Shown: piece by piece, positions 1 through 64,000 of the stretch
Position numbering within the stretch: the stretch's first letter is position 1
How the letters are laid out: every line of letters starts with the position of its first letter
Source of the DNA: Skermanella rosea
GTDB taxonomy: Bacteria; Pseudomonadota; Alphaproteobacteria; Azospirillales; Azospirillaceae
Direction of reading: 5' to 3'
Length of the DNA stretch: 64,000 nt
NCBI RefSeq assembly: GCF_016806835.2
Contig: NZ_CP086111.1
Location: 5,759,471-5,823,470 of the forward strand
Position numbers and translations under genes: made by a program
The notes under the pieces: generated by a model
What the model was told of the DNA's origin: nothing
Database searches by the model: none
What the model saw: the letters and a program-made list of their open reading frames with translations, nothing else

Positions 1-1252
1 CGCCGAGGCGATCGCCGGCACCTTCAAGGATGTCGAGAGCGACGTGCTGCGCGGCACGGTCATCGACACCGGCCGCCGGATCGACGGCCGCTCGACCACC
101 GACATCCGCCAGATCGTGGCCGAGGTCGGCGTGCTGCCCCGCGCCCACGGCTCCGCCCTGTTCACCCGCGGCGAGACCCAGGCCCTGGTGGTCGCCACGC
201 TGGGCACCAGCCAGGACGAGCAGATCATCGACGCGCTGGAAGGCGAGTACCGCGAGAGCTTCATGCTCCACTACAACTTCCCGCCCTACTCGGTCGGCGA
301 GGCGGGCCGCGTCGGCTCCCCCGGCCGGCGCGAGATCGGTCACGGCAAGCTGGCGTGGCGCGCGGTCCGGCCGCTGCTCCCGACCAAGGAGCAGTTCCCC
401 TACACCATGCGGATCGTGTCGGAAATCACCGAGTCCAACGGCTCCTCGTCGATGGCGACCGTCTGCGGCGCCTCGCTGGCGCTGATGGACTCCGGCGCTC
501 CCCTGCCCCGCCCGGTCGCCGGCATCGCCATGGGCCTGATCAAGGAAGACCGCGGCTTCGCCGTGCTGTCCGACATCCTCGGCGACGAGGACCACCTGGG
601 CGACATGGACTTCAAGGTGGCCGGCACCGAGAAGGGCGTCACCGCGCTCCAGATGGATATCAAGATCACCTCGATCACCGAGGAGATCATGCGCGTCGCC
701 CTGGACCAGGCGCGCGGCGGCCGGATGCACATCCTGGGCGAAATGGCCAAGGCGATCGGCGGCGCCCGCGAGGCGGTCAACCAGAACGCCCCGCGCATCA
801 CCGTGATCAACATCCCCAAGGAGAAGATCCGCGACGTGATCGGCTCCGGCGGCAAGGTGATCCGCGAGATCGTCGAGCAGACCGGCGCCAAGATCGACAT
901 CGAGGACGACGGCACGGTCAAGGTCGCGGCTGTCGACGGCAAGGCCAGCCAGGCAGCCATCGACTGGATCCGCGGCATCGTGGCCGAGCCGGAGCTGGGC
1001 GTGGTCTACACCGGCAAGGTCGTGAAGGTGGTCGATTTCGGCGCCTTCGTGAACTTCCTGGGCTCGCGCGACGGTCTGGTCCACATCTCCGAGCTGAAGA
1101 ACGAGCGCGTCGGCAAGGTCAGCGACGTGGTCAAGCAGGGCGACGAGGTGAAGGTCAAGGTCCTGGGCTTCGACGACCGCGGCAAGGTCAAGCTGTCCAT
1201 GAAGACGGTCGACCAGGCGACCGGCGAAGACCTGAGCAAGAAGGCCGAGTAG
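1..1252 (+). CDS. pnp: Polyribonucleotide nucleotidyltransferase (PNPase), 3' part
   Basis: This is the C-terminal part of PNPase, the phosphorolytic 3'-5' exoribonuclease that degrades mRNA in the cytoplasm. The reading frame is already open at base 2, so the start lies upstream of the window. About 416 residues are visible: the second RNase PH domain first, then a KH domain with the GxxG loop VIGSGGK near base 840, and an S1 RNA-binding domain ([22 protein letters not shown]) to the end. A strong hairpin follows the stop codon. Only the truncation by the window edge is unusual; identity is secure. Confidence 0.97.
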
Positions 1253-1260
1253 CACGGCGT

Positions 1261-1292
1261 GACGGCGCCGTCCCGGCCGGGGCGGCGCCGTC
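1261..1292 (+). terminator. Hairpin after pnp
   Basis: A perfect 10-bp inverted repeat (GACGGCGCCG at 1261-1270, CGGCGCCGTC at 1283-1292) lies 8 bases after the pnp stop. It has no long T-tract, so it may act as an mRNA 3'-end stabiliser or a weak intrinsic terminator. Confidence 0.6.
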
Positions 1293-1444
1293 TCCGCATT
1301 GGTCGCGTTTGGAACAATGGCCGGCGAACCTTGTTTGATCTGATCTCAAGGTTCTACCCGTGTGTGTAAAGAAGAAACGGCGGCTTACGGACCGGTCTCC
1401 ATCAGGGGAGGGCACACGGAACCTGATAGCTCAGGAGGCCAGAC

Positions 1445-2587
1445 GTGCAGACTCCTCCCAAGGAGATGGGCAACATCGCCCTGATCAACCATCCGTCGCG
1501 GGAGAACCCCTTCCGCAGCGTGGTCGAAGGCAGCCGGATGCCGATCGTGGTCACCGATCCCAACCAGGACGACAACCCGATCGTCTTCGCGAACCAGGCG
1601 TTCGTCGACCTGACCGGCTACGATCTCGACGAGATCATCGGCCATAACTGCCGCTTCCTCCAGGGCCCCGACTCGGATCCGGAAGTACGCCGCCTGATCG
1701 GCGGCGCCCTTGCCGAGCAGCACGACATCAAGATCGAGGTCCTGAACTACCGGAAGAACGGCACCGCGTTCTGGAACGAGCTGTATATCAGCCCGATCCA
1801 TGACGAGGAAGGCAACCTGCTATACTTCTTCGGCTCCCAGCTCGACTGCACGCTGCGCCGCCAGGCCGCCGCCCGCATCGTCGAGGCCAACGCCCAGCTC
1901 GAACGCCGGGTCGAGGAGCGCACCCGCGACCTGGAGCAGGCGCTCCGCCACCGCGAGGTTCTGCTCCACGAGCTTCAGCACCGGGTCAAGAACAACCTCC
2001 AGGTCATGGCCAGCCTGATCCGGCTGCAGGCCGGCCGCAGCGACAGCGACGCGATGAAGGCGGGCCTCGACAACCTGCTCCACCGCATCAATGCCCTGGA
2101 GCTGATCTACCGCAAGCTCTACACGGCCGACGCCGGCCCGACGCTGGAACTCGGCGGCTATCTGGCGGAAATCTGCGAGACGCTGGCGAACTTCCACGGC
2201 CCGGACCGCGGCATCGCCCTGGACGTGCGGACCCGGCCCTGCCACGTGCCGGTCGAGACGGCCCTGCCGCTCGGCCTGATCCTGAACGAGCTTGTCACCA
2301 ACAGCTTCCGCCACGCCTTCGCCGAGGGGAAGACCGGCACCATCCGGCTGAAACTCGAACCGCTCGACGGGACCCGCTGGGAGTTGCGGATCGGCGACGA
2401 CGGGGTCGGCGCCGCCGGCGGCCTGGACTGGGAGACCAACAACAACCTGGGCCTCTCCCTGGTCAAGGCCCTGGCGAAGCAGATCCGCGCCACCGTGGAA
2501 GTCGACGGCAGCGCCGGCACCCTGTTCACCCTGACCTTCCAAGCCCAGGCGGCGGATGCCCGGGCCGGACGCTCGGCGGCGGGATAG
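1445..2587 (+). CDS. Blue-light LOV-domain sensor histidine kinase (HisKA_2 type)
   Basis: A 380-residue soluble sensor kinase. Residues about 24-135 form a LOV/PAS domain with the flavin-adduct motif GHNCRFLQG, whose photoactive cysteine is Cys69. A coiled linker (about 145-170) leads to a HisKA_2 dimerisation domain with LQHRVKNNLQ (phospho-acceptor His179) and a HATPase domain with NELVTNSFRHA and a GLSLV box. The GTG start at 1445 is preferred because AGGAGG lies 6 bases upstream; the ATG at 1466 has no properly spaced site. No response regulator is adjacent. LOV kinases of this architecture often feed the alphaproteobacterial general stress response, but that role is inferred here. Confidence 0.93.
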   Translation: MQTPPKEMGNIALINHPSRENPFRSVVEGSRMPIVVTDPNQDDNPIVFANQAFVDLTGYDLDEIIGHNCRFLQGPDSDPEVRRLIGGALAEQHDIKIEVLNYRKNGTAFWNELYISPIHDEEGNLLYFFGSQLDCTLRRQAAARIVEANAQLERRVEERTRDLEQALRHREVLLHELQHRVKNNLQVMASLIRLQAGRSDSDAMKAGLDNLLHRINALELIYRKLYTADAGPTLELGGYLAEICETLANFHGPDRGIALDVRTRPCHVPVETALPLGLILNELVTNSFRHAFAEGKTGTIRLKLEPLDGTRWELRIGDDGVGAAGGLDWETNNNLGLSLVKALAKQIRATVEVDGSAGTLFTLTFQAQAADARAGRSAAG

Positions 2588-2594
2588 GGGAAAA

Positions 2595-2711
2595 TCGGCC
2601 ACAGATGAACGCAGATAAACACAGATGAAAATCCCGATAATCGCTTTCAGATGACGGAAGCTTCGGCAATCAGAAGTTCATCTGTGTTTATCTGCGTCCA
2701 TCTGTGGCCGA
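2595..2711. repeat. 35-bp near-perfect inverted repeat between convergent genes
   Basis: Arms at 2595-2629 and 2677-2711 match at 34 of 35 positions and are separated by 47 bases. Each arm holds a periodic series (ccacagatg, cgcagataaa, cacagatg). The element fills the gap between the stops of the LOV kinase and the minus-strand methyltransferase. It could form a long hairpin ending both transcripts, and looks like a dispersed intergenic repeat. Confidence 0.8.
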
Positions 2712-2715
2712 ATCT

Positions 2716-3201
2716 TTACACCCTCATCATGAAATAGCGCCCCGGCCGGACCGTCTCCGGCGGGCGCAGGGGTTCCCACCGGGGCATGCCCAGGTCCTGG
2801 TCGCTGACCACGACGCCGCCGCGCGCCATCAGCTTGTGCAGGCGCGGCGCCAGGAAAGCCGCCAGCTCGGCGTTGGCTCCGGGATCGCCGGAGCCGATAT
2901 CCACGTGGGCCAGCGCCGCGGGCGCGCCGATCACGGTTCCGGCCGTGTCCAGCGTCTCGAACAGGTCGCCCAGCAGCAGGCACTCGGCCGGGGGAATGCA
3001 GTCGGGATGGGCGGCGACCTGCCGCTCGAACACGAAGATCGTGCGCTCCGGCAGCAGCGAGCGCAGATGGTCGTAGGTCCGGCCGTTGCCCAGGCCGAAC
3101 TCCAGCACCGGCCCGGGAACGTCGCGGATCAGGTCCGCGGCGGCGTTGAGGCAGTCGCGCTGGGCGCTGACCCGCCTGATGAAACTGTCCAACCGGCTCA
3201 T
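2716..3201 (-). CDS. Small class I SAM-dependent methyltransferase (Methyltransf_17-like)
   Basis: A 161-residue protein with the Rossmann-type SAM-binding loop VLEFGLGNGRTYDHL near residues 32-46 and an acidic strand end (HVDIGSGD). The short length and the lack of a separate substrate domain fit the compact Methyltransf_17 family; the substrate is unknown. It is the last gene of a minus-strand run after the cyclic-nucleotide-binding gene, 22 bases away. ATG at 3201 has AAGGCGG upstream. Family assignment is from motif style only. Confidence 0.75.
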   Translation of the reverse strand: MSRLDSFIRRVSAQRDCLNAAADLIRDVPGPVLEFGLGNGRTYDHLRSLLPERTIFVFERQVAAHPDCIPPAECLLLGDLFETLDTAGTVIGAPAALAHVDIGSGDPGANAELAAFLAPRLHKLMARGGVVVSDQDLGMPRWEPLRPPETVRPGRYFMMRV

Positions 3202-3223
3202 GAACCGCCTTCTGTAGATTACG

Positions 3224-3688
3224 TCACGTGTGCGGCGGACCGCCGTGGGCGACGGCTTCGCGCAGCTGCCGGGTCGTGTTCTCCAGGCGCTGGGCCAGCA
3301 CCCTCATGATCTCCACCGCCATCTGCGGAAACTCGGTGACCATGCGGAAGAACAGGTCCTTCGAAATGCACAGCGTGGTCATGTCGGTGACCGCGACCAC
3401 GCTGGCGGTACGGGGCACGTCGCACAGGATCGCGATCTCGCCGATGAAATCGTTGCGGCCGACCTTGGCGACCGTCAACGGCCCGTTCGGCGTATCGACC
3501 GTTACGTCCGCCTCGCCGTCCACGATGATGAACGCGCTGTTCCCCATTTCGTTCTGGGTGAACAGGCAGTCGCCCGCGTGGAAGGCGACTCGCTCGCTGG
3601 TGAAGGCCAGCAGCTTCAGCTTGCTCGTCTCCACGTTGGCGAACATGGGGATCCTGCGCAGCAGTTCGACTTCTTCGGCAAGGCTCAC
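3224..3688 (-). CDS. Cyclic nucleotide-binding domain protein (no DNA-binding domain)
   Basis: A 154-residue protein that is essentially one cNMP-binding beta-roll: residues about 10-130 with the phosphate-binding cassette region GRNDFIGEIAILCDVPRTASVVA, which carries the family GE and RTA signature. A C-terminal helix follows. There is no helix-turn-helix, so it is not a Crp/Fnr transcription factor. It lies between the ABC protein gene (44 bases upstream) and the methyltransferase, so it may sense a ligand for the transporter. Start is GTG at 3688 with GGGAG about 10 bases upstream. Confidence 0.85.
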   Translation of the reverse strand: MSLAEEVELLRRIPMFANVETSKLKLLAFTSERVAFHAGDCLFTQNEMGNSAFIIVDGEADVTVDTPNGPLTVAKVGRNDFIGEIAILCDVPRTASVVAVTDMTTLCISKDLFFRMVTEFPQMAVEIMRVLAQRLENTTRQLREAVAHGGPPHT

Positions 3689-3732
3689 GACACGCTACTC
3701 CCGCTTCCGGCTTCTCATCATCCAACTGCCCG

Positions 3733-6372
3733 TCATTCGGCCGCCAGCAACTCGTGCATGACGGTGCCCGGCTTGTCCAGGTCCTGATAGCTCCCATGCT
3801 CGGCGATCTGTCCGCCCCGAAGCACCAGCGTCTGGTCGAACCGCCGGGCGATGCTGGGCCTGTGCAAGACCCAGACCACGCCGCGCCCCTGGCGCTCCTC
3901 CAGGATCGCGTCATGGATGCGCGTCTGGCTGGCGCCGTCCAGTCCGGCGGTCGCCTCGTTGATCACCAGCAGGTCGGGGCTCTTCAGGATGGCGCGGGCC
4001 AGCGCCACCTTCTGCCGCTGCACCCGGGACAGCCGCGAGCCCGAGACGCCGACATAATGGTCCAGCCCGATCTCCTGGATGGTCTCGCGCAGGTGCAGCT
4101 CCTCGATCACCTGGGCCACCAGCCGCCCGACCTTGCCGCCGACCTGGGCTTGGCCGTACGCGACCTTCCCGAACAGGATGTTGTCCTGGATGGTCGAGGC
4201 CGAGTTGTAGCTGTCCTCGACGAAGAACTCGATGCTCTCGCGCAGGCCCTCCGGCAGGTCGCGGGCGAAGACGTGGCGCGCCTCCAGCAAACGCCGCTCC
4301 ATGCCGTCGTCGATCAGGCCCAGGCGGTGGCGGGCCGGGATCAGCTTGAAGGGCAGCGCCATCAGGCGGCGCTTCTCCTCCGGCTTCAGGCTGTCGACGC
4401 CTTCCTTGTCCGCCTTCGCCACCATCGGCTGGAAATCGGGCAGCTCCTCCGAGCTGATGAAGCTGAACTGCTCGAAGAACTGGTGACCCGGCGGCAAGTC
4501 GGCGAACAGCTCGATCATCGTGCGGGCGACCTGGACGCCCATGTTCAGGAAGTCGCGGGTCAGCCCGACCTTCTCCAGCACGCCCAGCACATAGGTGTTC
4601 TCCGCCATGCTGTCGACCGCGAAGACCGGCCCGACCGGGCTGCCGAACAGCAGGTTCTCGGCCACCGTCGCGTTGTTGTTGAACCGGTCGGGATGCCAGA
4701 TCTCGACCAGCGACCGCATCGCCGGCTGGGCCAGCTCGGCCCTCAACGCCGCCCGCGCCTCCAGGATGCGCGCGACCACGTCCCCGTCGCCGCCCTTCGC
4801 CAGGGTGCCGTTCAGCCCCAGCCGGTAGACGTCGTCCGCCAGGTCGACCATGTCCAGCACGGCCAGCGTGCGCCGGCGCAGGCTTTCGGGACCGTCGCAG
4901 CCGGCGGCGACATAGTCGATCCAGTCCGCATCAAGCGGGAAGTCGGTATTGCCGGCGGCCCTTGACTCCGCGGCCCGGCGCCGGTGCTCGGCGGCCGACC
5001 TCTCGTCGCCTTCGTGCACGGCCAGCGGCCGGTGGCGCAGCCCGTAATACAGGTTGTCGCGCAGGCTGGCGGTGAACATGTAGCTGTTCTGCCCGACATA
5101 GGCGATGCGTCGTCCCGTGACCGCCTCCGGCAGATGCGCCAGATCCTGCTCGCCGATCCGGATGCGGCCGGCCGTCGGCATCAGCAGGCGGGCGGCCAGC
5201 AGGGCGAACTCGTCCCGCCCGGCACCGCCGACGATCGCCGTGTGCCCGTCGAGCGGCAGCGTGCAGGACACGCCGTCCAGGATCTTCGGCCCGTTGTCCT
5301 CGCCGAACGAGACGTTGGTGAAGACCATCGGCCCGGTCAGCCTCGACTCCGGGCCGGCGTCGGTCGCGATCAGGCCCGCGGCCATCAGTTCGGGCACGTC
5401 GAACTGCTCGATCACCTGCTCGTACTTGATCCGGATGTCTTCCTTCATCTGGTAATAGTCCAGCAGCTCCTTCCACGGCCCCGCCAGGTCCTTGTAGGCG
5501 GCCAGCACGGCGACCAGCGAGCCGAAGCTGATGCTCCCCTGGATCACCAGGTACCCGCCGATCGAGTAGAAGAAGAAGGGCGTCAGTTGGTTGATGAAAT
5601 TGTTCAGGAATTTTATGAAGAATTTGCGCTGGAAGATCTCGAACCGGATGTCGTAGACGTCGCCGTAGCGGTGCGACAGGTCCGCCAGGTGCCAGGCCGA
5701 GGTGTCGTGGGCGTGGATCTCCTGCACGCCGGAGACCGATTCGCCGATCCGGTCGGAAATCTGGCGCATCGCCCGCACCCGCTGCTTGCCGAGCTGGTTG
5801 ACCTTGCGCTGCAGCCGGGGGATCAGCCAGCCCTGGAGGGGATAGAGCGAGATCGCCGCCGCCCCCAGGATGGGGTCCTGCATGAAGATGAAGACCAGGT
5901 ACACCAGCAGGGTTCCGCCCTGGAACACCGGCAGGGCTATCGAGTCGCCGATGAAGCCGCCCAGCGGCTCGACCTCGGCGGTGATCATCGGGATGATCTC
6001 GCCCTGGCTGATCTTGCGGAACCGGGGCAGCGGGAAGCGGAGCACCCTGACATACAGCTCGTAGCGGAGCCGCCGCAGCATGCGCTCGCCCAGCCGTCCC
6101 TTCAGGGTGTTGATCCGGAACTTGAAGGCGCCGTTGATCAGGACCAGCGTCAGGAACATCCCTGACAGCAGCATCAGGTACGGCACCTGTTCGAACTGGA
6201 AACCAAGGAATTCCTTGGGGAAATTCTGCCCGCCGATGGCGTCGTTGACGATCTGCTTCGGCAGTTCCAATGAATAATAAAGGAACGGGAACGAGGACAG
6301 AGTGAGCAGGAGAATGACCACCTGCTGCCGCGTACTATAGCGCAGCACGAAGCGAAAGATGCTCTTTTCCAT
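3733..6372 (-). CDS. ABC exporter-like protein with degenerate, enlarged nucleotide-binding domain
   Basis: A protein of about 879 residues. Residues 1-330 form an exporter-type transmembrane domain. The ATPase half begins near 349 (MVFTNVSFGEDNGPKILDGV). The Walker A position reads GGAGRDEFA (382-390) and lacks the usual GK[ST]. The Q-loop glutamine is present (Gln428). The signature is SGSRLSRVQ (777-785), the Walker B position LLVINEA has Asn before Glu, and H837 fits the H-loop. Q-loop and signature are about 350 residues apart instead of about 60. Boxes resembling the post-Q-loop DNLxYG occur three times (about 439, 572, 730). ATG at 6372 is chosen because the TM domain begins there; the frame stays open upstream to 6513. 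Confidence 0.8.
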   Translation of the reverse strand: MEKSIFRFVLRYSTRQQVVILLLTLSSFPFLYYSLELPKQIVNDAIGGQNFPKEFLGFQFEQVPYLMLLSGMFLTLVLINGAFKFRINTLKGRLGERMLRRLRYELYVRVLRFPLPRFRKISQGEIIPMITAEVEPLGGFIGDSIALPVFQGGTLLVYLVFIFMQDPILGAAAISLYPLQGWLIPRLQRKVNQLGKQRVRAMRQISDRIGESVSGVQEIHAHDTSAWHLADLSHRYGDVYDIRFEIFQRKFFIKFLNNFINQLTPFFFYSIGGYLVIQGSISFGSLVAVLAAYKDLAGPWKELLDYYQMKEDIRIKYEQVIEQFDVPELMAAGLIATDAGPESRLTGPMVFTNVSFGEDNGPKILDGVSCTLPLDGHTAIVGGAGRDEFALLAARLLMPTAGRIRIGEQDLAHLPEAVTGRRIAYVGQNSYMFTASLRDNLYYGLRHRPLAVHEGDERSAAEHRRRAAESRAAGNTDFPLDADWIDYVAAGCDGPESLRRRTLAVLDMVDLADDVYRLGLNGTLAKGGDGDVVARILEARAALRAELAQPAMRSLVEIWHPDRFNNNATVAENLLFGSPVGPVFAVDSMAENTYVLGVLEKVGLTRDFLNMGVQVARTMIELFADLPPGHQFFEQFSFISSEELPDFQPMVAKADKEGVDSLKPEEKRRLMALPFKLIPARHRLGLIDDGMERRLLEARHVFARDLPEGLRESIEFFVEDSYNSASTIQDNILFGKVAYGQAQVGGKVGRLVAQVIEELHLRETIQEIGLDHYVGVSGSRLSRVQRQKVALARAILKSPDLLVINEATAGLDGASQTRIHDAILEERQGRGVVWVLHRPSIARRFDQTLVLRGGQIAEHGSYQDLDKPGTVMHELLAAE

Positions 6373-6582
6373 TCCACCGATGTCCGAAAAAGCGTTCCTG
6401 CTCTGGTCCGCCCCGGGCAGGAAAAAAGTGGGATCGAGAGTACCTGATGGTGTGGCACCCGGCAATTCACATGGTCGATACCCTGCTATTCTGCTAGAGA
6501 CAGACGATGGCATTGACCCCTATGGGTTCCAGGCTTCACAGGTTGGTCGAACCGCCGGAGGCGACACCGTGAGCAGAAGCAC

Positions 6583-7848
6583 ATGAGCAACCGCATCGGG
6601 GCAGGCCGGGAGCACATCCGGGAACAGATCCGCGAGCAGGCGCGCGAGCACAGCCGCGTCCTGATCTACAGCCACGACACCTTCGGCCTCGGCCACCTGC
6701 GCCGCTGCCGGACCATCGCCCATGCGCTGGTCGAGCAGCACAAGGACATGTCCGTCCTGATCCTGTCGGGCTCCCCGATCATCGGCAGCTTCGATTTCCG
6801 CAGCCGGGTCGATTTCGTCCGGATCCCCGGGGTGATCAAGCTGCGCAACGGCGAGTACACCTCGCTCAACCTGCACATCGACATCGAGGAGACGCTCGCG
6901 ATGCGGGCGTCGATCATCCGCCACACGGCGGAGATCTTCGATCCCGACCTGTTCATCGTCGACAAGGAACCCCTGGGCCTGCGGGGCGAGGTGCTGGAAA
7001 CCCTCCAGGTGCTGAAGGCGCGCGGCACGCCGCTGGTGCTGGGGCTGCGCGACGTGATGGACGAGCCGTCGGCCCTGGGGCCGGAATGGGAGCGCAAGAA
7101 GGCGATGCCGGCGCTCGACAAGCTCTATGACGAGCTGTGGGTCTACGGCCTGCCGCAGATCTGCGACCCGCTCGAAGGCGTCCGGGTGCCGCCCTCGGTG
7201 CGCCGCAAGATGGTCTATACCGGGTATCTGGAGCGGAGCGCCCCGGTCCATCCCGCCCTGCCCGACATGCCCGACGAGCCGTTCATCCTGGTCACGCCGG
7301 GCGGCGGCGGCGACGGCGAGGACCTGGTCGACTGGGTCCTGCGCGCCTACGAGCACGATGCCAGGCTGCCCCACCGCGCCCTGATCGTGCTCGGTCCCTT
7401 CATGCAGCGCGAACTCCAGAACGAGTTCGCGGCACGGGCGGCTGCCCTGCCCAGGGTCGAGACGCTGACCTTCGAGGCCCAGCTGGAAAGCCTTATGGCG
7501 AAGGCGCTCGGCGTCGTCGCCATGGGTGGCTACAACACCTTCTGCGAGATCCTGTCGTTCGACAAGCGGGCGCTGATCGTGCCGCGCATGGTGCCCCGGC
7601 GGGAACAGTATATCCGCGCCAGCCGCGCGCAGGAGCTGGGACTGGTCAGCATGCTGCCTGACGACGGCGTCCGCGACCCGGGCGCCATGGCGACGGCGCT
7701 GCGCCAGCTGCCGCAGCAGCAGGTCCCCTCCGACGTGATCGTCCCCGGACTGCTCGACGGGCTGGAGAACGTCAACCGCTTGGCCGCCCGCCACCTGGCG
7801 GAACCCCGTCGCCCCGCGCGCCGCGCCACCCTGCGCCGCAGGGCCTGA
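6583..7848 (+). CDS. MurG-like glycosyltransferase (GT-B fold, COG4671 type)
   Basis: A 421-residue predicted glycosyltransferase. The N-terminal domain has the GT-B start SRVLIYSHDTFGLGHLRRCRTIA (about residues 24-46), typical of MurG/UGT-like enzymes. The C-terminal half has the nucleotide-sugar region VTPGGGGDGEDLV and the GGYNTFCE motif that precedes the donor-binding helix. It opens a plus-strand run of envelope glycan genes and is divergent from the ABC protein, with about 210 bases between. A second, shorter member of the same family lies at 11081. Donor and acceptor are not known. Confidence 0.85.
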   Translation: MSNRIGAGREHIREQIREQAREHSRVLIYSHDTFGLGHLRRCRTIAHALVEQHKDMSVLILSGSPIIGSFDFRSRVDFVRIPGVIKLRNGEYTSLNLHIDIEETLAMRASIIRHTAEIFDPDLFIVDKEPLGLRGEVLETLQVLKARGTPLVLGLRDVMDEPSALGPEWERKKAMPALDKLYDELWVYGLPQICDPLEGVRVPPSVRRKMVYTGYLERSAPVHPALPDMPDEPFILVTPGGGGDGEDLVDWVLRAYEHDARLPHRALIVLGPFMQRELQNEFAARAAALPRVETLTFEAQLESLMAKALGVVAMGGYNTFCEILSFDKRALIVPRMVPRREQYIRASRAQELGLVSMLPDDGVRDPGAMATALRQLPQQQVPSDVIVPGLLDGLENVNRLAARHLAEPRRPARRATLRRRA

Positions 7849-7865
7849 TCGATAGGCTGCTGATC

Positions 7866-9095
7866 TTGACCGTCTGCGTCGTCGTCAAGGGCTGGCCCCG
7901 CCTGTCCGAAACCTTCATCGCCCAGGAACTGGTAGGGCTGGAGCAGCGTGGGCTCGACCTGGCCCTGTTCTCGCTGCGCCACCCGACCGACAAGGCCACC
8001 CACGCGCTTCATGGCCGGCTCCGGGCGCCGGTCACCTACCTGCCGGAATATCTCCGCGACGAGCCGGCCCGGGTCGCCCGCGCGCTTCGTGCCGCCCGGA
8101 AGCTGCCGGGCTGGAAGCGGGCGCGGGCGGTCTGGCTCCGGGATCTCGCGCGCGACCGTACCCGCAACCGGGTCCGCCGGTTCGGGCAGGCGGCGGTGCT
8201 GGCGGCCGAGCTGCCCCCGGGCACCAGCGGGATCTACGCCCACTTCCTCCACACCCCCGCCAGCGTCGCCCGGTATGCCGCCCTGCTGCACGGCCTGCCC
8301 TGGAGCTTCTCCGCCCACGCCAAGGACATCTGGACGATCCCCGAGTGGGAGAAGCGGGAGAAGCTGGCCGAGGCGCGCTGGGGCGTCACCTGCACCCGGC
8401 TCGGCCATGCCCATCTGGCGGAGCTGGCGCCCGTGCCCGGCCGGGTCCAACTGCTCTACCACGGGCTGGAGTTCGACCGCTTCCCGGCGGAGGTGCCGGC
8501 CCGCCCGCCCCGCGACGGCGGCGACCCGGCCGACCCGCTGGTCCTGCTCTCCGTCGGCCGCGCCGTGGAGAAGAAGGGGTTCGACGTGGCGCTGGAGGCG
8601 CTGGCGCGGCTTCCCGCCGGCCTGTACTGGCGCTGGGTCCATATCGGCGGAGGAACCGGGCTGAAGGCCCTGAAGGCCGAGGCCGAACGGCTGGGCCTCT
8701 CCGACCGGATCTCCTGGCGGGGCGCCCAGCCCCAGGACGTGGTCATCCGGCACTACGCCGAGGCCGACCTGTTCTTCCTGCCCAGCCGGCTGGCGCGTGA
8801 CGGCGACCGCGACGGCCTGCCCAACGTGCTGATGGAGGCCCAGGTCATGGGGCTGCCGGTGGTGGCGACCCGGATGGCCGCCATTCCCGAGCTGGTGATC
8901 GAGGGCGAGACCGGCGTCCTGGTCGATCCCGGCGACGCCGCGGCGCTCGCCGACGCCCTGGCAGCCCTCGGGCGCGACCCCGAAACACGCCGCCGGCTGG
9001 CGGCGGCCGGCGGCAGCCGCGTCCGCGGACGGTTCGGCGCCGGCGCCGGACTCGACCATCTGGCCGGGCTGCTGACCGCCGGCGGTGCGGAGTAA
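7866..9095 (+). CDS. GT4-family glycosyltransferase
   Basis: A 409-residue GT-B glycosyltransferase. Residues about 120-150 carry YAHFLHTPASVARYAALL and the C-terminal domain has LLSVGRAVEKKGFDVALEAL and an EX7E-like segment (DGLPNVLMEAQVMGLPVVATRMAAIPE). These features fit the capsule/exopolysaccharide GT4 group that adds sugars to lipid-linked intermediates. The start used is TTG at 7866, 17 bases after the previous stop, because the conserved N-terminus VCVVVKGWPRLSETF begins there; the ribosome site is weak. It shares an operon with both neighbours. Confidence 0.87.
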   Translation: MTVCVVVKGWPRLSETFIAQELVGLEQRGLDLALFSLRHPTDKATHALHGRLRAPVTYLPEYLRDEPARVARALRAARKLPGWKRARAVWLRDLARDRTRNRVRRFGQAAVLAAELPPGTSGIYAHFLHTPASVARYAALLHGLPWSFSAHAKDIWTIPEWEKREKLAEARWGVTCTRLGHAHLAELAPVPGRVQLLYHGLEFDRFPAEVPARPPRDGGDPADPLVLLSVGRAVEKKGFDVALEALARLPAGLYWRWVHIGGGTGLKALKAEAERLGLSDRISWRGAQPQDVVIRHYAEADLFFLPSRLARDGDRDGLPNVLMEAQVMGLPVVATRMAAIPELVIEGETGVLVDPGDAAALADALAALGRDPETRRRLAAAGGSRVRGRFGAGAGLDHLAGLLTAGGAE

Positions 9096-9105
9096 GGGGA
9101 CCGGC

Positions 9106-10230
9106 ATGCGGATCGCCTTCTACGCTCCCCTCAAGGCGCCGACGCACCCCACGCCCTCGGGCGACCGCCGCATGGCGCGGCTGCTGATGGCGGCGCTGCG
9201 CCACGCCGGGCACCGGGTCGATCTGGCCTGCACCTTCCGGAGCTGGGACGACGGCGGCAGGCCCGGCCGGCACCGTCGGATCGCCGACCTCGGCGGCCGG
9301 CTGGCGGGCCGGCTGGCGGGCCGGCTGCGGCACGACCCGCCCGACCTGTGGTTCACCTATCACCTCTACCACAAGGCCCCGGACTGGCTGGGTCCCGCCG
9401 TCAGCGAAGCGCTGGGCATTCCCTATGTGGTCTCCGAGGCCTCCTTCGCACCCAAGCAGGCCGGCGGTCCCTTCGCGCTCGGCCATGCGGCGGCGGGGGC
9501 CGCCATCGCCCGCGCCGACGCCGTGGTCTCGCTCAACTCGGCCGACGCGGAATGCCTGCATCCCCTGCTCCGATCGCCGGACCGGCTGACGCTGCTGCGC
9601 CCCTTCGTCGAGCCGCCGGTCCCGCGCGACCGCACGGCGGATCGCGCCGAACTCGCCCGCTCGCTGGGGCTGGACCCGGACGCGCCGTGGCTGCTGGCCG
9701 TCGGCATGATGCGGGGCGGCGACAAGCAGCGCTCCTTCCGCATCCTGGCCCGTGCCCTGGAACGGCTCGGCGGTCACGACTGGCGGCTGCTGGTCGTCGG
9801 CGATGGGCCGCGCCGGGCCTGCGTCGAGGAAAGCTTCGGCCGCGTCGATCCCGGCCGCCTCCGCTTCCTGGGCGCGCTGCCGCCCGACCGCCTCGCCGCC
9901 TGCTACGCCGCCGCCGACGTGATGGTCTGGCCGGCGATCAACGAGGCCTACGGCATGGCGCTGCTGGAGGCGCAGGCCGCCGGCCTGGCCGTCGTGGCCG
10001 GGCGCACCGGCGGCGTGCCGGACATCGTGCGCGACGGCTCGACCGGCCTGCTGACCCCCGTCGGCGACGAGGCCGCCTTCGCCGACGCCGTCGCGGCGCT
10101 GCTGTCGGACCCGGCCCGGCGAAGCGCCTTCGGCCGGGAGGCCGCCCGCGTCGCGGCGGCCGAGCACGGCTTCGACGGCGCGTCCCGCACGCTCGACACC
10201 CTGCTCCGCAGCCTCGCGAGGTCCCGATGA
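9106..10230 (+). CDS. GT4-family glycosyltransferase
   Basis: A 374-residue GT-B enzyme, paralogous in style to the gene before it. It begins MRIAFYAPLKAPTHP and has LLAVGMMRGGDKQRSFRILARAL and the donor-site region NEAYGMALLEAQAAGLAVVAGRTGG (C-terminal third). The ATG at 9106 is chosen because AAGGGGA sits 5 bases upstream. It follows the previous gene by 10 bases and overlaps the next by an ATGA, so it is clearly in one transcription unit. An in-frame 12-bp tandem repeat (9295-9330) encodes GRLA units. Confidence 0.88.
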   Translation: MRIAFYAPLKAPTHPTPSGDRRMARLLMAALRHAGHRVDLACTFRSWDDGGRPGRHRRIADLGGRLAGRLAGRLRHDPPDLWFTYHLYHKAPDWLGPAVSEALGIPYVVSEASFAPKQAGGPFALGHAAAGAAIARADAVVSLNSADAECLHPLLRSPDRLTLLRPFVEPPVPRDRTADRAELARSLGLDPDAPWLLAVGMMRGGDKQRSFRILARALERLGGHDWRLLVVGDGPRRACVEESFGRVDPGRLRFLGALPPDRLAACYAAADVMVWPAINEAYGMALLEAQAAGLAVVAGRTGGVPDIVRDGSTGLLTPVGDEAAFADAVAALLSDPARRSAFGREAARVAAAEHGFDGASRTLDTLLRSLARSR

Positions 10231-10811
10231 CCGACCTTCTCATCCTGCGCCACGGCCCGACCGCCTGGAACGCCGAGGGCCTGATCCAGGGCCGCACCGA
10301 CATCCCGCTGTCGCCGGAGGGCGAAGGCGTGGTCCGCACCTGGGTCCTGCCGGACCGGCTTCGCGACCGGACCTGGGTCGCCAGCCCGCTGAAACGTGCC
10401 GCGGCCACCGCCGCGATCCTCGGGCTCGATCCCGTGCCGGACGCCCGGCTGGTCGAGATGGACTGGGGGGCGTGGGAAGGCAGGACGCTCGCCGGCCTGC
10501 GGGCCGAACTGGGCGACCTGATGGCGGCCTGGGAGGCGCGCGGCCTCGACTTCCGCGGCCCGGGGGGCGAGAGCCCGCGCGAGGTGCAGGACCGCCTGCG
10601 CCCCTGGCTGGCCGAGGTCGCCGCCGCCGGCCGGCCGGCCGGAGCCGTTGCCCATAAAGGCGTAATCCGCGCGATCTATGCCATGGCCACGTGTTGGGAC
10701 ATGACGGACAAACCGGCCCATAAACTCCTCGACGGCTGCGCCCACCGCTTCACCCTGGCGGCCGACGGCACCCCGGCCGTCGCCGAACTGAACATCGCGT
10801 TGGAAATTTGA
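10227..10811 (+). CDS. Histidine phosphatase family protein
   Basis: A 194-residue member of the histidine phosphatase (phosphoglycerate mutase-like) superfamily. The N-terminal RHG motif is LILRHGPTAWN, and the second catalytic histidine is in VAHKGVIRAI. The arginine in SPLKRAAATA fits the phosphate pocket. The start ATG overlaps the stop of the preceding glycosyltransferase by four bases, so it is translationally coupled. The context suggests a sugar-phosphate or nucleotide-sugar precursor as substrate, but this is inferred. Confidence 0.88.
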   Translation: MTDLLILRHGPTAWNAEGLIQGRTDIPLSPEGEGVVRTWVLPDRLRDRTWVASPLKRAAATAAILGLDPVPDARLVEMDWGAWEGRTLAGLRAELGDLMAAWEARGLDFRGPGGESPREVQDRLRPWLAEVAAAGRPAGAVAHKGVIRAIYAMATCWDMTDKPAHKLLDGCAHRFTLAADGTPAVAELNIALEI

Positions 10812-10831
10812 CTAAATTCCTATGATTATGT

Positions 10832-10894
10832 ATGACGAGGAAGAAATCGCTTGTCCTCCTGAAACCTTCACACGACCGGCCGGATCATGACGAA
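10832..10894 (+). repeat. 63-bp direct repeat, copy 1 (duplicated gene-start region)
   Basis: This segment matches 11026-11088 at about 56 of 63 positions. Both copies end in cggccggatcATGACGAA. In copy 2 that ATG is the start of the downstream glycosyltransferase; in copy 1 it opens only a short frame that dies. Confidence 0.85.
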
Positions 10895-10941
10895 CGACAC
10901 GCGCCCGGATCAGCGAGAGGCAGGCACCGACTCCCCCATTT

Positions 10942-11031
10942 CGTCATGGCCGGACTTGATCCGGCCATCCACGCGCGAATCCCGCCACGCCGGTTTGCGC
11001 GTGGATACGCGGGTCAAGCCCGCGCATGACG
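10942..11031. repeat. Imperfect palindromic intergenic repeat
   Basis: Arms of about 35 bases (10942-10976 and 10997-11031) are imperfectly complementary: they begin cgtcatggccggacttgat and end tcaagcccgcgcatgacg. Elements of this type, with a tcatggccggacttgatccggccat motif, are common between genes in alphaproteobacteria. It lies between the two copies of the 63-bp direct repeat. Confidence 0.75.
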
Positions 11032-11088
11032 AGGAAGAAAACGCTTGTCGTCCTGAAGTCTTTCCACGGCCGGCCGGATCATGACGAA
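11026..11088 (+). repeat. 63-bp direct repeat, copy 2
   Basis: Second copy of the repeat seen at 10832-10894. It contains the start codon (11081) of the next glycosyltransferase, so the duplication has copied the leader and first codons of that gene. Confidence 0.85.
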
Positions 11089-12262
11089 TCATGACACCCG
11101 CACGCCCCTGAAGGCCCTGGTCTGGGTGCAGCACCTGCTCGGCATCGGGCATGTGCGGCGTGCGGCGCTGATCACCCGCGCCCTGTCGGCGGCTGGGCTG
11201 GACGTGACGGTGGCGTCCGGCGGGTTCCCGGTCGCGGGGGTCGATTACGGCGCTGCCCGCGTGGTGCAGCTGCCGCCGGCCCGGTCGGCGGACAAGAGCT
11301 TCAAGCGCCTGGTCGGCGAGGGCGGCCTGCCCCTCGACGACGCTTGGCGGGAGCGCCGCCGCGCGGCGCTGCTGGACTTGGCCGGCGCGGTCGATCCCGA
11401 TATCCTGCTGCTGGAAACCTACCCCTTCGGCCGGCGCCAGTTCCGCTTCGAGCTTCTGCCGCTGCTGGAACGCCCCAGGCGCCCCCGGATCGTCGCCGCG
11501 TCGGTGCGCGATATCCTGGTGGCCAAGGACGATCCCGCCCGCGAGGTCGAGATGGCCGAGGTGGCGCGGCGGCACCTGGACCTCGTGCTGATCCACGGCG
11601 ACCCCGGCGTGGTGCCGTTCGACGCCACCTTCCCGCAGGCGCACCGGATCGCGGACCTGATCCGCTACACCGGCTACGTCGCCCCGGCCCGCGCGCCGGA
11701 CCGCCCGGCCGCGAAACCGGGGGACGACGGCACCGGGGAGGTGATCGTCTCGGTCGGCGGCGGCGCCGTGGGCCTGCCTCTCCTGCGGACCGCCCTGGCG
11801 GCGCGCCCGTTGACGTCCCTGGCATCATCTCCCTGGCGCCTGCTCGCCGGTCCCGACATCGGGCAGGCCGAGTTCGAGGCCCTGCGCGACGACGCCCCCG
11901 CCGGCGTGACCGTCGAGCGGGCGCGGCCCGACTTCCCGGACCTGCTGTCCCGCTGCATCCTCTCGATCAGCCAGGCCGGGTACAACACGCTGATGGACCT
12001 GATGCAGGCCCGCTGCCGCGCCGTGGTGGTCCCCTTCGCGGCCGGCAACGAGACCGAACAGACCGACCGCGCCCGCCTGTTCGAGCGGCGCGGGCTGCTC
12101 CATGTCGTCCCCGAGGACGGCCTGACCCCGGAATGCTTGGCCGAGGCGGTCGGCCGCGCCCTGGCGGCACCCCCGCCCGCCGGTTTCGCCCCCGCCTGTT
12201 TCACCCCGGATGTGGGCGGCGCCGCCGCCACCGCCCGCCTGCTGGTCGAGGCCGCGTCATGA
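11081..12262 (+). CDS. MurG-like glycosyltransferase (COG4671 type), second copy
   Basis: A 393-residue GT-B protein of the same family as the gene at 6583. It opens with LVWVQHLLGIGHVRRAALI, equivalent to the SHDTFGLGHLRRCRT segment of that paralogue, and has the C-terminal ISQAGYNTLMDLMQARCRAVVVPF motif that binds the donor nucleotide. ATG at 11081 is the conserved start. It overlaps the following deacetylase gene by ATGA. The leader is the duplicated segment described at 10832-11088. Substrate unknown. Confidence 0.85.
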   Translation: MTNHDTRTPLKALVWVQHLLGIGHVRRAALITRALSAAGLDVTVASGGFPVAGVDYGAARVVQLPPARSADKSFKRLVGEGGLPLDDAWRERRRAALLDLAGAVDPDILLLETYPFGRRQFRFELLPLLERPRRPRIVAASVRDILVAKDDPAREVEMAEVARRHLDLVLIHGDPGVVPFDATFPQAHRIADLIRYTGYVAPARAPDRPAAKPGDDGTGEVIVSVGGGAVGLPLLRTALAARPLTSLASSPWRLLAGPDIGQAEFEALRDDAPAGVTVERARPDFPDLLSRCILSISQAGYNTLMDLMQARCRAVVVPFAAGNETEQTDRARLFERRGLLHVVPEDGLTPECLAEAVGRALAAPPPAGFAPACFTPDVGGAAATARLLVEAAS

Positions 12263-13035
12263 CGAATGATGACATCCGGACCGCCCTGGCGCGCGAACTG
12301 GACCTGTGGGCCGAGGCCGGCCGGACCGCCACCCTGTGGTGGCGCGACGACGACGCCGTCGCGCCCTCCCCCGCCCTGGACCGCCTGCGCGACGCCGCCG
12401 CCGGCGTGCCGGTCTCGCTCGCCGTCATCCCGGCGGGAGCGACGCCGGAACTGGCGGAGGAGTTGCGGCGTTGGCCCGGCGTCTCGGTGCTCCAGCACGG
12501 CCTGTCCCACGCGAACCACGAGACCCCGCCGGCCAAGAAGACCGAGCTGGGCTCCGCCCGGCGCGTCGAGGCGGTCCTCGCCGACCTCGCCGAGGGGTGG
12601 CGGCTGCTCCGGCCCTTCGATTCCCTGCCCGTCCTGGTCCCCCCGTGGAACCGGATCGCGGCGGACGTGGCGGCCCGGCTGCCGGCCCTCGGCTATGTCG
12701 GTCTGTCCACCTTCAACGCCCGGCCCCGCCCTTGCCCCGTGCCGGGTTTGGTCCAGGTCAACACCCACGTGGATGTCATCGACTGGCGGGGCGGCGGCGG
12801 CTTCGCCGGGACCGGAACGGTGATCGGGGCCTTGGTCCGCCATCTCGCGGCGCGTCGGACCGGCGCCGCCGATCCGGACGAGGCGACCGGGCTGCTGACT
12901 CACCATCTGGTGCATGACGATCCGTGCCGGCGCTTCCTCGACCGGTTCCTGGCCGCCGCGTCGGAACACCCGGCCGTCCGCTGGCTCGATGCCCCTGCCC
13001 TTTTCGGGAGTCCCTCCCCCAGGTGTCCACCGTGA
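12259..13035 (+). CDS. Polysaccharide deacetylase-like protein
   Basis: A 258-residue protein with the signs of a NodB-fold deacetylase: WWRDDDAV near residues 27-34 (metal/catalytic aspartates), VLQHGLSHANH (metal-binding histidines) and VLVPPWNRIA, the loop that usually carries the RxPY-type segment. Such enzymes remove N- or O-acetyl groups from envelope glycans. No signal peptide is visible, so a cytoplasmic or lipid-intermediate substrate is possible. The start overlaps the previous stop (ATGA) and the next gene starts inside its stop (GTGA). Function is inferred from family. Confidence 0.8.
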   Translation: MTNDDIRTALARELDLWAEAGRTATLWWRDDDAVAPSPALDRLRDAAAGVPVSLAVIPAGATPELAEELRRWPGVSVLQHGLSHANHETPPAKKTELGSARRVEAVLADLAEGWRLLRPFDSLPVLVPPWNRIAADVAARLPALGYVGLSTFNARPRPCPVPGLVQVNTHVDVIDWRGGGGFAGTGTVIGALVRHLAARRTGAADPDEATGLLTHHLVHDDPCRRFLDRFLAAASEHPAVRWLDAPALFGSPSPRCPP

Positions 13036-13568
13036 AACAGTTCCGCTATCCGGCTCCTCCCCTGTATGGCGACTATGCCCGCGCCGCCGCCGGCCTCGCG
13101 CTGACCGGCATCCCGCCCCTGCTGGTCCCGCTCAGCGCCTGGGTCGCGGTACCCATGATGCTTGCGGCGGCCCTTTTCGTTGTGTTCGGCGCCCGGACGG
13201 CACAGCGTCACGCCACCGTCATCGAAATGGACGATAAGGGCATCAGGGCCCTCGGGCCGCTGGGTGGTTCGATTTCGTGGGAACATTTGGCTCAGGTACG
13301 TTTAAACTACTATTCTACTCGTCGGGATCGCGGCCTCGGCTGGATGCAGCTCAAGCTCAAGGGTGCCGGTTCCGGGGAGACCGTCCGGCTCGAGTCGACT
13401 CTCGACGGCTTCGACGAGATCGCCGAGCGGGTGGCGGACGTCGCGCGCAGAAAGGGGATCGGGATGACCGAGACGACGATCAGCAATTTCGCGGCACTCG
13501 GCATCGACGCCGATCCGCAGGCCGGCATGGACGACCCGGGCGTGCGGACGGCGCGTTGGTCCCGATGA
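13032..13568 (+). CDS. Small membrane protein of unknown function
   Basis: A 178-residue protein I do not recognise. Residues about 14-55 form two adjoining hydrophobic segments ([35 protein letters not shown]), followed by a soluble PH-like domain ([28 protein letters not shown]) to the C-terminus. The GTG at 13032 is preferred because it overlaps the upstream stop as GTGA and has AGGTG 6 bases before it; GTG at 13023 is possible. The stop overlaps the next ATG. It lies between the glycan genes and a peptide-type ABC importer. Confidence 0.7.
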
Positions 13569-15457
13569 CCGACCTGCTGAGCGTCCGCGACCTGCATGTG
13601 GAGTTCCGCGTCGCCGAGGGGGTGATCCGTGCCGTGCGGGGCATCTCGTTCCGGGTCCGGCCCGGCGGCACGGTGGCCCTGGTCGGCGAGTCCGGCTCCG
13701 GCAAGTCGGTGGTCGCCCAGACCATCATGGGCATCCTGCCCCGCCCCGCCCATATCACCCGCGGCGAGATCCTGTTCGCCGACCCCCGGCTGCCCGGGCC
13801 GGTCGACATCGCCAGGCTCGATCCGGAAAGCCGCGCCATGCGGGCGATCCGCGGCGGCAACATCTCGATCATCTTCCAGGAGCCGATGACCTCGCTGTCG
13901 CCGTTGCATACGGTCGGCAATCAGGTGGGCGAGGCGGTCATGCTCCACCGCGACGTCGGCACGGCGCAGGCGCGCGAGCTGACCCGCGACATGCTGCGGC
14001 TGGTGGGGTTCCCCGATCCGGCCCGCGCGCTCGACACCTACCCGTTCGAACTGTCCGGCGGCCTGCGGCAGCGCGCCATGATCGCCATGGCGCTGATCTG
14101 CCGCCCGTCGCTGCTGATCGCGGACGAGCCGACCACCGCCCTGGACGTCACGATCCAGGCCCAGATCCTCAAGCTGATCCGCGATCTCCAGGGCGAACTG
14201 GGCATGGCGGTGCTGATGATCACCCACGACTTGGGCGTCGTCGCCAACGTCGCCGAGGAAGTCGTCGTGATGTACCGGGGCGAGGTCATGGAATCCGGCG
14301 AGATGCGCGACATCTTCGCCAAGCCCCGCCACCCCTACCTGAAGGCGCTGCTCCGCGCGGTGCCGCGTTTCCACATGGAGCCGGGCGAGCGTCTGGTCCC
14401 GATCCGGGAGATCAAGTCGGCCGGCGGCAAGATGCTGGAGGCCACCCGGGAGCCCTGGCCGGCCGGCGCCGACGCGGCCGGGCCGTTGCTGACCGTCTCA
14501 CGCGTCAGCAAGCGGTTCGAGACCGGCAATACCGGCTGGTTCAACCGCAAGCGGACGGGCGGCGGCGTGCTGGCGGTGGACGACGTCAGCTTCGAGATCC
14601 GCCGGGGCGAGTGCCTGGGGCTGGTCGGCGAGTCCGGCTGCGGCAAGACGACCCTGTCCAAGATCCTGATGCGGGCGTTGAAGCCGGACACCGGGACGGT
14701 GCTGTTCAACGACCGAGGGCGAGTCATCGACGTGCTCGACCTGGAGGACGACGCCCTGGTCGCCTTCCGGCGCAAGCAGCAGTTCATCTTCCAGGACCCG
14801 TTCGGCTCGCTCAACCCGCGCATGACCGTGTACGACATCGTCGCGGAGCCGCTGGTGATCCACGGCATCGGCGACGGCGAGCATCGCCGGGCGATGGTCA
14901 AGGAACTGATGAGCCTGGTCGGCCTGGACGTGCGGCACCTGAAACGCTACCCGCACAGCTTCTCCGGCGGCCAGCGCCAGCGCATCGGCATCGCCCGCGC
15001 CCTGGCCCTGCGGCCCGACCTGCTGATCTGCGACGAGCCGGTATCCGCCCTGGACGTCTCGATCCAGGCCCAGATCCTCAACCTGCTGAAGGACCTGAAG
15101 GAGAAGCTGGGCCTGACCTACCTGTTCATCTCCCACAACCTGGCCGTCGTGGACTATATCGCCGACCGCATCATGGTGATGTGCCGGGGCCGGATCGTGG
15201 AGGTGGCGCCCCGCGCGACGCTGTTCCGCAATCCGGTGCATCCCTATACCCGGGCGCTGCTCGCCGCCGTGCCGGACCCCGATCCGGAATGCCCGCTCGA
15301 CCTCGGCGTGCTGGGCGAAGGCCGCGCCTCCGACCCCGGCGCCTGGCCGGCACCCTTCACGATCGACGGCACGGCCCATCCCGGCATGATCGACCTGGGC
15401 GACGGTCACCTCGTCCGCGCGACCGCCCGCCCCGCCCTCCTGGACCTGGCATCATGA
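13565..15457 (+). CDS. Peptide-type ABC transporter, fused double ATPase
   Basis: A 630-residue protein with two complete ABC ATPase domains, as in YejF/GsiA. The first has Walker A GESGSGKS (about residues 38-45), signature LSGGLRQR and Walker B LLIADEP; the second has [16 protein letters not shown] and LLICDEP. Each is followed by the oligopeptide/dipeptide C-terminal extension ([22 protein letters not shown]). It powers import by the substrate-binding protein and the two permeases encoded directly downstream. It is coupled by ATGA overlaps to both neighbours. Confidence 0.92.
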
Positions 15458-17364
15458 TCTCCAGCCTTCTCCGAGCAGGCCTCCTGGCGTTCGCCGCCGC
15501 CGCGCTCCTGGTGCCCGCTGCCGGACGCGCGGCGGTCGAGACGCCCTTCTTCGCCGAGCAGGTCGCCGCCGGGAAACTGCCGCCGGTCGCCGAGCGGCTG
15601 CCGGCCGAGCCGAGAATCGTGACATTCGATGACGATGGGGCACAGCAGGGCCGGCCCGGCGGCGACATGACCATGCTGATGGCGCGGGCCAAGGACGTAC
15701 GCATCATGTTCGCGTACTTCTATGCCCGGCTGATGACGTACACCCCGGACCTGACGCTCGAACCGGACATCCTCCGGTCGATCGACGTGGAGGACAACCG
15801 GGTCTTCACCCTCCATCTCCGGCCCGGCCACCGCTGGTCGGACGGGTCGCCCTTCACCGCCGAGGATTTCCGCTACTGGTGGGAGGACGTGATCCTGAAC
15901 CAGGACGTGCCGCCCTTCGGCGCCCCGCCGGAGATGCTGGCCGGCGGCGAGCCGCCGCGGTTCGAGGTGCTGGACGAGACGACGGTGCGGTATTCCTGGA
16001 ACGAGCCCAACCCGCTGTTCCTGCCAGCGCTGGCGGCGGCCCGGCCGCTGGAGATCTTCGGCCCCGCGGCCTACCTGAAAAAGTTTCACGTGAAATACGC
16101 CGATGCCGCGGAGCTGAAGGAACGGGTCAAGGCTGCTGGGCAGAAGAGCTGGGCGCACCTTCACAACCGCATGGACAACGCCTACGACAACGACAACCCC
16201 GACCTGCCGACGCTCCAGCCCTGGGTCAACACGACGGCGGCGCCGGCCGAGCGGTTCGTCTTCGTCCGCAATCCCTTCTATCACCGGGTCGATCCGGCGG
16301 GCGTCCAGCTCCCCTATATCGACCGGCTGCTGGTGCAGATCGCCGACGGCAAGATCATCCCGGCCAAGGCCGGCGCCGGCGAGGCGGACCTCCAGGCCCG
16401 CTACCTGCGCTTCGACAACTACACCTTCCTGAAGCAGGCGGCGAAACGGAACGGCTACAAGGTCGACCTGTGGAAGACCGGAAACGGCGCCCATCTGGCG
16501 CTGTTCCCCAACCTCAACACCTCGGACCCCGGCTGGCGCGACCTGTTCCGCGACGTCCGTTTCCGCCGGGCGCTGTCGCTCGCCATCGACCGCGACGAGA
16601 TCAACCAGGCGATCTATTACGGCCTCGCCAAGCCTTCCAACAATACGGTGCTGCCCCGCTCGCCCCTGTTCCGGCCGGAATACCAGCAGGCCTGGACCCG
16701 GTACGACGTGCGCGAGGCGAACCGGCTGCTGGACGAGATGGGCCTGACCGCGCGCGGCAGCGAGAACGTCCGGCTGATGCCCGACGGGCGGCCGCTGGAG
16801 ATCATCGTCGAGACCGCGGGCGAGAGCACGGAGGAGGTCGACGTCCTGGAGCTGATCGCCGACAGCTGGCGGAAGATCGGGATCAAGCTGTTCACCAAGC
16901 CGTCCCAGCTGGAGGTGCTGCGCAACCGTATCTATGCCGGCCAGACGCTGATGGCGATCGGCAAGGGCGTGGACAACGGCATTCCCACGGCCGACATGGC
17001 GCCGGCCGAGTTCGTGCCGATGGACCAGAACCAGTATCAATGGCCGAAATGGGGCCAGTACTACCAGACCGGCGGCACGGCCGGCGAGAAGCCCGACATG
17101 CCGGCCGCGATCGAGTTGATGGAGCTGATGGGCCAGTGGCGGACGGCGCCCGATACCGCCGCCCGCGCGGAGGCCTGGCACCGCATCCTGGGCATCCACG
17201 CCGACCGGGTCTTCACCATCGGGCTGATCAACGGCACCCTGCAGCCGGTCGTCGTGCGCTCCACCCTGCGCAACGTGCCGGATGAGGGTATCTACAACTG
17301 GGACCCGGGAGCCCATTTCGGCATCTACCGGCCCGACACGTTCTGGTTCGCCGAGCCGGGCTGA
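15454..17364 (+). CDS. Peptide ABC transporter periplasmic substrate-binding protein
   Basis: A 636-residue family 5 extracellular solute-binding protein (DppA/OppA/YejA-like). The first 24 residues are a signal peptide ([23 protein letters not shown]). The mature protein has the family landmarks [20 protein letters not shown] and [18 protein letters not shown]. Its length is at the upper end of the family. It delivers ligand to the YejB/YejE-type permeases encoded next. Ligand could be an oligopeptide or a similar compound; sequence alone does not decide. A parS-like palindrome lies inside the gene at 16082-16097. Confidence 0.9.
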
Positions 17365-17428
17365 ACCGCGGGACGATTCATCTGACGACGGACAATCAAC
17401 GGGGCGACGGAAGGGACGATCTATCACC

Positions 17429-18427
17429 ATGCTGGGTTTCTTCGTGCGACGGATCATGGTGATGATCCCCACCCTCCTCGCGATCAGCGCGATCACCTTC
17501 GTTATCATCCAGCTTCCGCCCGGCGACTACCTGACCACCCTGATGACCGAGCTGGAAAGCAGGGGCGAGGCGATCGACGAAAGCCGCCTGCAATTCCTGC
17601 GGGAGACCTACGGCTTGGACAGGCCCATGATCGAGCAGTATTTCGTCTGGCTGGGCGGCATGCTGACCGGCGACTACGGCTTCTCGTTCGAGTACAACCG
17701 GCCGGTCGCCGACGTGATCGGCGACCGCATGCTGCTGACCATCGTGGTGTCCTTCGCGACCATCGTGTTCATCTGGGTCGTGTCGTTCCCGATCGGGATC
17801 TATTCGGCGACCCACCAGTACAGCCTGGGCGACTACGGCCTGACCTTCCTCGGATTCCTCGGCTTGGCGACGCCCAACTTCCTGCTCGCCCTGGTGCTGC
17901 TCTACTTCGCCAACGTTACCTTCGGCACCTCGATCGGCGGCCTGATGGACCCGGCCTACCTGGATGCGCCGTGGAGCTGGGGCAAGGTGCTGTCGATCCT
18001 CGAACATCTCTGGATCCCGGTGATCGTGATCGGGACCAGCGGCACCGCCGGCATGATCCGGCGCCTGCGCGCCAACCTGCTGGACGAGCTGCACAAGCAG
18101 TATGTGGTGACCGCCCGGGCCAAGGGCCTGCCGCCCGGCCGGGTGCTGTGGAAGTACCCGCTGCGGATGGCGATCAATCCCTTCATCGCCGACATCGGCA
18201 ACCTGCTGCCGCAGGTCGTCTCGGGCGCCGCCGTCGTCTCCATCGTGCTGTCGCTGCCGACCACGGGGCCGATGCTGCTCGATGCGCTGCGCAGCCAGGA
18301 CATGTATCTTGCGGGGTCCTTCCTGATGTTCCTGGCGCTGCTGACCGTGGTCGGCGTCTTCCTGTCCGACCTGGCGCTGGCGGCGCTCGATCCCCGCATC
18401 CGGCTCGAAGGCGGAGCGACGCGATGA
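17429..18427 (+). CDS. Peptide ABC transporter permease (DppB/YejB type)
   Basis: A 332-residue inner-membrane permease with about six transmembrane segments. It begins MLGFFVRRIMVMIPTLLAIS, the usual N-terminus of the family, and has the cytoplasmic EAA loop YVVTARAKGLPPGRVLWKYPLR that contacts the ATPase. The ATG at 17429 is used; the frame is open further upstream but that part is not membrane-like. AAGGGA lies 12 bases upstream. It overlaps the next permease gene by ATGA. Confidence 0.92.
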   Translation: MLGFFVRRIMVMIPTLLAISAITFVIIQLPPGDYLTTLMTELESRGEAIDESRLQFLRETYGLDRPMIEQYFVWLGGMLTGDYGFSFEYNRPVADVIGDRMLLTIVVSFATIVFIWVVSFPIGIYSATHQYSLGDYGLTFLGFLGLATPNFLLALVLLYFANVTFGTSIGGLMDPAYLDAPWSWGKVLSILEHLWIPVIVIGTSGTAGMIRRLRANLLDELHKQYVVTARAKGLPPGRVLWKYPLRMAINPFIADIGNLLPQVVSGAAVVSIVLSLPTTGPMLLDALRSQDMYLAGSFLMFLALLTVVGVFLSDLALAALDPRIRLEGGATR

Positions 18428-19596
18428 CCGCCGATCCCATGGGCACCGACCGGCTGGAGCACTACGTCTCGACGGCTCCGTTCGACCCCTACTCCGTCGA
18501 GCAGATGTCGCCGGAGCAGGAACGCTATTTCATGGCGTCCCAGTGGCGCATGATGTGGTGGAAGCTGAAGCGCCACCGGCTGGCGGTGCTGTCGGCCGCG
18601 ATCCTCGGGCTGATGTATTTCACCACGCTGATCTCCGAGTTCCTGGCGCCCTACGCGCTGGACAGCCGGCACATCCACCATATCTACGCGCCGCCCCAGT
18701 CGGTCCACCTGTTCCACCAGGGATCGTTCGTCGGGCCGTTCGTCTACGGCTACGACTACGAGCTCAACATGGACACGCTCCAGCGGGTCTATACGGTGGA
18801 CCCCACCGACGTGCAGCCGATCCGCTTCTTCTGCCGGGGCGACGCCTACGACTTCTGGGGCCTTTTCCCGGCGGACCTGCACCTGATGTGTCCGGCCGAG
18901 GGCGGCACGCTGTTCCTGCTCGGCACCGACCGGCTGGGCCGCGACATGCTGAGCCGCATCCTCTACGGGACCCGCATCTCGCTGACCGTCGGGCTGATCG
19001 GCATCACCATCAGCTTCGTCCTGGGCATCGTGATCGGCGGCATCGCCGGCTATTACGGCGGCTGGGTCGACAACGTGATCCAGCGCTTCATCGAGGTGCT
19101 GCGCTCCTTCCCCGAACTGCCCCTGTGGATGGCGCTGTCGGCCGCCCTGCCGGTCACCTGGAGCCCGATCCTGATCTATTTCGGGATCACCCTGATCCTG
19201 GGGCTGCTGGACTGGACCGGCCTCGCCCGCGCGGTGCGATCCAAGCTGCTGGCACTGCGGGAGGAGGATTTCTGCACCGCCGCCCAGCTGATGGGCGCCA
19301 GCCCCCGGCGGATCATCGGACGCCACCTGCTGCCCAGCTTCATGAGCCACCTGATCGCCTCGGCCACCCTGTCGATCCCGGGCATGATCCTGGGCGAGAC
19401 GGCGCTGTCCTTCCTCGGCCTCGGCCTCCGGCCGCCGATCACCAGCTGGGGCGTGCTCCTGAACGAGGCCCAGAACATCAACGTCGTGGCCCTCTATCCC
19501 TGGCTGATGCTGCCGGTGGTCCCGGTCATCATCGTGGTGCTGGCCTTCAACTTCCTGGGTGACGGGCTGCGGGACGCCGCCGATCCCTACCGATGA
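18424..19596 (+). CDS. Peptide ABC transporter permease (DppC/YejE type)
   Basis: A 390-residue permease. Residues about 52-70 are the first membrane span; a periplasmic loop of about 100 residues follows, longer than in DppC and as seen in YejE-like proteins. Then comes GTDRLGRDMLSRILYGTRISL, the family hallmark, and an EAA loop DFCTAAQLMGASPRRIIGRHLLPS. It completes the importer with the ATPase, binding protein and other permease. The stop lies 4 bases from that of the convergent MBL gene. Confidence 0.92.
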   Translation: MTADPMGTDRLEHYVSTAPFDPYSVEQMSPEQERYFMASQWRMMWWKLKRHRLAVLSAAILGLMYFTTLISEFLAPYALDSRHIHHIYAPPQSVHLFHQGSFVGPFVYGYDYELNMDTLQRVYTVDPTDVQPIRFFCRGDAYDFWGLFPADLHLMCPAEGGTLFLLGTDRLGRDMLSRILYGTRISLTVGLIGITISFVLGIVIGGIAGYYGGWVDNVIQRFIEVLRSFPELPLWMALSAALPVTWSPILIYFGITLILGLLDWTGLARAVRSKLLALREEDFCTAAQLMGASPRRIIGRHLLPSFMSHLIASATLSIPGMILGETALSFLGLGLRPPITSWGVLLNEAQNINVVALYPWLMLPVVPVIIVVLAFNFLGDGLRDAADPYR

Positions 19597-19600
19597 TCGC

Positions 19601-20434
19601 CTAGAGGTTGAGGATCATACCTTCGTAAGCTACCAACGTTCCCGGCCGCATGGCCTCGGCCTCCGCGGCGATGCCGTCCATGACGGAGTCGTCGTGGTTC
19701 GGCTCATGGTGGAAGATCACCGCCCGCCCTACCCCGGCGGCATCGGCGACCCGGCACCCTTCCTGCCAGGTCGAATGGCCCCAGCCGACATGGCGCGGAT
19801 AGACCGCGTCGGTGTACATGCCGTCATAGACCATCACGTCGGCCCCGCGCGCCAGGTCGAGCACCGCCGGGTCCATCCCCTCGGCGCGGTGCTCCGTGTC
19901 GGTCACGATCGCCAGAACCCTGCCCTCGTACTCCACCCGGTAGCCGCAGCACTGGTTCGGATGGTTGAGCGGCCCGGTCCTCAACGTGATGCCCGGCCCC
20001 GGCGTCAGCGTCGCCCCGCATTGGAAATCGTTGAAGGTGCAGGAATGGTCGAAGGCGGACAGCGGTACCGGGAACAGGGGAGCGATCATCATGTCGCACA
20101 GCACGGACCGGATCGTCTGCGGCGGCGGCAGGTGCCCCGCCCACAGGCGCAGCCGGTTGCGCGGGTCGAAGGCCGGCGCGAAGAACGGCAGCCCCGCCAC
20201 ATGGTCGTAGTGGGTGTGGGTGAAGAACAGGTCGAGATCCAGCGGCGCCTGGGCTGCGAGCTGGCTGCCGAACGGGCGGATGCCCGTTCCGGCGTCGAAA
20301 ATCATGAGGTGATCCCCACACCGCACCTCGATGCAGGTGGTGTTGCCGCCGTATCGCGCCGTCTCGGGGCCAGGCGACGGGATGCTGCCTCGGACACCCC
20401 AGAATCGGACGACGAAATCTGATGACGGCGGCAT
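19601..20434 (-). CDS. MBL-fold metallo-hydrolase
   Basis: A 277-residue metallo-beta-lactamase-fold hydrolase. The start VRFWGVRGSIPSPGPET and the metal motif HTHYDHVAG (His73, His75, Asp77, His78), followed by VTDTEH and a C-terminal histidine region (FHHEPNHDD), fit the group related to PhnP and cyclic-nucleotide phosphodiesterases. The zinc ligands look complete. ATG at 20434 is used; a TTG directly upstream is less likely. It is convergent with the ABC importer and divergent from DUF3072. Substrate unknown. Confidence 0.85.
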   Translation of the reverse strand: MPPSSDFVVRFWGVRGSIPSPGPETARYGGNTTCIEVRCGDHLMIFDAGTGIRPFGSQLAAQAPLDLDLFFTHTHYDHVAGLPFFAPAFDPRNRLRLWAGHLPPPQTIRSVLCDMMIAPLFPVPLSAFDHSCTFNDFQCGATLTPGPGITLRTGPLNHPNQCCGYRVEYEGRVLAIVTDTEHRAEGMDPAVLDLARGADVMVYDGMYTDAVYPRHVGWGHSTWQEGCRVADAAGVGRAVIFHHEPNHDDSVMDGIAAEAEAMRPGTLVAYEGMILNL

Positions 20435-20586
20435 CAAGGGCGCCGCCGGCTGTTATGTTTTTCGCACATGGTTCTTAATGTGGCGAGCGGTTGGGGAGGA
20501 GTCGAGAAAAATTCCAGATAGCAACGAAACATGAACAGCACTAGCCTGTTGATAATGGAAATCTGTCACTAGAGGAGCTTGGGATC

Positions 20587-20838
20587 ATGGCGAACACAGG
20601 GGCGAACACCGGGAACGACAGCCCGAAGTCGGCCGACGCCGGAACCCCGTCCAATACGGAGAAGGACCCGTCGGACTGGACCACGGGCGACGAACCGATG
20701 ACCGGGGCGCAGGCATCCTACCTGAAGACCCTGAGCGAAGAGGCGAACGAGGAATTCGACGATTCCCTCAGCAAGGCCGATGCCTCACGCCGGATCGACG
20801 AACTGCAGAAAAAGACCGGCCGCGGCAAGCAGAGCTGA
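20587..20838 (+). CDS. DUF3072 family small protein
   Basis: An 83-residue hydrophilic protein. The first 35 residues are a low-complexity Asn/Asp/Thr/Ser tail, and residues 37-75 hold the DUF3072 core (MTGAQASYLKTLSEEANEEF and KADASRRIDELQKKTG). No enzymatic residues are visible. Its small acidic nature and start after an AGGAG site 9-10 bases upstream are typical of the family. I know no defined role. It stands alone, followed 137 bases later by a strong terminator. Confidence 0.75.
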   Translation: MANTGANTGNDSPKSADAGTPSNTEKDPSDWTTGDEPMTGAQASYLKTLSEEANEEFDDSLSKADASRRIDELQKKTGRGKQS

Positions 20839-20975
20839 AGGCACGTTGAAAAACGGGCTTCGGGAAAACGGATAGGGGGCATTATTCATGTTAACCTTAA
20901 TCCGGTGTTAACTAATACATCCTATAAAGGAGACATCGCATCTGTGGTGCGGTTCCTCCATGTAAAGCAGACTTC

Positions 20976-21011
20976 GGCTCCGTCGGCATCGGTCGACGGA
21001 GCCATTTTTTC
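20976..21011 (+). terminator. Intrinsic terminator
   Basis: Stem GGCTCCGTCG (20976-20985) pairs perfectly with CGACGGAGCC (20994-21003), loop 8 bases, followed by A and six T. It works on the plus strand. It lies 137 bases after DUF3072, with no convincing gene in between. Confidence 0.88.
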
Positions 21012-21012
21012 G

Positions 21013-21804
21013 TCACGCCTGTCGAACACGGCCCGGAGGCTGGATCGCCCCGGTATCCCACAGGCGCCGCAGCGTCCGGCCGGCCGTCAGGGGAAGCACG
21101 AGCCCCGGCCAGAGAAGACGATACGATCCCCCGCTCTCCCTGTGGAAGACCCATCCCTGCGACGTGAACCAGCCGCGCAGCCAGTAGGTCGTGGCGATCG
21201 CCAGGGCGCCGCCCCCGATCACGTCGGTCACGAAATGCGCGTTCACCGCGATGCGGCTGAAACCGATCAGGCAGGCCGCGGCCAGCAGGGCGCCGCGCCA
21301 GCTCGGGACGATGAACGAGACCGCCAGGGCGAAGGCCACCGCCGTGTTGGTGTGGCCGGACGGGAAGGAGTGGAAGTTCGCGTTCAGGATCATCGGATCG
21401 AACCCGAGGAAACCCGCCTGCTCCAGCAGTTTCGGCCGCGCCCGGCCGACAACGACCTTGACGATGTTGACGGCGATCCCGGACAGGGCGACCGACGCGA
21501 AGACGAACATCAGCGCCGATCCGGCCCACCGGGCCATCGTCGCGACGCGCCGGTCGGCCAGGAGGAACCATCCCGCGGCGATCGAGGCCAGCCCGAGCAC
21601 GCCCGTCGGCACCAGGGTCCATTTGCTGTCCCCGGCTTCCGTGATCGCGCGGAAAATGTCCAGCAGGCCCGGATCGGCGGCCCGCGCCATCTCGGACGCG
21701 GTGCGGTCGAGATGGTTCAGCAGCATATGGCCGAACAGGAACAGCAGGAACCAGAAGGAATACCGGACCGGCCGCGGCTGGTCTTCGGTGAACGGGTTTC
21801 GCAT
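21013..21804 (-). CDS. PAP2-family membrane phosphatase
   Basis: A 263-residue integral membrane phosphatase of the PAP2 superfamily. All three signature segments are visible: KVVVGRARP, SFPSGHTN and SRIAVNAHFVTD, with five or six hydrophobic helices around them. These enzymes remove phosphate from lipid phosphates such as undecaprenyl pyrophosphate, phosphatidic acid or lipid A. ATG at 21804 is chosen because the conserved region starts there and GGGG lies upstream; the frame continues to 21873. It is immediately upstream of the sugar-lipid operon on the same strand, which suggests recycling of the lipid carrier. Confidence 0.88.
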   Translation of the reverse strand: MRNPFTEDQPRPVRYSFWFLLFLFGHMLLNHLDRTASEMARAADPGLLDIFRAITEAGDSKWTLVPTGVLGLASIAAGWFLLADRRVATMARWAGSALMFVFASVALSGIAVNIVKVVVGRARPKLLEQAGFLGFDPMILNANFHSFPSGHTNTAVAFALAVSFIVPSWRGALLAAACLIGFSRIAVNAHFVTDVIGGGALAIATTYWLRGWFTSQGWVFHRESGGSYRLLWPGLVLPLTAGRTLRRLWDTGAIQPPGRVRQA

Positions 21805-21907
21805 CGTGGCCCCGCCGTCGCCGACGATCTGACAAGAGGACGGAAGCCGAAGCTCCGCCCCGTGGCAGGACACTAGTAAAGGTAAGTTATTACCAGGGAG
21901 TTACGGC

Positions 21908-23611
21908 TCAACGACGATACAAGGTCATCATCGGTTTCGTGCCGCGCGAGTAGTTTAGACCGCTAATTGTTTCTATGGCAATCGGTTGGAAGCCTTTCGC
22001 CTCGGCTTCGGCCAGGAAGGCGTCGTCCTGCGGCAGGTCGACCAGGGCCAGCGCACAGGCATCGTCCGCCAAGCGTTGGGCCGCCGTCCGGCCGTCGCCC
22101 GACAGCACCGTGCCGGTCCCGACCAGGAAGACGAGGCTGGGCTCGGTGAAGCCGACGGACACCAGGGTTGATCCGGGACAGGGCCGGGCCGCAGCGACCG
22201 CGGCGGCGACCCTGGGGCTGATCCAGATCTTCTCGATGCGGGGAAGGACGACCTGGAAGGTGAGGAGATACATCCCGACGGACCCGGCGCCCACCAGCGC
22301 GACAGACCGACGCAGCCCGCCCCGGTGGAACAGTAGGGCGCCGTAGCCGAGCACCGCCAGCACGGTCGCCGCGAGCAGCAGGGCCTCCGGATCGAGGGTC
22401 CATTCGACGACGGCGTAGAGGATCGCCATTCCGGCCGCGAGCACCGCCGAGATCAGGAGGAACAGCAGGATCGACAGAACCCGCAGCCAGCGCCGGCCGC
22501 CGCCGAACCCATCCAGCGCCGCGCGCGCGGTCAGCAGCGCCAGCGCCGGATAGGCCGGAAGCACGTAGTGGAACAGCTTGGTCGGCACCGCCTCGAACAC
22601 GATCCAGGTCGGTATCGCCCAGGCGAGGCAGAACACCACCGCCGGGTCCCGCCGGTTGGCCCAGACCCAGGGGATCGCCGGGATCGCCAGCAGGGACCAG
22701 GGCCAGAAGGTGACGGGAAACAGAAGGGTATAGTAGCCGGGCGGGAACCCCTTGGATTCCTGTCCTCCGGCGACCTTGGCCAGCATGTCATGGCCGACCG
22801 ACTCGGCGAAGAAGGCGCCCTGGGTCTTGATGGTGATCAGGACCAGCCAGGGTGCCACGACCAGGAGCAGCACCGGCAGCCCCAGCCGGGGCCTCAGCGG
22901 GGCCAGCCAGCCGACCCGCCGCTCGACGAGCGCCAGCCCCAGCGCGGTGCCGCCGACCACCAGCAGGATGATCGGCCCCTTCAGCAGGATGCCGATCCCG
23001 AGGGAACACCAGAACAGCAGGACGAGGCCGGTGGACAGCGCCTCGCGCCCGTCCCGGCGCAGCCATGCCTCCGCCAGCGCCGCCTGCGCCCCCAACACCG
23101 CCGCCAGCAGCGCCGCGTCCGTCTTGGCGGTGCGCGCCTCGACCGCGAGCAGGACCGTGCCCGCCAGCATCGCCGCGGCCAGGAACCCGGCACCCTGCCC
23201 GGCCCGCCCGCCGGCCGGCGGCCCGGAGAGGGGGCCGAACAGGGTCGACCCGATCCGGAAAGTCAGCAGGACGGCCAGGACGGCACCCGCCAGCGACGGC
23301 AGCCGGTAGGCCCAGATGGCGGCCTGCTCCGGTCCGCCCGCCAGCGCCACGGCGACGGACTGCATCCAGTAGATGCCGACCGGCTTCTTGTGCCTGGCCT
23401 CGTCCTGGAAGCGGATATCGACGAAGTCGCCGCTCTCCAGCATCTGCCGAGTCGCCTGGGCGAAGCGCGCCTCGTCCCGGTCGGTCGGCGGCAGCGTGAA
23501 GAAGCCCGGCAGGAACAGGACGAGGCAGAGCGCCGCCAGCGCCGCCGTCAGCCCGATCCGCTTGAGCATCGGCGGGAGCGGGTGCCCGGAGGAGGGGTCC
23601 ACGACGTTCAC
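21908..23611 (-). CDS. GT39-family glycosyltransferase (ArnT-like)
   Basis: A polytopic membrane glycosyltransferase of about 567 residues (GT-C fold). Residues near the N-terminus carry the first membrane helix and PPTDRDEARFAQATRQM, with the Asp/Glu pair conserved in ArnT/PMT enzymes; GFPPGYYTLLFPVTFWPWS is the family loop. It would move a sugar from undecaprenyl phosphate to an envelope acceptor such as lipid A. GTG at 23611 overlaps the stop of the LAB_N gene (GTGA); ATG at 23569 is the alternative. The C-terminal 100 residues form a periplasmic domain. Confidence 0.87.
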   Translation of the reverse strand: MNVVDPSSGHPLPPMLKRIGLTAALAALCLVLFLPGFFTLPPTDRDEARFAQATRQMLESGDFVDIRFQDEARHKKPVGIYWMQSVAVALAGGPEQAAIWAYRLPSLAGAVLAVLLTFRIGSTLFGPLSGPPAGGRAGQGAGFLAAAMLAGTVLLAVEARTAKTDAALLAAVLGAQAALAEAWLRRDGREALSTGLVLLFWCSLGIGILLKGPIILLVVGGTALGLALVERRVGWLAPLRPRLGLPVLLLVVAPWLVLITIKTQGAFFAESVGHDMLAKVAGGQESKGFPPGYYTLLFPVTFWPWSLLAIPAIPWVWANRRDPAVVFCLAWAIPTWIVFEAVPTKLFHYVLPAYPALALLTARAALDGFGGGRRWLRVLSILLFLLISAVLAAGMAILYAVVEWTLDPEALLLAATVLAVLGYGALLFHRGGLRRSVALVGAGSVGMYLLTFQVVLPRIEKIWISPRVAAAVAAARPCPGSTLVSVGFTEPSLVFLVGTGTVLSGDGRTAAQRLADDACALALVDLPQDDAFLAEAEAKGFQPIAIETISGLNYSRGTKPMMTLYRR

Positions 23612-23919
23612 GATGCCGACGCGTGCCCGATGTCGTCGGCAACCGCGTCGTCGCCGGCCGTTTTCCGCTTGTCGCGCCAGATCATCCAGATGTTGCGGGA
23701 ATAGATCACCAGCCCGAGCCCCTGCCCCAGGATGAACACCGGGTCCTGGCGATACAGGGCGTAGGCCAGCAGCGTGATCCCGCCGGTCATGCTGAAGTAC
23801 CAGAAGGTCTCCGGCACGAAGCTGCGCTTGAGGCGCTCGCTTTGGATCCACTGTATTATGAAGCGCATCGAGAACAGCGCCTGCCCCAAGAACCCGATCG
23901 CCGTCCAGACGGAGAGCAT
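23608..23919 (-). CDS. LAB_N (lipid-A-disaccharide synthase N-terminal) family membrane protein
   Basis: A 103-residue protein with about three hydrophobic helices and the family sequence GQALFSMRFIIQWIQSE followed by PETFWYFSMTGG. Such proteins carry the name of the LpxB N-terminal extension, but stand-alone forms travel with ArnT-like glycosyltransferases and GT2 enzymes. It is the middle gene of that trio here and overlaps the GT39 gene. A role in membrane sugar-lipid handling is inferred. Confidence 0.88.
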   Translation of the reverse strand: MLSVWTAIGFLGQALFSMRFIIQWIQSERLKRSFVPETFWYFSMTGGITLLAYALYRQDPVFILGQGLGLVIYSRNIWMIWRDKRKTAGDDAVADDIGHASAS

Positions 23920-23964
23920 TCAATCACCTGATAAAGCTGTATCGATGCCGCGCCATCGATCCGA

Positions 23965-24762
23965 TCAGCGGACCTGCCCGGCAAGGTCCTCGAGGACCGA
24001 GTCCGGCAGGCGGGTACGGCGTTTCAACCACAGGACTCCCATCAGATCCACGATGCCGATAGCCGCACGTCCCAGGTTGCCGTACTTCGACACGCCGCGC
24101 CGGCGGGGCCGATGGTTGACCTCGACGAAGTCGACCCGGTGCCCGTGGATCTGGAACAGCGCGGGAAGGAACCGGTGCATCGCCCCGAAATAGGGCAGAT
24201 CCAGGAAGGCGTCGCGGTGGAACACCTTGATGCCGCAACCGGTGTCGGCGCAGCCGTCGTTCAGGACGGCCTGGCGCAAGCCGTTGGCGATCTTCGTGGC
24301 GATCCGTTTGGACCAAACGTCGCGGCGCTTGCGGCGCAGCCCGCCGACCAGGGCCGGCGCGCCCGGCATCGTCGCCAGGTCCAGCAGGTTGGGAATGTCG
24401 GCCGGATCGTTCTGCCCGTCGCCGTCGAGCGTGGCGATCCAGGTCCCCCGGGCGGCCCGGACGCCGGTGCGTACCGCGGCGCTCTGGCCCGACCGGTTGG
24501 AATGCCGGACGACGCGCACGGCGCCCTGCTCCCGAGCGAGCCGGTCGGCGGTACCGTCGTCGCTGCAGTCGTCGACGAAGATCACTTCGTAGTTCACGGA
24601 CCCGGAGAGCGCCGCCCGGATCTCGGCAAGCAGCGGCAGGACGTTCTCGGCCTCGTTATAGACCGGAACGACCACCGAAAGCCGCGTCTCCGGCACCGGG
24701 GCGACGGCGGTGGGCAGGCTGCCGGCGGTCTGGACGGCATGGGAAGCGACGGTGGTGACCAT
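23965..24762 (-). CDS. GT2-family glycosyltransferase (polyprenyl-phosphate glycosyltransferase)
   Basis: A 265-residue GT-A enzyme. Residues 27-60 carry the start of the domain (LSVVVPVYNEAENVLPLL), VDDCSDDGT gives the donor aspartates, and LDGDGQNDP is the metal-binding DxD-type motif. SKYG and a C-terminal hydrophobic segment are as in dolichyl-phosphate mannose synthase and ArnC-like proteins. It would charge undecaprenyl phosphate with a sugar for the GT39 enzyme encoded downstream. It begins the operon, with about 180 bases of upstream sequence that include inverted 8-mers (24840-24847 / 24900-24907). Confidence 0.9.
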   Translation of the reverse strand: MVTTVASHAVQTAGSLPTAVAPVPETRLSVVVPVYNEAENVLPLLAEIRAALSGSVNYEVIFVDDCSDDGTADRLAREQGAVRVVRHSNRSGQSAAVRTGVRAARGTWIATLDGDGQNDPADIPNLLDLATMPGAPALVGGLRRKRRDVWSKRIATKIANGLRQAVLNDGCADTGCGIKVFHRDAFLDLPYFGAMHRFLPALFQIHGHRVDFVEVNHRPRRRGVSKYGNLGRAAIGIVDLMGVLWLKRRTRLPDSVLEDLAGQVR

Positions 24763-24940
24763 GGGACCCCGGAGGCACGGCGGCGGATGGCTGCATCATA
24801 AACATGCCGAGGAGAGAGGGAAGTAATTTGCACCGGTCCAAGTATACCTAACAAAAATTTAATGATGGTTACTTGGAAGCGGCCAAGCGTCGCATCCCTG
24901 TATACTTAGTCCGTCCGGTCCCTGCCCTTTCCCACCAAGG

Positions 24941-25630
24941 TCAGGGAATCAGCCGGTAACCTCCCGGTTCGGTCACCAGGATCTCCGCGTGGGACGGGTC
25001 GCGCTCGATCTTCTGGCGCAGGCGGTAGACATGGGTTTCCAACGTGTGGGTGGTGACCCCGGCATTGTACCCCCAGACCTCGCCCAGCAGGGTGTCGCGG
25101 CCGACCACCTTCTCGCCGGCGCGGTAGAGGAACTTGAGGATCGCCGTCTCCTTCTCGGTCAGCCGGATCTTGCGGCTGCCGGCCTCGGTCATCAGGAGCT
25201 TGACGCTGGGACGGAAGGTGTAGGGGCCGATCGAGAAGACCGCGTCCTCGCTCTGCTCGTACTGGCGCAGCTGGGCGCGCAGCCGCGCGAGCAGCACGCT
25301 GAGCCGGAACGGCTTGGTCACATAGTCGTTGGCGCCGCTGTCGAGGCCCAGGATGGCGTCGCTGTCGGTGCCGGCCGCCGTCAGCATGATGATGGGGCTG
25401 CGGACGCCTTCCCGCCGCATCAGCCGGCACAGCTCGCGCCCGTCCATGTCGGGCAGGCCGACGTCGAGCAGGACGGCGTCGAACACGCCGTGGCGAATCA
25501 GGTTGAGGGCGGTCGAGGCGTCGTCCGCCTCGGCCGTCTCGAACTCCTCCAGGAGATGAAGCTGTTCGGCCAGCGACTGGCGCAACGCCACGTCGTCATC
25601 GACCAGCAGGATCTTCTTGCCCGGCGTCAT
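24941..25630 (-). CDS. OmpR/PhoB-family response regulator
   Basis: A 229-residue two-component regulator. The receiver domain has DDD at 11-13 and the phospho-acceptor Asp56 in LLDVGLP, with the conserved lysine in YVTKPFR. The C-terminal winged helix (about 130-228) has ILKFLYRAGEKVVGRDTLLGEVWGY and THTLETHVYRLRQKIE. ATG at 25630 follows AGGGGA. No histidine kinase gene is adjacent, so the partner is elsewhere. The LOV kinase at 1445 is a different type and is not a clear match. Confidence 0.92.
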   Translation of the reverse strand: MTPGKKILLVDDDVALRQSLAEQLHLLEEFETAEADDASTALNLIRHGVFDAVLLDVGLPDMDGRELCRLMRREGVRSPIIMLTAAGTDSDAILGLDSGANDYVTKPFRLSVLLARLRAQLRQYEQSEDAVFSIGPYTFRPSVKLLMTEAGSRKIRLTEKETAILKFLYRAGEKVVGRDTLLGEVWGYNAGVTTHTLETHVYRLRQKIERDPSHAEILVTEPGGYRLIP

Positions 25631-25705
25631 CGTATCCCCTGTTAGGGCCCGTTCGTCACCAGGACGTCCGGCATCGGCCCCGGCAGGGACACGGATGCGG
25701 GATCC

Positions 25706-25990
25706 TCAGCGCTGGACCTCGACTCCCCGCCAGAACGCGACATGATCCCTGATGGCCGCCGCCGCTTCCTTGGGTTCCGGATAATACCACGCGGCATCGC
25801 GGTTTTCGACGCCGTCAACCACGAGCGTGTGGTAATGGGCGGTACCCTTCCAGGGGCATACGGTCGTCGTGGAGGATGGTTTGAAATAGTCGCGCCTGAT
25901 GGCGGCCGGCGGGAAATAGACGTTGCCTTCGACCAGCTCGAAGCTGTCCGATTCCGCGATCACTGCGCCGTTCCAGAGTGCCTTGGCCAT
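25706..25990 (-). CDS. DUF427 family protein
   Basis: A 94-residue protein of the DUF427 family. It starts MAKALWNGAVIAESDSFELVEGNVYFPP and contains CPWKGTAHYH, which is a hallmark of the family, and VAFWRGVEV at the end. The family is structurally a small beta-barrel; I know no fixed biochemical role. The ATG at 25990 is preceded by GGGAGGA, and the frame upstream of it is not conserved in style. It lies between the response regulator gene and tRNA-Leu. Confidence 0.88.
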   Translation of the reverse strand: MAKALWNGAVIAESDSFELVEGNVYFPPAAIRRDYFKPSSTTTVCPWKGTAHYHTLVVDGVENRDAAWYYPEPKEAAAAIRDHVAFWRGVEVQR

Positions 25991-26111
25991 GTCAGTCCTC
26001 CCATGATGACGGGGTACCGCCTGTCGGGTACCGGGAGGGACATAGGCCGATCGAAGCGGCGGGGGAGACCCGCCATCCGTACCGCGCCGCTTTCGAACCA
26101 TCCTCGGAGGA

Positions 26112-26198
26112 TGGTGCCCAGGAGAAGACTCGAACTTCCACGACATTTCTGCCACAGGTACCTGAAACCTGCGCGTCTACCAATTCCGCCACCTGGGC
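26112..26198 (-). tRNA. tRNA-Leu (anticodon CAG)
   Basis: On the minus strand the 87-base sequence folds as a class II tRNA. The acceptor stem is GCCCAGG / CTGGGC, with the D-arm GCGGAATTGGTAGACGC and the anticodon loop TTCAGGT, giving CAG (reads CUG, Leu). A long variable arm of leucine tRNA type follows, then the T-arm with TTCGAGT. The CCA end is encoded. A consensus-like promoter lies directly upstream. Confidence 0.95.
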
Positions 26199-26211
26199 AG
26201 CGCGGACCGGC

Positions 26212-26240
26212 TAGATACTGTGGCCGCCACCGGCTGTCAA
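26212..26240 (-). promoter_or_regulatory. Sigma-70-type promoter of tRNA-Leu
   Basis: On the minus strand a perfect TTGACA (26240-26235) is followed by a 17-base spacer and TATCTA (26217-26212). The tRNA 5' end is 14 bases from the -10 box. The promoter sits just after the stop codon of the upstream methyltransferase gene. Confidence 0.85.
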
Positions 26241-26246
26241 AGGCTT

Positions 26247-27056
26247 TCAGCGCGGTTCGGCAAAAATATCGACATGGCCGACAAGGGCTTCCAGCGTTCC
26301 CGCCGCGGCAGCGGCCCGGCGGCGTTCGGCCCAGCCTTCGATGGCGGACGATTCGCCCTCCGGCGCGATCTCGAGCGCAGCACCGCGATAGCCCTCGATC
26401 AGGGCCAGGTGCATGGCGGCGTCGGCCGGTCCGATGATCCAGTCGCTTGCGGCGGTCTCGACCGCGAAGCCGCAGGCCCGCAGGGCATCGGCGAGGTGTC
26501 GCGGCGCTTCGGGTCCCAGGGCGGGACCGAAGCCCTTGTCGGTCGCCTGGTGGCGCTCGATCCAGCCGCGCACCGCCGCGTCCCCGGGATCCTCGGGCGA
26601 CCAGCGCAGCCGCCCGTCGACGCTCAGCGTGACCAGCACCGGCCTTGGAGCCGCGGCAAGGGCGGCCACGAAGCGGTCCATCCAGTCCGCCGAGACCAGA
26701 TCGAACAGGGCCGTCGCGACGACGGCGTCGAACTGCCGGAAATCCAGGCTCTCCAGGTCCCGCGACAGATCGACCCGGCGGGTCTCGAAGGCGGGCAGGG
26801 GATGCGCGCAGGCGGCCATTTCCGCCGCGGCCGTGTCGAGCAGGACGGGGTCGTGGTCGGCCAGCACCCAGCGCTGGCCGGGACGCCTCAGGCGGGGCGA
26901 CAGGTGGCGCAGGTTGGCGCCGGTGCCGGCGGCGAGGTCGAGCAGGCGCGGCTCGTCAGGCAGGGCCGCGGCGAGGCGCCGGGTCAGCGTGGCGTCGCGG
27001 GCGGCATCGTCGAACGGCGCCCGAAGCCGCAGCCAGTCGCGGTCGAAGCCGCCCAT
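26247..27056 (-). CDS. Class I SAM-dependent methyltransferase
   Basis: A 269-residue enzyme with motif I LLDLAAGTGANLRHL near residues 38-52, motif II region VLADHDPVLL and motif IV-like FDAVVATALFDLVS, all in the order of Rossmann-fold methyltransferases. The acceptor cannot be deduced. It is the last gene of the minus-strand operon with a reductase, dehydrogenase, pterin-synthase-like protein and glycosyltransferase, 19 bases after the latter. It is therefore likely the tailoring methyltransferase of the same small-molecule pathway. Confidence 0.85.
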   Translation of the reverse strand: MGGFDRDWLRLRAPFDDAARDATLTRRLAAALPDEPRLLDLAAGTGANLRHLSPRLRRPGQRWVLADHDPVLLDTAAAEMAACAHPLPAFETRRVDLSRDLESLDFRQFDAVVATALFDLVSADWMDRFVAALAAAPRPVLVTLSVDGRLRWSPEDPGDAAVRGWIERHQATDKGFGPALGPEAPRHLADALRACGFAVETAASDWIIGPADAAMHLALIEGYRGAALEIAPEGESSAIEGWAERRRAAAAAGTLEALVGHVDIFAEPR

Positions 27057-27075
27057 GTGGAAATCCCCCGAATGC

Positions 27076-28161
27076 TCAGTCGCCCGTGGCGCCCAGCCCC
27101 AGCCGGGGCTCCAGGACGGCCAGCTCGGCGGCGAAACGGTCGGCCGCGTCGTCCCAGGTCGGCAGGCGCCGGGCCGCCGACCGCGCCGCCCGGGTCAGGC
27201 GGGCGCGTAGCCCGGCGTCGGTCAGCATGCTCCGCAGCGCGTCCCGCAGCGCCTCGGCGTCGCCGGGCGGAACCAGGATCGCGGCATCCTCCGGCACGGT
27301 GGTCGGGATGGCGCCGGCCCGGGTGCTGACGATCGGCAGCCCGTGCGACAGGGCTTCCGCCAGCGCCATCCCGTATCCCTCAAAGTAGGAGGGCAGCACG
27401 AACAGGTCGGCGCCATGGTATTGGCTGGGCATCGCCGCGGGGCCGATCTCGTCCATCAGGGCGATCCTGCCGGTCAGCCCATGGCGCGAGATCGCGTCCT
27501 GCACCGCCGCGGCGGCCCCGGCATCGCGCGTGGTGCTGCCGATGCAGGTGAGTTTCCAGGGCAGGTCGGCAAGGCCGGCCAGGGCTTCGACCAGCAGCAG
27601 GTGACCCTTGCGCGGCGTGACGGTGGCGACGCACAGCAGGTTGGTCTCGGCCGTCCCGGAGCCGGCGGCCGGCGCCTCGGGCGGGTCGGTCCCGGGCTCC
27701 ACGACGCCCAGCCGGTCCGGCGTCACGTGGAAATCCGAGAGCAGCGCTTCCGCGGTATGGGGACTGGTCACGACCACGCGGTGGACGCGGGCGAGGCAGC
27801 CCTGTTCGAGCTGCCGCAGGGTGCGCGCCTGGGCCTCGTCCAGCCCGGTTTCCAGCGACAGGGGATGATGGACCAGCGCCATCAGGCGCAGCCGGTGGTT
27901 CTCGATCATCAGGCTGCCGGCGACGCCGGGCAGCGCCAGCCCGTCGATCACCGCCAGCGCGCCGTCGGGCAGGCGGGACAGCACGCGGTCGGCCTCGTAG
28001 ATCGCTTCCTGGTCGACGATGGGGTAGGGGCCCGGCAGCTCGTGGACATGGACCGGGATGCCACGCGCCCGCAGGCCCGCGACGATGCGGGCATCGTAGA
28101 TGTAGCCGCCGGTCTTCTGGTCGAGGCGGCCGGGCAGGACCAGATGGACGTCCAGGCTCAT
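27076..28161 (-). CDS. GT4-family glycosyltransferase in the pterin-like cluster
   Basis: A 361-residue GT-B enzyme. It opens [23 protein letters not shown] (the GGY acceptor loop of GT4), has [20 protein letters not shown] in the donor domain, and [28 protein letters not shown], where the glutamate/EGYG segment binds the nucleotide sugar. ATG at 28161 overlaps the upstream stop (ATGA), so it is coupled to the pterin-synthase-like gene. It likely glycosylates the product of this pathway or a carrier lipid. Donor sugar unknown. Confidence 0.86.
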
Positions 28162-28574
28162 CGAGCCGAATCCCCCTGGAGCGGACCCTCGAAGGTGGCC
28201 CAGGCGAGGTGGGACTCGTGCAGGGTGATCTTGAGGCCGTCGAGCTCCCGTCCGCCCTCGCCCAGCGCACCGTCCAGGATGCGGGCGCTCAGGCGGCGGT
28301 GGATCTCGCCGCACAGGAACTCGGTCGTCGTGTTGACGCCGGACAGCTCCTCGACCTCGTCCAGGTTCCGGTAGTTGAGCGGCTTCAGGACCTCGGCGAG
28401 CAGGGCGGCGGCCATCCCGATATCGACCACGAGGCCGTCGGCGTCGAGGCTCTGGCGACGCATCTCCAGGTCGCACACGAAGGTGGCGCCGTGGAGCTTC
28501 TGGGCCGGGCCGAACACCTCGCCCTTGAAGCTGTGGGCGATCATGATGTGATCCCGCACGGTCAGGCTGTACAT
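28158..28574 (-). CDS. 6-pyruvoyl-tetrahydropterin synthase / QueD-like protein with altered active site
   Basis: A 138-residue protein of the PTPS/QueD fold. First histidine (MIAHSF, His14), [11 protein letters not shown] and ITLHES (Glu120) align with family landmarks. Canonical QueD has a catalytic Cys four residues before the HGH zinc pair and an Asp-His dyad. Here the Cys position is Ala24, the second zinc histidine is Ala30, and the dyad reads Asn-Tyr (67-68). It is therefore probably not a standard 6-carboxy-tetrahydropterin synthase, but a distinct subfamily with another reaction. ATG at 28574 follows GGAGGA. Confidence 0.8.
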
Positions 28575-28599
28575 GGGCGTAGTCCTCCGTTCCGGTTCG

Positions 28600-29614
<1,015 letters not shown>

Positions 29615-29622
<8 letters not shown>

Positions 29623-30466
29623 GGAGATCGCAATCGAACAGGATGTCCGCTCCCAGGACGAAATGGCGCGACCTGGGCCGCAGGCCGCCGTCGATCGTCT
29701 CGATTTCCGGCAGGGTGAAGCTGGGCCGGCCGGAACCGAGGATCAGCGGCGCGACCGTGACCTGGAGCCGGTCGAGGCAGCCGGCCTGGAGGAAGCGGGA
29801 CACGGTCACGCCGCCCCCCTCGATGAAGACGAATCCCAGACCCCGGTCGGCCAGCAGCGCCAGGATGCCCGCGGGATCCAGCCCGGCGCCGCACCGGGGC
29901 AGCCCGACCACCTCCGCGGCGCCGACGCGCTCGCCGGGCCGCGCCAAGTCGTGGGCGCACAGCAGCAGGGTCGGGGCGGCGCCGTCGTGGAACAGTCCCT
30001 GGCTGCCGTCGAGCCGGCGGTTGGTATCGACCACGACCCGCACCGGGTTGCGTCCCTCGCACAGCCGGACGGTCAGCTTGGGATCGTCGTGCCGTACGGT
30101 GCCGGCCCCGACGAGGACGGCGTCGGACAGGGCCCGCATGCGGTGATTGTGCAGGATGTCCTCCGGGCCGGTCACCCATTGCGAGGCGCCGCATAGCGTC
30201 GCGATCCTGCCGTCCAGGCTCTGGCCCAGGTGGGCCACGGCGTACCGTCCGCGCGGAGCGCCGGCGCACAGGGGAAGGTAGAGATCGCACAGGAGGAGGC
30301 TATCGCCATCCGTCGGCCCGATGCCGCCCCGGATGTCGCCCGCGGTCGGCGGCACGGCCGGGCCGGATCCCGCCCGGCCATGCCTGAGGTCGAGGATCGT
30401 CCGCCAGAGCCGATCCGGATCGGAGGCGGGCGGCGAGCCCGCGAGGGAGGGTTCGGTACTATCCAT
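29615..30466 (-). CDS. RibD C-terminal-type reductase
   Basis: A 283-residue protein whose second two-thirds is a RibD_C / dihydrofolate-reductase-fold reductase: VAHLGQSLDGRIAT, SDAVLVGAGTVRHDDPKLTV (NADPH site), FIEGGGVTVSRFL and VAPLILGSG. RibD reduces the ribosylamino-pyrimidine in riboflavin synthesis. The deaminase domain of RibD is missing, replaced by an N-terminal 75-residue stretch without clear motifs. ATG at 30466 is the best start. It heads the minus-strand operon and faces a CDP-alcohol phosphatidyltransferase gene across about 110 bases. Confidence 0.86.
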
Positions 30467-30575
30467 GATCAAGCCCTACCAATTGCCTTCTCCGCCCCGC
30501 TTTACCAGTCCCCCGTTCAAGGTAATTCCCGCGGGCGTCCATCGACAGGACCCGGGCCCTTTACCATCGCATTTT

Positions 30576-31433
30576 ATGCACCAATTATCGTCAATGGCTT
30601 ACGGATCGACCGACAGCGCCGACAGGGAACCCGGGCAGGGAATGCCGGCGACGGCTCGGCTTTTCCTCAGCGTCGCCCTGCACGTGGCGGCGGGCGCCGT
30701 CGTGACGGCGGGAGCGGCGGTGGCGCTGGGCGATCTGGCCGGCCTGCCCGGCCTCTATCCCCTGACCGCCATGGGCTGCTACGCGGTCGTCGCGGTGCTG
30801 ATGCTGCTCCACCTCCGCGGGCACGCGCCCCATTCCCGTTTCGGCGCCGCCAACCGGGTGACGCTGCTGCGCGGCGTGATCGCCAGCCTGATCGGCGGGA
30901 CGATCCCGGTGATCCCGCATCTCTCGCCCGAAGCGCTGTGGGTCGTCTCGCTGGCGGCGCTGCTGGCGCTGGTGCTGGACGGGGTGGACGGGTGGATCGC
31001 CCGGCGGACGCGGATGGCGACCGCGTACGGCAAGCAGCTGGACATCAATTTCGATACGGTCCTGATGGGCATCCTCGCGGTGCTGGCGTGGCAGGACGGC
31101 AAGGCGGGCGCCTGGGTGCTGGCGATCGGGCTGGCGCGCTACGGCTTCGTCGCCGCCGGCTGGGTCTGGCCCATGCTGAACGCCGAGCTGCCGTTCAGCC
31201 AGCGGCGCCGCGTCATCTGCGTCGTGCAGATCGCGGTCCTCCTCGCCTGCATCCTGCCGGTAATCCAGCCGCCGCTCAGCAGCCTTGCGGCCGCAGCGGC
31301 ACTTGGCCTTTTGCTTTTCTCCTTCGCGGTCGATACGCTTTGGCTGGTGAAGGCCGGCGCGGTCGATGGCACGCGGATGGACGGGTATCGCGACAGGGAC
31401 CCCGCCGCCGGCCCTTCCCGGACCGATATCTGA
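30576..31433 (+). CDS. CDP-alcohol phosphatidyltransferase family protein
   Basis: An integral membrane enzyme of about 285 residues with six or so hydrophobic helices. The complete CDP-alcohol phosphotransferase motif is present: Asp135-Gly136, Asp138-Gly139, Ala142-Arg143, Gly152, Asp156 and Asp160. Such enzymes transfer a phosphatidyl (or other phospho-) group from a CDP-activated donor to an alcohol. The start is uncertain: ATG at 30576 is used, with ATGs at 30594 and 30642 also possible; no clear ribosome site is seen. It is 39 bases before the GTP cyclohydrolase gene, suggesting co-expression. Confidence 0.82.
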   Translation: MHQLSSMAYGSTDSADREPGQGMPATARLFLSVALHVAAGAVVTAGAAVALGDLAGLPGLYPLTAMGCYAVVAVLMLLHLRGHAPHSRFGAANRVTLLRGVIASLIGGTIPVIPHLSPEALWVVSLAALLALVLDGVDGWIARRTRMATAYGKQLDINFDTVLMGILAVLAWQDGKAGAWVLAIGLARYGFVAAGWVWPMLNAELPFSQRRRVICVVQIAVLLACILPVIQPPLSSLAAAAALGLLLFSFAVDTLWLVKAGAVDGTRMDGYRDRDPAAGPSRTDI

Positions 31434-31472
31434 CAGCCCGCTCCACTTTTCACGGACATCAAGAAAAGAACG

Positions 31473-32633
31473 ATGACCTCCCCCAGTCTCGCCAAACTGA
31501 CGGACGACCTGTCCCAACCCCTCGATCAGACCGCCCTCCGGTCGGTCGATCGTGCGATCGGCGAGCTGCGGCGCGGCGATCCCGTCCTAGTGGAGGATCT
31601 GGAGGGTGGGCTCGCCCTGGCGCTGTCGGTGGAGGCGGTGACCGCGGAGGCGCTGGAGGAACTCAGGAAATCGGCCGGCTCCGCCCCGGTGCTCGCCGTC
31701 ACCCGGCCCCGGGCGGTCGCGATCGGGCTGCCCGGGCAGCAGGCGCCCGTGGTCACGCTGGCCCTGACCGGCGGCTTGGATGCCGACGCGATCCACGCGC
31801 TGGTCGATCCGACCCGGCGGACCCCCCAGGGTCCCGGCCCGGCCCTGAGCGTGGCGCCGGCCGAGCTGGGAACCCGCGAGGGAGCGGCGGTGGCGCTGGC
31901 CAAGCTGGCGCGCCTGCTGCCGGCCGCCGTCGTCGCTCCTGTCAGGCTGCCGCGCGGGGCCAGCGCCGGGACCTGGGCCGCCAAGCACGACCTGATGCTG
32001 GTGCGGGCCCGGGACATCCTGGACTACCAGACCCATGCGGCGCGGACGCTGACGCTGGTCGGCGATGCCGCGGTGCCGCTGGTCGATGCCGAGAACACGC
32101 GCGTGCTGGCCTTCCGCCCGCCCGACGGCGGGGTCGAGCATCTGGCGATCGTGATCGGCGATCCCTCCGCCGAGGACGGCCCGGCGCTGGTCAGGCTGCA
32201 TTCCGAATGCTTCACCGGCGACCTCCTGGGATCGCTCCGCTGCGACTGCGGCGACCAGTTGCGCGGCGCCATAGCGGAGATCGCCCGCCAGGGCAGCGGC
32301 GTCGTGCTCTACCTGGCGCAGGAGGGCAGGGGCATCGGGCTGGTCAACAAGCTGCGGGCCTACCAGCTCCAGGACGAGGGATTCGACACGGTCGAGGCCA
32401 ACGAGATGCTGGGGTTCGACGCCGACGAGCGCATATACCTGCCGGCGGCGGAGATGCTGCGGCAACTGGGTTTCTCCCAGGTGCGGCTGCTTACCAACAA
32501 CCCGGACAAGCTGCGCCAACTGGCGCGCTGCGGGATCGAGGTGATCGACCGGGTGCCCCACGTCTTCCCCAGCAACGGCCACAACGAGGCCTATCTGAAA
32601 ACCAAGGCCGAACGCAGCGGCCACATGTTCTGA
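31473..32633 (+). CDS. ribA: GTP cyclohydrolase II (RibBA-like, degenerate RibB half)
   Basis: A 386-residue protein. The C-terminal half (about 190-386) is a full GTP cyclohydrolase II: zinc cysteines Cys246, Cys257 and Cys259 in SECFTGDLLGSLRCDCGDQL, EGRGIGLVNKLRAYQLQ, and LLTNNPDKL. It opens the imidazole ring of GTP for flavin- or pterin-like products. The N-terminal half has the length of dihydroxybutanone-phosphate synthase but lacks its DxDRENEGD active-site strand; that place reads PVLVEDLEGG. It may be the housekeeping RibA or a pathway-specific copy. Downstream is a strong hairpin. Confidence 0.88.
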   Translation: MTSPSLAKLTDDLSQPLDQTALRSVDRAIGELRRGDPVLVEDLEGGLALALSVEAVTAEALEELRKSAGSAPVLAVTRPRAVAIGLPGQQAPVVTLALTGGLDADAIHALVDPTRRTPQGPGPALSVAPAELGTREGAAVALAKLARLLPAAVVAPVRLPRGASAGTWAAKHDLMLVRARDILDYQTHAARTLTLVGDAAVPLVDAENTRVLAFRPPDGGVEHLAIVIGDPSAEDGPALVRLHSECFTGDLLGSLRCDCGDQLRGAIAEIARQGSGVVLYLAQEGRGIGLVNKLRAYQLQDEGFDTVEANEMLGFDADERIYLPAAEMLRQLGFSQVRLLTNNPDKLRQLARCGIEVIDRVPHVFPSNGHNEAYLKTKAERSGHMF

Positions 32634-32682
32634 GGACGGCCGGCTTCCGGACTGTCCGGCGAGGCGGCCGATACCGGCCATG

Positions 32683-32714
32683 AAAAAACCCGCCGGCGTT
32701 CCCACCGGCGGGTT
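32683..32714. terminator. Bidirectional terminator
   Basis: Stem 32687-32696 (AACCCGCCGG) pairs with 32705-32714 (CCGGCGGGTT), loop 8 bases. On the minus strand it is followed by six T, so it ends the bactofilin transcript strongly; on the plus strand the tail is only moderately T-rich. Confidence 0.85.
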
Positions 32715-32740
32715 CCTCATTCCGGCCGAGGGCCGGACGG

Positions 32741-33472
32741 TTACTCGGCGCCGCCCGAATGCGCGGCCGGGTAGGGGGAAGCCTGCGCCGCCTCGGGAGC
32801 GGCCGGCTGCTCGGCGGGAGTCGCCGGCATCCGCGCGATGGAGGCCGAACTGGCGGTCAGCACCTGGATCTCGCCCATCAGCTGGCCGCCGGCCTCGACT
32901 TCCAGTTCGCCATAGCGGATCGAGCCGTTGATCTTGCCGGTGGACCGCAGACGCAGGCGGCCGCGCACGCTGATGTCGCCCTCGAACCGGCCGGCGATGT
33001 CGGCCTCGTCGATCTCGACGCTGCCCTTGAACAGGCCGGACTCGGCGATCTCGATGTTGCGGCCGTCCCGCAGCTTGGCTTCCACGGTACCTTCGACCAC
33101 CAGCACGTCGCAGGCGGTGATCTCGCCGGAGAGCGAGATGTCGCGGCCGACGATCAGCTTCCGCATCTCGGTGGCGCTGGTGGACAGGGACGAGCCGGAA
33201 ACGGGGGAGGAGCCGGTCGAAGGCGCCGCCATTCCCTCGCCCATCGGGCGACGCGCCGGGGCACCCGGGATCTCGACCACGCGGCGCGGAATCTCGGGCT
33301 TGAAGGAGGTGCTGGAGGACGGCGGTTTGGTCGGCGACATATCTGGTCCCTTATCGGCAAACGGGGAACGCACCGGCGGCTCGGTGGCCACCGCTTCGGG
33401 CGCGGCCGGCTCGACCGGCATGGCGCCTTCGGGTTTCAGCGGTCCGGTGGGCGGTGACTTGCGTCGAAACAT
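32741..33472 (-). CDS. Bactofilin
   Basis: A 243-residue polymer-forming cytoskeletal protein. A Pro/Ala/Ser-rich, flexible N-terminus of about 95 residues precedes the bactofilin beta-helix (RKLIVGRDISLSGEITACDVLVVEGTVEAKL, then repeats of short beta-rungs to GGQLMGEI). A disordered Ala/Pro tail follows. Bactofilins form filaments that place cell-wall enzymes. ATG at 33472 (MFRRKSPP) is the usual type of start. It is expressed on its own, 73 bases downstream of the CysZ-like gene. Confidence 0.92.
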   Translation of the reverse strand: MFRRKSPPTGPLKPEGAMPVEPAAPEAVATEPPVRSPFADKGPDMSPTKPPSSSTSFKPEIPRRVVEIPGAPARRPMGEGMAAPSTGSSPVSGSSLSTSATEMRKLIVGRDISLSGEITACDVLVVEGTVEAKLRDGRNIEIAESGLFKGSVEIDEADIAGRFEGDISVRGRLRLRSTGKINGSIRYGELEVEAGGQLMGEIQVLTASSASIARMPATPAEQPAAPEAAQASPYPAAHSGGAE

Positions 33473-33545
33473 GGGCGATGGCCCCCAAAGGCAGGGTGGA
33501 TGACGGCTGGCCACAAATTGAGCCGTCATGGTTAACTCTTTATTA

Positions 33546-34232
33546 CTATCTGGCGGCTCGGTGCAAGTTTCCTGTGAGCCCATAGAAAATGTGCACCATG
33601 AAGGCCGTCGCCACAACGGGAACCAGCAGATTGACAAAAGGTATCGTCGAGAAGAAGGCGACGATGACTCCGGCGAGGAACAGCCTGGCGCTGTGAGCCT
33701 TGCGCATCGTCCGGGCGGCCGCCGGCGTCATGCGCCGGAGTGCCACGAGTTCGAAGTACTCGCGGCTCAGCAGATAGCCGTTCAGGATGTAGAAGACCGC
33801 GATGTTGATGCCGGGGAACAGGTAGGCCGGCAGGACGAGCAGGTTGAGGAACACCACGATCGCCAGGAACTTGACGGCGTTCCAGATCTCCGCCCCCAGG
33901 CTCTGGCCCTCGGCGGGCGGCAGGCCCGGATAGTGCCGCCGTTCCACGGACACGGCCACGCGCTCCAGCAGGAGGCCGGAGATGGTGACTACGACGGCGG
34001 GGAAGAACAGGTAGGCCAGGGCGAACACGCCCAGGCCGCCCAGCACGTCGATGGTGGCATCCAGCCAGGGCAGCTCCGTCAGCCGAGTCTGGAAGAGCAG
34101 GATCCAGGCCAGGCCGGCCATGGTGAGGAAGCCCAGGATCGCGCCGAAGACGCTGAGCCAGACCACCTTGCGGACCGGAGGATCGGAGAGCTGGCCGATG
34201 GCGCGGACGAGGGCTGGAATCATATGAAGCAT
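33546..34232 (-). CDS. EI24 / CysZ-like membrane protein
   Basis: A 228-residue integral membrane protein with four to six hydrophobic segments and the EI24 family features: a long paired first helix region, FPGINIAVFYILNGYLLSREYFELVALRRM and FFSTIPFVNLLVPVVATAFMVHIFY. CysZ is a sulfate transporter in enteric bacteria, but the family in alphaproteobacteria is mostly uncharacterised. It is divergent from the adenosine kinase gene. ATG at 34232 is used; ATG at 34223 is equally possible. Confidence 0.85.
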   Translation of the reverse strand: MLHMIPALVRAIGQLSDPPVRKVVWLSVFGAILGFLTMAGLAWILLFQTRLTELPWLDATIDVLGGLGVFALAYLFFPAVVVTISGLLLERVAVSVERRHYPGLPPAEGQSLGAEIWNAVKFLAIVVFLNLLVLPAYLFPGINIAVFYILNGYLLSREYFELVALRRMTPAAARTMRKAHSARLFLAGVIVAFFSTIPFVNLLVPVVATAFMVHIFYGLTGNLHRAAR

Positions 34233-34340
34233 CGCGATCAGGTTCGTGGGCCGGGCTTGTAAGGAAGTTGCCGGCCGTTATACTCCGGCCGCACAATTCC
34301 TCAAAACCTTCCCGCCAGATCCCTCCCCGCCAGAACAAGG

Positions 34341-35345
34341 ATGCAATCCCGCATGTCCCAGGCCACCCTCGACGTTGTCGGTATCGGCAACGCCATCGTC
34401 GACGTCATCGCCCATGCCGATGACGATTTCATCGCGTCCAACGGCCTGGAAAAGGGCGCCATGACCCTGATCGACGCCGACCGGGCCGAAGAGCTGTACG
34501 GCAGGATGGGGCCGGGGATCGAGATGTCCGGCGGTTCCGCGGGCAATACCATGGCCGGCATCGCCTCCCTGGGCGGCAAGGGCGCCTATATCGGCAAGGT
34601 GAAGGACGATCAGCTCGGCACCGTGTTCCGCCATGACATCCGCGCCGTCGGGGTCCGGTTCGACAGCCGGCCGGCGACGGAGGGCGCTCCCACGGCCCGC
34701 TGCCTGATCCTGGTGACTCCCGACGCCCAGCGGACCATGAACACCTATCTCGGCGCCTGCGTCGAGCTCGGCCCCGACGACATCGACGCGGAACTGATCC
34801 AGGGTGCCCAGGTGACCTACCTGGAAGGCTATCTGTGGGACCGTCCGCTCGCCAAGGAAGCCTTCCTGAAGGCGGCCAAGCTGGCCCATGCCGGAGACCG
34901 CAAGCTGTCCCTGACCCTGTCCGACAGCTTCTGCGTCAACCGCCACCGCGCGGAGTTCGCCGACCTGGTCGACAACCACGTGGACATCCTGTTCGGCAAC
35001 GAGCACGAGATCATGGCGCTGTACCAGGTGGACAGCTTCGACCAGGCGCTCGCCGCGGTCCGGGGGCGGTGCGAGACGGCCGTGCTGACCCGCAGCGAGA
35101 AGGGATCGGTCGTCGTGACGGAGCGGGACGTGTTCGAGATCCCGGCCGACCCGATCGACCGGCTGGTCGACACCACGGGAGCGGGGGACCTGTTCGCCGC
35201 CGGCTTCCTGCACGGCTATACCCACGGCCGCAGCCTGCCCGACTGCGCCCGGATCGCCGCCATCGCCGCGGCCGAGGTGATCAGCCATGTCGGCGCCCGC
35301 CCGGAGGTCAACCTGGCGGATCTGGTTGCCCGGAAGCTGGGCTGA
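34341..35345 (+). CDS. Adenosine kinase (PfkB family)
   Basis: A 334-residue carbohydrate/nucleoside kinase. It has the N-terminal VVGIGNAIVDVIAHADDDFI, GGSAGNTMAGIASLGGKGAYIGKVKDD and the C-terminal anion-hole motif DTTGAGDLFAAGFLHGY with the catalytic Asp. These features match alphaproteobacterial adenosine kinases, which phosphorylate adenosine to AMP. The start at 34341 or the ATG four codons on are both possible. A perfect 28-bp inverted repeat separates it from the convergent parB gene. Confidence 0.9.
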   Translation: MQSRMSQATLDVVGIGNAIVDVIAHADDDFIASNGLEKGAMTLIDADRAEELYGRMGPGIEMSGGSAGNTMAGIASLGGKGAYIGKVKDDQLGTVFRHDIRAVGVRFDSRPATEGAPTARCLILVTPDAQRTMNTYLGACVELGPDDIDAELIQGAQVTYLEGYLWDRPLAKEAFLKAAKLAHAGDRKLSLTLSDSFCVNRHRAEFADLVDNHVDILFGNEHEIMALYQVDSFDQALAAVRGRCETAVLTRSEKGSVVVTERDVFEIPADPIDRLVDTTGAGDLFAAGFLHGYTHGRSLPDCARIAAIAAAEVISHVGARPEVNLADLVARKLG

Positions 35346-35362
35346 GACAAGGACATCGTGGA

Positions 35363-35448
35363 GGGGAACTGGGGTCAGACCACCATTTCCCCGAAACGTC
35401 CTTGCAGCGGAAAGCCGATGGGAAATGGTGGTCTGACCCCAGTTCCCC
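35363..35448. repeat. Perfect 28-bp inverted repeat between adenosine kinase and parB
   Basis: Arms 35363-35390 and 35421-35448 are exact reverse complements; 30 bases lie between. Each arm carries ggggtcagaccaccatttcc. The arrangement resembles the REP-like elements that carry a ggggtcagacc core, and could form a long cruciform or end both convergent transcripts. Confidence 0.9.
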
Positions 35449-35469
35449 GCGGGACGCGCACCCTCCGAT

Positions 35470-36395
35470 CTACTGCCCCGTCAGGCGCTGGATCACCTCG
35501 TCGAGCTGGTCCAGCGTCTGGTACTGGATGCTCAGCGTGCCGCCCTGTCCCTGGGCACTGATGCTGACCCGCAGCCCCAGGCGGCCGGTGATGTCCTGCT
35601 CCAGGGCCAGCGTGTCGGGATCCTTGCCGGGGCGGGAGGCGGCGGTGCCCCGCGGGGCAGGGGCGGTTCCGCCGATCGGCGCGGGCGGCGCCGGCTCCTC
35701 CCTCGGGTTCTGGGCGTCCCGGGCGAGCTGCTCGACCTGCCGGACATTCAGGCCCTTCTCCACCACCTGCTGGGCCGCCGCCACCGGATCGGGAACCGAG
35801 AGCAGGGCCCGCGCGTGGCCGGCGGTGATCGAGCCGTCCTGGACCAGCTGCTTGACCTGGAGCGGCAGGGTCAGCAGGCGTAGCATGTTGGCGATATGGC
35901 TTCGGCTCTTGCCCAGCGCCTTCGCCAGGGCGTCCTGGGTATGGCCGAACTCGTCCATCAGCCGCTTGTAGCCTTCGGCCTCTTCCAGGGCGGTCAGGTC
36001 CTGCCGCTGGATGTTCTCGATCAGCGCGATTTCCAGCGCTTCCCGGTCCGTGAACTCGCGGACGACGACCGGGACCTGATGCAGCCCGGCAAGCTGGGCC
36101 GCGCGCCAGCGGCGCTCGCCGGCGATGATCTCGTAGATCTTGGGATCGTCCGGATGCTGGCGGACCAGCAGCGGCTGGAGGATGCCGCGCTCGCGCACGG
36201 AATCCACGAGGCTCTGGATCGCTTCCTGGTCGAACCGGCGCCGCGGCTGGAACTTGCCCGGCGTCACGAACTCGATCGGCATCTGCCGTGTCTGCTTGCC
36301 CTTGTCCGGGGTCTCCACCAGATCGTCGGCGGCAGCCTCGCCGAACAGCGCGTTGAGGCCGCGGCCGAGGTTCGAGCGGCGCTTGTTCTCTTCCA

Positions 36396-36396
<1 letters not shown>
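35470..36396 (-). CDS. parB: Chromosome partitioning protein ParB
   Basis: A 308-residue ParB/Spo0J CTPase. After a basic N-terminal tail (RRSNLGRGLNALFGEAA) the CTP-binding N domain has FQPRRRFDQEAIQSLVDSVRERGILQPLLVR and the clamp motif GERRWRAAQLAG. The central helix-turn-helix includes EALEIALIENIQRQDLTALEEAEGYKRLMDEFGHTQDALA, and a C-terminal dimerisation domain ends the protein. It loads on parS sites, of which three strong ones lie in this window. Its ATG overlaps the parA stop by one base. Confidence 0.97.
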
Positions 36397-37181
<785 letters not shown>

Positions 37182-37218
37182 CTTGGCCTCTGGAGCGACG
37201 GTGGGAAAGCGGGTGACA

Positions 37219-37827
37219 TCAGGCACGGGACACCTCGCTCACGCGAAGAATGCTGGCGCTGGGGTCGGTGACACTCTGTATCCGATCGACGGTGATATTC
37301 CAAGTCTTCGAAGCGATCGATACTTCATCTTCAGCCTGCTGGCCTTTCAGGAACAGGCAAATCGAGCCCGGCGCCAGAAAAGGGGCGGCGAACCCAAGCA
37401 GATCGACCAGCGGAGCCAGCGCGCGGGCGGTCACCACATCGGCGGGGAAGGGCTCGAGCTGTTCGAGTCGGACCGCATGGACGGTCGCGGTGGTACCGGT
37501 GGCACGGGCAACCTCCCGCAGGAAGGCGGCCTTGCGCTGATCGCTCTCGATCAGGTGGACCTCGGGAACTCCCAGGATCGCCAGCACCAATCCCGGGAAC
37601 CCCGCGCCGCTGCCGAAATCCACGAGGGTCCGGGCACCCGGCGGGACCAGGGGATGGAGCTGGGCGGAGTCGGCGAAATGCCGGGTCCAGAGATGGGGCA
37701 GGGTCCGGGGACCGACCAGGTTGATGACCGGCTGCCATTTCCGCAGAAGGTCGGCATAGACCTGGAGGCGGTCGCGTGTTTCACGTGAAACACCGGAGAG
37801 AACGTCCTCAGGCGCTGAGGCGGGCAT
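37219..37827 (-). CDS. rsmG: 16S rRNA m7G527 methyltransferase RsmG (GidB)
   Basis: A 202-residue SAM-dependent methyltransferase acting on G527 of 16S rRNA. It has the N-terminal [36 protein letters not shown] and the SAM loop [17 protein letters not shown] (near residues 69-85), then [17 protein letters not shown]. The gene overlaps the end of mnmG by 20 bases. A perfect parS site (37777-37792) is encoded in its first codons, where it supplies the peptide VSRET. Confidence 0.96.
37777..37792. promoter_or_regulatory. parS site 1 (perfect 16-bp palindrome)
   Basis: TGTTTCACGTGAAACA, identical to the canonical ParB-binding site. It lies in the beginning of rsmG, about 0.6 kb from parA. Confidence 0.95.
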
Positions 37828-39673
37828 CGCGGCGTTTCACGTGGCGGAGAAGGGCGACGACCGCAGCCGGCGTAACACCTGGGATGCGGGCCGCCGCCCC
37901 CAGGGTCGCCGGCCGGACCTGACGCAGTTTCTGACGGATCTCGGTGGACAGGCTGCCGATCGAATCGACATCCAGGTCGTCCGGCAGCAGCAGGGACTCG
38001 TCCTTGCGGAAAGCTCGGATATCGGCCTCCTGCCTGTCCAGATAACCCGAGTAACGCGCGTCGATCTCGATCTGCTCGGCGATGTCGCCCGGCAGTTCGG
38101 AAAGCTCCGGCCAAAGCCGGGCCAGCTTGCCAAAATCCATGTCGGGATAGCGCAGCAAATCCGCCGCAGTGCGACGCACGCCGTCATGGTTGACATTGAT
38201 GCCCTGGCGGGACAGCTCGTTCGGAGTCGCCTGGAGTCGGCTGACCAGGGCGCGGGCAAGCTCCAGCCCGGCCGCCTTCTCGGCGAATCGCTCCGACCGG
38301 AAGCTTCCCACGCAGCCGACCGCCATGCCCTTCGCGGTCAAGCGCTGGTCCGCATTGTCGGCCCGAAGCAGCAGCCGATACTCGGCGCGGGACGTGAACA
38401 TGCGGTAGGGCTCGGTGGTGCCCCGGGTGATCAGGTCGTCTATCAGCACGCCGATATAGGCGTCTGCCCGGTCCAGCACGAAACTGTCGCCGCCGCTGCA
38501 CCGAAGCGCCGCATTGATCCCGGCCATCAGCCCCTGGGCCGCGGCTTCCTCGTACCCCGTCGTGCCGTTGATCTGACCGGCCAGGAACAACCCGGGCAGG
38601 CGGCGGGTCTCCAAGGTCGGGGTCAGCTCGCGCGGATCGACATAGTCGTATTCGATCGCGTAGCCGGGGCGGATCATGACCGCGCGCTCGAGCCCCGGAA
38701 TGGCCCGCAGAACGTCGAGCTGGACATCGCGGGGCAGGGAGGTCGAGATCCCGTTGGGATAGACGGTATCGTCGTCCAGCCCCTCCGGCTCCAGGAAGAT
38801 CTGATGCCGTTCCTTGTCGGCGAAACGGACGATCTTGTCCTCGATCGACGGGCAGTAGCGCGGCCCGACGCCCTGGATCTGGCCGGAATACATCGGCGCG
38901 CGGTGAAGGTTGGCCCGGATCGCCTCGTGCGCGGCAGGGGTGGTCCAGGTCACGTGGCAGGGTACCTGGGGCGTCGTGATCCGGTCGGTCAAAGTCGAGA
39001 AGGGGGGAGGCGGGTCGTCGCCCGGCTGGCACTCCAGCCCCGCCCAATCGATGGTGCGACCGTCGAGGCGCGGTGGCGTCCCGGTCTTCAAGCGGCCGAG
39101 CGGGAAACCGGCGCGCGCCAGCGTCTCCGACAAGCCGAGGGCGGGAGCCTCGCCCACGCGGCCCGCCGGGATCTTCTCCTCGCCCAGATGGATCATGCCG
39201 CGCAGGAACGTTCCGGTGGTCAGGATCACGGCTCCGGCCCGAATCTCCCGACCGTTGCCCGTGACGACGCCGGCCACGGCACCGTCCGCCCCGATGATAA
39301 GGTCCTCGGCCGCGTCGCCCAGCATGTCCAGGCCGGACTGTTCCGCCAGGACGGCCTGCATGGCCTCGCGGTACAGCCTGCGGTCGGCCTGCGCGCGGGG
39401 GCCGCGGACAGCGGGACCTTTGCTCCGGTTCAGGATACGGAACTGGATGCCGGCACGGTCGATTACCCGGCCCATGACACCGTCCAGGGCGTCGATCTCG
39501 CGGACGAGATGGCCCTTGCCCAACCCGCCGATGGCCGGGTTGCACGACATCTCGCCGACGGTTTCCAGCTTGTGGGTCAGCAGCAGCGTGCGCGCACCCA
39601 TCCGCGCCGACGCCGCGGCAGCCTCACAGCCTGCGTGGCCACCGCCGACCACGATCACATCATAATTCCGCAT
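37808..39673 (-). CDS. mnmG: tRNA uridine-5-carboxymethylaminomethyl synthesis enzyme MnmG (GidA)
   Basis: A 621-residue FAD-dependent protein that with MnmE builds the cmnm5 group on the wobble uridine of some tRNAs. The FAD motif is [19 protein letters not shown] at residues 8-26. Conserved family segments [20 protein letters not shown] and [18 protein letters not shown] are present. ATG at 39673 is the standard start; upstream the frame is open but not conserved. It ends 20 bases inside rsmG. Confidence 0.96.
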
Positions 39674-39749
39674 GGCGGGCACTTTATTGACTGAACGGGT
39701 TGAGGTCAAAGCCGGATTGCCGGGAAGCGGGCGTTTCGAAGCGGGAAGA

Positions 39750-39835
39750 ATCACGGATGAACATGGATCTGACCGGCATCGGATCCGCCCAGCATGTATC
39801 CGTGCCCATCCGATCCATCCGTGTGCATCCGTGAT
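39750..39835. repeat. Imperfect inverted repeat with cacggatg / catccgtg units
   Basis: The mnmG-mnmE gap holds an arm beginning atcacggatgaacatggatc at 39750 and a complementary run ending gtgtgcatccgtgat at 39835, with more atccgtg/atccg units between. The unit style recalls the cacagatgaa repeat at 2595-2711. Confidence 0.6.
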
Positions 39836-39858
39836 CCCTTGAACTCCCCAGACCGGCG

Positions 39859-39874
39859 CGTTTCACGTGAAACA
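39859..39874. promoter_or_regulatory. parS site 2 (15 of 16)
   Basis: CGTTTCACGTGAAACA, one mismatch from the canonical site with the 14-bp core intact. It lies at the 3' end of mnmE, 5 bases from its stop codon. Confidence 0.9.
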
Positions 39875-39878
39875 GCAG

Positions 39879-41207
39879 TCACTTCCCGATGCAGAAGTCC
39901 CGGAAGATCACGTCGAGCAAATCTTCCACATCCACCCGGCCGGTGATCCGTCCCAAGGCCCGGATCGCGATCCGGACATCCTCGGCAGCCAGCTCCGGCA
40001 GAGGCGCCGACAGCGCCCGCTCAAGCGACCTCACGCATTCCTCCAATGCTGACCGATGGCGGGCGCGGGTAAGGGCAGGCACACCCGGGGCCTCGAACCG
40101 CCGCGCCACTTCGGCGGTCAACTTCTCCAGCAACTTGGCCAGCCCGTCCCCCGTCACGGCGGAAACCGCCAGAGCCACCCGCCCCTCGACCGTCATTTCC
40201 GGCGGGGCGACGCGGTCGCACTTGTTCAGGACGACCAGGGCATCCTCGTCCACGACCGCCAGGGTCTGGGGGTCCAGGTCGGGCAGGGAGGTCGCGTCGA
40301 ACACCGCGAGCTTCAGGTCAGCCTGCGCTGCCCGAGCCAGCGCCCGGCGGATGCCCTCGGACTCGATCTCGTCGGCGGCCTCTCGCAATCCGGCCGTGTC
40401 GGCCAGAACGACGGGATAGCCGCCCAGGTCGAGATGGACTTCCACCACGTCCCGCGTCGTGCCCGCGCGCTCCGACACGATCGCCGCTTCCCGCCGGGCC
40501 AGCGCGTTCAGCAGGCTGGACTTGCCGGCGTTCGGCGCTCCCAGGATCGCGATATGGATGCCGTCGCGCAGCCGCTCGCCGCGCCGCTTGTCGTCGAGAT
40601 GGGTCCGCAGGCCGGCGATCAGGGACTCCAGGACCGGGCGCACCTGGTCGGAGACGCCTTCCGGCAGGTCCTCGTCGGGAAAGTCGATGTCGGCTTCCAG
40701 GTGGGCGAGGGCGTGGGTCAGGCGGTGGCGCCAGTCCTCGTAGAGGCGGCCCAACTCGCCTTCCATCTGGCGCAGGGCTTGGCGGCGCTGGGCGGAGGTT
40801 TCGGCATCGACCAGATCCGCAATGGCCTCGGCGGCGGTCAGGTCGAACTTGCCGTTCTCGAAACCGCGCCGGCTGAACTCCCCCGGCTCGGCGATCCGGA
40901 AGCCTTCCAGGGCGGAGAGCGCGTCGATCAGCCCGGCGACAACCGCCCGGCCGCCATGCACATGGAATTCGGCGACGTCCTCCCCGGTGAAACTGCGCGG
41001 TGCCGGGAACCAGAGCACCAGCCCGTGGTCGAGGAACTCCCCGCTGCGGGGATCGGCGAGCCGGGCGACGGCGGCGGTGCGCGGGGCGGGCAGGCGACGG
41101 CCGGTAAGGATCGTGAGCGCATCGCCGGCCCGGGGCCCGGAGACCCGGACGATGGCGACGCCCCCGCGCCCCGGCGCGGTGGCCGGGGCGAAGATGGTCG
41201 GGATCAC
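39879..41207 (-). CDS. mnmE: tRNA modification GTPase MnmE (TrmE)
   Basis: A 442-residue GTPase, partner of MnmG. The N-terminal folate-binding domain has IFAPATAPGRGGVAIVRVSGP. The internal G domain carries the P-loop GAPNAGKSSLLNAL (around residue 225), the DTAGLREA switch and NKCD. The C-terminal tetrapeptide is CIGK, the cysteine motif needed for activity. GTG at 41207 is the start. It heads the mnmE-mnmG-rsmG-parA-parB string, typical of alphaproteobacterial origin regions. Confidence 0.96.
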   Translation of the reverse strand: MIPTIFAPATAPGRGGVAIVRVSGPRAGDALTILTGRRLPAPRTAAVARLADPRSGEFLDHGLVLWFPAPRSFTGEDVAEFHVHGGRAVVAGLIDALSALEGFRIAEPGEFSRRGFENGKFDLTAAEAIADLVDAETSAQRRQALRQMEGELGRLYEDWRHRLTHALAHLEADIDFPDEDLPEGVSDQVRPVLESLIAGLRTHLDDKRRGERLRDGIHIAILGAPNAGKSSLLNALARREAAIVSERAGTTRDVVEVHLDLGGYPVVLADTAGLREAADEIESEGIRRALARAAQADLKLAVFDATSLPDLDPQTLAVVDEDALVVLNKCDRVAPPEMTVEGRVALAVSAVTGDGLAKLLEKLTAEVARRFEAPGVPALTRARHRSALEECVRSLERALSAPLPELAAEDVRIAIRALGRITGRVDVEDLLDVIFRDFCIGK

Positions 41208-41211
41208 CGGA

Positions 41212-41583
41212 TCAGGCAGGGGCGACGGAACGGGCTTCCGGCCGGGGCTCCGTCTGGTCGGGCATCAGCATCAGCCGCTCGACCCGGCCGCCCTCGATGA
41301 CGTGGGTCTGCAGGATCTCGTCGATATCCTCCTGGGACGCGAAGGTGTACCAGACGCCTTCCGGATAGATCACCAGCGCGGGACCCAGCTCGCACCGTTC
41401 CAGGCAGCCGGCCGAATTGATCCGGACCTTGGGCTCCAGCCCCAGTTCCTTGGCGCGGGCCTTCATGTAGTTTCGAAGCTTCTCCGACCCCTTCGCCGCG
41501 CAGGACCCGCGCTTGGCCCCTTCGGGACGCAGGTTCGTGCAGCAGAAGACATGGCTGCTGTAGACCAGTTCCGGATCACTCAC
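41212..41583 (-). CDS. Thioredoxin-like [2Fe-2S] ferredoxin
   Basis: A 123-residue protein of the thioredoxin-fold ferredoxin family. Candidate cluster ligands are Cys14/Cys15, Cys28, Cys60 and Cys64 (FCCTNLRPEGAKRGSC and NSAGCLERCELGP). This pattern is close to that of NuoE and the small shethna-type ferredoxins. It probably carries electrons, with unknown partner. GTG at 41583 overlaps the stop of the DUF6489 gene (GTGA), so the two are coupled. It ends 5 bases before mnmE begins on the same strand. Confidence 0.87.
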   Translation of the reverse strand: MSDPELVYSSHVFCCTNLRPEGAKRGSCAAKGSEKLRNYMKARAKELGLEPKVRINSAGCLERCELGPALVIYPEGVWYTFASQEDIDEILQTHVIEGGRVERLMLMPDQTEPRPEARSVAPA

Positions 41584-41831
41584 TTCTTTCCATCCTTGCC
41601 CATGGCGTTGCTCATCTGGGTCCAGAAGATCTTCTGCATCTGCTCGAAGCCCTGAAGCCCGGCCGGCAGCCAGGTCTTCAGCATCGCTTCCGGCTCCATG
41701 GCCTGCAGGTTGGCACTCATGCGGTCCTGGATCTGTTGCATCAATGCGTCCTGCATCGGCTTCACGTCCGGCAGACCGAAGAAATGCCGTGCTTCCTCGG
41801 GGGTACAATCGATGTCGACGGTGATTTTCAT
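41580..41831 (-). CDS. DUF6489 family small protein
   Basis: An 83-residue protein that starts MKITVDIDCTPEEARHFFGLPDV and has a helix-rich, Met/Gln-rich body (MQDALMQQIQDRMSANLQAM; FEQMQKIFWTQM). I recognise it as the family named DUF6489, found in Rhodospirillales; no activity is known to me. The amphipathic helices recall phasin-like or poly-helical small proteins. ATG at 41831 follows GAGAGG. Confidence 0.8.
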   Translation of the reverse strand: MKITVDIDCTPEEARHFFGLPDVKPMQDALMQQIQDRMSANLQAMEPEAMLKTWLPAGLQGFEQMQKIFWTQMSNAMGKDGKK

Positions 41832-41996
41832 GCTCGGAACCTCTCGGGGCACGTCCCCAGCCGGGGTAGCCCCACGCAGATTGGGGTTGAGCGCACTCGC
41901 CGGCGCGCTTCACTATACAGATAGGATGTGCAAGCGCAACGACAGCACCCGTTCTCTGCCGCAATGCCGCAACCCTCTCAGATAAAGGCGAGCACC

Positions 41997-44033
<2,037 letters not shown>

Positions 44034-44037
44034 CGGC

Positions 44038-44502
44038 ATGGGACGCCTGACCATCGAAAGCCCGCTGGGACGCCTGAACCTCACCAGCCTGGACGGCGCG
44101 CTGACCGCGCTGGACTGGGACACGGGCGAGACCGCCGCCGACCGCGACGCCGTCCTGGACGAGGCGGCACGCCAGCTCCGGCAGTATTTCGATGGGCGGC
44201 GCACGGTGTTCGACCTGCCCATGCGCCCGCACGGCACGCTGTTCCAGCAGCGGGTCTGGGCGGCGATGCTGGAGATTCCGTGCGGCGGGACTGCGACCTA
44301 CGGCGACCTCGCCCGCAGGCTCGACTCCGCCCCGCGCGCCATCGGCGGGGCCTGCGGCCGCAATCCCCTGCCGATCGTGATCCCCTGCCATCGGGTCGTC
44401 GGCGGGGCGGGGAAGGGGGGCTATTCCGGCTTCGGCGGGCTGACCACCAAGGACTGGCTGCTGAACCACGAAACGCTTCTGATGCACGCCCCCGTATCGT
44501 GA
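44038..44502 (+). CDS. ogt: Methylated-DNA-[protein]-cysteine S-methyltransferase
   Basis: A 154-residue suicide DNA repair protein. The active site is IPCHRVVG (Cys117), preceded by the recognition helix region TATYGDLARRLDSAPRAIGGACGRNP, as in Ogt. It takes the methyl group from O6-methylguanine onto the cysteine. It is 4 bases after the DUF255 gene and probably cotranscribed. It lacks the Ada N-terminal regulatory domain. Confidence 0.93.
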   Translation: MGRLTIESPLGRLNLTSLDGALTALDWDTGETAADRDAVLDEAARQLRQYFDGRRTVFDLPMRPHGTLFQQRVWAAMLEIPCGGTATYGDLARRLDSAPRAIGGACGRNPLPIVIPCHRVVGGAGKGGYSGFGGLTTKDWLLNHETLLMHAPVS

Positions 44503-44640
44503 CCTGATCCGACCTGAGTACACCGGTATCGTGACAAGGCGCCACGGCGCCTATATCGTGTCGTCGCCAGCACGGCCCGAGGTCATACCTCGGGCTGGAA
44601 CCCACAATCCACGGCACAGTCCAAGAAAGAGAAGGGTGGA

Positions 44641-45339
44641 ATGACCGACGTTACGATCAACGCGGCCGACGGCGGCACCTTTACCGGATACCTCGCCAAG
44701 CCCGCCGGGGGCACCGGACCCGGCATCGTGGTGATCCAGGAGATCTTCGGCGTCAACCAGGTGATGCGGGAGATCTGCGACGACCTGGCCTCTCAGGGCT
44801 ATCTGGCCCTTTGCCCCGACCTGTTCTGGCGCCAGGAGCCCGGCATCCAGATCACCGACAAGACCGACGAGGAGTGGGCCAAGGCCTTCGAGCTCTACAA
44901 GGGCTTCAGCGAGGTGAAGGGTGTGAACGACCTGATCGCCGCCCTGGGCGTCCTGCGCGAGACCGAGGGCTGCAACGGTCTGGTCGGCACGCTGGGATAC
45001 TGCCTGGGCGGCAAGCTCGCCTACCTGATGGCGACCCGGTCCAACGCCGACTGCTCGGTTTCGTACTATGGCGTCGGGATCGAGAAGAACCTCGACGAGG
45101 CGAGCGCCATCACCAAGCCCTATCTCGCGCACATCGCGGAGAAGGACCAGTTCGTTCCGCCTCCGGCCCAGCAGCAGATCCGCGACGCCCTGTCGAAGAT
45201 CTCCTGCGTCACCGTCCATACATATCCCGGCTGCGACCACGCCTTCGCCCGCGTCGGCGGCGCCCACTATGACAGGCAGGCCGCCGACTTGGCGAACCAG
45301 CGGACCGCCGCCTTCCTGAAAGAGCATCTGACGGCCTGA
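44641..45339 (+). CDS. Dienelactone hydrolase family protein
   Basis: A 232-residue alpha/beta hydrolase. The nucleophile elbow is GYCLGGK with Cys121, the acid is the aspartate in the EKDQFVPP strand, and the histidine lies in YPGCDHAF. Family start is VTINAADGGTFTGYLAKPAG. Dienelactone hydrolases open lactone rings of chlorocatechol products, but most bacterial members act on unknown esters. It stands alone in a 138-base upstream gap, followed 55 bases later by a quinone reductase gene. Confidence 0.9.
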   Translation: MTDVTINAADGGTFTGYLAKPAGGTGPGIVVIQEIFGVNQVMREICDDLASQGYLALCPDLFWRQEPGIQITDKTDEEWAKAFELYKGFSEVKGVNDLIAALGVLRETEGCNGLVGTLGYCLGGKLAYLMATRSNADCSVSYYGVGIEKNLDEASAITKPYLAHIAEKDQFVPPPAQQQIRDALSKISCVTVHTYPGCDHAFARVGGAHYDRQAADLANQRTAAFLKEHLTA

Positions 45340-45394
45340 ACCGGCCCCATACGTCCAACAGCGGCACGACAAGAACGAGAGGGAGTCCGAAACC

Positions 45395-46372
45395 ATGGTT
45401 CACGCCATCCGCTTCCACCAGGCCGGCGGGCCGGAGGTCCTGACATGGGAGGAGGTTGAGGTCGGCAATCCCGGACCCGGTCAGGTGAAGATCCGCCAGT
45501 CGGCGATCGGGCTCAACTTTATCGACACCTACCATCGCAGCGGCCTCTACCCGGTGCCCGGTCTGCCTTGCATACCCGGCATGGAAGGGGCCGGCGTCGT
45601 GGAGTCTGTCGGCGAGGGGGTCACCAGCTTCAGCCCCGGTGACCGCGTCGCCTATGCGGGCGGGCCGATCGGAGCCTATGCCGAGGTTCGCCTGATGCCG
45701 GCCGACAGGCTGGTCCCGCTGCCGAGTTGGATCGACGACAAACAGGCCGCGGCGATGATGCTCCAGGGCATGACCGCCCAGTTCCTGCTCCGCTCCTGCC
45801 ACAAGGTCATGCCGGGCGAGACCATCCTGGTCCATGCCGCGGCGGGCGGCGTCGGCCTGATCCTCTGCCAGTGGGCCCGCAAGCTGGGTGCCACCGTCAT
45901 CGGGACCGTCGGGTCGGACGAGAAGGCGGAACTGGCGCGGGAGAACGGCTGCACGCACCCGATCGTCTACAGCCGCGAGAACTTCGTGGAGCGGGTGAAG
46001 GAGATCACCGGCGGGGCCGGCGTGCCGGTGGTCTATGACTCGGTCGGGAAGGACACCTTCATGAACAGCCTGGACTGCCTGCATCCGCGCGGCCTGATGG
46101 TCCTGTTCGGCCAGTCGTCGGGAGCCGTGCCGCCGGTCGATCTCGGCATCCTGGCGGCCAAGGGCTCGCTCTATGTGACCCGGCCGACGCTGTTCTCCTA
46201 CACGGCGAAGCGCGACGACCTGATGACCAGTGCCGCCGACCTGTTCGACGTCGTCCATAGCGGCGACGTGAAGATCGAGGTTCGCCAGACCTTCCCGCTC
46301 CGCGACGCGGCCGAAGCCCACCGGGCCCTGCACGCCCGCGCCACCAAGGGCTCGTCGCTCCTGCTGCCGTGA
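45395..46372 (+). CDS. NADPH:quinone oxidoreductase (zeta-crystallin type MDR)
   Basis: A 325-residue medium-chain dehydrogenase without zinc ligands. N-terminal VHAIRFHQAGGPEVLTWEEVEV and the NADPH motif ILVHAAAGGVGLILCQWARKLGA (Rossmann, near residue 145) fit the quinone reductase group, as do SSGAVPPVDLGIL and the terminal HRALHARATKGSSLLLP. It reduces quinones or similar enones using NADPH. Its stop codon touches a parS-like site. AGGGAG lies upstream of ATG 45395. Confidence 0.92.
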   Translation: MVHAIRFHQAGGPEVLTWEEVEVGNPGPGQVKIRQSAIGLNFIDTYHRSGLYPVPGLPCIPGMEGAGVVESVGEGVTSFSPGDRVAYAGGPIGAYAEVRLMPADRLVPLPSWIDDKQAAAMMLQGMTAQFLLRSCHKVMPGETILVHAAAGGVGLILCQWARKLGATVIGTVGSDEKAELARENGCTHPIVYSRENFVERVKEITGGAGVPVVYDSVGKDTFMNSLDCLHPRGLMVLFGQSSGAVPPVDLGILAAKGSLYVTRPTLFSYTAKRDDLMTSAADLFDVVHSGDVKIEVRQTFPLRDAAEAHRALHARATKGSSLLLP

Positions 46373-46388
46373 CGTTTCACGTGAAACA
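46373..46388. promoter_or_regulatory. parS site 3 (15 of 16)
   Basis: CGTTTCACGTGAAACA directly after the stop codon of the quinone reductase gene, one mismatch from canonical, with the full 14-bp core. It is about 9-10 kb from parAB. Confidence 0.9.
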
Positions 46389-46406
46389 CGGTGATCCCGG
46401 CAATCC

Positions 46407-46458
46407 CCCGATCAGCGCCCCCGATCAGCGCCCCCGATCAGCGCCCCCGATCAGCGCC
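46407..46458. repeat. Four tandem 13-bp repeats
   Basis: Four perfect direct copies of CCCGATCAGCGCC (46407, 46420, 46433, 46446), starting 18 bases after parS site 3 and ending 5 bases before the stop codon of the minus-strand lipoprotein gene. Confidence 0.95.
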
Positions 46459-46463
46459 CCCGG

Positions 46464-46883
46464 TCAACGGGGTGCCGGGATCACCGCCACGCAGGTTTCC
46501 ACGATCGTGCCGCAGGATTCCAGATCCCGGCCTTGGGCGTAGTCCAGGCTTTCGACGATGCCGTCCCGCATGGTGAAGGTTGCCTCGCACTGGAAGTTCT
46601 GGCGGTGGACCGTCGTCCGCGGTCGGATGAAGCGCCGTCCGCCGATCCCGAAATCGTCGAAGTCGGTCTCGACCTGCGTGAAGGTCATGCCGCGGACATA
46701 GGTCAGAAGCTCGGTGTCGCCGACCTGCCGGGTACGGTCGGGGACCCCGGCGCAGGAATAAAGCAGCTCCTTCGGCATCCCGACCAGCGCCGTATTGGCC
46801 CGGGTCGCCGCTTCGATCCTCGGATTGGCGCACCCCGCCAGCACGGCCGCCGTCAGCGCCAACATGACTATGGACCGGATCAT
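46464..46883 (-). CDS. Small lipoprotein of unknown function
   Basis: A 139-residue protein with a lipoprotein signal (MIRSIVMLALTAAVLAGC, lipobox LAGC, so Cys18 would be lipidated). The mature part contains CAGVPDRTRQVGDTELLTYVRG, which resembles SmpA/OmlA-like small outer-membrane lipoproteins, though I cannot be sure. ATG at 46883 is preferred because GGGAGG lies 5-6 bases upstream. The gene ends just next to the 13-bp tandem repeats. Confidence 0.82.
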   Translation of the reverse strand: MIRSIVMLALTAAVLAGCANPRIEAATRANTALVGMPKELLYSCAGVPDRTRQVGDTELLTYVRGMTFTQVETDFDDFGIGGRRFIRPRTTVHRQNFQCEATFTMRDGIVESLDYAQGRDLESCGTIVETCVAVIPAPR

Positions 46884-46979
46884 CGCTGCCTCCCTCGTCA
46901 CCCGATTCAACAGGGTGATCATGCCATTGGTGCCGGCCCGGATGCCTGACGCTTCCGGAGCAGCGCGTCGAACGGAAAC

Positions 46980-47330
46980 TTACCGGTTCAGCACTTCCAG
47001 AAGCCGGTCGATGGTCGCCTCGTCGAGTGAGCGGATGCGCTCCGCCAGCAGGTTCGCCACCAGGGTCGCCTTGGGCGTCAGGCCGGAGGTATCGACCACG
47101 ATGCGCGGGTGGCTCATCTCCGCCAAGCGCTCCAGCGCCTCCGCCTCGTCCCAGAAGATCTGGAAATAGGCGCAGATCTGCCGGACCAGCATGATCGACG
47201 GCTGGCCGCGCTTGCCATGCTCCAGGGCGGAGAGGTACGCCGACGACACTTCCAGTTCGTCGGCCATCTGCTTCAGGGTAACGCCGCGCCGGGCGCGCAG
47301 CTCGCGGATATGGGCACCGAAGGGAGTCAC
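46980..47330 (-). CDS. XRE-family transcriptional regulator
   Basis: A 116-residue protein. Residues 5-60 form the helix-turn-helix (IRELRARRGVTLKQMADELEVSSAYLSALEHGKRG), and the rest is an alpha-helical extension without known domain (LTPKATLVANLLAERIRSLDEATIDRLLEVL). GTG at 47330 lies 3 bases after the Smr gene stop, so the two are one unit. It may regulate this operon or a distant set; no operator is recognised. Confidence 0.86.
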   Translation of the reverse strand: MTPFGAHIRELRARRGVTLKQMADELEVSSAYLSALEHGKRGQPSIMLVRQICAYFQIFWDEAEALERLAEMSHPRIVVDTSGLTPKATLVANLLAERIRSLDEATIDRLLEVLNR

Positions 47331-47333
47331 GGA

Positions 47334-47915
47334 TCAACGCCGTCGTTTCAGCAGGACATAGAGCGCGCCGTCGCCGCCGTCCTTCGGCTGGGCGCGCTGG
47401 ATCGCCAGCACCAGCGGGCGGAGCGGCGATTCGTTCAGCCAGCGCGGGACTACCTGGCGCAGTATGCCGGCTCCCTGGCCCCCCGATCCTTTCCCCGTGA
47501 TGACCAGGACCATCCGGCGCTGCTCATGCCAGCCGCGCAGGATGAAGGAGTTGAGGGCCGCATGGGCTTGGGACTGGGTCATGCCGTGGAGATCGATGCG
47601 GCCGTCGATGCCGAGCCGCCCGCGGCGCAGCCGATCGTCGGTCCGGCGGTCGAGCCCCGGCGGCGACACGGGGTCCAGGGCGGGAAGCCGGTTGCGATGA
47701 CCGGAAACCGGGAGACCGGCAGCGCGCCCCGTCGAGCCGTCGGCCACAGGCGGGCCGGCGACCTCCACCGGCAATACGCCGGCAGCCGGAGGGGGTGCCG
47801 GCGCGTCGGGCAATGCTCGGCCGGGCAGGGGATCGGTGTCGCGCATCGCCATGCGCCAGAGACTGTGCTCGTCGGACGTCACGGTACGGCGGCGGCGTGG
47901 GGGCGTTCTGTTCAT
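47334..47915 (-). CDS. Smr-domain protein
   Basis: A 193-residue protein with a C-terminal Smr domain, the MutS2-type endonuclease domain: RIDLHGMTQSQAHAAL and VLVITGKGSGGQG. The first 85 residues are Pro- and Arg-rich and probably disordered. Stand-alone Smr proteins are nucleases or ribosome-associated factors. It starts 31 bases downstream of lutC and may be part of that operon, or have its own promoter. Confidence 0.88.
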   Translation of the reverse strand: MNRTPPRRRRTVTSDEHSLWRMAMRDTDPLPGRALPDAPAPPPAAGVLPVEVAGPPVADGSTGRAAGLPVSGHRNRLPALDPVSPPGLDRRTDDRLRRGRLGIDGRIDLHGMTQSQAHAALNSFILRGWHEQRRMVLVITGKGSGGQGAGILRQVVPRWLNESPLRPLVLAIQRAQPKDGGDGALYVLLKRRR

Positions 47916-47946
47916 CTGGTCTCCACGTCGCCCGCCGCCCGCGTCC

Positions 47947-48627
47947 TCAGACGCCCGCGCCGTCGATCAGCAGGATGTGGAGGCGCCTCGGGCCATGAGC
48001 GCCGAGCTGGATCGTCTGCTCGATGTCGCCGGTGCGGGACGGTCCGGTGATGAAATTGACTGTCCGGGGCATGTCCGGGCCGCGCCCCCGCAAGGCATCC
48101 CAGCCGTCCTCGTAGCTGCCGACGATCTGGTCGGTGCGCAGCACGACGATATGGGTGTCCGGCATCATGTTCAGCGTGGTCGGATGCTCGGGACCCGACA
48201 GCATCATCAGGGTGCCGGTCTCGGCGACGCCGACGAAGGCGCCGGTCACGCTGGTGAGGTCGCGGTCCGCCGCCCGGCCCTGTTCCACCGTCAGGGTCGG
48301 CCGCTTGTTCCACGGGATGCCGTCGAGCCGCGGGTCGGGGGCAACCTTCACCTCGGCCGGCAGGTTCTGGCTCGCCAGGTAATCCGCCACCGCGTGGGGA
48401 ACCCGCGCCAAGTTCGGCAGGCGCTCCACCGTGGCGGCCACCTCGGTCACCATGGAGACGAACAGGTCCACCTTGTCCGATGCCGACAGGTTGGCCCGGT
48501 CCGGCACCAGGTTGCGCCGGTGCTCCTTCAGCCGGCCGTCCACGGCGGCGGCCATCTCGGGGCTGGCGCCGTCGCGCTTCAGCGAACGGCGGATGCTGGT
48601 CAGGATCTGGGTGCGCGCTTCGGACAT
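47947..48627 (-). CDS. lutC: L-lactate utilization protein LutC
   Basis: A 226-residue LUD-domain protein. N-terminal helix-rich TQILTSIRRSLKR and the LUD core ASQNLPAEVKVAPDPRL, SVTGAFVGVAETGTLMML, LRTDQIVGSYEDGWDAL. LutC works with LutA and LutB to oxidise L-lactate to pyruvate. It follows lutB by 3 bases. The overall set is complete in the window. Confidence 0.92.
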   Translation of the reverse strand: MSEARTQILTSIRRSLKRDGASPEMAAAVDGRLKEHRRNLVPDRANLSASDKVDLFVSMVTEVAATVERLPNLARVPHAVADYLASQNLPAEVKVAPDPRLDGIPWNKRPTLTVEQGRAADRDLTSVTGAFVGVAETGTLMMLSGPEHPTTLNMMPDTHIVVLRTDQIVGSYEDGWDALRGRGPDMPRTVNFITGPSRTGDIEQTIQLGAHGPRRLHILLIDGAGV

Positions 48628-48630
48628 GGC

Positions 48631-50088
48631 TCAGGCCGCCTTCCTGCCGGAGGCCTGGCCTTGCTGGCCCTGGCCGGCCTGGCGCTGCGCCCAGAGCTGC
48701 TGGAAGGTCTTTCCTTCGGGCGCCGGCATGTCGCGCCAGTCGGTCCACCCCCCGGCCAGCGGCAGCGAGCGGAAGCGGCCCTTGCGGCGGCCGAGCAGGC
48801 CCAGCACCCCGGTCATCATGTTGGCGCCCATGCGGTACAGCTTGGGCCGCTTGGCGAACCAGGCCCACAGGCCCAGCCCGTACCGGTAGGCCTGGGGCGC
48901 CATCTTGTTCTGGTACTCGCGCTCCCGCCAGTGCCGCATCATGCGGGGCAGGGGGATGCGCATGGGACAGACGCTCTCGCACTTGCCGCAGAAGGTCGAG
49001 GCGTTCGGCAGGTGGCCGGCCTCCTGGACGCCGATCAGGCTGGGCGTCAGCACCGACCCCATGGGTCCTGGATAGACCCAGCCATAGGCATGGCCCCCCA
49101 CGGCGCCGTAGACGGGGCAGTGGTTCATGCAGGCGCCGCACCGGATGCAGCGCAGCATGTCCTGGAACTCGGTGCCCAGCATGCCGGTACGGCCGTTGTC
49201 CAGCAGCACCACGTGGAACTGCTCCGGCCCGTCCAGGTCTTCCGGCCGCCGCGGCCCGGTCGAGAAGGTCGTGTAGGAGGAGAACTCCTGGCCCGTCGCC
49301 GAGCGGGCCAGGACGCGCAGGATGGTCGAGGCATCCTCCAGCGTCGGGACGACCTTTTCCAGGCTGGCCAGCACGATATGGACCTTGGGCAGGGTCTGGG
49401 TCAGGTCGCCGTTGCCCTCGTTGGTCACGATCACCGTGGAGCCGGTCTCGGCGATCAGGAAGTTGGCCCCGGTGATGCCGACATCGGCGGCCAGGAACTT
49501 CTGGCGCAGCATCTGCCGCGCCTCGTTGACCAGCGCCCGCGGCTCCTCCAGCGAGCGCTTCGGGTCCAGGGCCGTATGGGTCTTCATGAAGGTGGCGGCC
49601 ACGTCCTCCTTGTTGAGGTGGACGGCCGGCGCGATGATGTGGCTGGGCGCTTCCTTGCGGAGCTGGATGATGTACTCGCCCAGGTCGGTCTCGACCGGCT
49701 CCAGGCCGTTCTTCTCCAGGTGGTCGTTGAGCTCGATCTCCTCCGCGATCATCGACTTGCCTTTGGTCACGACCTTGGCGTCGACGGAACGGCAGATCCG
49801 GAGGATGGCGTCGCGCGCCTCGCCGGGCGTGCGGCACCAATGGACATGGCCGCCGTCGGCCGTGACCTTGTCCTCGAACCGTTCGAGATAGAGGTCGAGA
49901 TGCTCGAGCACATGGTTCTTGATGTCGCGCGCCTGGTCGCGCAGCAGATCGAACTCCGGCAGGCGGCCGATCGCCCGCGTCCGCTTGTCCTGGAATCCGA
50001 CCTTCATCTTGCCCAGCGCCTTCTGGAGGCGTTCGTCCGCCAGCGCGCCGTGGGCATTGTCCTTGAAGGCGTGACTCGTGCTCTGCAT
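48631..50088 (-). CDS. lutB: Lactate utilization iron-sulfur protein LutB
   Basis: A 485-residue protein combining an N-terminal LUD domain with a ferredoxin part. The two 4Fe-4S clusters are made by CIRCGACMNHCPVY and the FCGKCESVCPM motif further on (residues about 310-370). TKGKSMIAEEIELNDHLE and GITGANFLIAETGSTVIV are family landmarks. It passes electrons from lactate oxidation. It lies between lutA and lutC. Confidence 0.94.
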   Translation of the reverse strand: MQSTSHAFKDNAHGALADERLQKALGKMKVGFQDKRTRAIGRLPEFDLLRDQARDIKNHVLEHLDLYLERFEDKVTADGGHVHWCRTPGEARDAILRICRSVDAKVVTKGKSMIAEEIELNDHLEKNGLEPVETDLGEYIIQLRKEAPSHIIAPAVHLNKEDVAATFMKTHTALDPKRSLEEPRALVNEARQMLRQKFLAADVGITGANFLIAETGSTVIVTNEGNGDLTQTLPKVHIVLASLEKVVPTLEDASTILRVLARSATGQEFSSYTTFSTGPRRPEDLDGPEQFHVVLLDNGRTGMLGTEFQDMLRCIRCGACMNHCPVYGAVGGHAYGWVYPGPMGSVLTPSLIGVQEAGHLPNASTFCGKCESVCPMRIPLPRMMRHWREREYQNKMAPQAYRYGLGLWAWFAKRPKLYRMGANMMTGVLGLLGRRKGRFRSLPLAGGWTDWRDMPAPEGKTFQQLWAQRQAGQGQQGQASGRKAA

Positions 50089-50150
50089 CTCAGGCTTTCC
50101 TCAACACTCGACCGGAATTCTCCGATCCCGGGCCAATCATATACCGCACA

Positions 50151-50930
50151 TCAGCGGGCGCGGGTGTCGCCGATCGGCGGCGCTTCGTCGGCCATCCCGG
50201 CCAGCACTTCGGCGACGTGCCGCACCTTCACCGCGGCGCCCTCGCGCTTCAGCTTGCCCGCCATGTTCAGCAGGCAGCCCATGTCGCCGGCGAGCAGCGT
50301 GTCCGCCCCGGTCCGCTGGATGTCGGCGATCTTCTCGCCGACCATCTTGTTGGAGATCTCCGGGTACTTGATGCAGAAGGTGCCGCCGAACCCGCAACAG
50401 ACCTCCGCTCCCGGCAGTTCCGCCACCGTAAGCCCCTCGACCGAGCGCAGCAGCGCGCGCGGCTGCTGCTTCACCCCCAGCTCGCGCAGCCCGGAGCAGC
50501 TGTCATGGTAGGTGATGGTGCCGTCGTAGCGGGCCTCGACCCCGTCCAGCCCCAGGACGTCCACCAGGAAGGAGACCAGCTCGTAGGTCCTGTGCTTCAG
50601 GTGGGCGGCGCGCTGGGCCCAGTCCGGCTCGTCCGCGAACAGCTCGCCGTAATGCTCCTTGATCATGCCCGCGCACGACCCGCTGGGGGCGACCACATAG
50701 TCGAAGCCTTCGAACGCCTCGATCACGCCGCGGGCGATCTCCTTGGTGTCCGCCCGGGCGCCCGAATTGTAGGCCGGCTGGCCGCAGCAGGTCTGGGACG
50801 CCGGGACTTCCACCGAGCACCCCGCGTCCTCCAGCAGCTTGACCGCCGCGAAACCCACGGTCGGCCGGAACAGGTCGACCAGGCAAGTCACAAAAAGCCC
50901 CACCCGGGGCGTCTTCATCGCGCTGTCCAT
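50151..50930 (-). CDS. lutA: Lactate utilization protein LutA
   Basis: A 259-residue protein with the two CCG (cysteine-rich) domains of the lactate/glycolate oxidase iron-sulfur family: PASQTCCGQPAYNSG and LPGAEVCCGFGGTFC. First gene of the lut operon (A, B, C), with a 62-base gap before lutB. It acts with LutB and LutC as L-lactate dehydrogenase. A palindrome at 51008-51018 upstream looks like an LldR/FadR-type operator. Confidence 0.94.
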   Translation of the reverse strand: MDSAMKTPRVGLFVTCLVDLFRPTVGFAAVKLLEDAGCSVEVPASQTCCGQPAYNSGARADTKEIARGVIEAFEGFDYVVAPSGSCAGMIKEHYGELFADEPDWAQRAAHLKHRTYELVSFLVDVLGLDGVEARYDGTITYHDSCSGLRELGVKQQPRALLRSVEGLTVAELPGAEVCCGFGGTFCIKYPEISNKMVGEKIADIQRTGADTLLAGDMGCLLNMAGKLKREGAAVKVRHVAEVLAGMADEAPPIGDTRAR

Positions 50931-51007
50931 TGTTTCCGTCCCTGCGGCTCCGGTCCTCCGGCCCTGGAAGTCCAGGCCGTTTCGGTATCCTGTGCCGTGT
51001 AATTAGT

Positions 51008-51018
51008 TGGTATTACCA
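51008..51018. promoter_or_regulatory. GntR (FadR/LldR-type) operator candidate upstream of lutA
   Basis: TGGTATTACCA is a perfect palindrome of the form TGGT-N3-ACCA, which GntR regulators of the FadR subfamily (LldR, PdhR) bind. It lies 78 bases before the lutA start. Confidence 0.65.
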
Positions 51019-51047
51019 GGTGAGGCAACCGCCATCGCCCCGGCGCA

Positions 51048-52277
51048 TCAGCCGATCGGCGCCGCCGCGCGCGGGATCAGCAGATGGTAGCGCCCGGGGC
51101 TCCGCATCTTGCCGGCCCTCAGCTCGGCTTCGGGGCCATGGCCCCAGAACACGTCGCCGCGCACGACGCCCCGGATGGCGCCGCCGGTGTCCTGCGCCAC
51201 CATCAGGCGGCGGACCCGCGCGCCGGCATCGAGCGGATCCTGGGCGTCGAGCCAGACCGGCACGCCGTAGGGCACGAAGGACCGGTCGACCGCAAGGCTG
51301 CGGCCCGGCGTCAGGGCGACGCCCTGGGCGCCCACCGGACCCTCGCCGGAGAGCGGCCGGAAGAAGACGAAGGAGGGGTTGCGGTTCATCAGGTCGGCGG
51401 CCTCGTCCGGGTGGGCCTCCAGCCACTCCCGGATCGACTGCATCGACACGGTCTCGCGGGTCAGGGCGCCGCGGGCGATCAGTTCCCGGCCGATCGCGAC
51501 ATAGGGATGTCCGTTCTGCCCGTCGTAGCCGACGCGGACGGTGCTGCCGTCCTCCATCACGACCCGGCCCGATCCCTGGATGTGCAGGAAGAAGGCATCA
51601 ATGGGATCGTCGACCCAGACCATTTCCAGGCCACGGCCCTTCAGGGCGCCGTCCTCGATCTTCGCGCGGTCCTCGTAGGGGCGCAGCCGCCCGTCGACGA
51701 CGCGCCCGGCGATCCGTTCTCCCTTCATGGCGTCGCGGAACTCGCCCAGGTCGACCATCACGAGGTCGGCGGGCTTGCGGTAGAGCGGCACGGAGTAGCG
51801 GCCGCCGGGCAGGGCGGAGCCGCGCAGCTCCGCCTCGTAGTAGCCGGTGAACAGGCCCTCGGGCTTGTCGTTGTCGGCCGCGGCGTAGGGCAGGAACCAG
51901 GTCTCGAAAAAGGTCCGGGCGGCGGCGTGGTCGCCGCGCGGCACCCGCGCCAGCGCCTCGCAGGGGGCGATCCAGTCGGCGATCCTGCCGGCGGCGCCCA
52001 GCTGCCGGTCATGGGGCTGGACCACCAGCTTGCCGCACGACCGGGCGAAGGCGTCGAGCGCGTCGGCCTGGCCGTCGGCCTGCCAGCCCGGCAGGTCCTC
52101 GAATCGCGCCGGGGTCAGCGTCAGCTTCGGCGGAACGACCTCCGCTTCCTTCGGCGCCTCCGGCGCGCACGCCGCCAGGAGGAACGCCAGCAGAACGGCC
52201 GGCACCGCGGCGAGCGCGGTGCCGGTCCGGCGAATCGGTCCGGCCGCACGGCCGGTCTTCATGAAACGAGAGAGCAT
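51048..52277 (-). CDS. mltA: Membrane-bound lytic murein transglycosylase MltA
   Basis: A 409-residue outer-membrane lipoprotein that cuts peptidoglycan to give anhydro-muropeptides. Signal and lipobox are near residues 25-37 (LLAFLLAACAPE). The MltA domain has FTGYYEAELRGS, FFLHIQGSGRVVMEDG, and the 3D domain with the catalytic Asp in VAQDTGGAIRGVVRGDVFWG. Its ATG at 52277 is 42 bases from the Tim44-like gene stop; both form one unit. Confidence 0.94.
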   Translation of the reverse strand: MLSRFMKTGRAAGPIRRTGTALAAVPAVLLAFLLAACAPEAPKEAEVVPPKLTLTPARFEDLPGWQADGQADALDAFARSCGKLVVQPHDRQLGAAGRIADWIAPCEALARVPRGDHAAARTFFETWFLPYAAADNDKPEGLFTGYYEAELRGSALPGGRYSVPLYRKPADLVMVDLGEFRDAMKGERIAGRVVDGRLRPYEDRAKIEDGALKGRGLEMVWVDDPIDAFFLHIQGSGRVVMEDGSTVRVGYDGQNGHPYVAIGRELIARGALTRETVSMQSIREWLEAHPDEAADLMNRNPSFVFFRPLSGEGPVGAQGVALTPGRSLAVDRSFVPYGVPVWLDAQDPLDAGARVRRLMVAQDTGGAIRGVVRGDVFWGHGPEAELRAGKMRSPGRYHLLIPRAAAPIG

Positions 52278-52319
52278 GTACCCAATCGGACCCGTGGCCG
52301 GTCAGTTCGGTTCGGACTG

Positions 52320-53000
52320 TCAGTTCGGGACGCGGGTCTCGATCAGGGTCCAGTTGGGGTTCCGTGACCGCGTGTTGCGCGCGAAGGTCCAGATGTCCAC
52401 GACCTCCAGCGGCTGTTCGGGATCGCCGTCGATCACCTCGCCCGCCTTGTCGCGCGTGATGTTGACCTGGTCGCTGACGAACTTGACCGTCACGAAGGCG
52501 GTCCGGCCTTCCATGCGGGCCTCGATCACGTCCGAGTCGCGAACGCCGATCACCTGGGTCTCCAGGGTCTCGCCGGCGGCCTGCCGGTTGCGGATCGCGG
52601 CTGCGAAATTGTCATAGACATCGTCGCTCAGCAGCGGCCGGAGGGTCGGCGTGTCACCCTGCGCGAAGGCGGTCACGATCATCTCGAACGCGGCGCGGGC
52701 GCCCTGGACGAAAGTCTTCTCGTCGAAGGTCGGATCGTTGGCCTGGATCTGCGCGATGCCGGCCGCGAGCGAGTAGGGCTCGTCGGGCGACGGCGGCGGC
52801 AGGTCCACGGGCATGCGACCGCGATCCGGCAGCGTCACAACGTTGTCTCCACTCTCCTGGCCGGGCCGCGGAGAATACGGGTTGGGTCGCTGGCGCTCCT
52901 CACCGTGACGCCGGCCCAAAACGCCGCGCAGCCGATACACGAGAAAGGCTGCGATCATGGCGAATATCAGGATATCGATGAAATAAAACCCCTCGCCCAT
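52320..53000 (-). CDS. Tim44/TimA-family protein
   Basis: A 226-residue protein with an N-terminal membrane anchor (FYFIDILIFAMIAAFLVYRL), a Pro-rich linker and a Tim44-like domain (FDEKTFVQGARAAFEMIVTAFAQGDTPTLRPLLSDDVYDNFAAAI). The alphaproteobacterial member is called TimA and is thought to act in membrane protein assembly. It is divergent from fxsA and close to secB, a common grouping in this class. Confidence 0.92.
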   Translation of the reverse strand: MGEGFYFIDILIFAMIAAFLVYRLRGVLGRRHGEERQRPNPYSPRPGQESGDNVVTLPDRGRMPVDLPPPSPDEPYSLAAGIAQIQANDPTFDEKTFVQGARAAFEMIVTAFAQGDTPTLRPLLSDDVYDNFAAAIRNRQAAGETLETQVIGVRDSDVIEARMEGRTAFVTVKFVSDQVNITRDKAGEVIDGDPEQPLEVVDIWTFARNTRSRNPNWTLIETRVPN

Positions 53001-53090
53001 TGAACATGTCCTGGTCGGTTCGCCCTAGACCGTCAGCCGGGCGCGTATTAACTGTACCGCGTGAAGAGCGTATGTGTACGGTGTCAGCCG

Positions 53091-53120
53091 AATCCCCGTA
53101 CCGGTAATCCCCGTACCGGT
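53091..53120. repeat. 15-bp tandem repeat (two copies)
   Basis: AATCCCCGTACCGGT occurs twice without gap (53091-53105, 53106-53120) in the 178-base divergent promoter region between the Tim44-like gene and fxsA. Confidence 0.95.
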
Positions 53121-53178
53121 TTCGACAAACGCCTCTTTTCGTAGATAGGCCGTTACCGGGGAAAGAGCAAGGACACGC

Positions 53179-53727
53179 ATGTACATCCTACTCGCATTCA
53201 TCATCCTTCCGATCATCGAGATAGCCGTATTCATTCAGGTGGGCGGCTTGATCGGTCTGTGGCCGACCCTTGCCTTGATCCTCCTGACGGCTTTCGCCGG
53301 GGCGGCTCTCCTGCGCGTGCAGGGCTTCGCCGTGGCCCGGCGGGCTCAGGAGAGCCTTGCCCGCAACGAACTGCCGGTCGCCGAGGTGTTCGACGGTTTC
53401 TGCCTGGTCGCCGCGGGAGTGCTCCTGCTGACGCCGGGCTTCGTGACGGATACGCTCGGCGCCCTGCTTTTCATCCCGGCCTTCCGGGGTTTTCTTCGCC
53501 GCCGCCTGATCGCCCTGCTGGGCAAGCGCGGCGGCATGCGCGTGTTCGTCGACGGGACGGAGGTGAATCCCGACGATCCCTTCGCCCGCAGGACCAACAG
53601 GCCGCCGCCCGGCGTCATCGAGGGGGAATTCACCGATGTCACGCCCGGTCCGGCGGACCGGACCGACCTTCCGCCGCCCGACAGCCCCCCGCCCGACAGC
53701 CGCTGGCGCCCTCCCCATAACCGGTAA
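53179..53727 (+). CDS. fxsA: FxsA family membrane protein
   Basis: A 182-residue protein. The N-terminal 110 residues carry about three to four hydrophobic helices with the FxsA pattern LLAFIILPIIEIAVFIQVGGLIG and LLLTPGFVTDTLGALLFIP. A soluble Arg- and Pro-rich tail follows (about 115-182). FxsA suppresses F-plasmid exclusion of phage T7 in E. coli; its normal role is unclear. ATG at 53179 begins the conserved part. The phosphatase gene follows in 9 bases. Confidence 0.9.
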   Translation: MYILLAFIILPIIEIAVFIQVGGLIGLWPTLALILLTAFAGAALLRVQGFAVARRAQESLARNELPVAEVFDGFCLVAAGVLLLTPGFVTDTLGALLFIPAFRGFLRRRLIALLGKRGGMRVFVDGTEVNPDDPFARRTNRPPPGVIEGEFTDVTPGPADRTDLPPPDSPPPDSRWRPPHNR

Positions 53728-53736
53728 CGTCACATC

Positions 53737-54288
53737 ATGCTTCTGATCCGCCATGGACAATCCGAGTTCAACGCCGCCTTCGCGGTCCGGCGCGTCGATC
53801 CCGGATTGATCGACCCCGGCCTGACCGAGACCGGCCGCGCCCAGGCGCTGGCCGCCGCGGCCCAGCTGTCCGACCGGGGGCTCAGACGCCTGCTGGCGAG
53901 CCCCTACACGCGGGCTCTCCAGACCGCCTCGATCATCGCCGAGGTGCTCGAACTGCCGATCGAGGTCCAGCCCATCCTGGGCGAGCACGCCCATTTCATG
54001 TGCGACATCGGGACGCCCCGCTCGGAGTTGGAAAAGCAGTGGCCCTACCTGGCGTTCGACCACGTGCCGGAGATCTGGTGGCCCGACCAGGAGGAGAACG
54101 AGGACGGCGTCATGATGCGCGCGGCAGAGTTCCGCGCCATCGCCGCCGGGATGAGGGACGAGCGCCATGTCGGCGTCGTCAGCCACTGGGGCTTCATCCG
54201 CGCCCTGACCGGGGAGGAGGTGACGAACTGCGCCATCGTGGAGTTCGACCCCCGCGGGGCTCCGGCCCGGCTGCCGCCCGTACCGTGA
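53737..54288 (+). CDS. Histidine phosphatase family protein
   Basis: A 183-residue phosphoglycerate-mutase-like phosphatase with LLIRHGQSEFN (phospho-acceptor histidine), SPYTRALQTASII and a second catalytic histidine in VVSHWGFIRAL. Substrate unknown. It is a different branch from the phosphatase at 10227. It follows fxsA by 9 bases and precedes secB, so it is probably cotranscribed with fxsA. Confidence 0.9.
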   Translation: MLLIRHGQSEFNAAFAVRRVDPGLIDPGLTETGRAQALAAAAQLSDRGLRRLLASPYTRALQTASIIAEVLELPIEVQPILGEHAHFMCDIGTPRSELEKQWPYLAFDHVPEIWWPDQEENEDGVMMRAAEFRAIAAGMRDERHVGVVSHWGFIRALTGEEVTNCAIVEFDPRGAPARLPPVP

Positions 54289-54406
54289 CCCGGCGGCACC
54301 CGTTCATTGCCGTGCCCCGCGGTTCCGTGCTAGCCACAGCACCAGACGCGCAGAACCGATACGAACCGCGCATGCGCCATTTCAACGCGCTCACCAGGAG
54401 ATCACC

Positions 54407-54877
54407 ATGACCGACCAGTCCGGCGCCGGCCAGAGCCGCCCCACCGCCCTGCCGATCGTCATCAACGCCCAGTACGTCAAGGACTTCTCGTTCGAGAACC
54501 CCAACGCCCCGCAGACCCTGCTGCCCGGCCAGCCGGCTCCCCAGGTCTCGGTCGGCGTCGATGTCCGCAGCCAGCAGGTCGGCGAGACCCTCTACGAGGT
54601 CGTGCTGGAGATGCGCTGCGAGGCGAAGGTCGGCGAGAACACCGCGTTCCTGGTCGAGCTGTCCTATGCCGGCCTGTTCACCCTCCAGGGCCTCGCCGAC
54701 GAGCATATCCGTCCAGTGCTGCTGATCGAGGGTCCGCGCCTGCTGTTCCCGTTCGCCCGGGCGATCGTCGCCGACGCGACCCGCGACGGCGGTTATCCGC
54801 CGCTGATGATCAACCCGATCGACTTCACCGACCTCTACCGCCGCCAGACCGCCCCGCAGCAACCGACGACGGCCTGA
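54407..54877 (+). CDS. secB: Protein export chaperone SecB
   Basis: A 156-residue SecB chaperone. LPIVINAQYVKDFSFENPNAP at the start and QVGETLYEVVLEMRCEAKVGENTAFLVELSYAGLF are the family core; the C-terminal NPIDFTDLYRRQ contacts SecA. It keeps preproteins unfolded for export. ATG at 54407 is preceded by AGGAG. A 20-bp perfect hairpin ends its transcript. Confidence 0.97.
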   Translation: MTDQSGAGQSRPTALPIVINAQYVKDFSFENPNAPQTLLPGQPAPQVSVGVDVRSQQVGETLYEVVLEMRCEAKVGENTAFLVELSYAGLFTLQGLADEHIRPVLLIEGPRLLFPFARAIVADATRDGGYPPLMINPIDFTDLYRRQTAPQQPTTA

Positions 54878-54950
54878 ACACTGGTTCCCGGCGGAGGGTG
54901 CGCGTCCCGCGCACCGTGGGCGGCGGGCCGCCGCCCTTCCCACACGGAAT

Positions 54951-54999
54951 GAAAAAGGCCTTTGCCTCTCCCGCGCGGAGAGAGGCAAAGGCCTTTTTC
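54951..54999. terminator. Bidirectional intrinsic terminator between secB and rho
   Basis: Perfect 20-bp stem: 54951-54970 pairs with 54980-54999, loop 9 bases. The stem ends carry runs of five A and five T, so it works for both convergent genes. Confidence 0.95.
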
Positions 55000-55017
55000 A
55001 TGTCCGCCGGAAGCGGA

Positions 55018-56274
55018 TTACTGGTTCATCGAGTCGAAGAACTCGGAATTGCTCTTGGTGTGCTTCAGCTTGTCCAGCAGGAAGTCGACCGAGTCCGTGA
55101 CGCCCATGGGCATCAGGATGCGGCGCAGGACCCACATCTTGGAGATCGTCGCCTTGTCGACCAGCAACTCTTCCTTGCGGGTGCCCGACTTGGTGATGTC
55201 GATCGCCGGGAAGGTGCGCTTGTCGCTGATCTTGCGGTCCAGGATGATCTCGGAGTTGCCGGTGCCCTTGAACTCCTCGAAGATCACCTCGTCCATGCGG
55301 GACCCGGTATCGATCAGCGCGGTCGCGATGATGGTCAGCGAGCCGCCTTCCTCGATGTTGCGGGCGGCGCCGAAGAAGCGCTTCGGGCGCTGCAGGGCAT
55401 TGGCGTCTACGCCGCCGGTCAGCACCTTGCCGGAGCTGGGGACGACCGTGTTGTAGGCGCGCGCCAGGCGGGTGATGCTGTCCAGCAGGATCACGACGTC
55501 GCGCTTGTGCTCGACCAGCCGCTTGGCCTTCTCGATCACCATCTCGGCGACCTGCACGTGCCGGGCCGCCGGCTCATCGAAGGTGGAGCTGACGACCTCG
55601 CCGCGCACGCTGCGCGCCATGTCGGTCACTTCCTCCGGCCGCTCGTCGATCAGCAGGACGATCAGGTAGACTTCGGGATGATTCTGGGCGATCGAGTGGG
55701 CGATGTTCTGGAGCATCACCGTCTTGCCGGTGCGCGGCGGCGCCACGACCAGCGCGCGCTGGCCCTTGCCCAGGGGGGCGACCAGGTCGATGATCCGGCC
55801 GGTGAAGTTCTTCTTGGTCGGATCCTCGATTTCCATGTTCAGCCGCTCTTCCGGATAGAGCGGGGTCAGGTTGTCGAAGTTGATCCGGTGCCGGACCTTG
55901 TCCGGGCTGTCGAAATTGATCGTGTTGACCTTGAGCAGCGCGAAATAGCGCTCGCCGTCCTTCGGCGCCCGGATCTGCCCCTCGACCGTGTCGCCGGTGC
56001 GCAGGCCGAAGCGGCGCACCTGGCTCGGGCTGACATAGATGTCGTCCGGACCGGGCAGGTAGTTGGACTCCGGAGAGCGCAGGAATCCGAAGCCGTCCTG
56101 GAGGATCTCCAGCACGCCGTCCCCGAAGATCGGCACCTCGTTGTCGGCGAGCTGCTTCAGGATGGCGAACATCATGTCTTGCTTGCGCAAGGTGCTGGCG
56201 TTCTCGATCTGTAATTCTTCGGCGAACGCCAGTAACTCGGCAGGCGTCTTACATTTCAACTCTTGGAGGTTCAT
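55018..56274 (-). CDS. rho: Transcription termination factor Rho
   Basis: A 418-residue hexameric RNA helicase that ends transcripts. It starts [20 protein letters not shown], has the RNA-binding cold-shock-like domain ([24 protein letters not shown]) and the P-loop APPRTGKT, the Walker B region [18 protein letters not shown], and the Q/R-loop parts. The frame extends upstream but is not conserved there. A leader of about 150 bases separates the start from a likely promoter at 56428-56460, as expected for rho autoregulation. Confidence 0.97.
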
Positions 56275-56427
56275 CGGGAGCCTGTGGGGGACGGGAGCGG
56301 CAGTTGAATGCCGGGCGCAGTTGCTTGGGCAGCGCGGCAGAGAGGAGGCTATCGGCCGTCGGAGCATCCCCGGGCGGGACGCTTGAGAATATGCTTTAGG
56401 ATTCTCGGGATTGGGCCTTCTGATGAA

Positions 56428-56460
56428 GATATAGTTATACGAACCGGATTGACAAGTCAA
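56428..56460 (-). promoter_or_regulatory. Likely rho promoter
   Basis: On the minus strand a TTGACT/TTGTCA -35 cluster (56460-56450) lies 15-16 bases from TATAAC or TATATC (56439-56428). It is AT-rich in an otherwise GC-rich gap. The rest of the 354-base rho / P-ATPase gap (56275-56628) is the rho leader and an upstream region with no gene that I can see. Confidence 0.55.
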
Positions 56461-56628
56461 ACGAAACCGGAACTGTACCGAAGCTCTATATCCGCGGATA
56501 GGTGCTCGGGTCCCGATATGGCCACTGCGGCGGGTTGTCGCTGGGATGCCCGATGACGCACGATTGCGCTCGTGATCCCGCCTGCGGAAACCAACTGAGG
56601 CTCAGGGCCAACAATCGTGGAGGACATC

Positions 56629-59385
56629 ATGACCGTCGACACCCGGTCGCGGCCGAATCCGGCGCCGGTTCCGGGCGAACCCGGCTCCTCCGACGCGCCG
56701 GAAGCCTGGCATGCGGTCGGCGCTCCCGAGGCGCTCCGCCGGCTGGGGACCGGCGAGCAGGGCCTGAGCGCCGGGGAGGCCGCCGCCCGGCTGGGCCGCT
56801 ACGGGCCGAACCGGCTGACGCCGCCTCCCCGGCGAAGCGCCCTGATGCGGTTCCTGGTCCAGTTCAACAATGTGCTGATCTATGTCCTGCTGGCGGCGGC
56901 CGCGATGAGCGCAGCTCTGGGCGAGCTGGTCGACGCCGCGGTGATCGTCGGCGTGGTGGTGATCAACGCCCTGATCGGCTTCATCCAGGAGGGCAAGGCG
57001 GAACAGGCGCTCGATGCCATCCGCGACATGCTGTCGCCGAACGCCGCCGTGATCCGCGACGGCACGCGCCGGACCATCCCCGCCGATGAGCTGGTGCCCG
57101 GCGACCTGGTCCAGATCGCCTCCGGCGACAAGGTGCCGGCGGATCTGCGCCTGATCGCCGCCCGCAACCTCCAGATCCAGGAATCGGCGCTGACCGGCGA
57201 GTCGGTGCCGGTCGCCAAGTCGGTCGATCCGGTGGCCCCGGACGCCGCCCTCGGCGACCGCGCCCCGGCGGCCTTCTCCGGGACGCTGGTGACCATGGGG
57301 CAGGGAACCGGGCTGGTGGTCGGCACGGGCGACCGCACCGAGATCGGCCGGATCAGCACCATGATCGCCGGGGTCGAGACCCTGACGACGCCGCTGCTGG
57401 CCCAGATGGCGGCATTCGGCCGGCTTCTCACCGTCGGGATCCTGGCGCTGGCCGCCTTCGCCTTCGCGGTCGGCGTCTGGCTCCAGGGTTTCGCCATGGA
57501 CGACATGTTCATGGCGGCGGTCGGGCTGGCGGTCGCGGCGATCCCGGAAGGGCTGCCGGCGGTCATGACCATCACGCTCGCCATCGGGGTCACCCGCATG
57601 GCCCGGCGCAACGCCATCATCCGGCGCCTGCCGGCGGTGGAGACGCTGGGCGCGGTCAGCGTCATCTGTTCGGACAAGACCGGCACCCTGACCCGGAACG
57701 AGCTGACGGTCCGCCGGGTCGTGACATCCGGCAATGCCTACGACGTGGACGGCATCGGCTACGCGCCGTCCGGCGGCTTCAGGCCCGACGGCGCGGCCGA
57801 TGATTCCCCGACAGACTCCGGCGCCGATCCCGTTCTGGCGGAGATCGCGCGCGCGTCCCTGCTGTGCAACGACGCCTCGGTGTCGGAGCGGGACGGGGAG
57901 TGGCGCCTGGAGGGGGACCCGACCGACGGCGCGCTGGTGACCCTGGCGCTCAAGGCCGGGCTCGACCCCGCCCGGGCCGGCCGGGACTGGCCCAGGATCG
58001 ACGTGATTCCGTTCGAATCGGACCACAAGTTCATGGCGACGCTCCACCGTGGCGCCGGCGGCGCGCGGATCTACGTCAAGGGAGCGCCGGAACGGATCCT
58101 CGAGATGGCGTCGACGGAGCGCCGGCCCGATGGCGACGCGCCGCTCGACGCCGCGGAATGGCACCGCCGGATCGAGGCCATGGCGGAACATGGCCAGCGG
58201 GTGCTGGGGATCGCGGTGCGGGAGGCCGCCCCCGACCAGCGGAGCGTGGAGTTCGAAGACGTCGCCGGCGGCCTGACGCTGCTGGGGCTGGTCGGCCTGA
58301 TCGATCCCCCGCGCGAGGAGGCGATCGAAGCGGTCAAGGCCTGCGCCAGCGCCGGCGTCCGGGTCAAGATGATCACCGGCGACCATGCGGTCACCGCGGG
58401 GGCGATCGGCGCCGCCTTCGGCCTGGGCGGAGCCCCGGTGCTCACCGGGCGCGACCTCGACCGGCTGGACGAGCGCGGGTGGCTGGAGGCCGCGCGCACC
58501 ACCGACATCTTCGCCCGCACCACGCCCGAGCACAAGCTGCGGCTGGTCGAGGCGCTCCAGGCCGACGGCGCCACCATCGCGATGACGGGGGACGGCGTGA
58601 ACGACGCGCCGGCCCTCAAGCGGGCGGATGTCGGGATCGCCATGGGCAACAAGGGGACGGAGGCCGCGAAGGAGGCGGCCGCCATGGTGCTGGCGGACGA
58701 CAACTTCGCCTCGATCGCCCGGGCGGTGGCCGAGGGGCGGACGGTCTACGACAACCTGCGCAAGACCATCCTGTTCCTGCTGCCGACCAACGCGGCCCAG
58801 GCGATGATCATCCTGGCGGCGATCCTGGCCGGGACCATGCTTCCGATCACCCCGGTGCAGATCCTCTGGGTCAACATGATCAGCGCGGTGACCCTGGGCC
58901 TGGCGCTGGCCTTCGAGCCGAGCGAGCCCGACATCATGCGCCGGCCGCCCCGCGGCCCCGGCGAGGGCATCCTGACCGGCTACATGGTCTGGCGGATCCT
59001 GTTCGTCATGGTCCTGCTGGTGATCCCCGCCTTCGGTCTCTTCCTGTGGCTGGAATCCTCCGGCGCGCCGCTGGAGCAGGCCCGGACCGTCGCGGTCAAC
59101 GCGCTGGTGGTCGGCGAGATCTTCTACCTGTGGAATGCCAGGGCCATCATGAACCCGGTGCTGTCCGCGCGGGGCATCCTCGGCAGCCGGCCGGTGCTGA
59201 TCTCCATCGCGCTGTGCCTGGCGCTCCAGCTTGCCTTCACCTACGTCCCGCTGATGCAGGACCTGTTCGGCACCGCGGCCATCGCCGCCATCGACTGGCT
59301 GATCCTCGCCGGCTTCGGCCTCGCCACCTTCCTCATCGTCGAGGCGGAGAAGGCGGTGGCGCGGCGGATCATGGGACGGGGATGA
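56629..59385 (+). CDS. P-type cation ATPase (P2-like)
   Basis: A 918-residue ion-pumping ATPase. N-terminal cation-ATPase domain (RRLGTGEQGLSAGEAAARLGRYGPN), TGES at 189-192 (actuator), IPEGLP at 305-310 in TM4, the phosphorylated Asp349 in DKTGTLT, and MTGDGVNDAPAL. About ten membrane helices. TM6 has VNMISAV, where calcium pumps have NxxxD, so the Asp is lost and ion choice is unclear (Ca, Mn, Mg, Na or H). ATG at 56629 follows GGAGGA; the GTG at 56617 is unlikely. Confidence 0.9.
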   Translation: MTVDTRSRPNPAPVPGEPGSSDAPEAWHAVGAPEALRRLGTGEQGLSAGEAAARLGRYGPNRLTPPPRRSALMRFLVQFNNVLIYVLLAAAAMSAALGELVDAAVIVGVVVINALIGFIQEGKAEQALDAIRDMLSPNAAVIRDGTRRTIPADELVPGDLVQIASGDKVPADLRLIAARNLQIQESALTGESVPVAKSVDPVAPDAALGDRAPAAFSGTLVTMGQGTGLVVGTGDRTEIGRISTMIAGVETLTTPLLAQMAAFGRLLTVGILALAAFAFAVGVWLQGFAMDDMFMAAVGLAVAAIPEGLPAVMTITLAIGVTRMARRNAIIRRLPAVETLGAVSVICSDKTGTLTRNELTVRRVVTSGNAYDVDGIGYAPSGGFRPDGAADDSPTDSGADPVLAEIARASLLCNDASVSERDGEWRLEGDPTDGALVTLALKAGLDPARAGRDWPRIDVIPFESDHKFMATLHRGAGGARIYVKGAPERILEMASTERRPDGDAPLDAAEWHRRIEAMAEHGQRVLGIAVREAAPDQRSVEFEDVAGGLTLLGLVGLIDPPREEAIEAVKACASAGVRVKMITGDHAVTAGAIGAAFGLGGAPVLTGRDLDRLDERGWLEAARTTDIFARTTPEHKLRLVEALQADGATIAMTGDGVNDAPALKRADVGIAMGNKGTEAAKEAAAMVLADDNFASIARAVAEGRTVYDNLRKTILFLLPTNAAQAMIILAAILAGTMLPITPVQILWVNMISAVTLGLALAFEPSEPDIMRRPPRGPGEGILTGYMVWRILFVMVLLVIPAFGLFLWLESSGAPLEQARTVAVNALVVGEIFYLWNARAIMNPVLSARGILGSRPVLISIALCLALQLAFTYVPLMQDLFGTAAIAAIDWLILAGFGLATFLIVEAEKAVARRIMGRG

Positions 59386-59458
59386 GAGTAGCGGCGGGAT
59401 ACCGGCATCAACGGTCGATATCCGCGCCCATCCTGTCAAGCGGCATCGCCGCCCCGTG

Positions 59459-59887
59459 TCAGAACGGCTTGACGATCACGAAGATGACGATGCCGATCAT
59501 CAGCAGTGTCGGCACCTCGTTCATGATGCGGAAGAAGCGCTGGGGCCGCTCGTTGCGGTCCTCGGCGAACTTCCGGCGCCAGCCCGCCATCATCATGTGG
59601 ATGGCGGTCAGGCCGACCACGAAGGCCAGCTTGGCGTGGATCCAGCCCATCTCGAACCAGCCCGGGTTCAACACCAGGAGCCAGATGCCGAACACGTAGG
59701 AGGCGATCATCGCCGGGTTCATGATGGCGCGCAGCAGCCTGCGCTCCATCACCTTCAACGTCTCCGAGGTGGCCGATCCAGCCGGCGCCTCGCAGTGGTA
59801 GACGAACAGCCGCGGCAGGTAGAGCAGCCCCGCCATCCACGCGATGATGCTGATGACGTGAAGCGCCTTCACCCAATCGTAGAGCAA
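59459..59887 (-). CDS. hemJ: Protoporphyrinogen IX oxidase HemJ
   Basis: A 142-residue inner-membrane haem protein that oxidises protoporphyrinogen IX to protoporphyrin IX. It has four hydrophobic helices and the family start YDWVKALHVISIIAWMAGLLYLPRLFVYH, with the essential histidine near residue 9. TTG at 59887 is the only good start; GGGGA lies immediately before it. It begins 11 bases after the hemH stop. The neighbours hemH and hemE supply the rest of the late haem pathway. Confidence 0.9.
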   Translation of the reverse strand: MLYDWVKALHVISIIAWMAGLLYLPRLFVYHCEAPAGSATSETLKVMERRLLRAIMNPAMIASYVFGIWLLVLNPGWFEMGWIHAKLAFVVGLTAIHMMMAGWRRKFAEDRNERPQRFFRIMNEVPTLLMIGIVIFVIVKPF

Positions 59888-59897
59888 TCCCCGGCCC

Positions 59898-61001
59898 TCA
59901 CTCGGCCGCCAGGGGGCGCTTGGCCTGCTGCCCGCCGGCGGAAGGCTGCCGGTTGGTCTGCTGGCGGGCCCGTTGCGGGCAGCCCTGGAAGCCGTCCGGG
60001 CAGATCCGCCCGCCCGCCTGGGAGCACATCGCCACCTCGCCGGCCAGCGCGCGGCGCACCAGCCCGGCGAGGCCCTGGATGAAGCTGTCCTCGACGCCGA
60101 CGGTCGGCACTCGGACGAAGTGGGGAACGCCCTTCTCGTGGGCCAGCTCGCGGTACTCGACCTCGATCTCGACCAGCGTCTCAGAATGCTCGGACACGAA
60201 GGCGATCGGGACCACCACCAGGGGCACCTTGTCGGCACCCGCCCGCTCGATCTCGGAATCGGTCGAGGGGCCGATCCATTCCAGCGGGCCGACGCGGCTC
60301 TGGTAGCAGCTCACCCAGTCCAGGCCGGGCATGCCCAGCTCCTGGACGATCGCCTCGGCCGTGCGCTCGCACTGCCACTGGTAGGGATCGCCGCCCTTGA
60401 CCACCTTCTTCGGCAGCCCGTGGGACGAGAACAGCACCCGCGGCTTGCCGTGGGCCGAGGCCTCCTCCACCCCGCTCCGGATCAGCCGGGCGGCAGCATT
60501 GATGAAGCCGGGCTCCGTCGGGTAGCAGCACACGGTGACCGTCGGCTTGTCGAGGCCGGCGGTCTTGGCCGCCTGAAACCACATCTTCTCGGACGAAGCC
60601 GTGGTCGTGGTGGAAAACTGGGGGTAAAGCGGCAGCAGCACGACCCGGTCGGGGTCGAACCGGCGCACCTGGTCGGCGGTCTCGTCGCTCATCGGGTGCC
60701 AGTAGCGCATCGCGATGAAGGCCTTGACCTCGCCCATGTCGGCCAGCGCCGATTCGATCGCGCGGGCCTGCGCCTGGGTGTTCTCCAGAAGAGGCGACTT
60801 GCCGCCCAGGATCTCGTAGATCTCGCCCGCCGGCTTGGCGCGCCGCTTGGCCAGCAGATGGGCGAGCGGCGTCCGGAACAACCCGGGGATACGGATGATC
60901 GCCGGATCGTTGAACAGGTTGAACAGGAACGGTCGGACGGCTTCGGGACTGTCGGGTCCACCCAGGTTGAACAGGACGACAGCGATTTTCTGGTTCGGCA
61001 T
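59898..61001 (-). CDS. hemH: Ferrochelatase
   Basis: A 367-residue enzyme that inserts iron into protoporphyrin IX. It has VVLFNLGGPDSPEAVRPFLFNLF at the start, AMRYWHPM, LFSSHGLPKKVVKGGDPYQWQ (catalytic His region) and VPIAFVSEHSETL. The C-terminal tail has three cysteines (MCSQAGGRICPDGFQGC), as in [2Fe-2S] ferrochelatases; cluster binding is inferred. ATG at 61001 is used; ATG at 61067 overlaps the hemE stop and would add 22 residues. Confidence 0.93.
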   Translation of the reverse strand: MPNQKIAVVLFNLGGPDSPEAVRPFLFNLFNDPAIIRIPGLFRTPLAHLLAKRRAKPAGEIYEILGGKSPLLENTQAQARAIESALADMGEVKAFIAMRYWHPMSDETADQVRRFDPDRVVLLPLYPQFSTTTTASSEKMWFQAAKTAGLDKPTVTVCCYPTEPGFINAAARLIRSGVEEASAHGKPRVLFSSHGLPKKVVKGGDPYQWQCERTAEAIVQELGMPGLDWVSCYQSRVGPLEWIGPSTDSEIERAGADKVPLVVVPIAFVSEHSETLVEIEVEYRELAHEKGVPHFVRVPTVGVEDSFIQGLAGLVRRALAGEVAMCSQAGGRICPDGFQGCPQRARQQTNRQPSAGGQQAKRPLAAE

Positions 61002-61066
61002 GGTGGTGAAGCTGGTTGCATCCGGTTGATTTGTCCAGTCCCCAATGGGGCTGGGCATGATTTCCA

Positions 61067-62134
61067 TCAGCCTTGACTTAGGTCGGGCCAGGATTTGACC
61101 AGTGCGGCAAGCTGTCCGACATGCTCGGGCGGCGTCGTCTGGACCACGCCGTGGCCGAGATTGAAGACGAACGGACCACCGGACAGGCTGCGCAGGATGC
61201 CGGCCGCGGCCTCGCGCATCGCGTCGCCGCCCGCCACCACCATGATCGGATCCAGGTTGCCCTGCACCGGCAGCTTCGTCTGAAGCTCGGACGCCGCCCA
61301 TTCCGGCGGCACCGTGGTGTCGAGCCCCAGCGCCGTGACGCCGGTCGTCTCGGCATATTCCCGGTACATCGCGCCGGCGCCGCGCGGGAACCCGATCACC
61401 GGGACGCCGGGATGCCGGGCGTTCAGCAGCTCGACCAGCCGCCGGGTCGGCTCGATCACCCATTTGCGGAATTCCGGCGCCGGCAGCACGCCGGCCCAGC
61501 TGTCGAACACCTGGACCGCCTCGGCCCCGGCCTGGATCTGGGCCGAGAGATAATCCGCCGTCGTCCGCACCAGCAGGTCGATCAGGGCCTGGAAACCCTG
61601 CGGATCCCCGTAGGCGAACCGCTTGACATGAGCGTATTCCTTCGAGCCGCCGCCCTCGACCATGTAGCAGGCCACCGTCCAGGGCGATCCGGCGAACCCG
61701 ATCAGGGCCGTCGTCTCCGGAATCGCGGTCGAGAGCCGCCGCACCGTCTCGTAGACGGGGGCCAGCCGCTCGTGGAAGGCATCGGTCGACAGCCGGTTCA
61801 GGCCGGCGGCTTCCCGAATCGGGTCGAGCTGCGGCCCCTCGCCTTCCACATAGTCCAGTTTCTGCCCCAGCGCGTGCGGCACCACCAGGATGTCGGAGAA
61901 CAGGATCGCGGCGTCCATGCCGTAGCGGCGCAGCGGCTGAAGCGTCACCTCGACCGCCAGCTCGGGCGCGAAGCACAGGTCCAGGAAGCTGCCCGCCTGC
62001 GCCCGCGTCGCCCGGTACTCGGGAAGATACCGCCCGGCCTGACGCATCAGCCAGAACGGAGGCCTTGGCAGGGTCTCCCCGTTCAAGGCGCGGATGAACA
62101 ACTTCTGCGAGCTTTCCAAGGTGCGAATTTCCAT
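61067..62134 (-). CDS. hemE: Uroporphyrinogen decarboxylase
   Basis: A 355-residue cytosolic enzyme making coproporphyrinogen III. It has [21 protein letters not shown] (the substrate-binding [10 protein letters not shown]), [34 protein letters not shown] and the C-terminal [13 protein letters not shown] and NLGHGV. ATG at 62134 is the normal start; upstream GTG at 62179 is within the origin region. It is divergent from ppsR across the putative oriC, as in Caulobacter. Confidence 0.96.
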
Positions 62135-62574
62135 TCCGAAAGAAGGCGAGGCGGAAGGCTCGGAAAGCCTTATCCCCACTCAGGTCCGAGACACTCTTCT
62201 ATCCTGATTCTTTTTATAGAAGAAGGGTGGCTGTGGATGATCCCTGTGGAAACCGGTGATTACATTTCATCCCCATAATGATCCACAGGCTGTGGGAAGG
62301 TCATCTGGATTTGTGGGCCTCTCCCCGGATCGTTTGAGCGATTCCACCGGCAATGCTATAGACTCAACAACTCTGGGAGTCATGGGGATAACATGCACCG
62401 AATGGAGAGCTGTCCGCGACTCTCACAGCGACCCATTTATTTATCCGCAGCGGGGGCAGGTCACCGGCTTTCCGGGGCATTACGATCATCGACGGGGCGC
62501 CATCAGGCATTGTCCCGGAAAAAGGCCGACTTATCCCCGGTAATCATCGAGATATACACAGGCTGACCCTTGGC
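62135..62574. other. Putative chromosomal replication origin (oriC) between hemE and ppsR
   Basis: This 440-base gap has no gene. It holds 9-mers close to the DnaA box TTATCCACA: 62170 (TTATCCCCA), 62232 (TGTGGATGA), 62279 (TGATCCACA), 62383 (TGGGGATAA), 62441 (TTATCCGCA), each 8 of 9, plus 7 of 9 at 62245 and 62531. Five GANTC sites (62206, 62340, 62361, 62377, 62418) lie in 217 bases. An AT-rich stretch is at 62205-62222. Caulobacter oriC lies between hemE and the DUF299 gene, and parAB/parS are close. Origin activity is inferred. Confidence 0.75.
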
Positions 62575-63438
62575 ATGAACTCAAGTCTGAAGCAGTTCCA
62601 CCTGCATCTGGTGTCCGACGCGACGGGAGAGACGATCAACAGCGTCGCGCGCGCCTGCGTGGCCCAGTTCGACCAGGTGCAGCCGATCGAGCATTTCTGG
62701 AACCTGGTCCGGACGACGCGGCAGCTCGAAATGGTCATCGAGGGGATCAAGGATAATCCCGGCCTCGTGATGTTCACCCTGGTCGACGAGAAACTGCGCC
62801 GCCGCCTGCAGGAGACCTGCCGCGAACTCCAGGTGCCCTGCATCCCCGTGCTCGACCCGCTGATCAACGCGCTGGCCGCGTATCTCGGGCTGGAGAGCCA
62901 GAGCCAGCCGGGCCGCCAGCACATGCTGGACGCCGAGTATTTCGGCCGGATGGACGCGATGGACTTCGCGCTGGCCCACGACGACGGCCAGAGCACCTGG
63001 GACCTGCACGAGGCCGACGTGATCCTGATGGGCGTCTCGCGCACCTCCAAGACGCCGACCTGCATCTACCTGGCCAACCGCGGCATCAAGGCGGCCAACG
63101 TGCCGTTCGTGCCGGGCTGCCCCCTGCCGCCCGAGCTGTCCCAGGTCACCCGGCCGCTGATCGTGGGATTGACCAAGGATCCGGACCGCCTGATCCAGAT
63201 CCGCCGCAACCGGCTGAGGCTGCTGAACCAGGGCGAGGACACCGACTACGTCGATCCGGAGGTGGTCCGCCAGGAGGTCGCCGAGGCCCGCCGGCTCTAC
63301 AGCCGCCACGGCTGGGCGGTGATCGACGTGACCCGCCGCTCGATCGAGGAGACCGCGGCCGAGATCATGATGCTTCTGGCCCGGCGCCAGACCGGCTCGC
63401 CCGCCGCCCGCGCCGCGCTGGAGAGCGAGAAGCCATGA
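62575..63438 (+). CDS. ppsR: Pyruvate phosphate dikinase / PEP synthase regulatory kinase-phosphorylase (DUF299)
   Basis: A 287-residue bifunctional serine/threonine kinase and phosphotransferase that inactivates and reactivates pyruvate phosphate dikinase or PEP synthase. The N-terminus is FHLHLVSDATGETINSVARA and the ADP/P-loop motif is GVSRTSKT (residues 153-160). It begins at the edge of the putative oriC. The next gene (maf) overlaps its stop by ATGA. Confidence 0.94.
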   Translation: MNSSLKQFHLHLVSDATGETINSVARACVAQFDQVQPIEHFWNLVRTTRQLEMVIEGIKDNPGLVMFTLVDEKLRRRLQETCRELQVPCIPVLDPLINALAAYLGLESQSQPGRQHMLDAEYFGRMDAMDFALAHDDGQSTWDLHEADVILMGVSRTSKTPTCIYLANRGIKAANVPFVPGCPLPPELSQVTRPLIVGLTKDPDRLIQIRRNRLRLLNQGEDTDYVDPEVVRQEVAEARRLYSRHGWAVIDVTRRSIEETAAEIMMLLARRQTGSPAARAALESEKP

Positions 63439-64000
63439 CGGAAGAGCCTGTCACCCTGTCCGAGCAGCCCGTCGTCCTGGCCTCCGCCTCCAAGGCCCGC
63501 CGGGCCATGCTGGAAGGCGCCGGGGTCGCCGTCGTGGCCGAGGCCGCCGCGGTGGACGAGGAGGAAGTCAAGCACAGCTTCCGCGCCGCCGGCCTGAAGG
63601 CGGAGGAGGTCGCGGAGGCGCTGGCCGAGCTGAAGGGCAAGCGCATCTCCTCGCGCTACCCAGGCGTCCTGGTGCTGGGGGCCGACCAGATGCTGGAATG
63701 CGACGGCGCCTGGTTCGACAAGCCGGCCGACCGGGCGGAGGCCAGGGCCCACCTCCAGGCGCTGCGCGGCCGGAAGCACCGACTGGTGTCGGGCGTGGTG
63801 GCCCTGATGAACGGCCAGCGCCAGTGGCACCACGTGGACGTCGCCACGCTCACCATGCGCGACTTCAGCGACGCGTTCATCGACCGCTATCTTGACGCGA
63901 TGGGCGACGCCGTGCTGACTTCGGTCGGCGCCTATCAGCTGGAGGGACTGGGAAGCCAGCTCTTCAACCGGATCGAGGGCGACTACTTCACCATCCTCGG
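63435..64000 (+). CDS. Maf-family nucleotide pyrophosphatase, 5' part
   Basis: The first 188 residues of a Maf/Ham1-like nucleoside-triphosphate pyrophosphatase that cleans out modified nucleotides. It has LASASKARRAMLEGAGV (the SxSxRR-type substrate motif in a variant form), LGADQMLECDG (metal-binding Asp), FDKPADRAEARAHLQALRGRKHRLVSG and VGAYQLEGLGSQLF. It is cut by the window end at 64000. The start ATG overlaps the ppsR stop. This position beside the origin is common in alphaproteobacteria. Confidence 0.9.
   Translation, partial: MTEEPVTLSEQPVVLASASKARRAMLEGAGVAVVAEAAAVDEEEVKHSFRAAGLKAEEVAEALAELKGKRISSRYPGVLVLGADQMLECDGAWFDKPADRAEARAHLQALRGRKHRLVSGVVALMNGQRQWHHVDVATLTMRDFSDAFIDRYLDAMGDAVLTSVGAYQLEGLGSQLFNRIEGDYFTIL

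What the first reader, a model, noticed from the sequence alone, without database searches (positions are those of the whole stretch)
26247..32633. Pterin/pyrimidine-like biosynthetic cluster with lipid and sugar tailoring genes
Seven genes look like one pathway: GTP cyclohydrolase II (31473), CDP-alcohol phosphatidyltransferase (30576), RibD-type reductase (29615), MDR dehydrogenase (28600), PTPS-like protein (28158), GT4 glycosyltransferase (27076) and methyltransferase (26247). The first two face the other five, which overlap or nearly touch. The enzymes suggest GTP ring-opening, reduction, side-chain chemistry, then glycosylation, methylation and perhaps attachment to a phospholipid. I know no described pathway with this set in one place. 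Inference: a new reduced pterin or pyrimidine natural product or membrane-anchored cofactor.
Basis: partly seen in the sequence, partly recalled or inferred. Interest (0 to 1): 0.8.

Follow-up and report, generated by a model that had tools for sequence, protein, structure and literature searches.

The report
Widespread GTP-derived lipid pathway, undescribed
Seven neighbouring genes belong to a gene set found in many bacteria and some salt-loving archaea that appears to open GTP, add sugar and methyl groups and, in many lineages, attach the product to a membrane lipid, a pathway for which no description was found.

Summary
The seven genes are real and form a conserved unit. The dehydrogenase (MDR) occurs in 45 of 385 evenly drawn genomes of the class. 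In the 43 outside the window's genus, PTPS lies within 10 kb in 42, GT in 40, MT in 36, RibD-type in 34. Related sets occur in Actinobacteria, Acidobacteria, Gammaproteobacteria, SAR11 and haloarchaeal plasmids.

GTP ring-opening is probably the first step. One haloarchaeal cluster has the archaeal cyclohydrolase instead of GCH II. In Actinobacteria, clusters whose GCH II lost its active-site tyrosine carry a creatininase-family gene (16 of 16); tyrosine types do not (0 of 7).

The CDP-alcohol phosphotransferase marks a lipid branch: strong hits in 23 of 45 MDR-bearing and 0 of 20 MDR-less genomes. An LtaS/EptA-like membrane protein shows the same split, with 22 genomes shared.

The PTPS is SCO6650-like and lacks a zinc ligand. 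The window's GCH II is this genome's only copy with an intact zinc site, so riboflavin must use it too.

Nine paper searches found no description. The product is unknown; a glycosylated, methylated diaminopyrimidine or pterin phospholipid is inferred.

The parts
26247..27056 (-). class I SAM-dependent methyltransferase (MT), 269 aa
   Evidence: Pfam Methyltransf_25 E 1.7e-6; within 10 kb of MDR in 36 of 43 sampled loci
27076..28161 (-). GT4 glycosyltransferase (GT), 361 aa from ATG 28161
   Evidence: Pfam Glyco_trans_1_4 E 6e-26; start; 40 of 43 sampled loci
28158..28574 (-). PTPS-like T-fold protein of the SCO6650 branch, 138 aa from ATG 28574 (a longer start at 28616 is possible)
   Evidence: Pfam PTPS; PDB 3d7j E 6e-59 by profile, 61% identity and 0.7 A in the fold search; third zinc His replaced by Ala
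28600..29622 (-). MDR-superfamily dehydrogenase, BchC-like, without the zinc-cysteine motif, 340 aa, GTG start
   Evidence: 45 of 385 genomes of the class
29615..30466 (-). RibD-type reductase without deaminase domain, 283 aa from ATG 30466
   Evidence: Pfam RibD_C E 1e-39; solved relatives are riboflavin-type pyrimidine reductases; 34 of 43 sampled loci
30467..30575 (.). 109-bp gap between the two divergent transcription units, presumed promoter region
   Evidence: position only; no Rfam match there
30576..31433 (+). CDP-alcohol phosphotransferase (CDPA), 285 aa
   Evidence: Pfam E 9e-14; catalytic D/DG/R/G/D/D residues invariant in 18 of 18 aligned; 23 of 45 MDR-bearing and 0 of 20 MDR-less genomes
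31473..32633 (+). GTP cyclohydrolase II with degenerate RibB-like N-terminus, 386 aa; zinc Cys and active-site Tyr present
   Evidence: Pfam E 1.5e-58; residues; only intact copy of two in the genome

Best explanation
The cluster is one version of a dedicated, widely inherited biosynthetic pathway that starts at the first riboflavin intermediate and, in lineages with the CDP-alcohol enzyme (the window's included), ends in a phospholipid head group. Proposed order: (1) GTP is opened to 2,5-diamino-6-ribosylamino-pyrimidinone 5'-phosphate by GCH II, or elsewhere by a cyclohydrolase that stops at the formylated compound plus a creatininase-family formamidase. (2) The RibD-type reductase makes the ribityl compound without deamination, so the 2-amino group is kept. 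(3) The zinc-free MDR dehydrogenase and the SCO6650-type T-fold protein change the side chain, perhaps closing a pterin ring. (4) The GT4 enzyme adds a sugar and the methyltransferase a methyl group. (5) The CDP-alcohol enzyme links the product to a lipid phosphate. (6) A flippase-like protein (Actinobacteria, Rhizobiaceae) and an LtaS/EptA-like membrane protein move or transfer it outside the cytoplasmic membrane. Shown here: gene content, conservation, co-occurrence, active-site residues. Inferred: every reaction, its order and the product.
For: Co-location in 43 loci of evenly drawn genomes and across phyla. Archaeal GTP cyclohydrolase IIa, as annotated, in place of GCH II in a Haloarcula cluster. 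In Actinobacteria a creatininase-family gene in 16 of 16 clusters with Met/His and 0 of 7 with Tyr in GCH II; such a protein, BrbF, deformylates the ring-opened compound (PMC9478397). A second, cluster GCH II besides an intact RibBA in 3 Paractinoplanes and 2 Acidobacteria genomes, and two zinc-intact copies in 2 Rhodobacterales genomes. CDPA: 23 of 45 versus 0 of 20 genomes; LtaS/EptA-like protein the same, 22 shared. Flippase-like gene in 20 of 20 fetched Actinobacterial loci. Fold match of the transferase to LtaP/LtaS/MCR-1/EptA.
Against: No product or activity is known. GCH II is not specific to the cluster and in this genome serves riboflavin. 13 of 39 Tyr-type clusters outside Actinobacteria also have the creatininase. 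14 of 16 Met/His-type clusters lack a RibD-type gene nearby. About half of the carriers (22 of 45) have no CDPA of this family anywhere, so the lipid step is not universal. The flippase-like family is not specific in the class (18 of 45 MDR-bearing, 8 of 20 MDR-less). The LtaS/EptA-like gene is alone and far away in this genome and the fold match is loose, with sulfatases close behind. No statistic was corrected for kinship.
Confidence: 0.55

Rival explanations
1. The product is a soluble glycosylated, methylated pterin or pyrimidine (like the pterin glycosides of green sulfur bacteria and cyanobacteria, recalled). CDPA and the LtaS/EptA-like protein belong to another lipid system.
For: 22 of 45 MDR-bearing genomes have no CDPA of this family, yet keep the core; GT4 and MT need no lipid.
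Against: CDPA and the LtaS/EptA-like protein were not found in any of 20 MDR-less genomes; CDPA lies inside or beside the core in three phyla and in haloarchaea.
Confidence: 0.3
2. The genes are only riboflavin or queuosine housekeeping genes that happen to be neighbours.
For: The window's GCH II is the genome's only intact copy; PGAP calls the PTPS 6-carboxytetrahydropterin synthase in plasmid records.
Against: A complete-looking riboflavin operon with bifunctional RibD lies elsewhere; the PTPS lacks a zinc His; the set recurs across phyla with GT, MT and MDR.
Confidence: 0.05
3. It makes a toxoflavin-like azapteridine antibiotic from the GCH II product (GCH II, RibD-like enzyme, methyltransferase; set recalled).
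For: Same three enzyme types.
Against: No WD-repeat or TPR protein is annotated next to the core in the 12 cluster-bearing plasmid stretches read; PTPS, MDR, GT and CDPA are not in the toxoflavin set (recalled); the set is also in SAR11, with small genomes. No toxoflavin gene was searched for.
Confidence: 0.04

Closest known systems
SCO6650 of Streptomyces coelicolor (PDB 3d7j), with SCO6655 (GCH II homologue) nearby by locus number
   Same: The window PTPS has the same fold and motifs (61% identity, 0.7 A). The Streptomyces gene order PTPS, GT, MT, flippase-like, creatininase, GCH II (for example L226) fits SCO6650-SCO6655 by counting; this is inference.
   Different: Window GCH II keeps the Tyr; the window has a RibD-type gene and no local creatininase or flippase-like gene. 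The papers on SCO6650 (no zinc, no PTPS activity) and SCO6655 are recalled, not read.
Early riboflavin pathway: GCH II or archaeal GCH III, formamidase ArfB/BrbF, pyrimidine reductase
   Same: Cyclohydrolase, creatininase-family protein and RibD-type reductase families; BrbF chemistry from PMC9478397.
   Different: No deaminase, lumazine synthase or riboflavin synthase in the cluster; instead PTPS, MDR, GT, MT and CDPA.
QueD / 6-pyruvoyltetrahydropterin synthase
   Same: T-fold and the conserved Glu residues.
   Different: Third zinc His is Ala in 132 of 138 cluster proteins; NCBIfam QueD score 35.5 against a cut-off of 89.25.
LtaS / EptA head-group transferases
   Same: Partner protein, outside the window: membrane helices then an AlkP-type domain with invariant Glu, Ser, His and Asp-His; best fold matches.
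   Different: 10-17% identity in the listed fold matches; no NCBIfam match for 3 members tested; donor and acceptor unknown.
CDP-alcohol phosphotransferases such as PgsA, PssA, choline phosphotransferase
   Same: Full catalytic motif; weak profile matches to solved members.
   Different: Below the cut-offs of the NCBIfam members of the family; substrates unknown.

Membership tests
GTP cyclohydrolase II | three zinc Cys and the active-site Tyr and Arg (E. coli numbering recalled) | tested here: met
   window and 61 other cluster proteins: Cys and Arg kept in 62 of 62, Tyr in 46 of 62, the window included
GTP cyclohydrolase II | converts GTP to the diaminopyrimidine with formate release | not testable with these tools
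   needs an assay
Bifunctional RibBA | intact RibB motif in the N-terminal domain | tested here: not met
   Pfam DHBP_synthase below cut-off; RibB motif not found at L001, found in the riboflavin-operon copy
QueD / 6-pyruvoyltetrahydropterin synthase | three-His zinc site | tested here: not met
   third His is Ala in the window and in 132 of 138 cluster proteins; six keep His
SCO6650 branch of the PTPS fold | same fold and FGPAQ...HGAT motif | tested here: met
Zinc-dependent MDR alcohol dehydrogenase | catalytic zinc Cys motif | tested here: not met
   0 of 138 have the CxGTD-type motif searched; 136 of 138 have a GTE motif there
Bifunctional RibD | deaminase domain | tested here: not met
   only RibD_C matched
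CDP-alcohol phosphotransferase | D-x2-D-G-x2-A-R-x8-G-x3-D-x3-D motif | tested here: met
   the D, DG, R, G, D, D residues invariant in 18 of 18; the A in at least 90%
CDP-alcohol phosphotransferase | lipid substrate | not testable with these tools
   no assay; inferred from partners
LtaS/EptA-like transferase (partner at G000 C1:4415550-4417229) | membrane helices plus AlkP-type catalytic residues | tested here: met
LtaS/EptA-like transferase (partner at G000 C1:4415550-4417229) | transfers a phospholipid head group | not testable with these tools
   needs an assay
BrbF/ArfB-type formamidase (creatininase-family partner, not in the window) | deformylates the ring-opened GTP product | tested here: inconclusive
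   co-occurs with loss of the GCH II Tyr in 16 of 16 Actinobacterial clusters, absent in 0 of 16; but also present with 13 of 39 Tyr-type clusters elsewhere

The most novel reading that the evidence does not exclude
Bacteria of several phyla and haloarchaea make a glycosylated, methylated diaminopyrimidine or tetrahydropterin phospholipid. It is flipped out, its phospho-head group is moved by an LtaS/EptA-like enzyme or carried by YceI, and cytochrome b561 keeps it reduced: a redox-active, perhaps light-absorbing, lipid cofactor outside the cytoplasm, doing work so far ascribed to quinones.
Probability: 0.22. Interest if true: 0.95.

Novelty: categorically new. Interest (0 to 1): 0.8.

Why it matters
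A gene set whose marker is in 45 of 385 evenly drawn genomes of the class, and which recurs in Actinobacteria, Acidobacteria, ocean SAR11 and haloarchaeal plasmids, has no described pathway that nine paper searches could find. If it makes a GTP-derived phospholipid, that is a new class of membrane lipid or cofactor outside the cytoplasm, and it gives the orphan structure SCO6650 a role that can be tested. The pairing of tyrosine loss in GCH II with a creatininase-family gene in Actinobacteria also offers a candidate bacterial GTP cyclohydrolase III with its formamidase; the BrbF paper says that such a cyclohydrolase is still to be discovered (PMC9478397, passages).

Tried and rejected
Considered and rejected: ordinary QueD or PTPS (zinc site incomplete); zinc alcohol dehydrogenase; bifunctional RibD; riboswitch control (only a tRNA found at E up to 1 in 25500-34500); GCH II as a marker of the cluster (also in MDR-less genomes); the flippase-like family as a marker in the class (8 of 20 MDR-less genomes have it); the DUF1537-type kinase and class II aldolase genes beside Acetobacteraceae clusters as pathway genes (confined to one MDR lineage of 36 and, in many of those loci, found with a flagellar P-ring gene, so lineage synteny is enough). 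PTPS alone is not proof of the cluster: three Streptomyces plasmid copies stand without it.

Of the 26 plasmid records with a PTPS match 15 were opened: 8 bacterial and 4 haloarchaeal records carry core genes beside the PTPS, 3 do not. The 20 Actinobacterial loci come from the best-scoring of 37 matching genomes (of 246), so they are not a random sample; the other matches were not fetched apart from G462, already held as L033. Some loci end at contig ends and were still counted. Fisher and Poisson values do not correct for kinship. and my note used a miscount (17) for the Tyr test; one search is right (16). The YceI and b561 neighbour counts are hand counts; one search used 128 b561 copies where my recount of rows over the cut-off is 126. 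One search left out G000 and G080; the one YceI of the window's genome is not near the cluster.

Papers: nine searches for the gene set, its product or its neighbours gave no description of the pathway; the library holds open-licence PMC papers only. The tenth was about the formamidase. PMC9478397: abstract, passages and one section. PMC2853524 and PMC3610822: one passage each. The papers on SCO6650 and SCO6655, the toxoflavin gene set, the pterin glycosides and the E. coli RibA numbering are recalled.
Full report
What is there. The seven genes were confirmed. With starts chosen, the minus-strand operon is RibD-type reductase, MDR, PTPS, GT4, MT. The pair CDP-alcohol phosphotransferase (CDPA) and GTP cyclohydrolase II (GCH II) runs the other way across a 109-bp gap. 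A tRNA-Leu lies downstream of MT. Rfam showed no riboswitch. The closest named relatives of the MDR are Skermanella (82% and 80%), so the window is probably from that genus of Alphaproteobacteria.

Is it one unit? A scan of named genomes with the MDR gave 61 loci, from Skermanella, Acetobacteraceae, Rhodobacterales, Paractinoplanes, Sinomonas, Acidobacteria, Thioalkalivibrio, SAR11-type and other genomes. The other genes lie beside it in most of them. In an even draw of the class, 45 of 385 genomes (33 of 276 genera) have the MDR; within the window's family 23 of 82 do. In the 43 loci fetched from outside the genus, counts within 10 kb are PTPS 42, GT 40, MT 36, RibD-type 34, GCH II 16, CDPA 12, YceI 12, cytochrome b561 9, creatininase 8, FkbM methyltransferase 6, AlkP-type 5. 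One locus shows MDR without any of the modelled partners and one shows MDR with only a displaced PTPS (L136, L137). In Actinobacteria 37 of 246 genomes match the PTPS profile. The 20 loci fetched from the best-scoring of them have MDR, PTPS, GT and a flippase-like gene in 20, GCH II in 19, MT in 18, CDPA in 16, creatininase in 15, RibD-type in 7 and AlkP-type in 7. Of 15 plasmid records opened, 8 bacterial and 4 haloarchaeal ones carry core genes around the PTPS and 3 Streptomyces ones do not. Distances between core proteins rise and fall together (r 0.72-0.93 among MDR, PTPS, GT, MT and RibD-type), without a species-tree control.

First step. Three results point to ring-opened GTP. (a) In Haloarcula halophila the gene between CDPA and MDR is annotated GTP cyclohydrolase IIa, the archaeal enzyme, instead of GCH II. 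(b) Actinobacterial clusters split cleanly: where GCH II has Met or His at the place of E. coli Tyr105, a creatininase-family gene is in the fetched stretch in 16 of 16; where Tyr is kept, in 0 of 7. Loss of this Tyr is recalled to stop the enzyme at the formylated intermediate. A creatininase-family protein, BrbF, deformylates that compound (PMC9478397; abstract, passages and one section seen). (c) Three Paractinoplanes and two Acidobacteria genomes have a RibBA with intact motifs and a second, cluster GCH II; in a third Acidobacteria genome the zinc pattern of the RibBA did not match; two Rhodobacterales genomes have two zinc-intact copies. Against this: outside Actinobacteria 13 of 39 Tyr-type clusters also have the creatininase, and the GCH II family is present in MDR-less genomes. 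In the window's genome the other GCH II domain, in the riboflavin operon, has lost zinc cysteines, so the window copy must supply riboflavin as well.

Middle steps. The RibD-type protein has no deaminase domain, and its second-best solved relative is titled 2,5-diamino-6-ribosylamino-4(3H)-pyrimidinone 5'-phosphate reductase, so the product would keep the 2-amino group (inference). In 14 of 16 Met/His-type Actinobacterial clusters this gene is not in the fetched stretch. No MDR of 138 has the zinc-cysteine motif searched, and 136 have a GTE motif there. The PTPS model (mean pLDDT 91.9) is closest to SCO6650, PDB 3d7j. Two zinc histidines are kept in 138 of 138; the third is Ala in 132 and His in 6, two bacterial and four haloarchaeal. 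One scheme that fits is reduction of the ribosyl group, oxidation of the neighbouring hydroxyl by MDR, and ring closure on the T-fold protein to a dihydropterin; this is a guess.

Lipid branch. CDPA has its catalytic residues in 18 of 18 aligned. Its profile finds strong hits (over 170 bits) in 23 of 45 MDR-bearing genomes and nothing over 60 bits in 20 MDR-less ones; 8 of the 23 genomes had given rows to the profile, 15 had not. The AlkP-type protein, with membrane helices and invariant Glu, Ser, His and Asp-His, is found in 23 of 45 and 0 of 20, with 3 of the 23 in its profile. 22 genomes have both, one has CDPA alone (G284), one the AlkP-type alone (G144), 21 neither. In the window's genome it is at C1:4415550-4417229, about 1.37 Mb away, without the other modelled genes. 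Its model (mean pLDDT 80.6) matches LtaP, LtaS, MCR-1, EptA and GacH best but loosely, with sulfatases among them. Where CDPA lies apart from the core it sits in six of seven places beside YceI, FkbM, GCH II or the AlkP-type gene. YceI: 18 of 48 copies in MDR-bearing genomes lie within 10 kb of MDR or CDPA (hand count; about 0.2 expected). Cytochrome b561: 10 of 126 copies lie within 10 kb of MDR (hand count; about 0.6 expected). The flippase-like family is in 20 of 20 fetched Actinobacterial loci but not specific in the class (18 of 45 and 8 of 20).

Reading. A dedicated pathway from ring-opened GTP to a sugar- and methyl-bearing pyrimidine or pterin is best supported (about 0.85 by my judgement), with a lipid end product in the CDPA lineages (about 0.6) and transfer outside the membrane (about 0.45). 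None of the reactions has been shown.

Compared with what is known. The parts belong to known families; the combination was not found in nine searches of open-licence papers. By counting, the Streptomyces order PTPS, GT, MT, flippase-like, creatininase, GCH II (for example L226) fits SCO6650 to SCO6655. If so, SCO6652 would be the methyltransferase; a table passage lists SCO6652 with raised values in differentiated mycelium, and another lists SCO6655 among genes said to be mostly upregulated in stationary phase. I call it categorically new because the combination and the inferred product class match no pathway known to me; the families themselves are not new.

Noticed in passing
L159:6616-7803 (window's genome, C1 near 287 kb): The RibBA of the riboflavin operon has an intact RibB motif but a GCH II domain without the zinc-cysteine pattern, so the genome's riboflavin depends on the window's GCH II.
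   Followed up: partly
L211, L225-L230, L232-L234, L236, L237, L239, L242-L244: GCH II with Met or His in place of the active-site Tyr, always with a creatininase-family gene in the stretch (16 of 16): candidate bacterial GTP cyclohydrolase III plus formamidase.
   Followed up: partly
L210, L221, L222: SCO6650-type PTPS without the cluster on Streptomyces plasmids, near sigma-70, cupin and BTAD-regulator genes.
   Followed up: no
L212, L218, L219, L220: Haloarchaeal megaplasmids carry MDR, PTPS with full zinc histidines and MT, with GT and CDPA in most.
   Followed up: partly
L030 and other Acetobacteraceae loci: A DUF1537-type kinase gene and often a class II aldolase gene follow the core; both families occur in only one MDR lineage of 36.
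   Followed up: partly
L075-L077, L079-L081, L085, L087: SAR11-type and related clusters are flanked by a SOUL heme-binding protein gene and a creatininase; some also have a gene for a protein of about 855 residues with no Pfam match in the one tested.
   Followed up: no
window 21908-24762: Beside the cluster lie what look by eye like a GT39/ArnT-type transferase, a small LpxB-N-like membrane protein and a DPM1-like glycosyltransferase (names recalled, not searched).
   Followed up: no
L223, L224: A PfkB-type kinase or ribokinase gene stands next to the core on two Rhodobacterales plasmids, with an inositol monophosphatase family gene in one.
   Followed up: no
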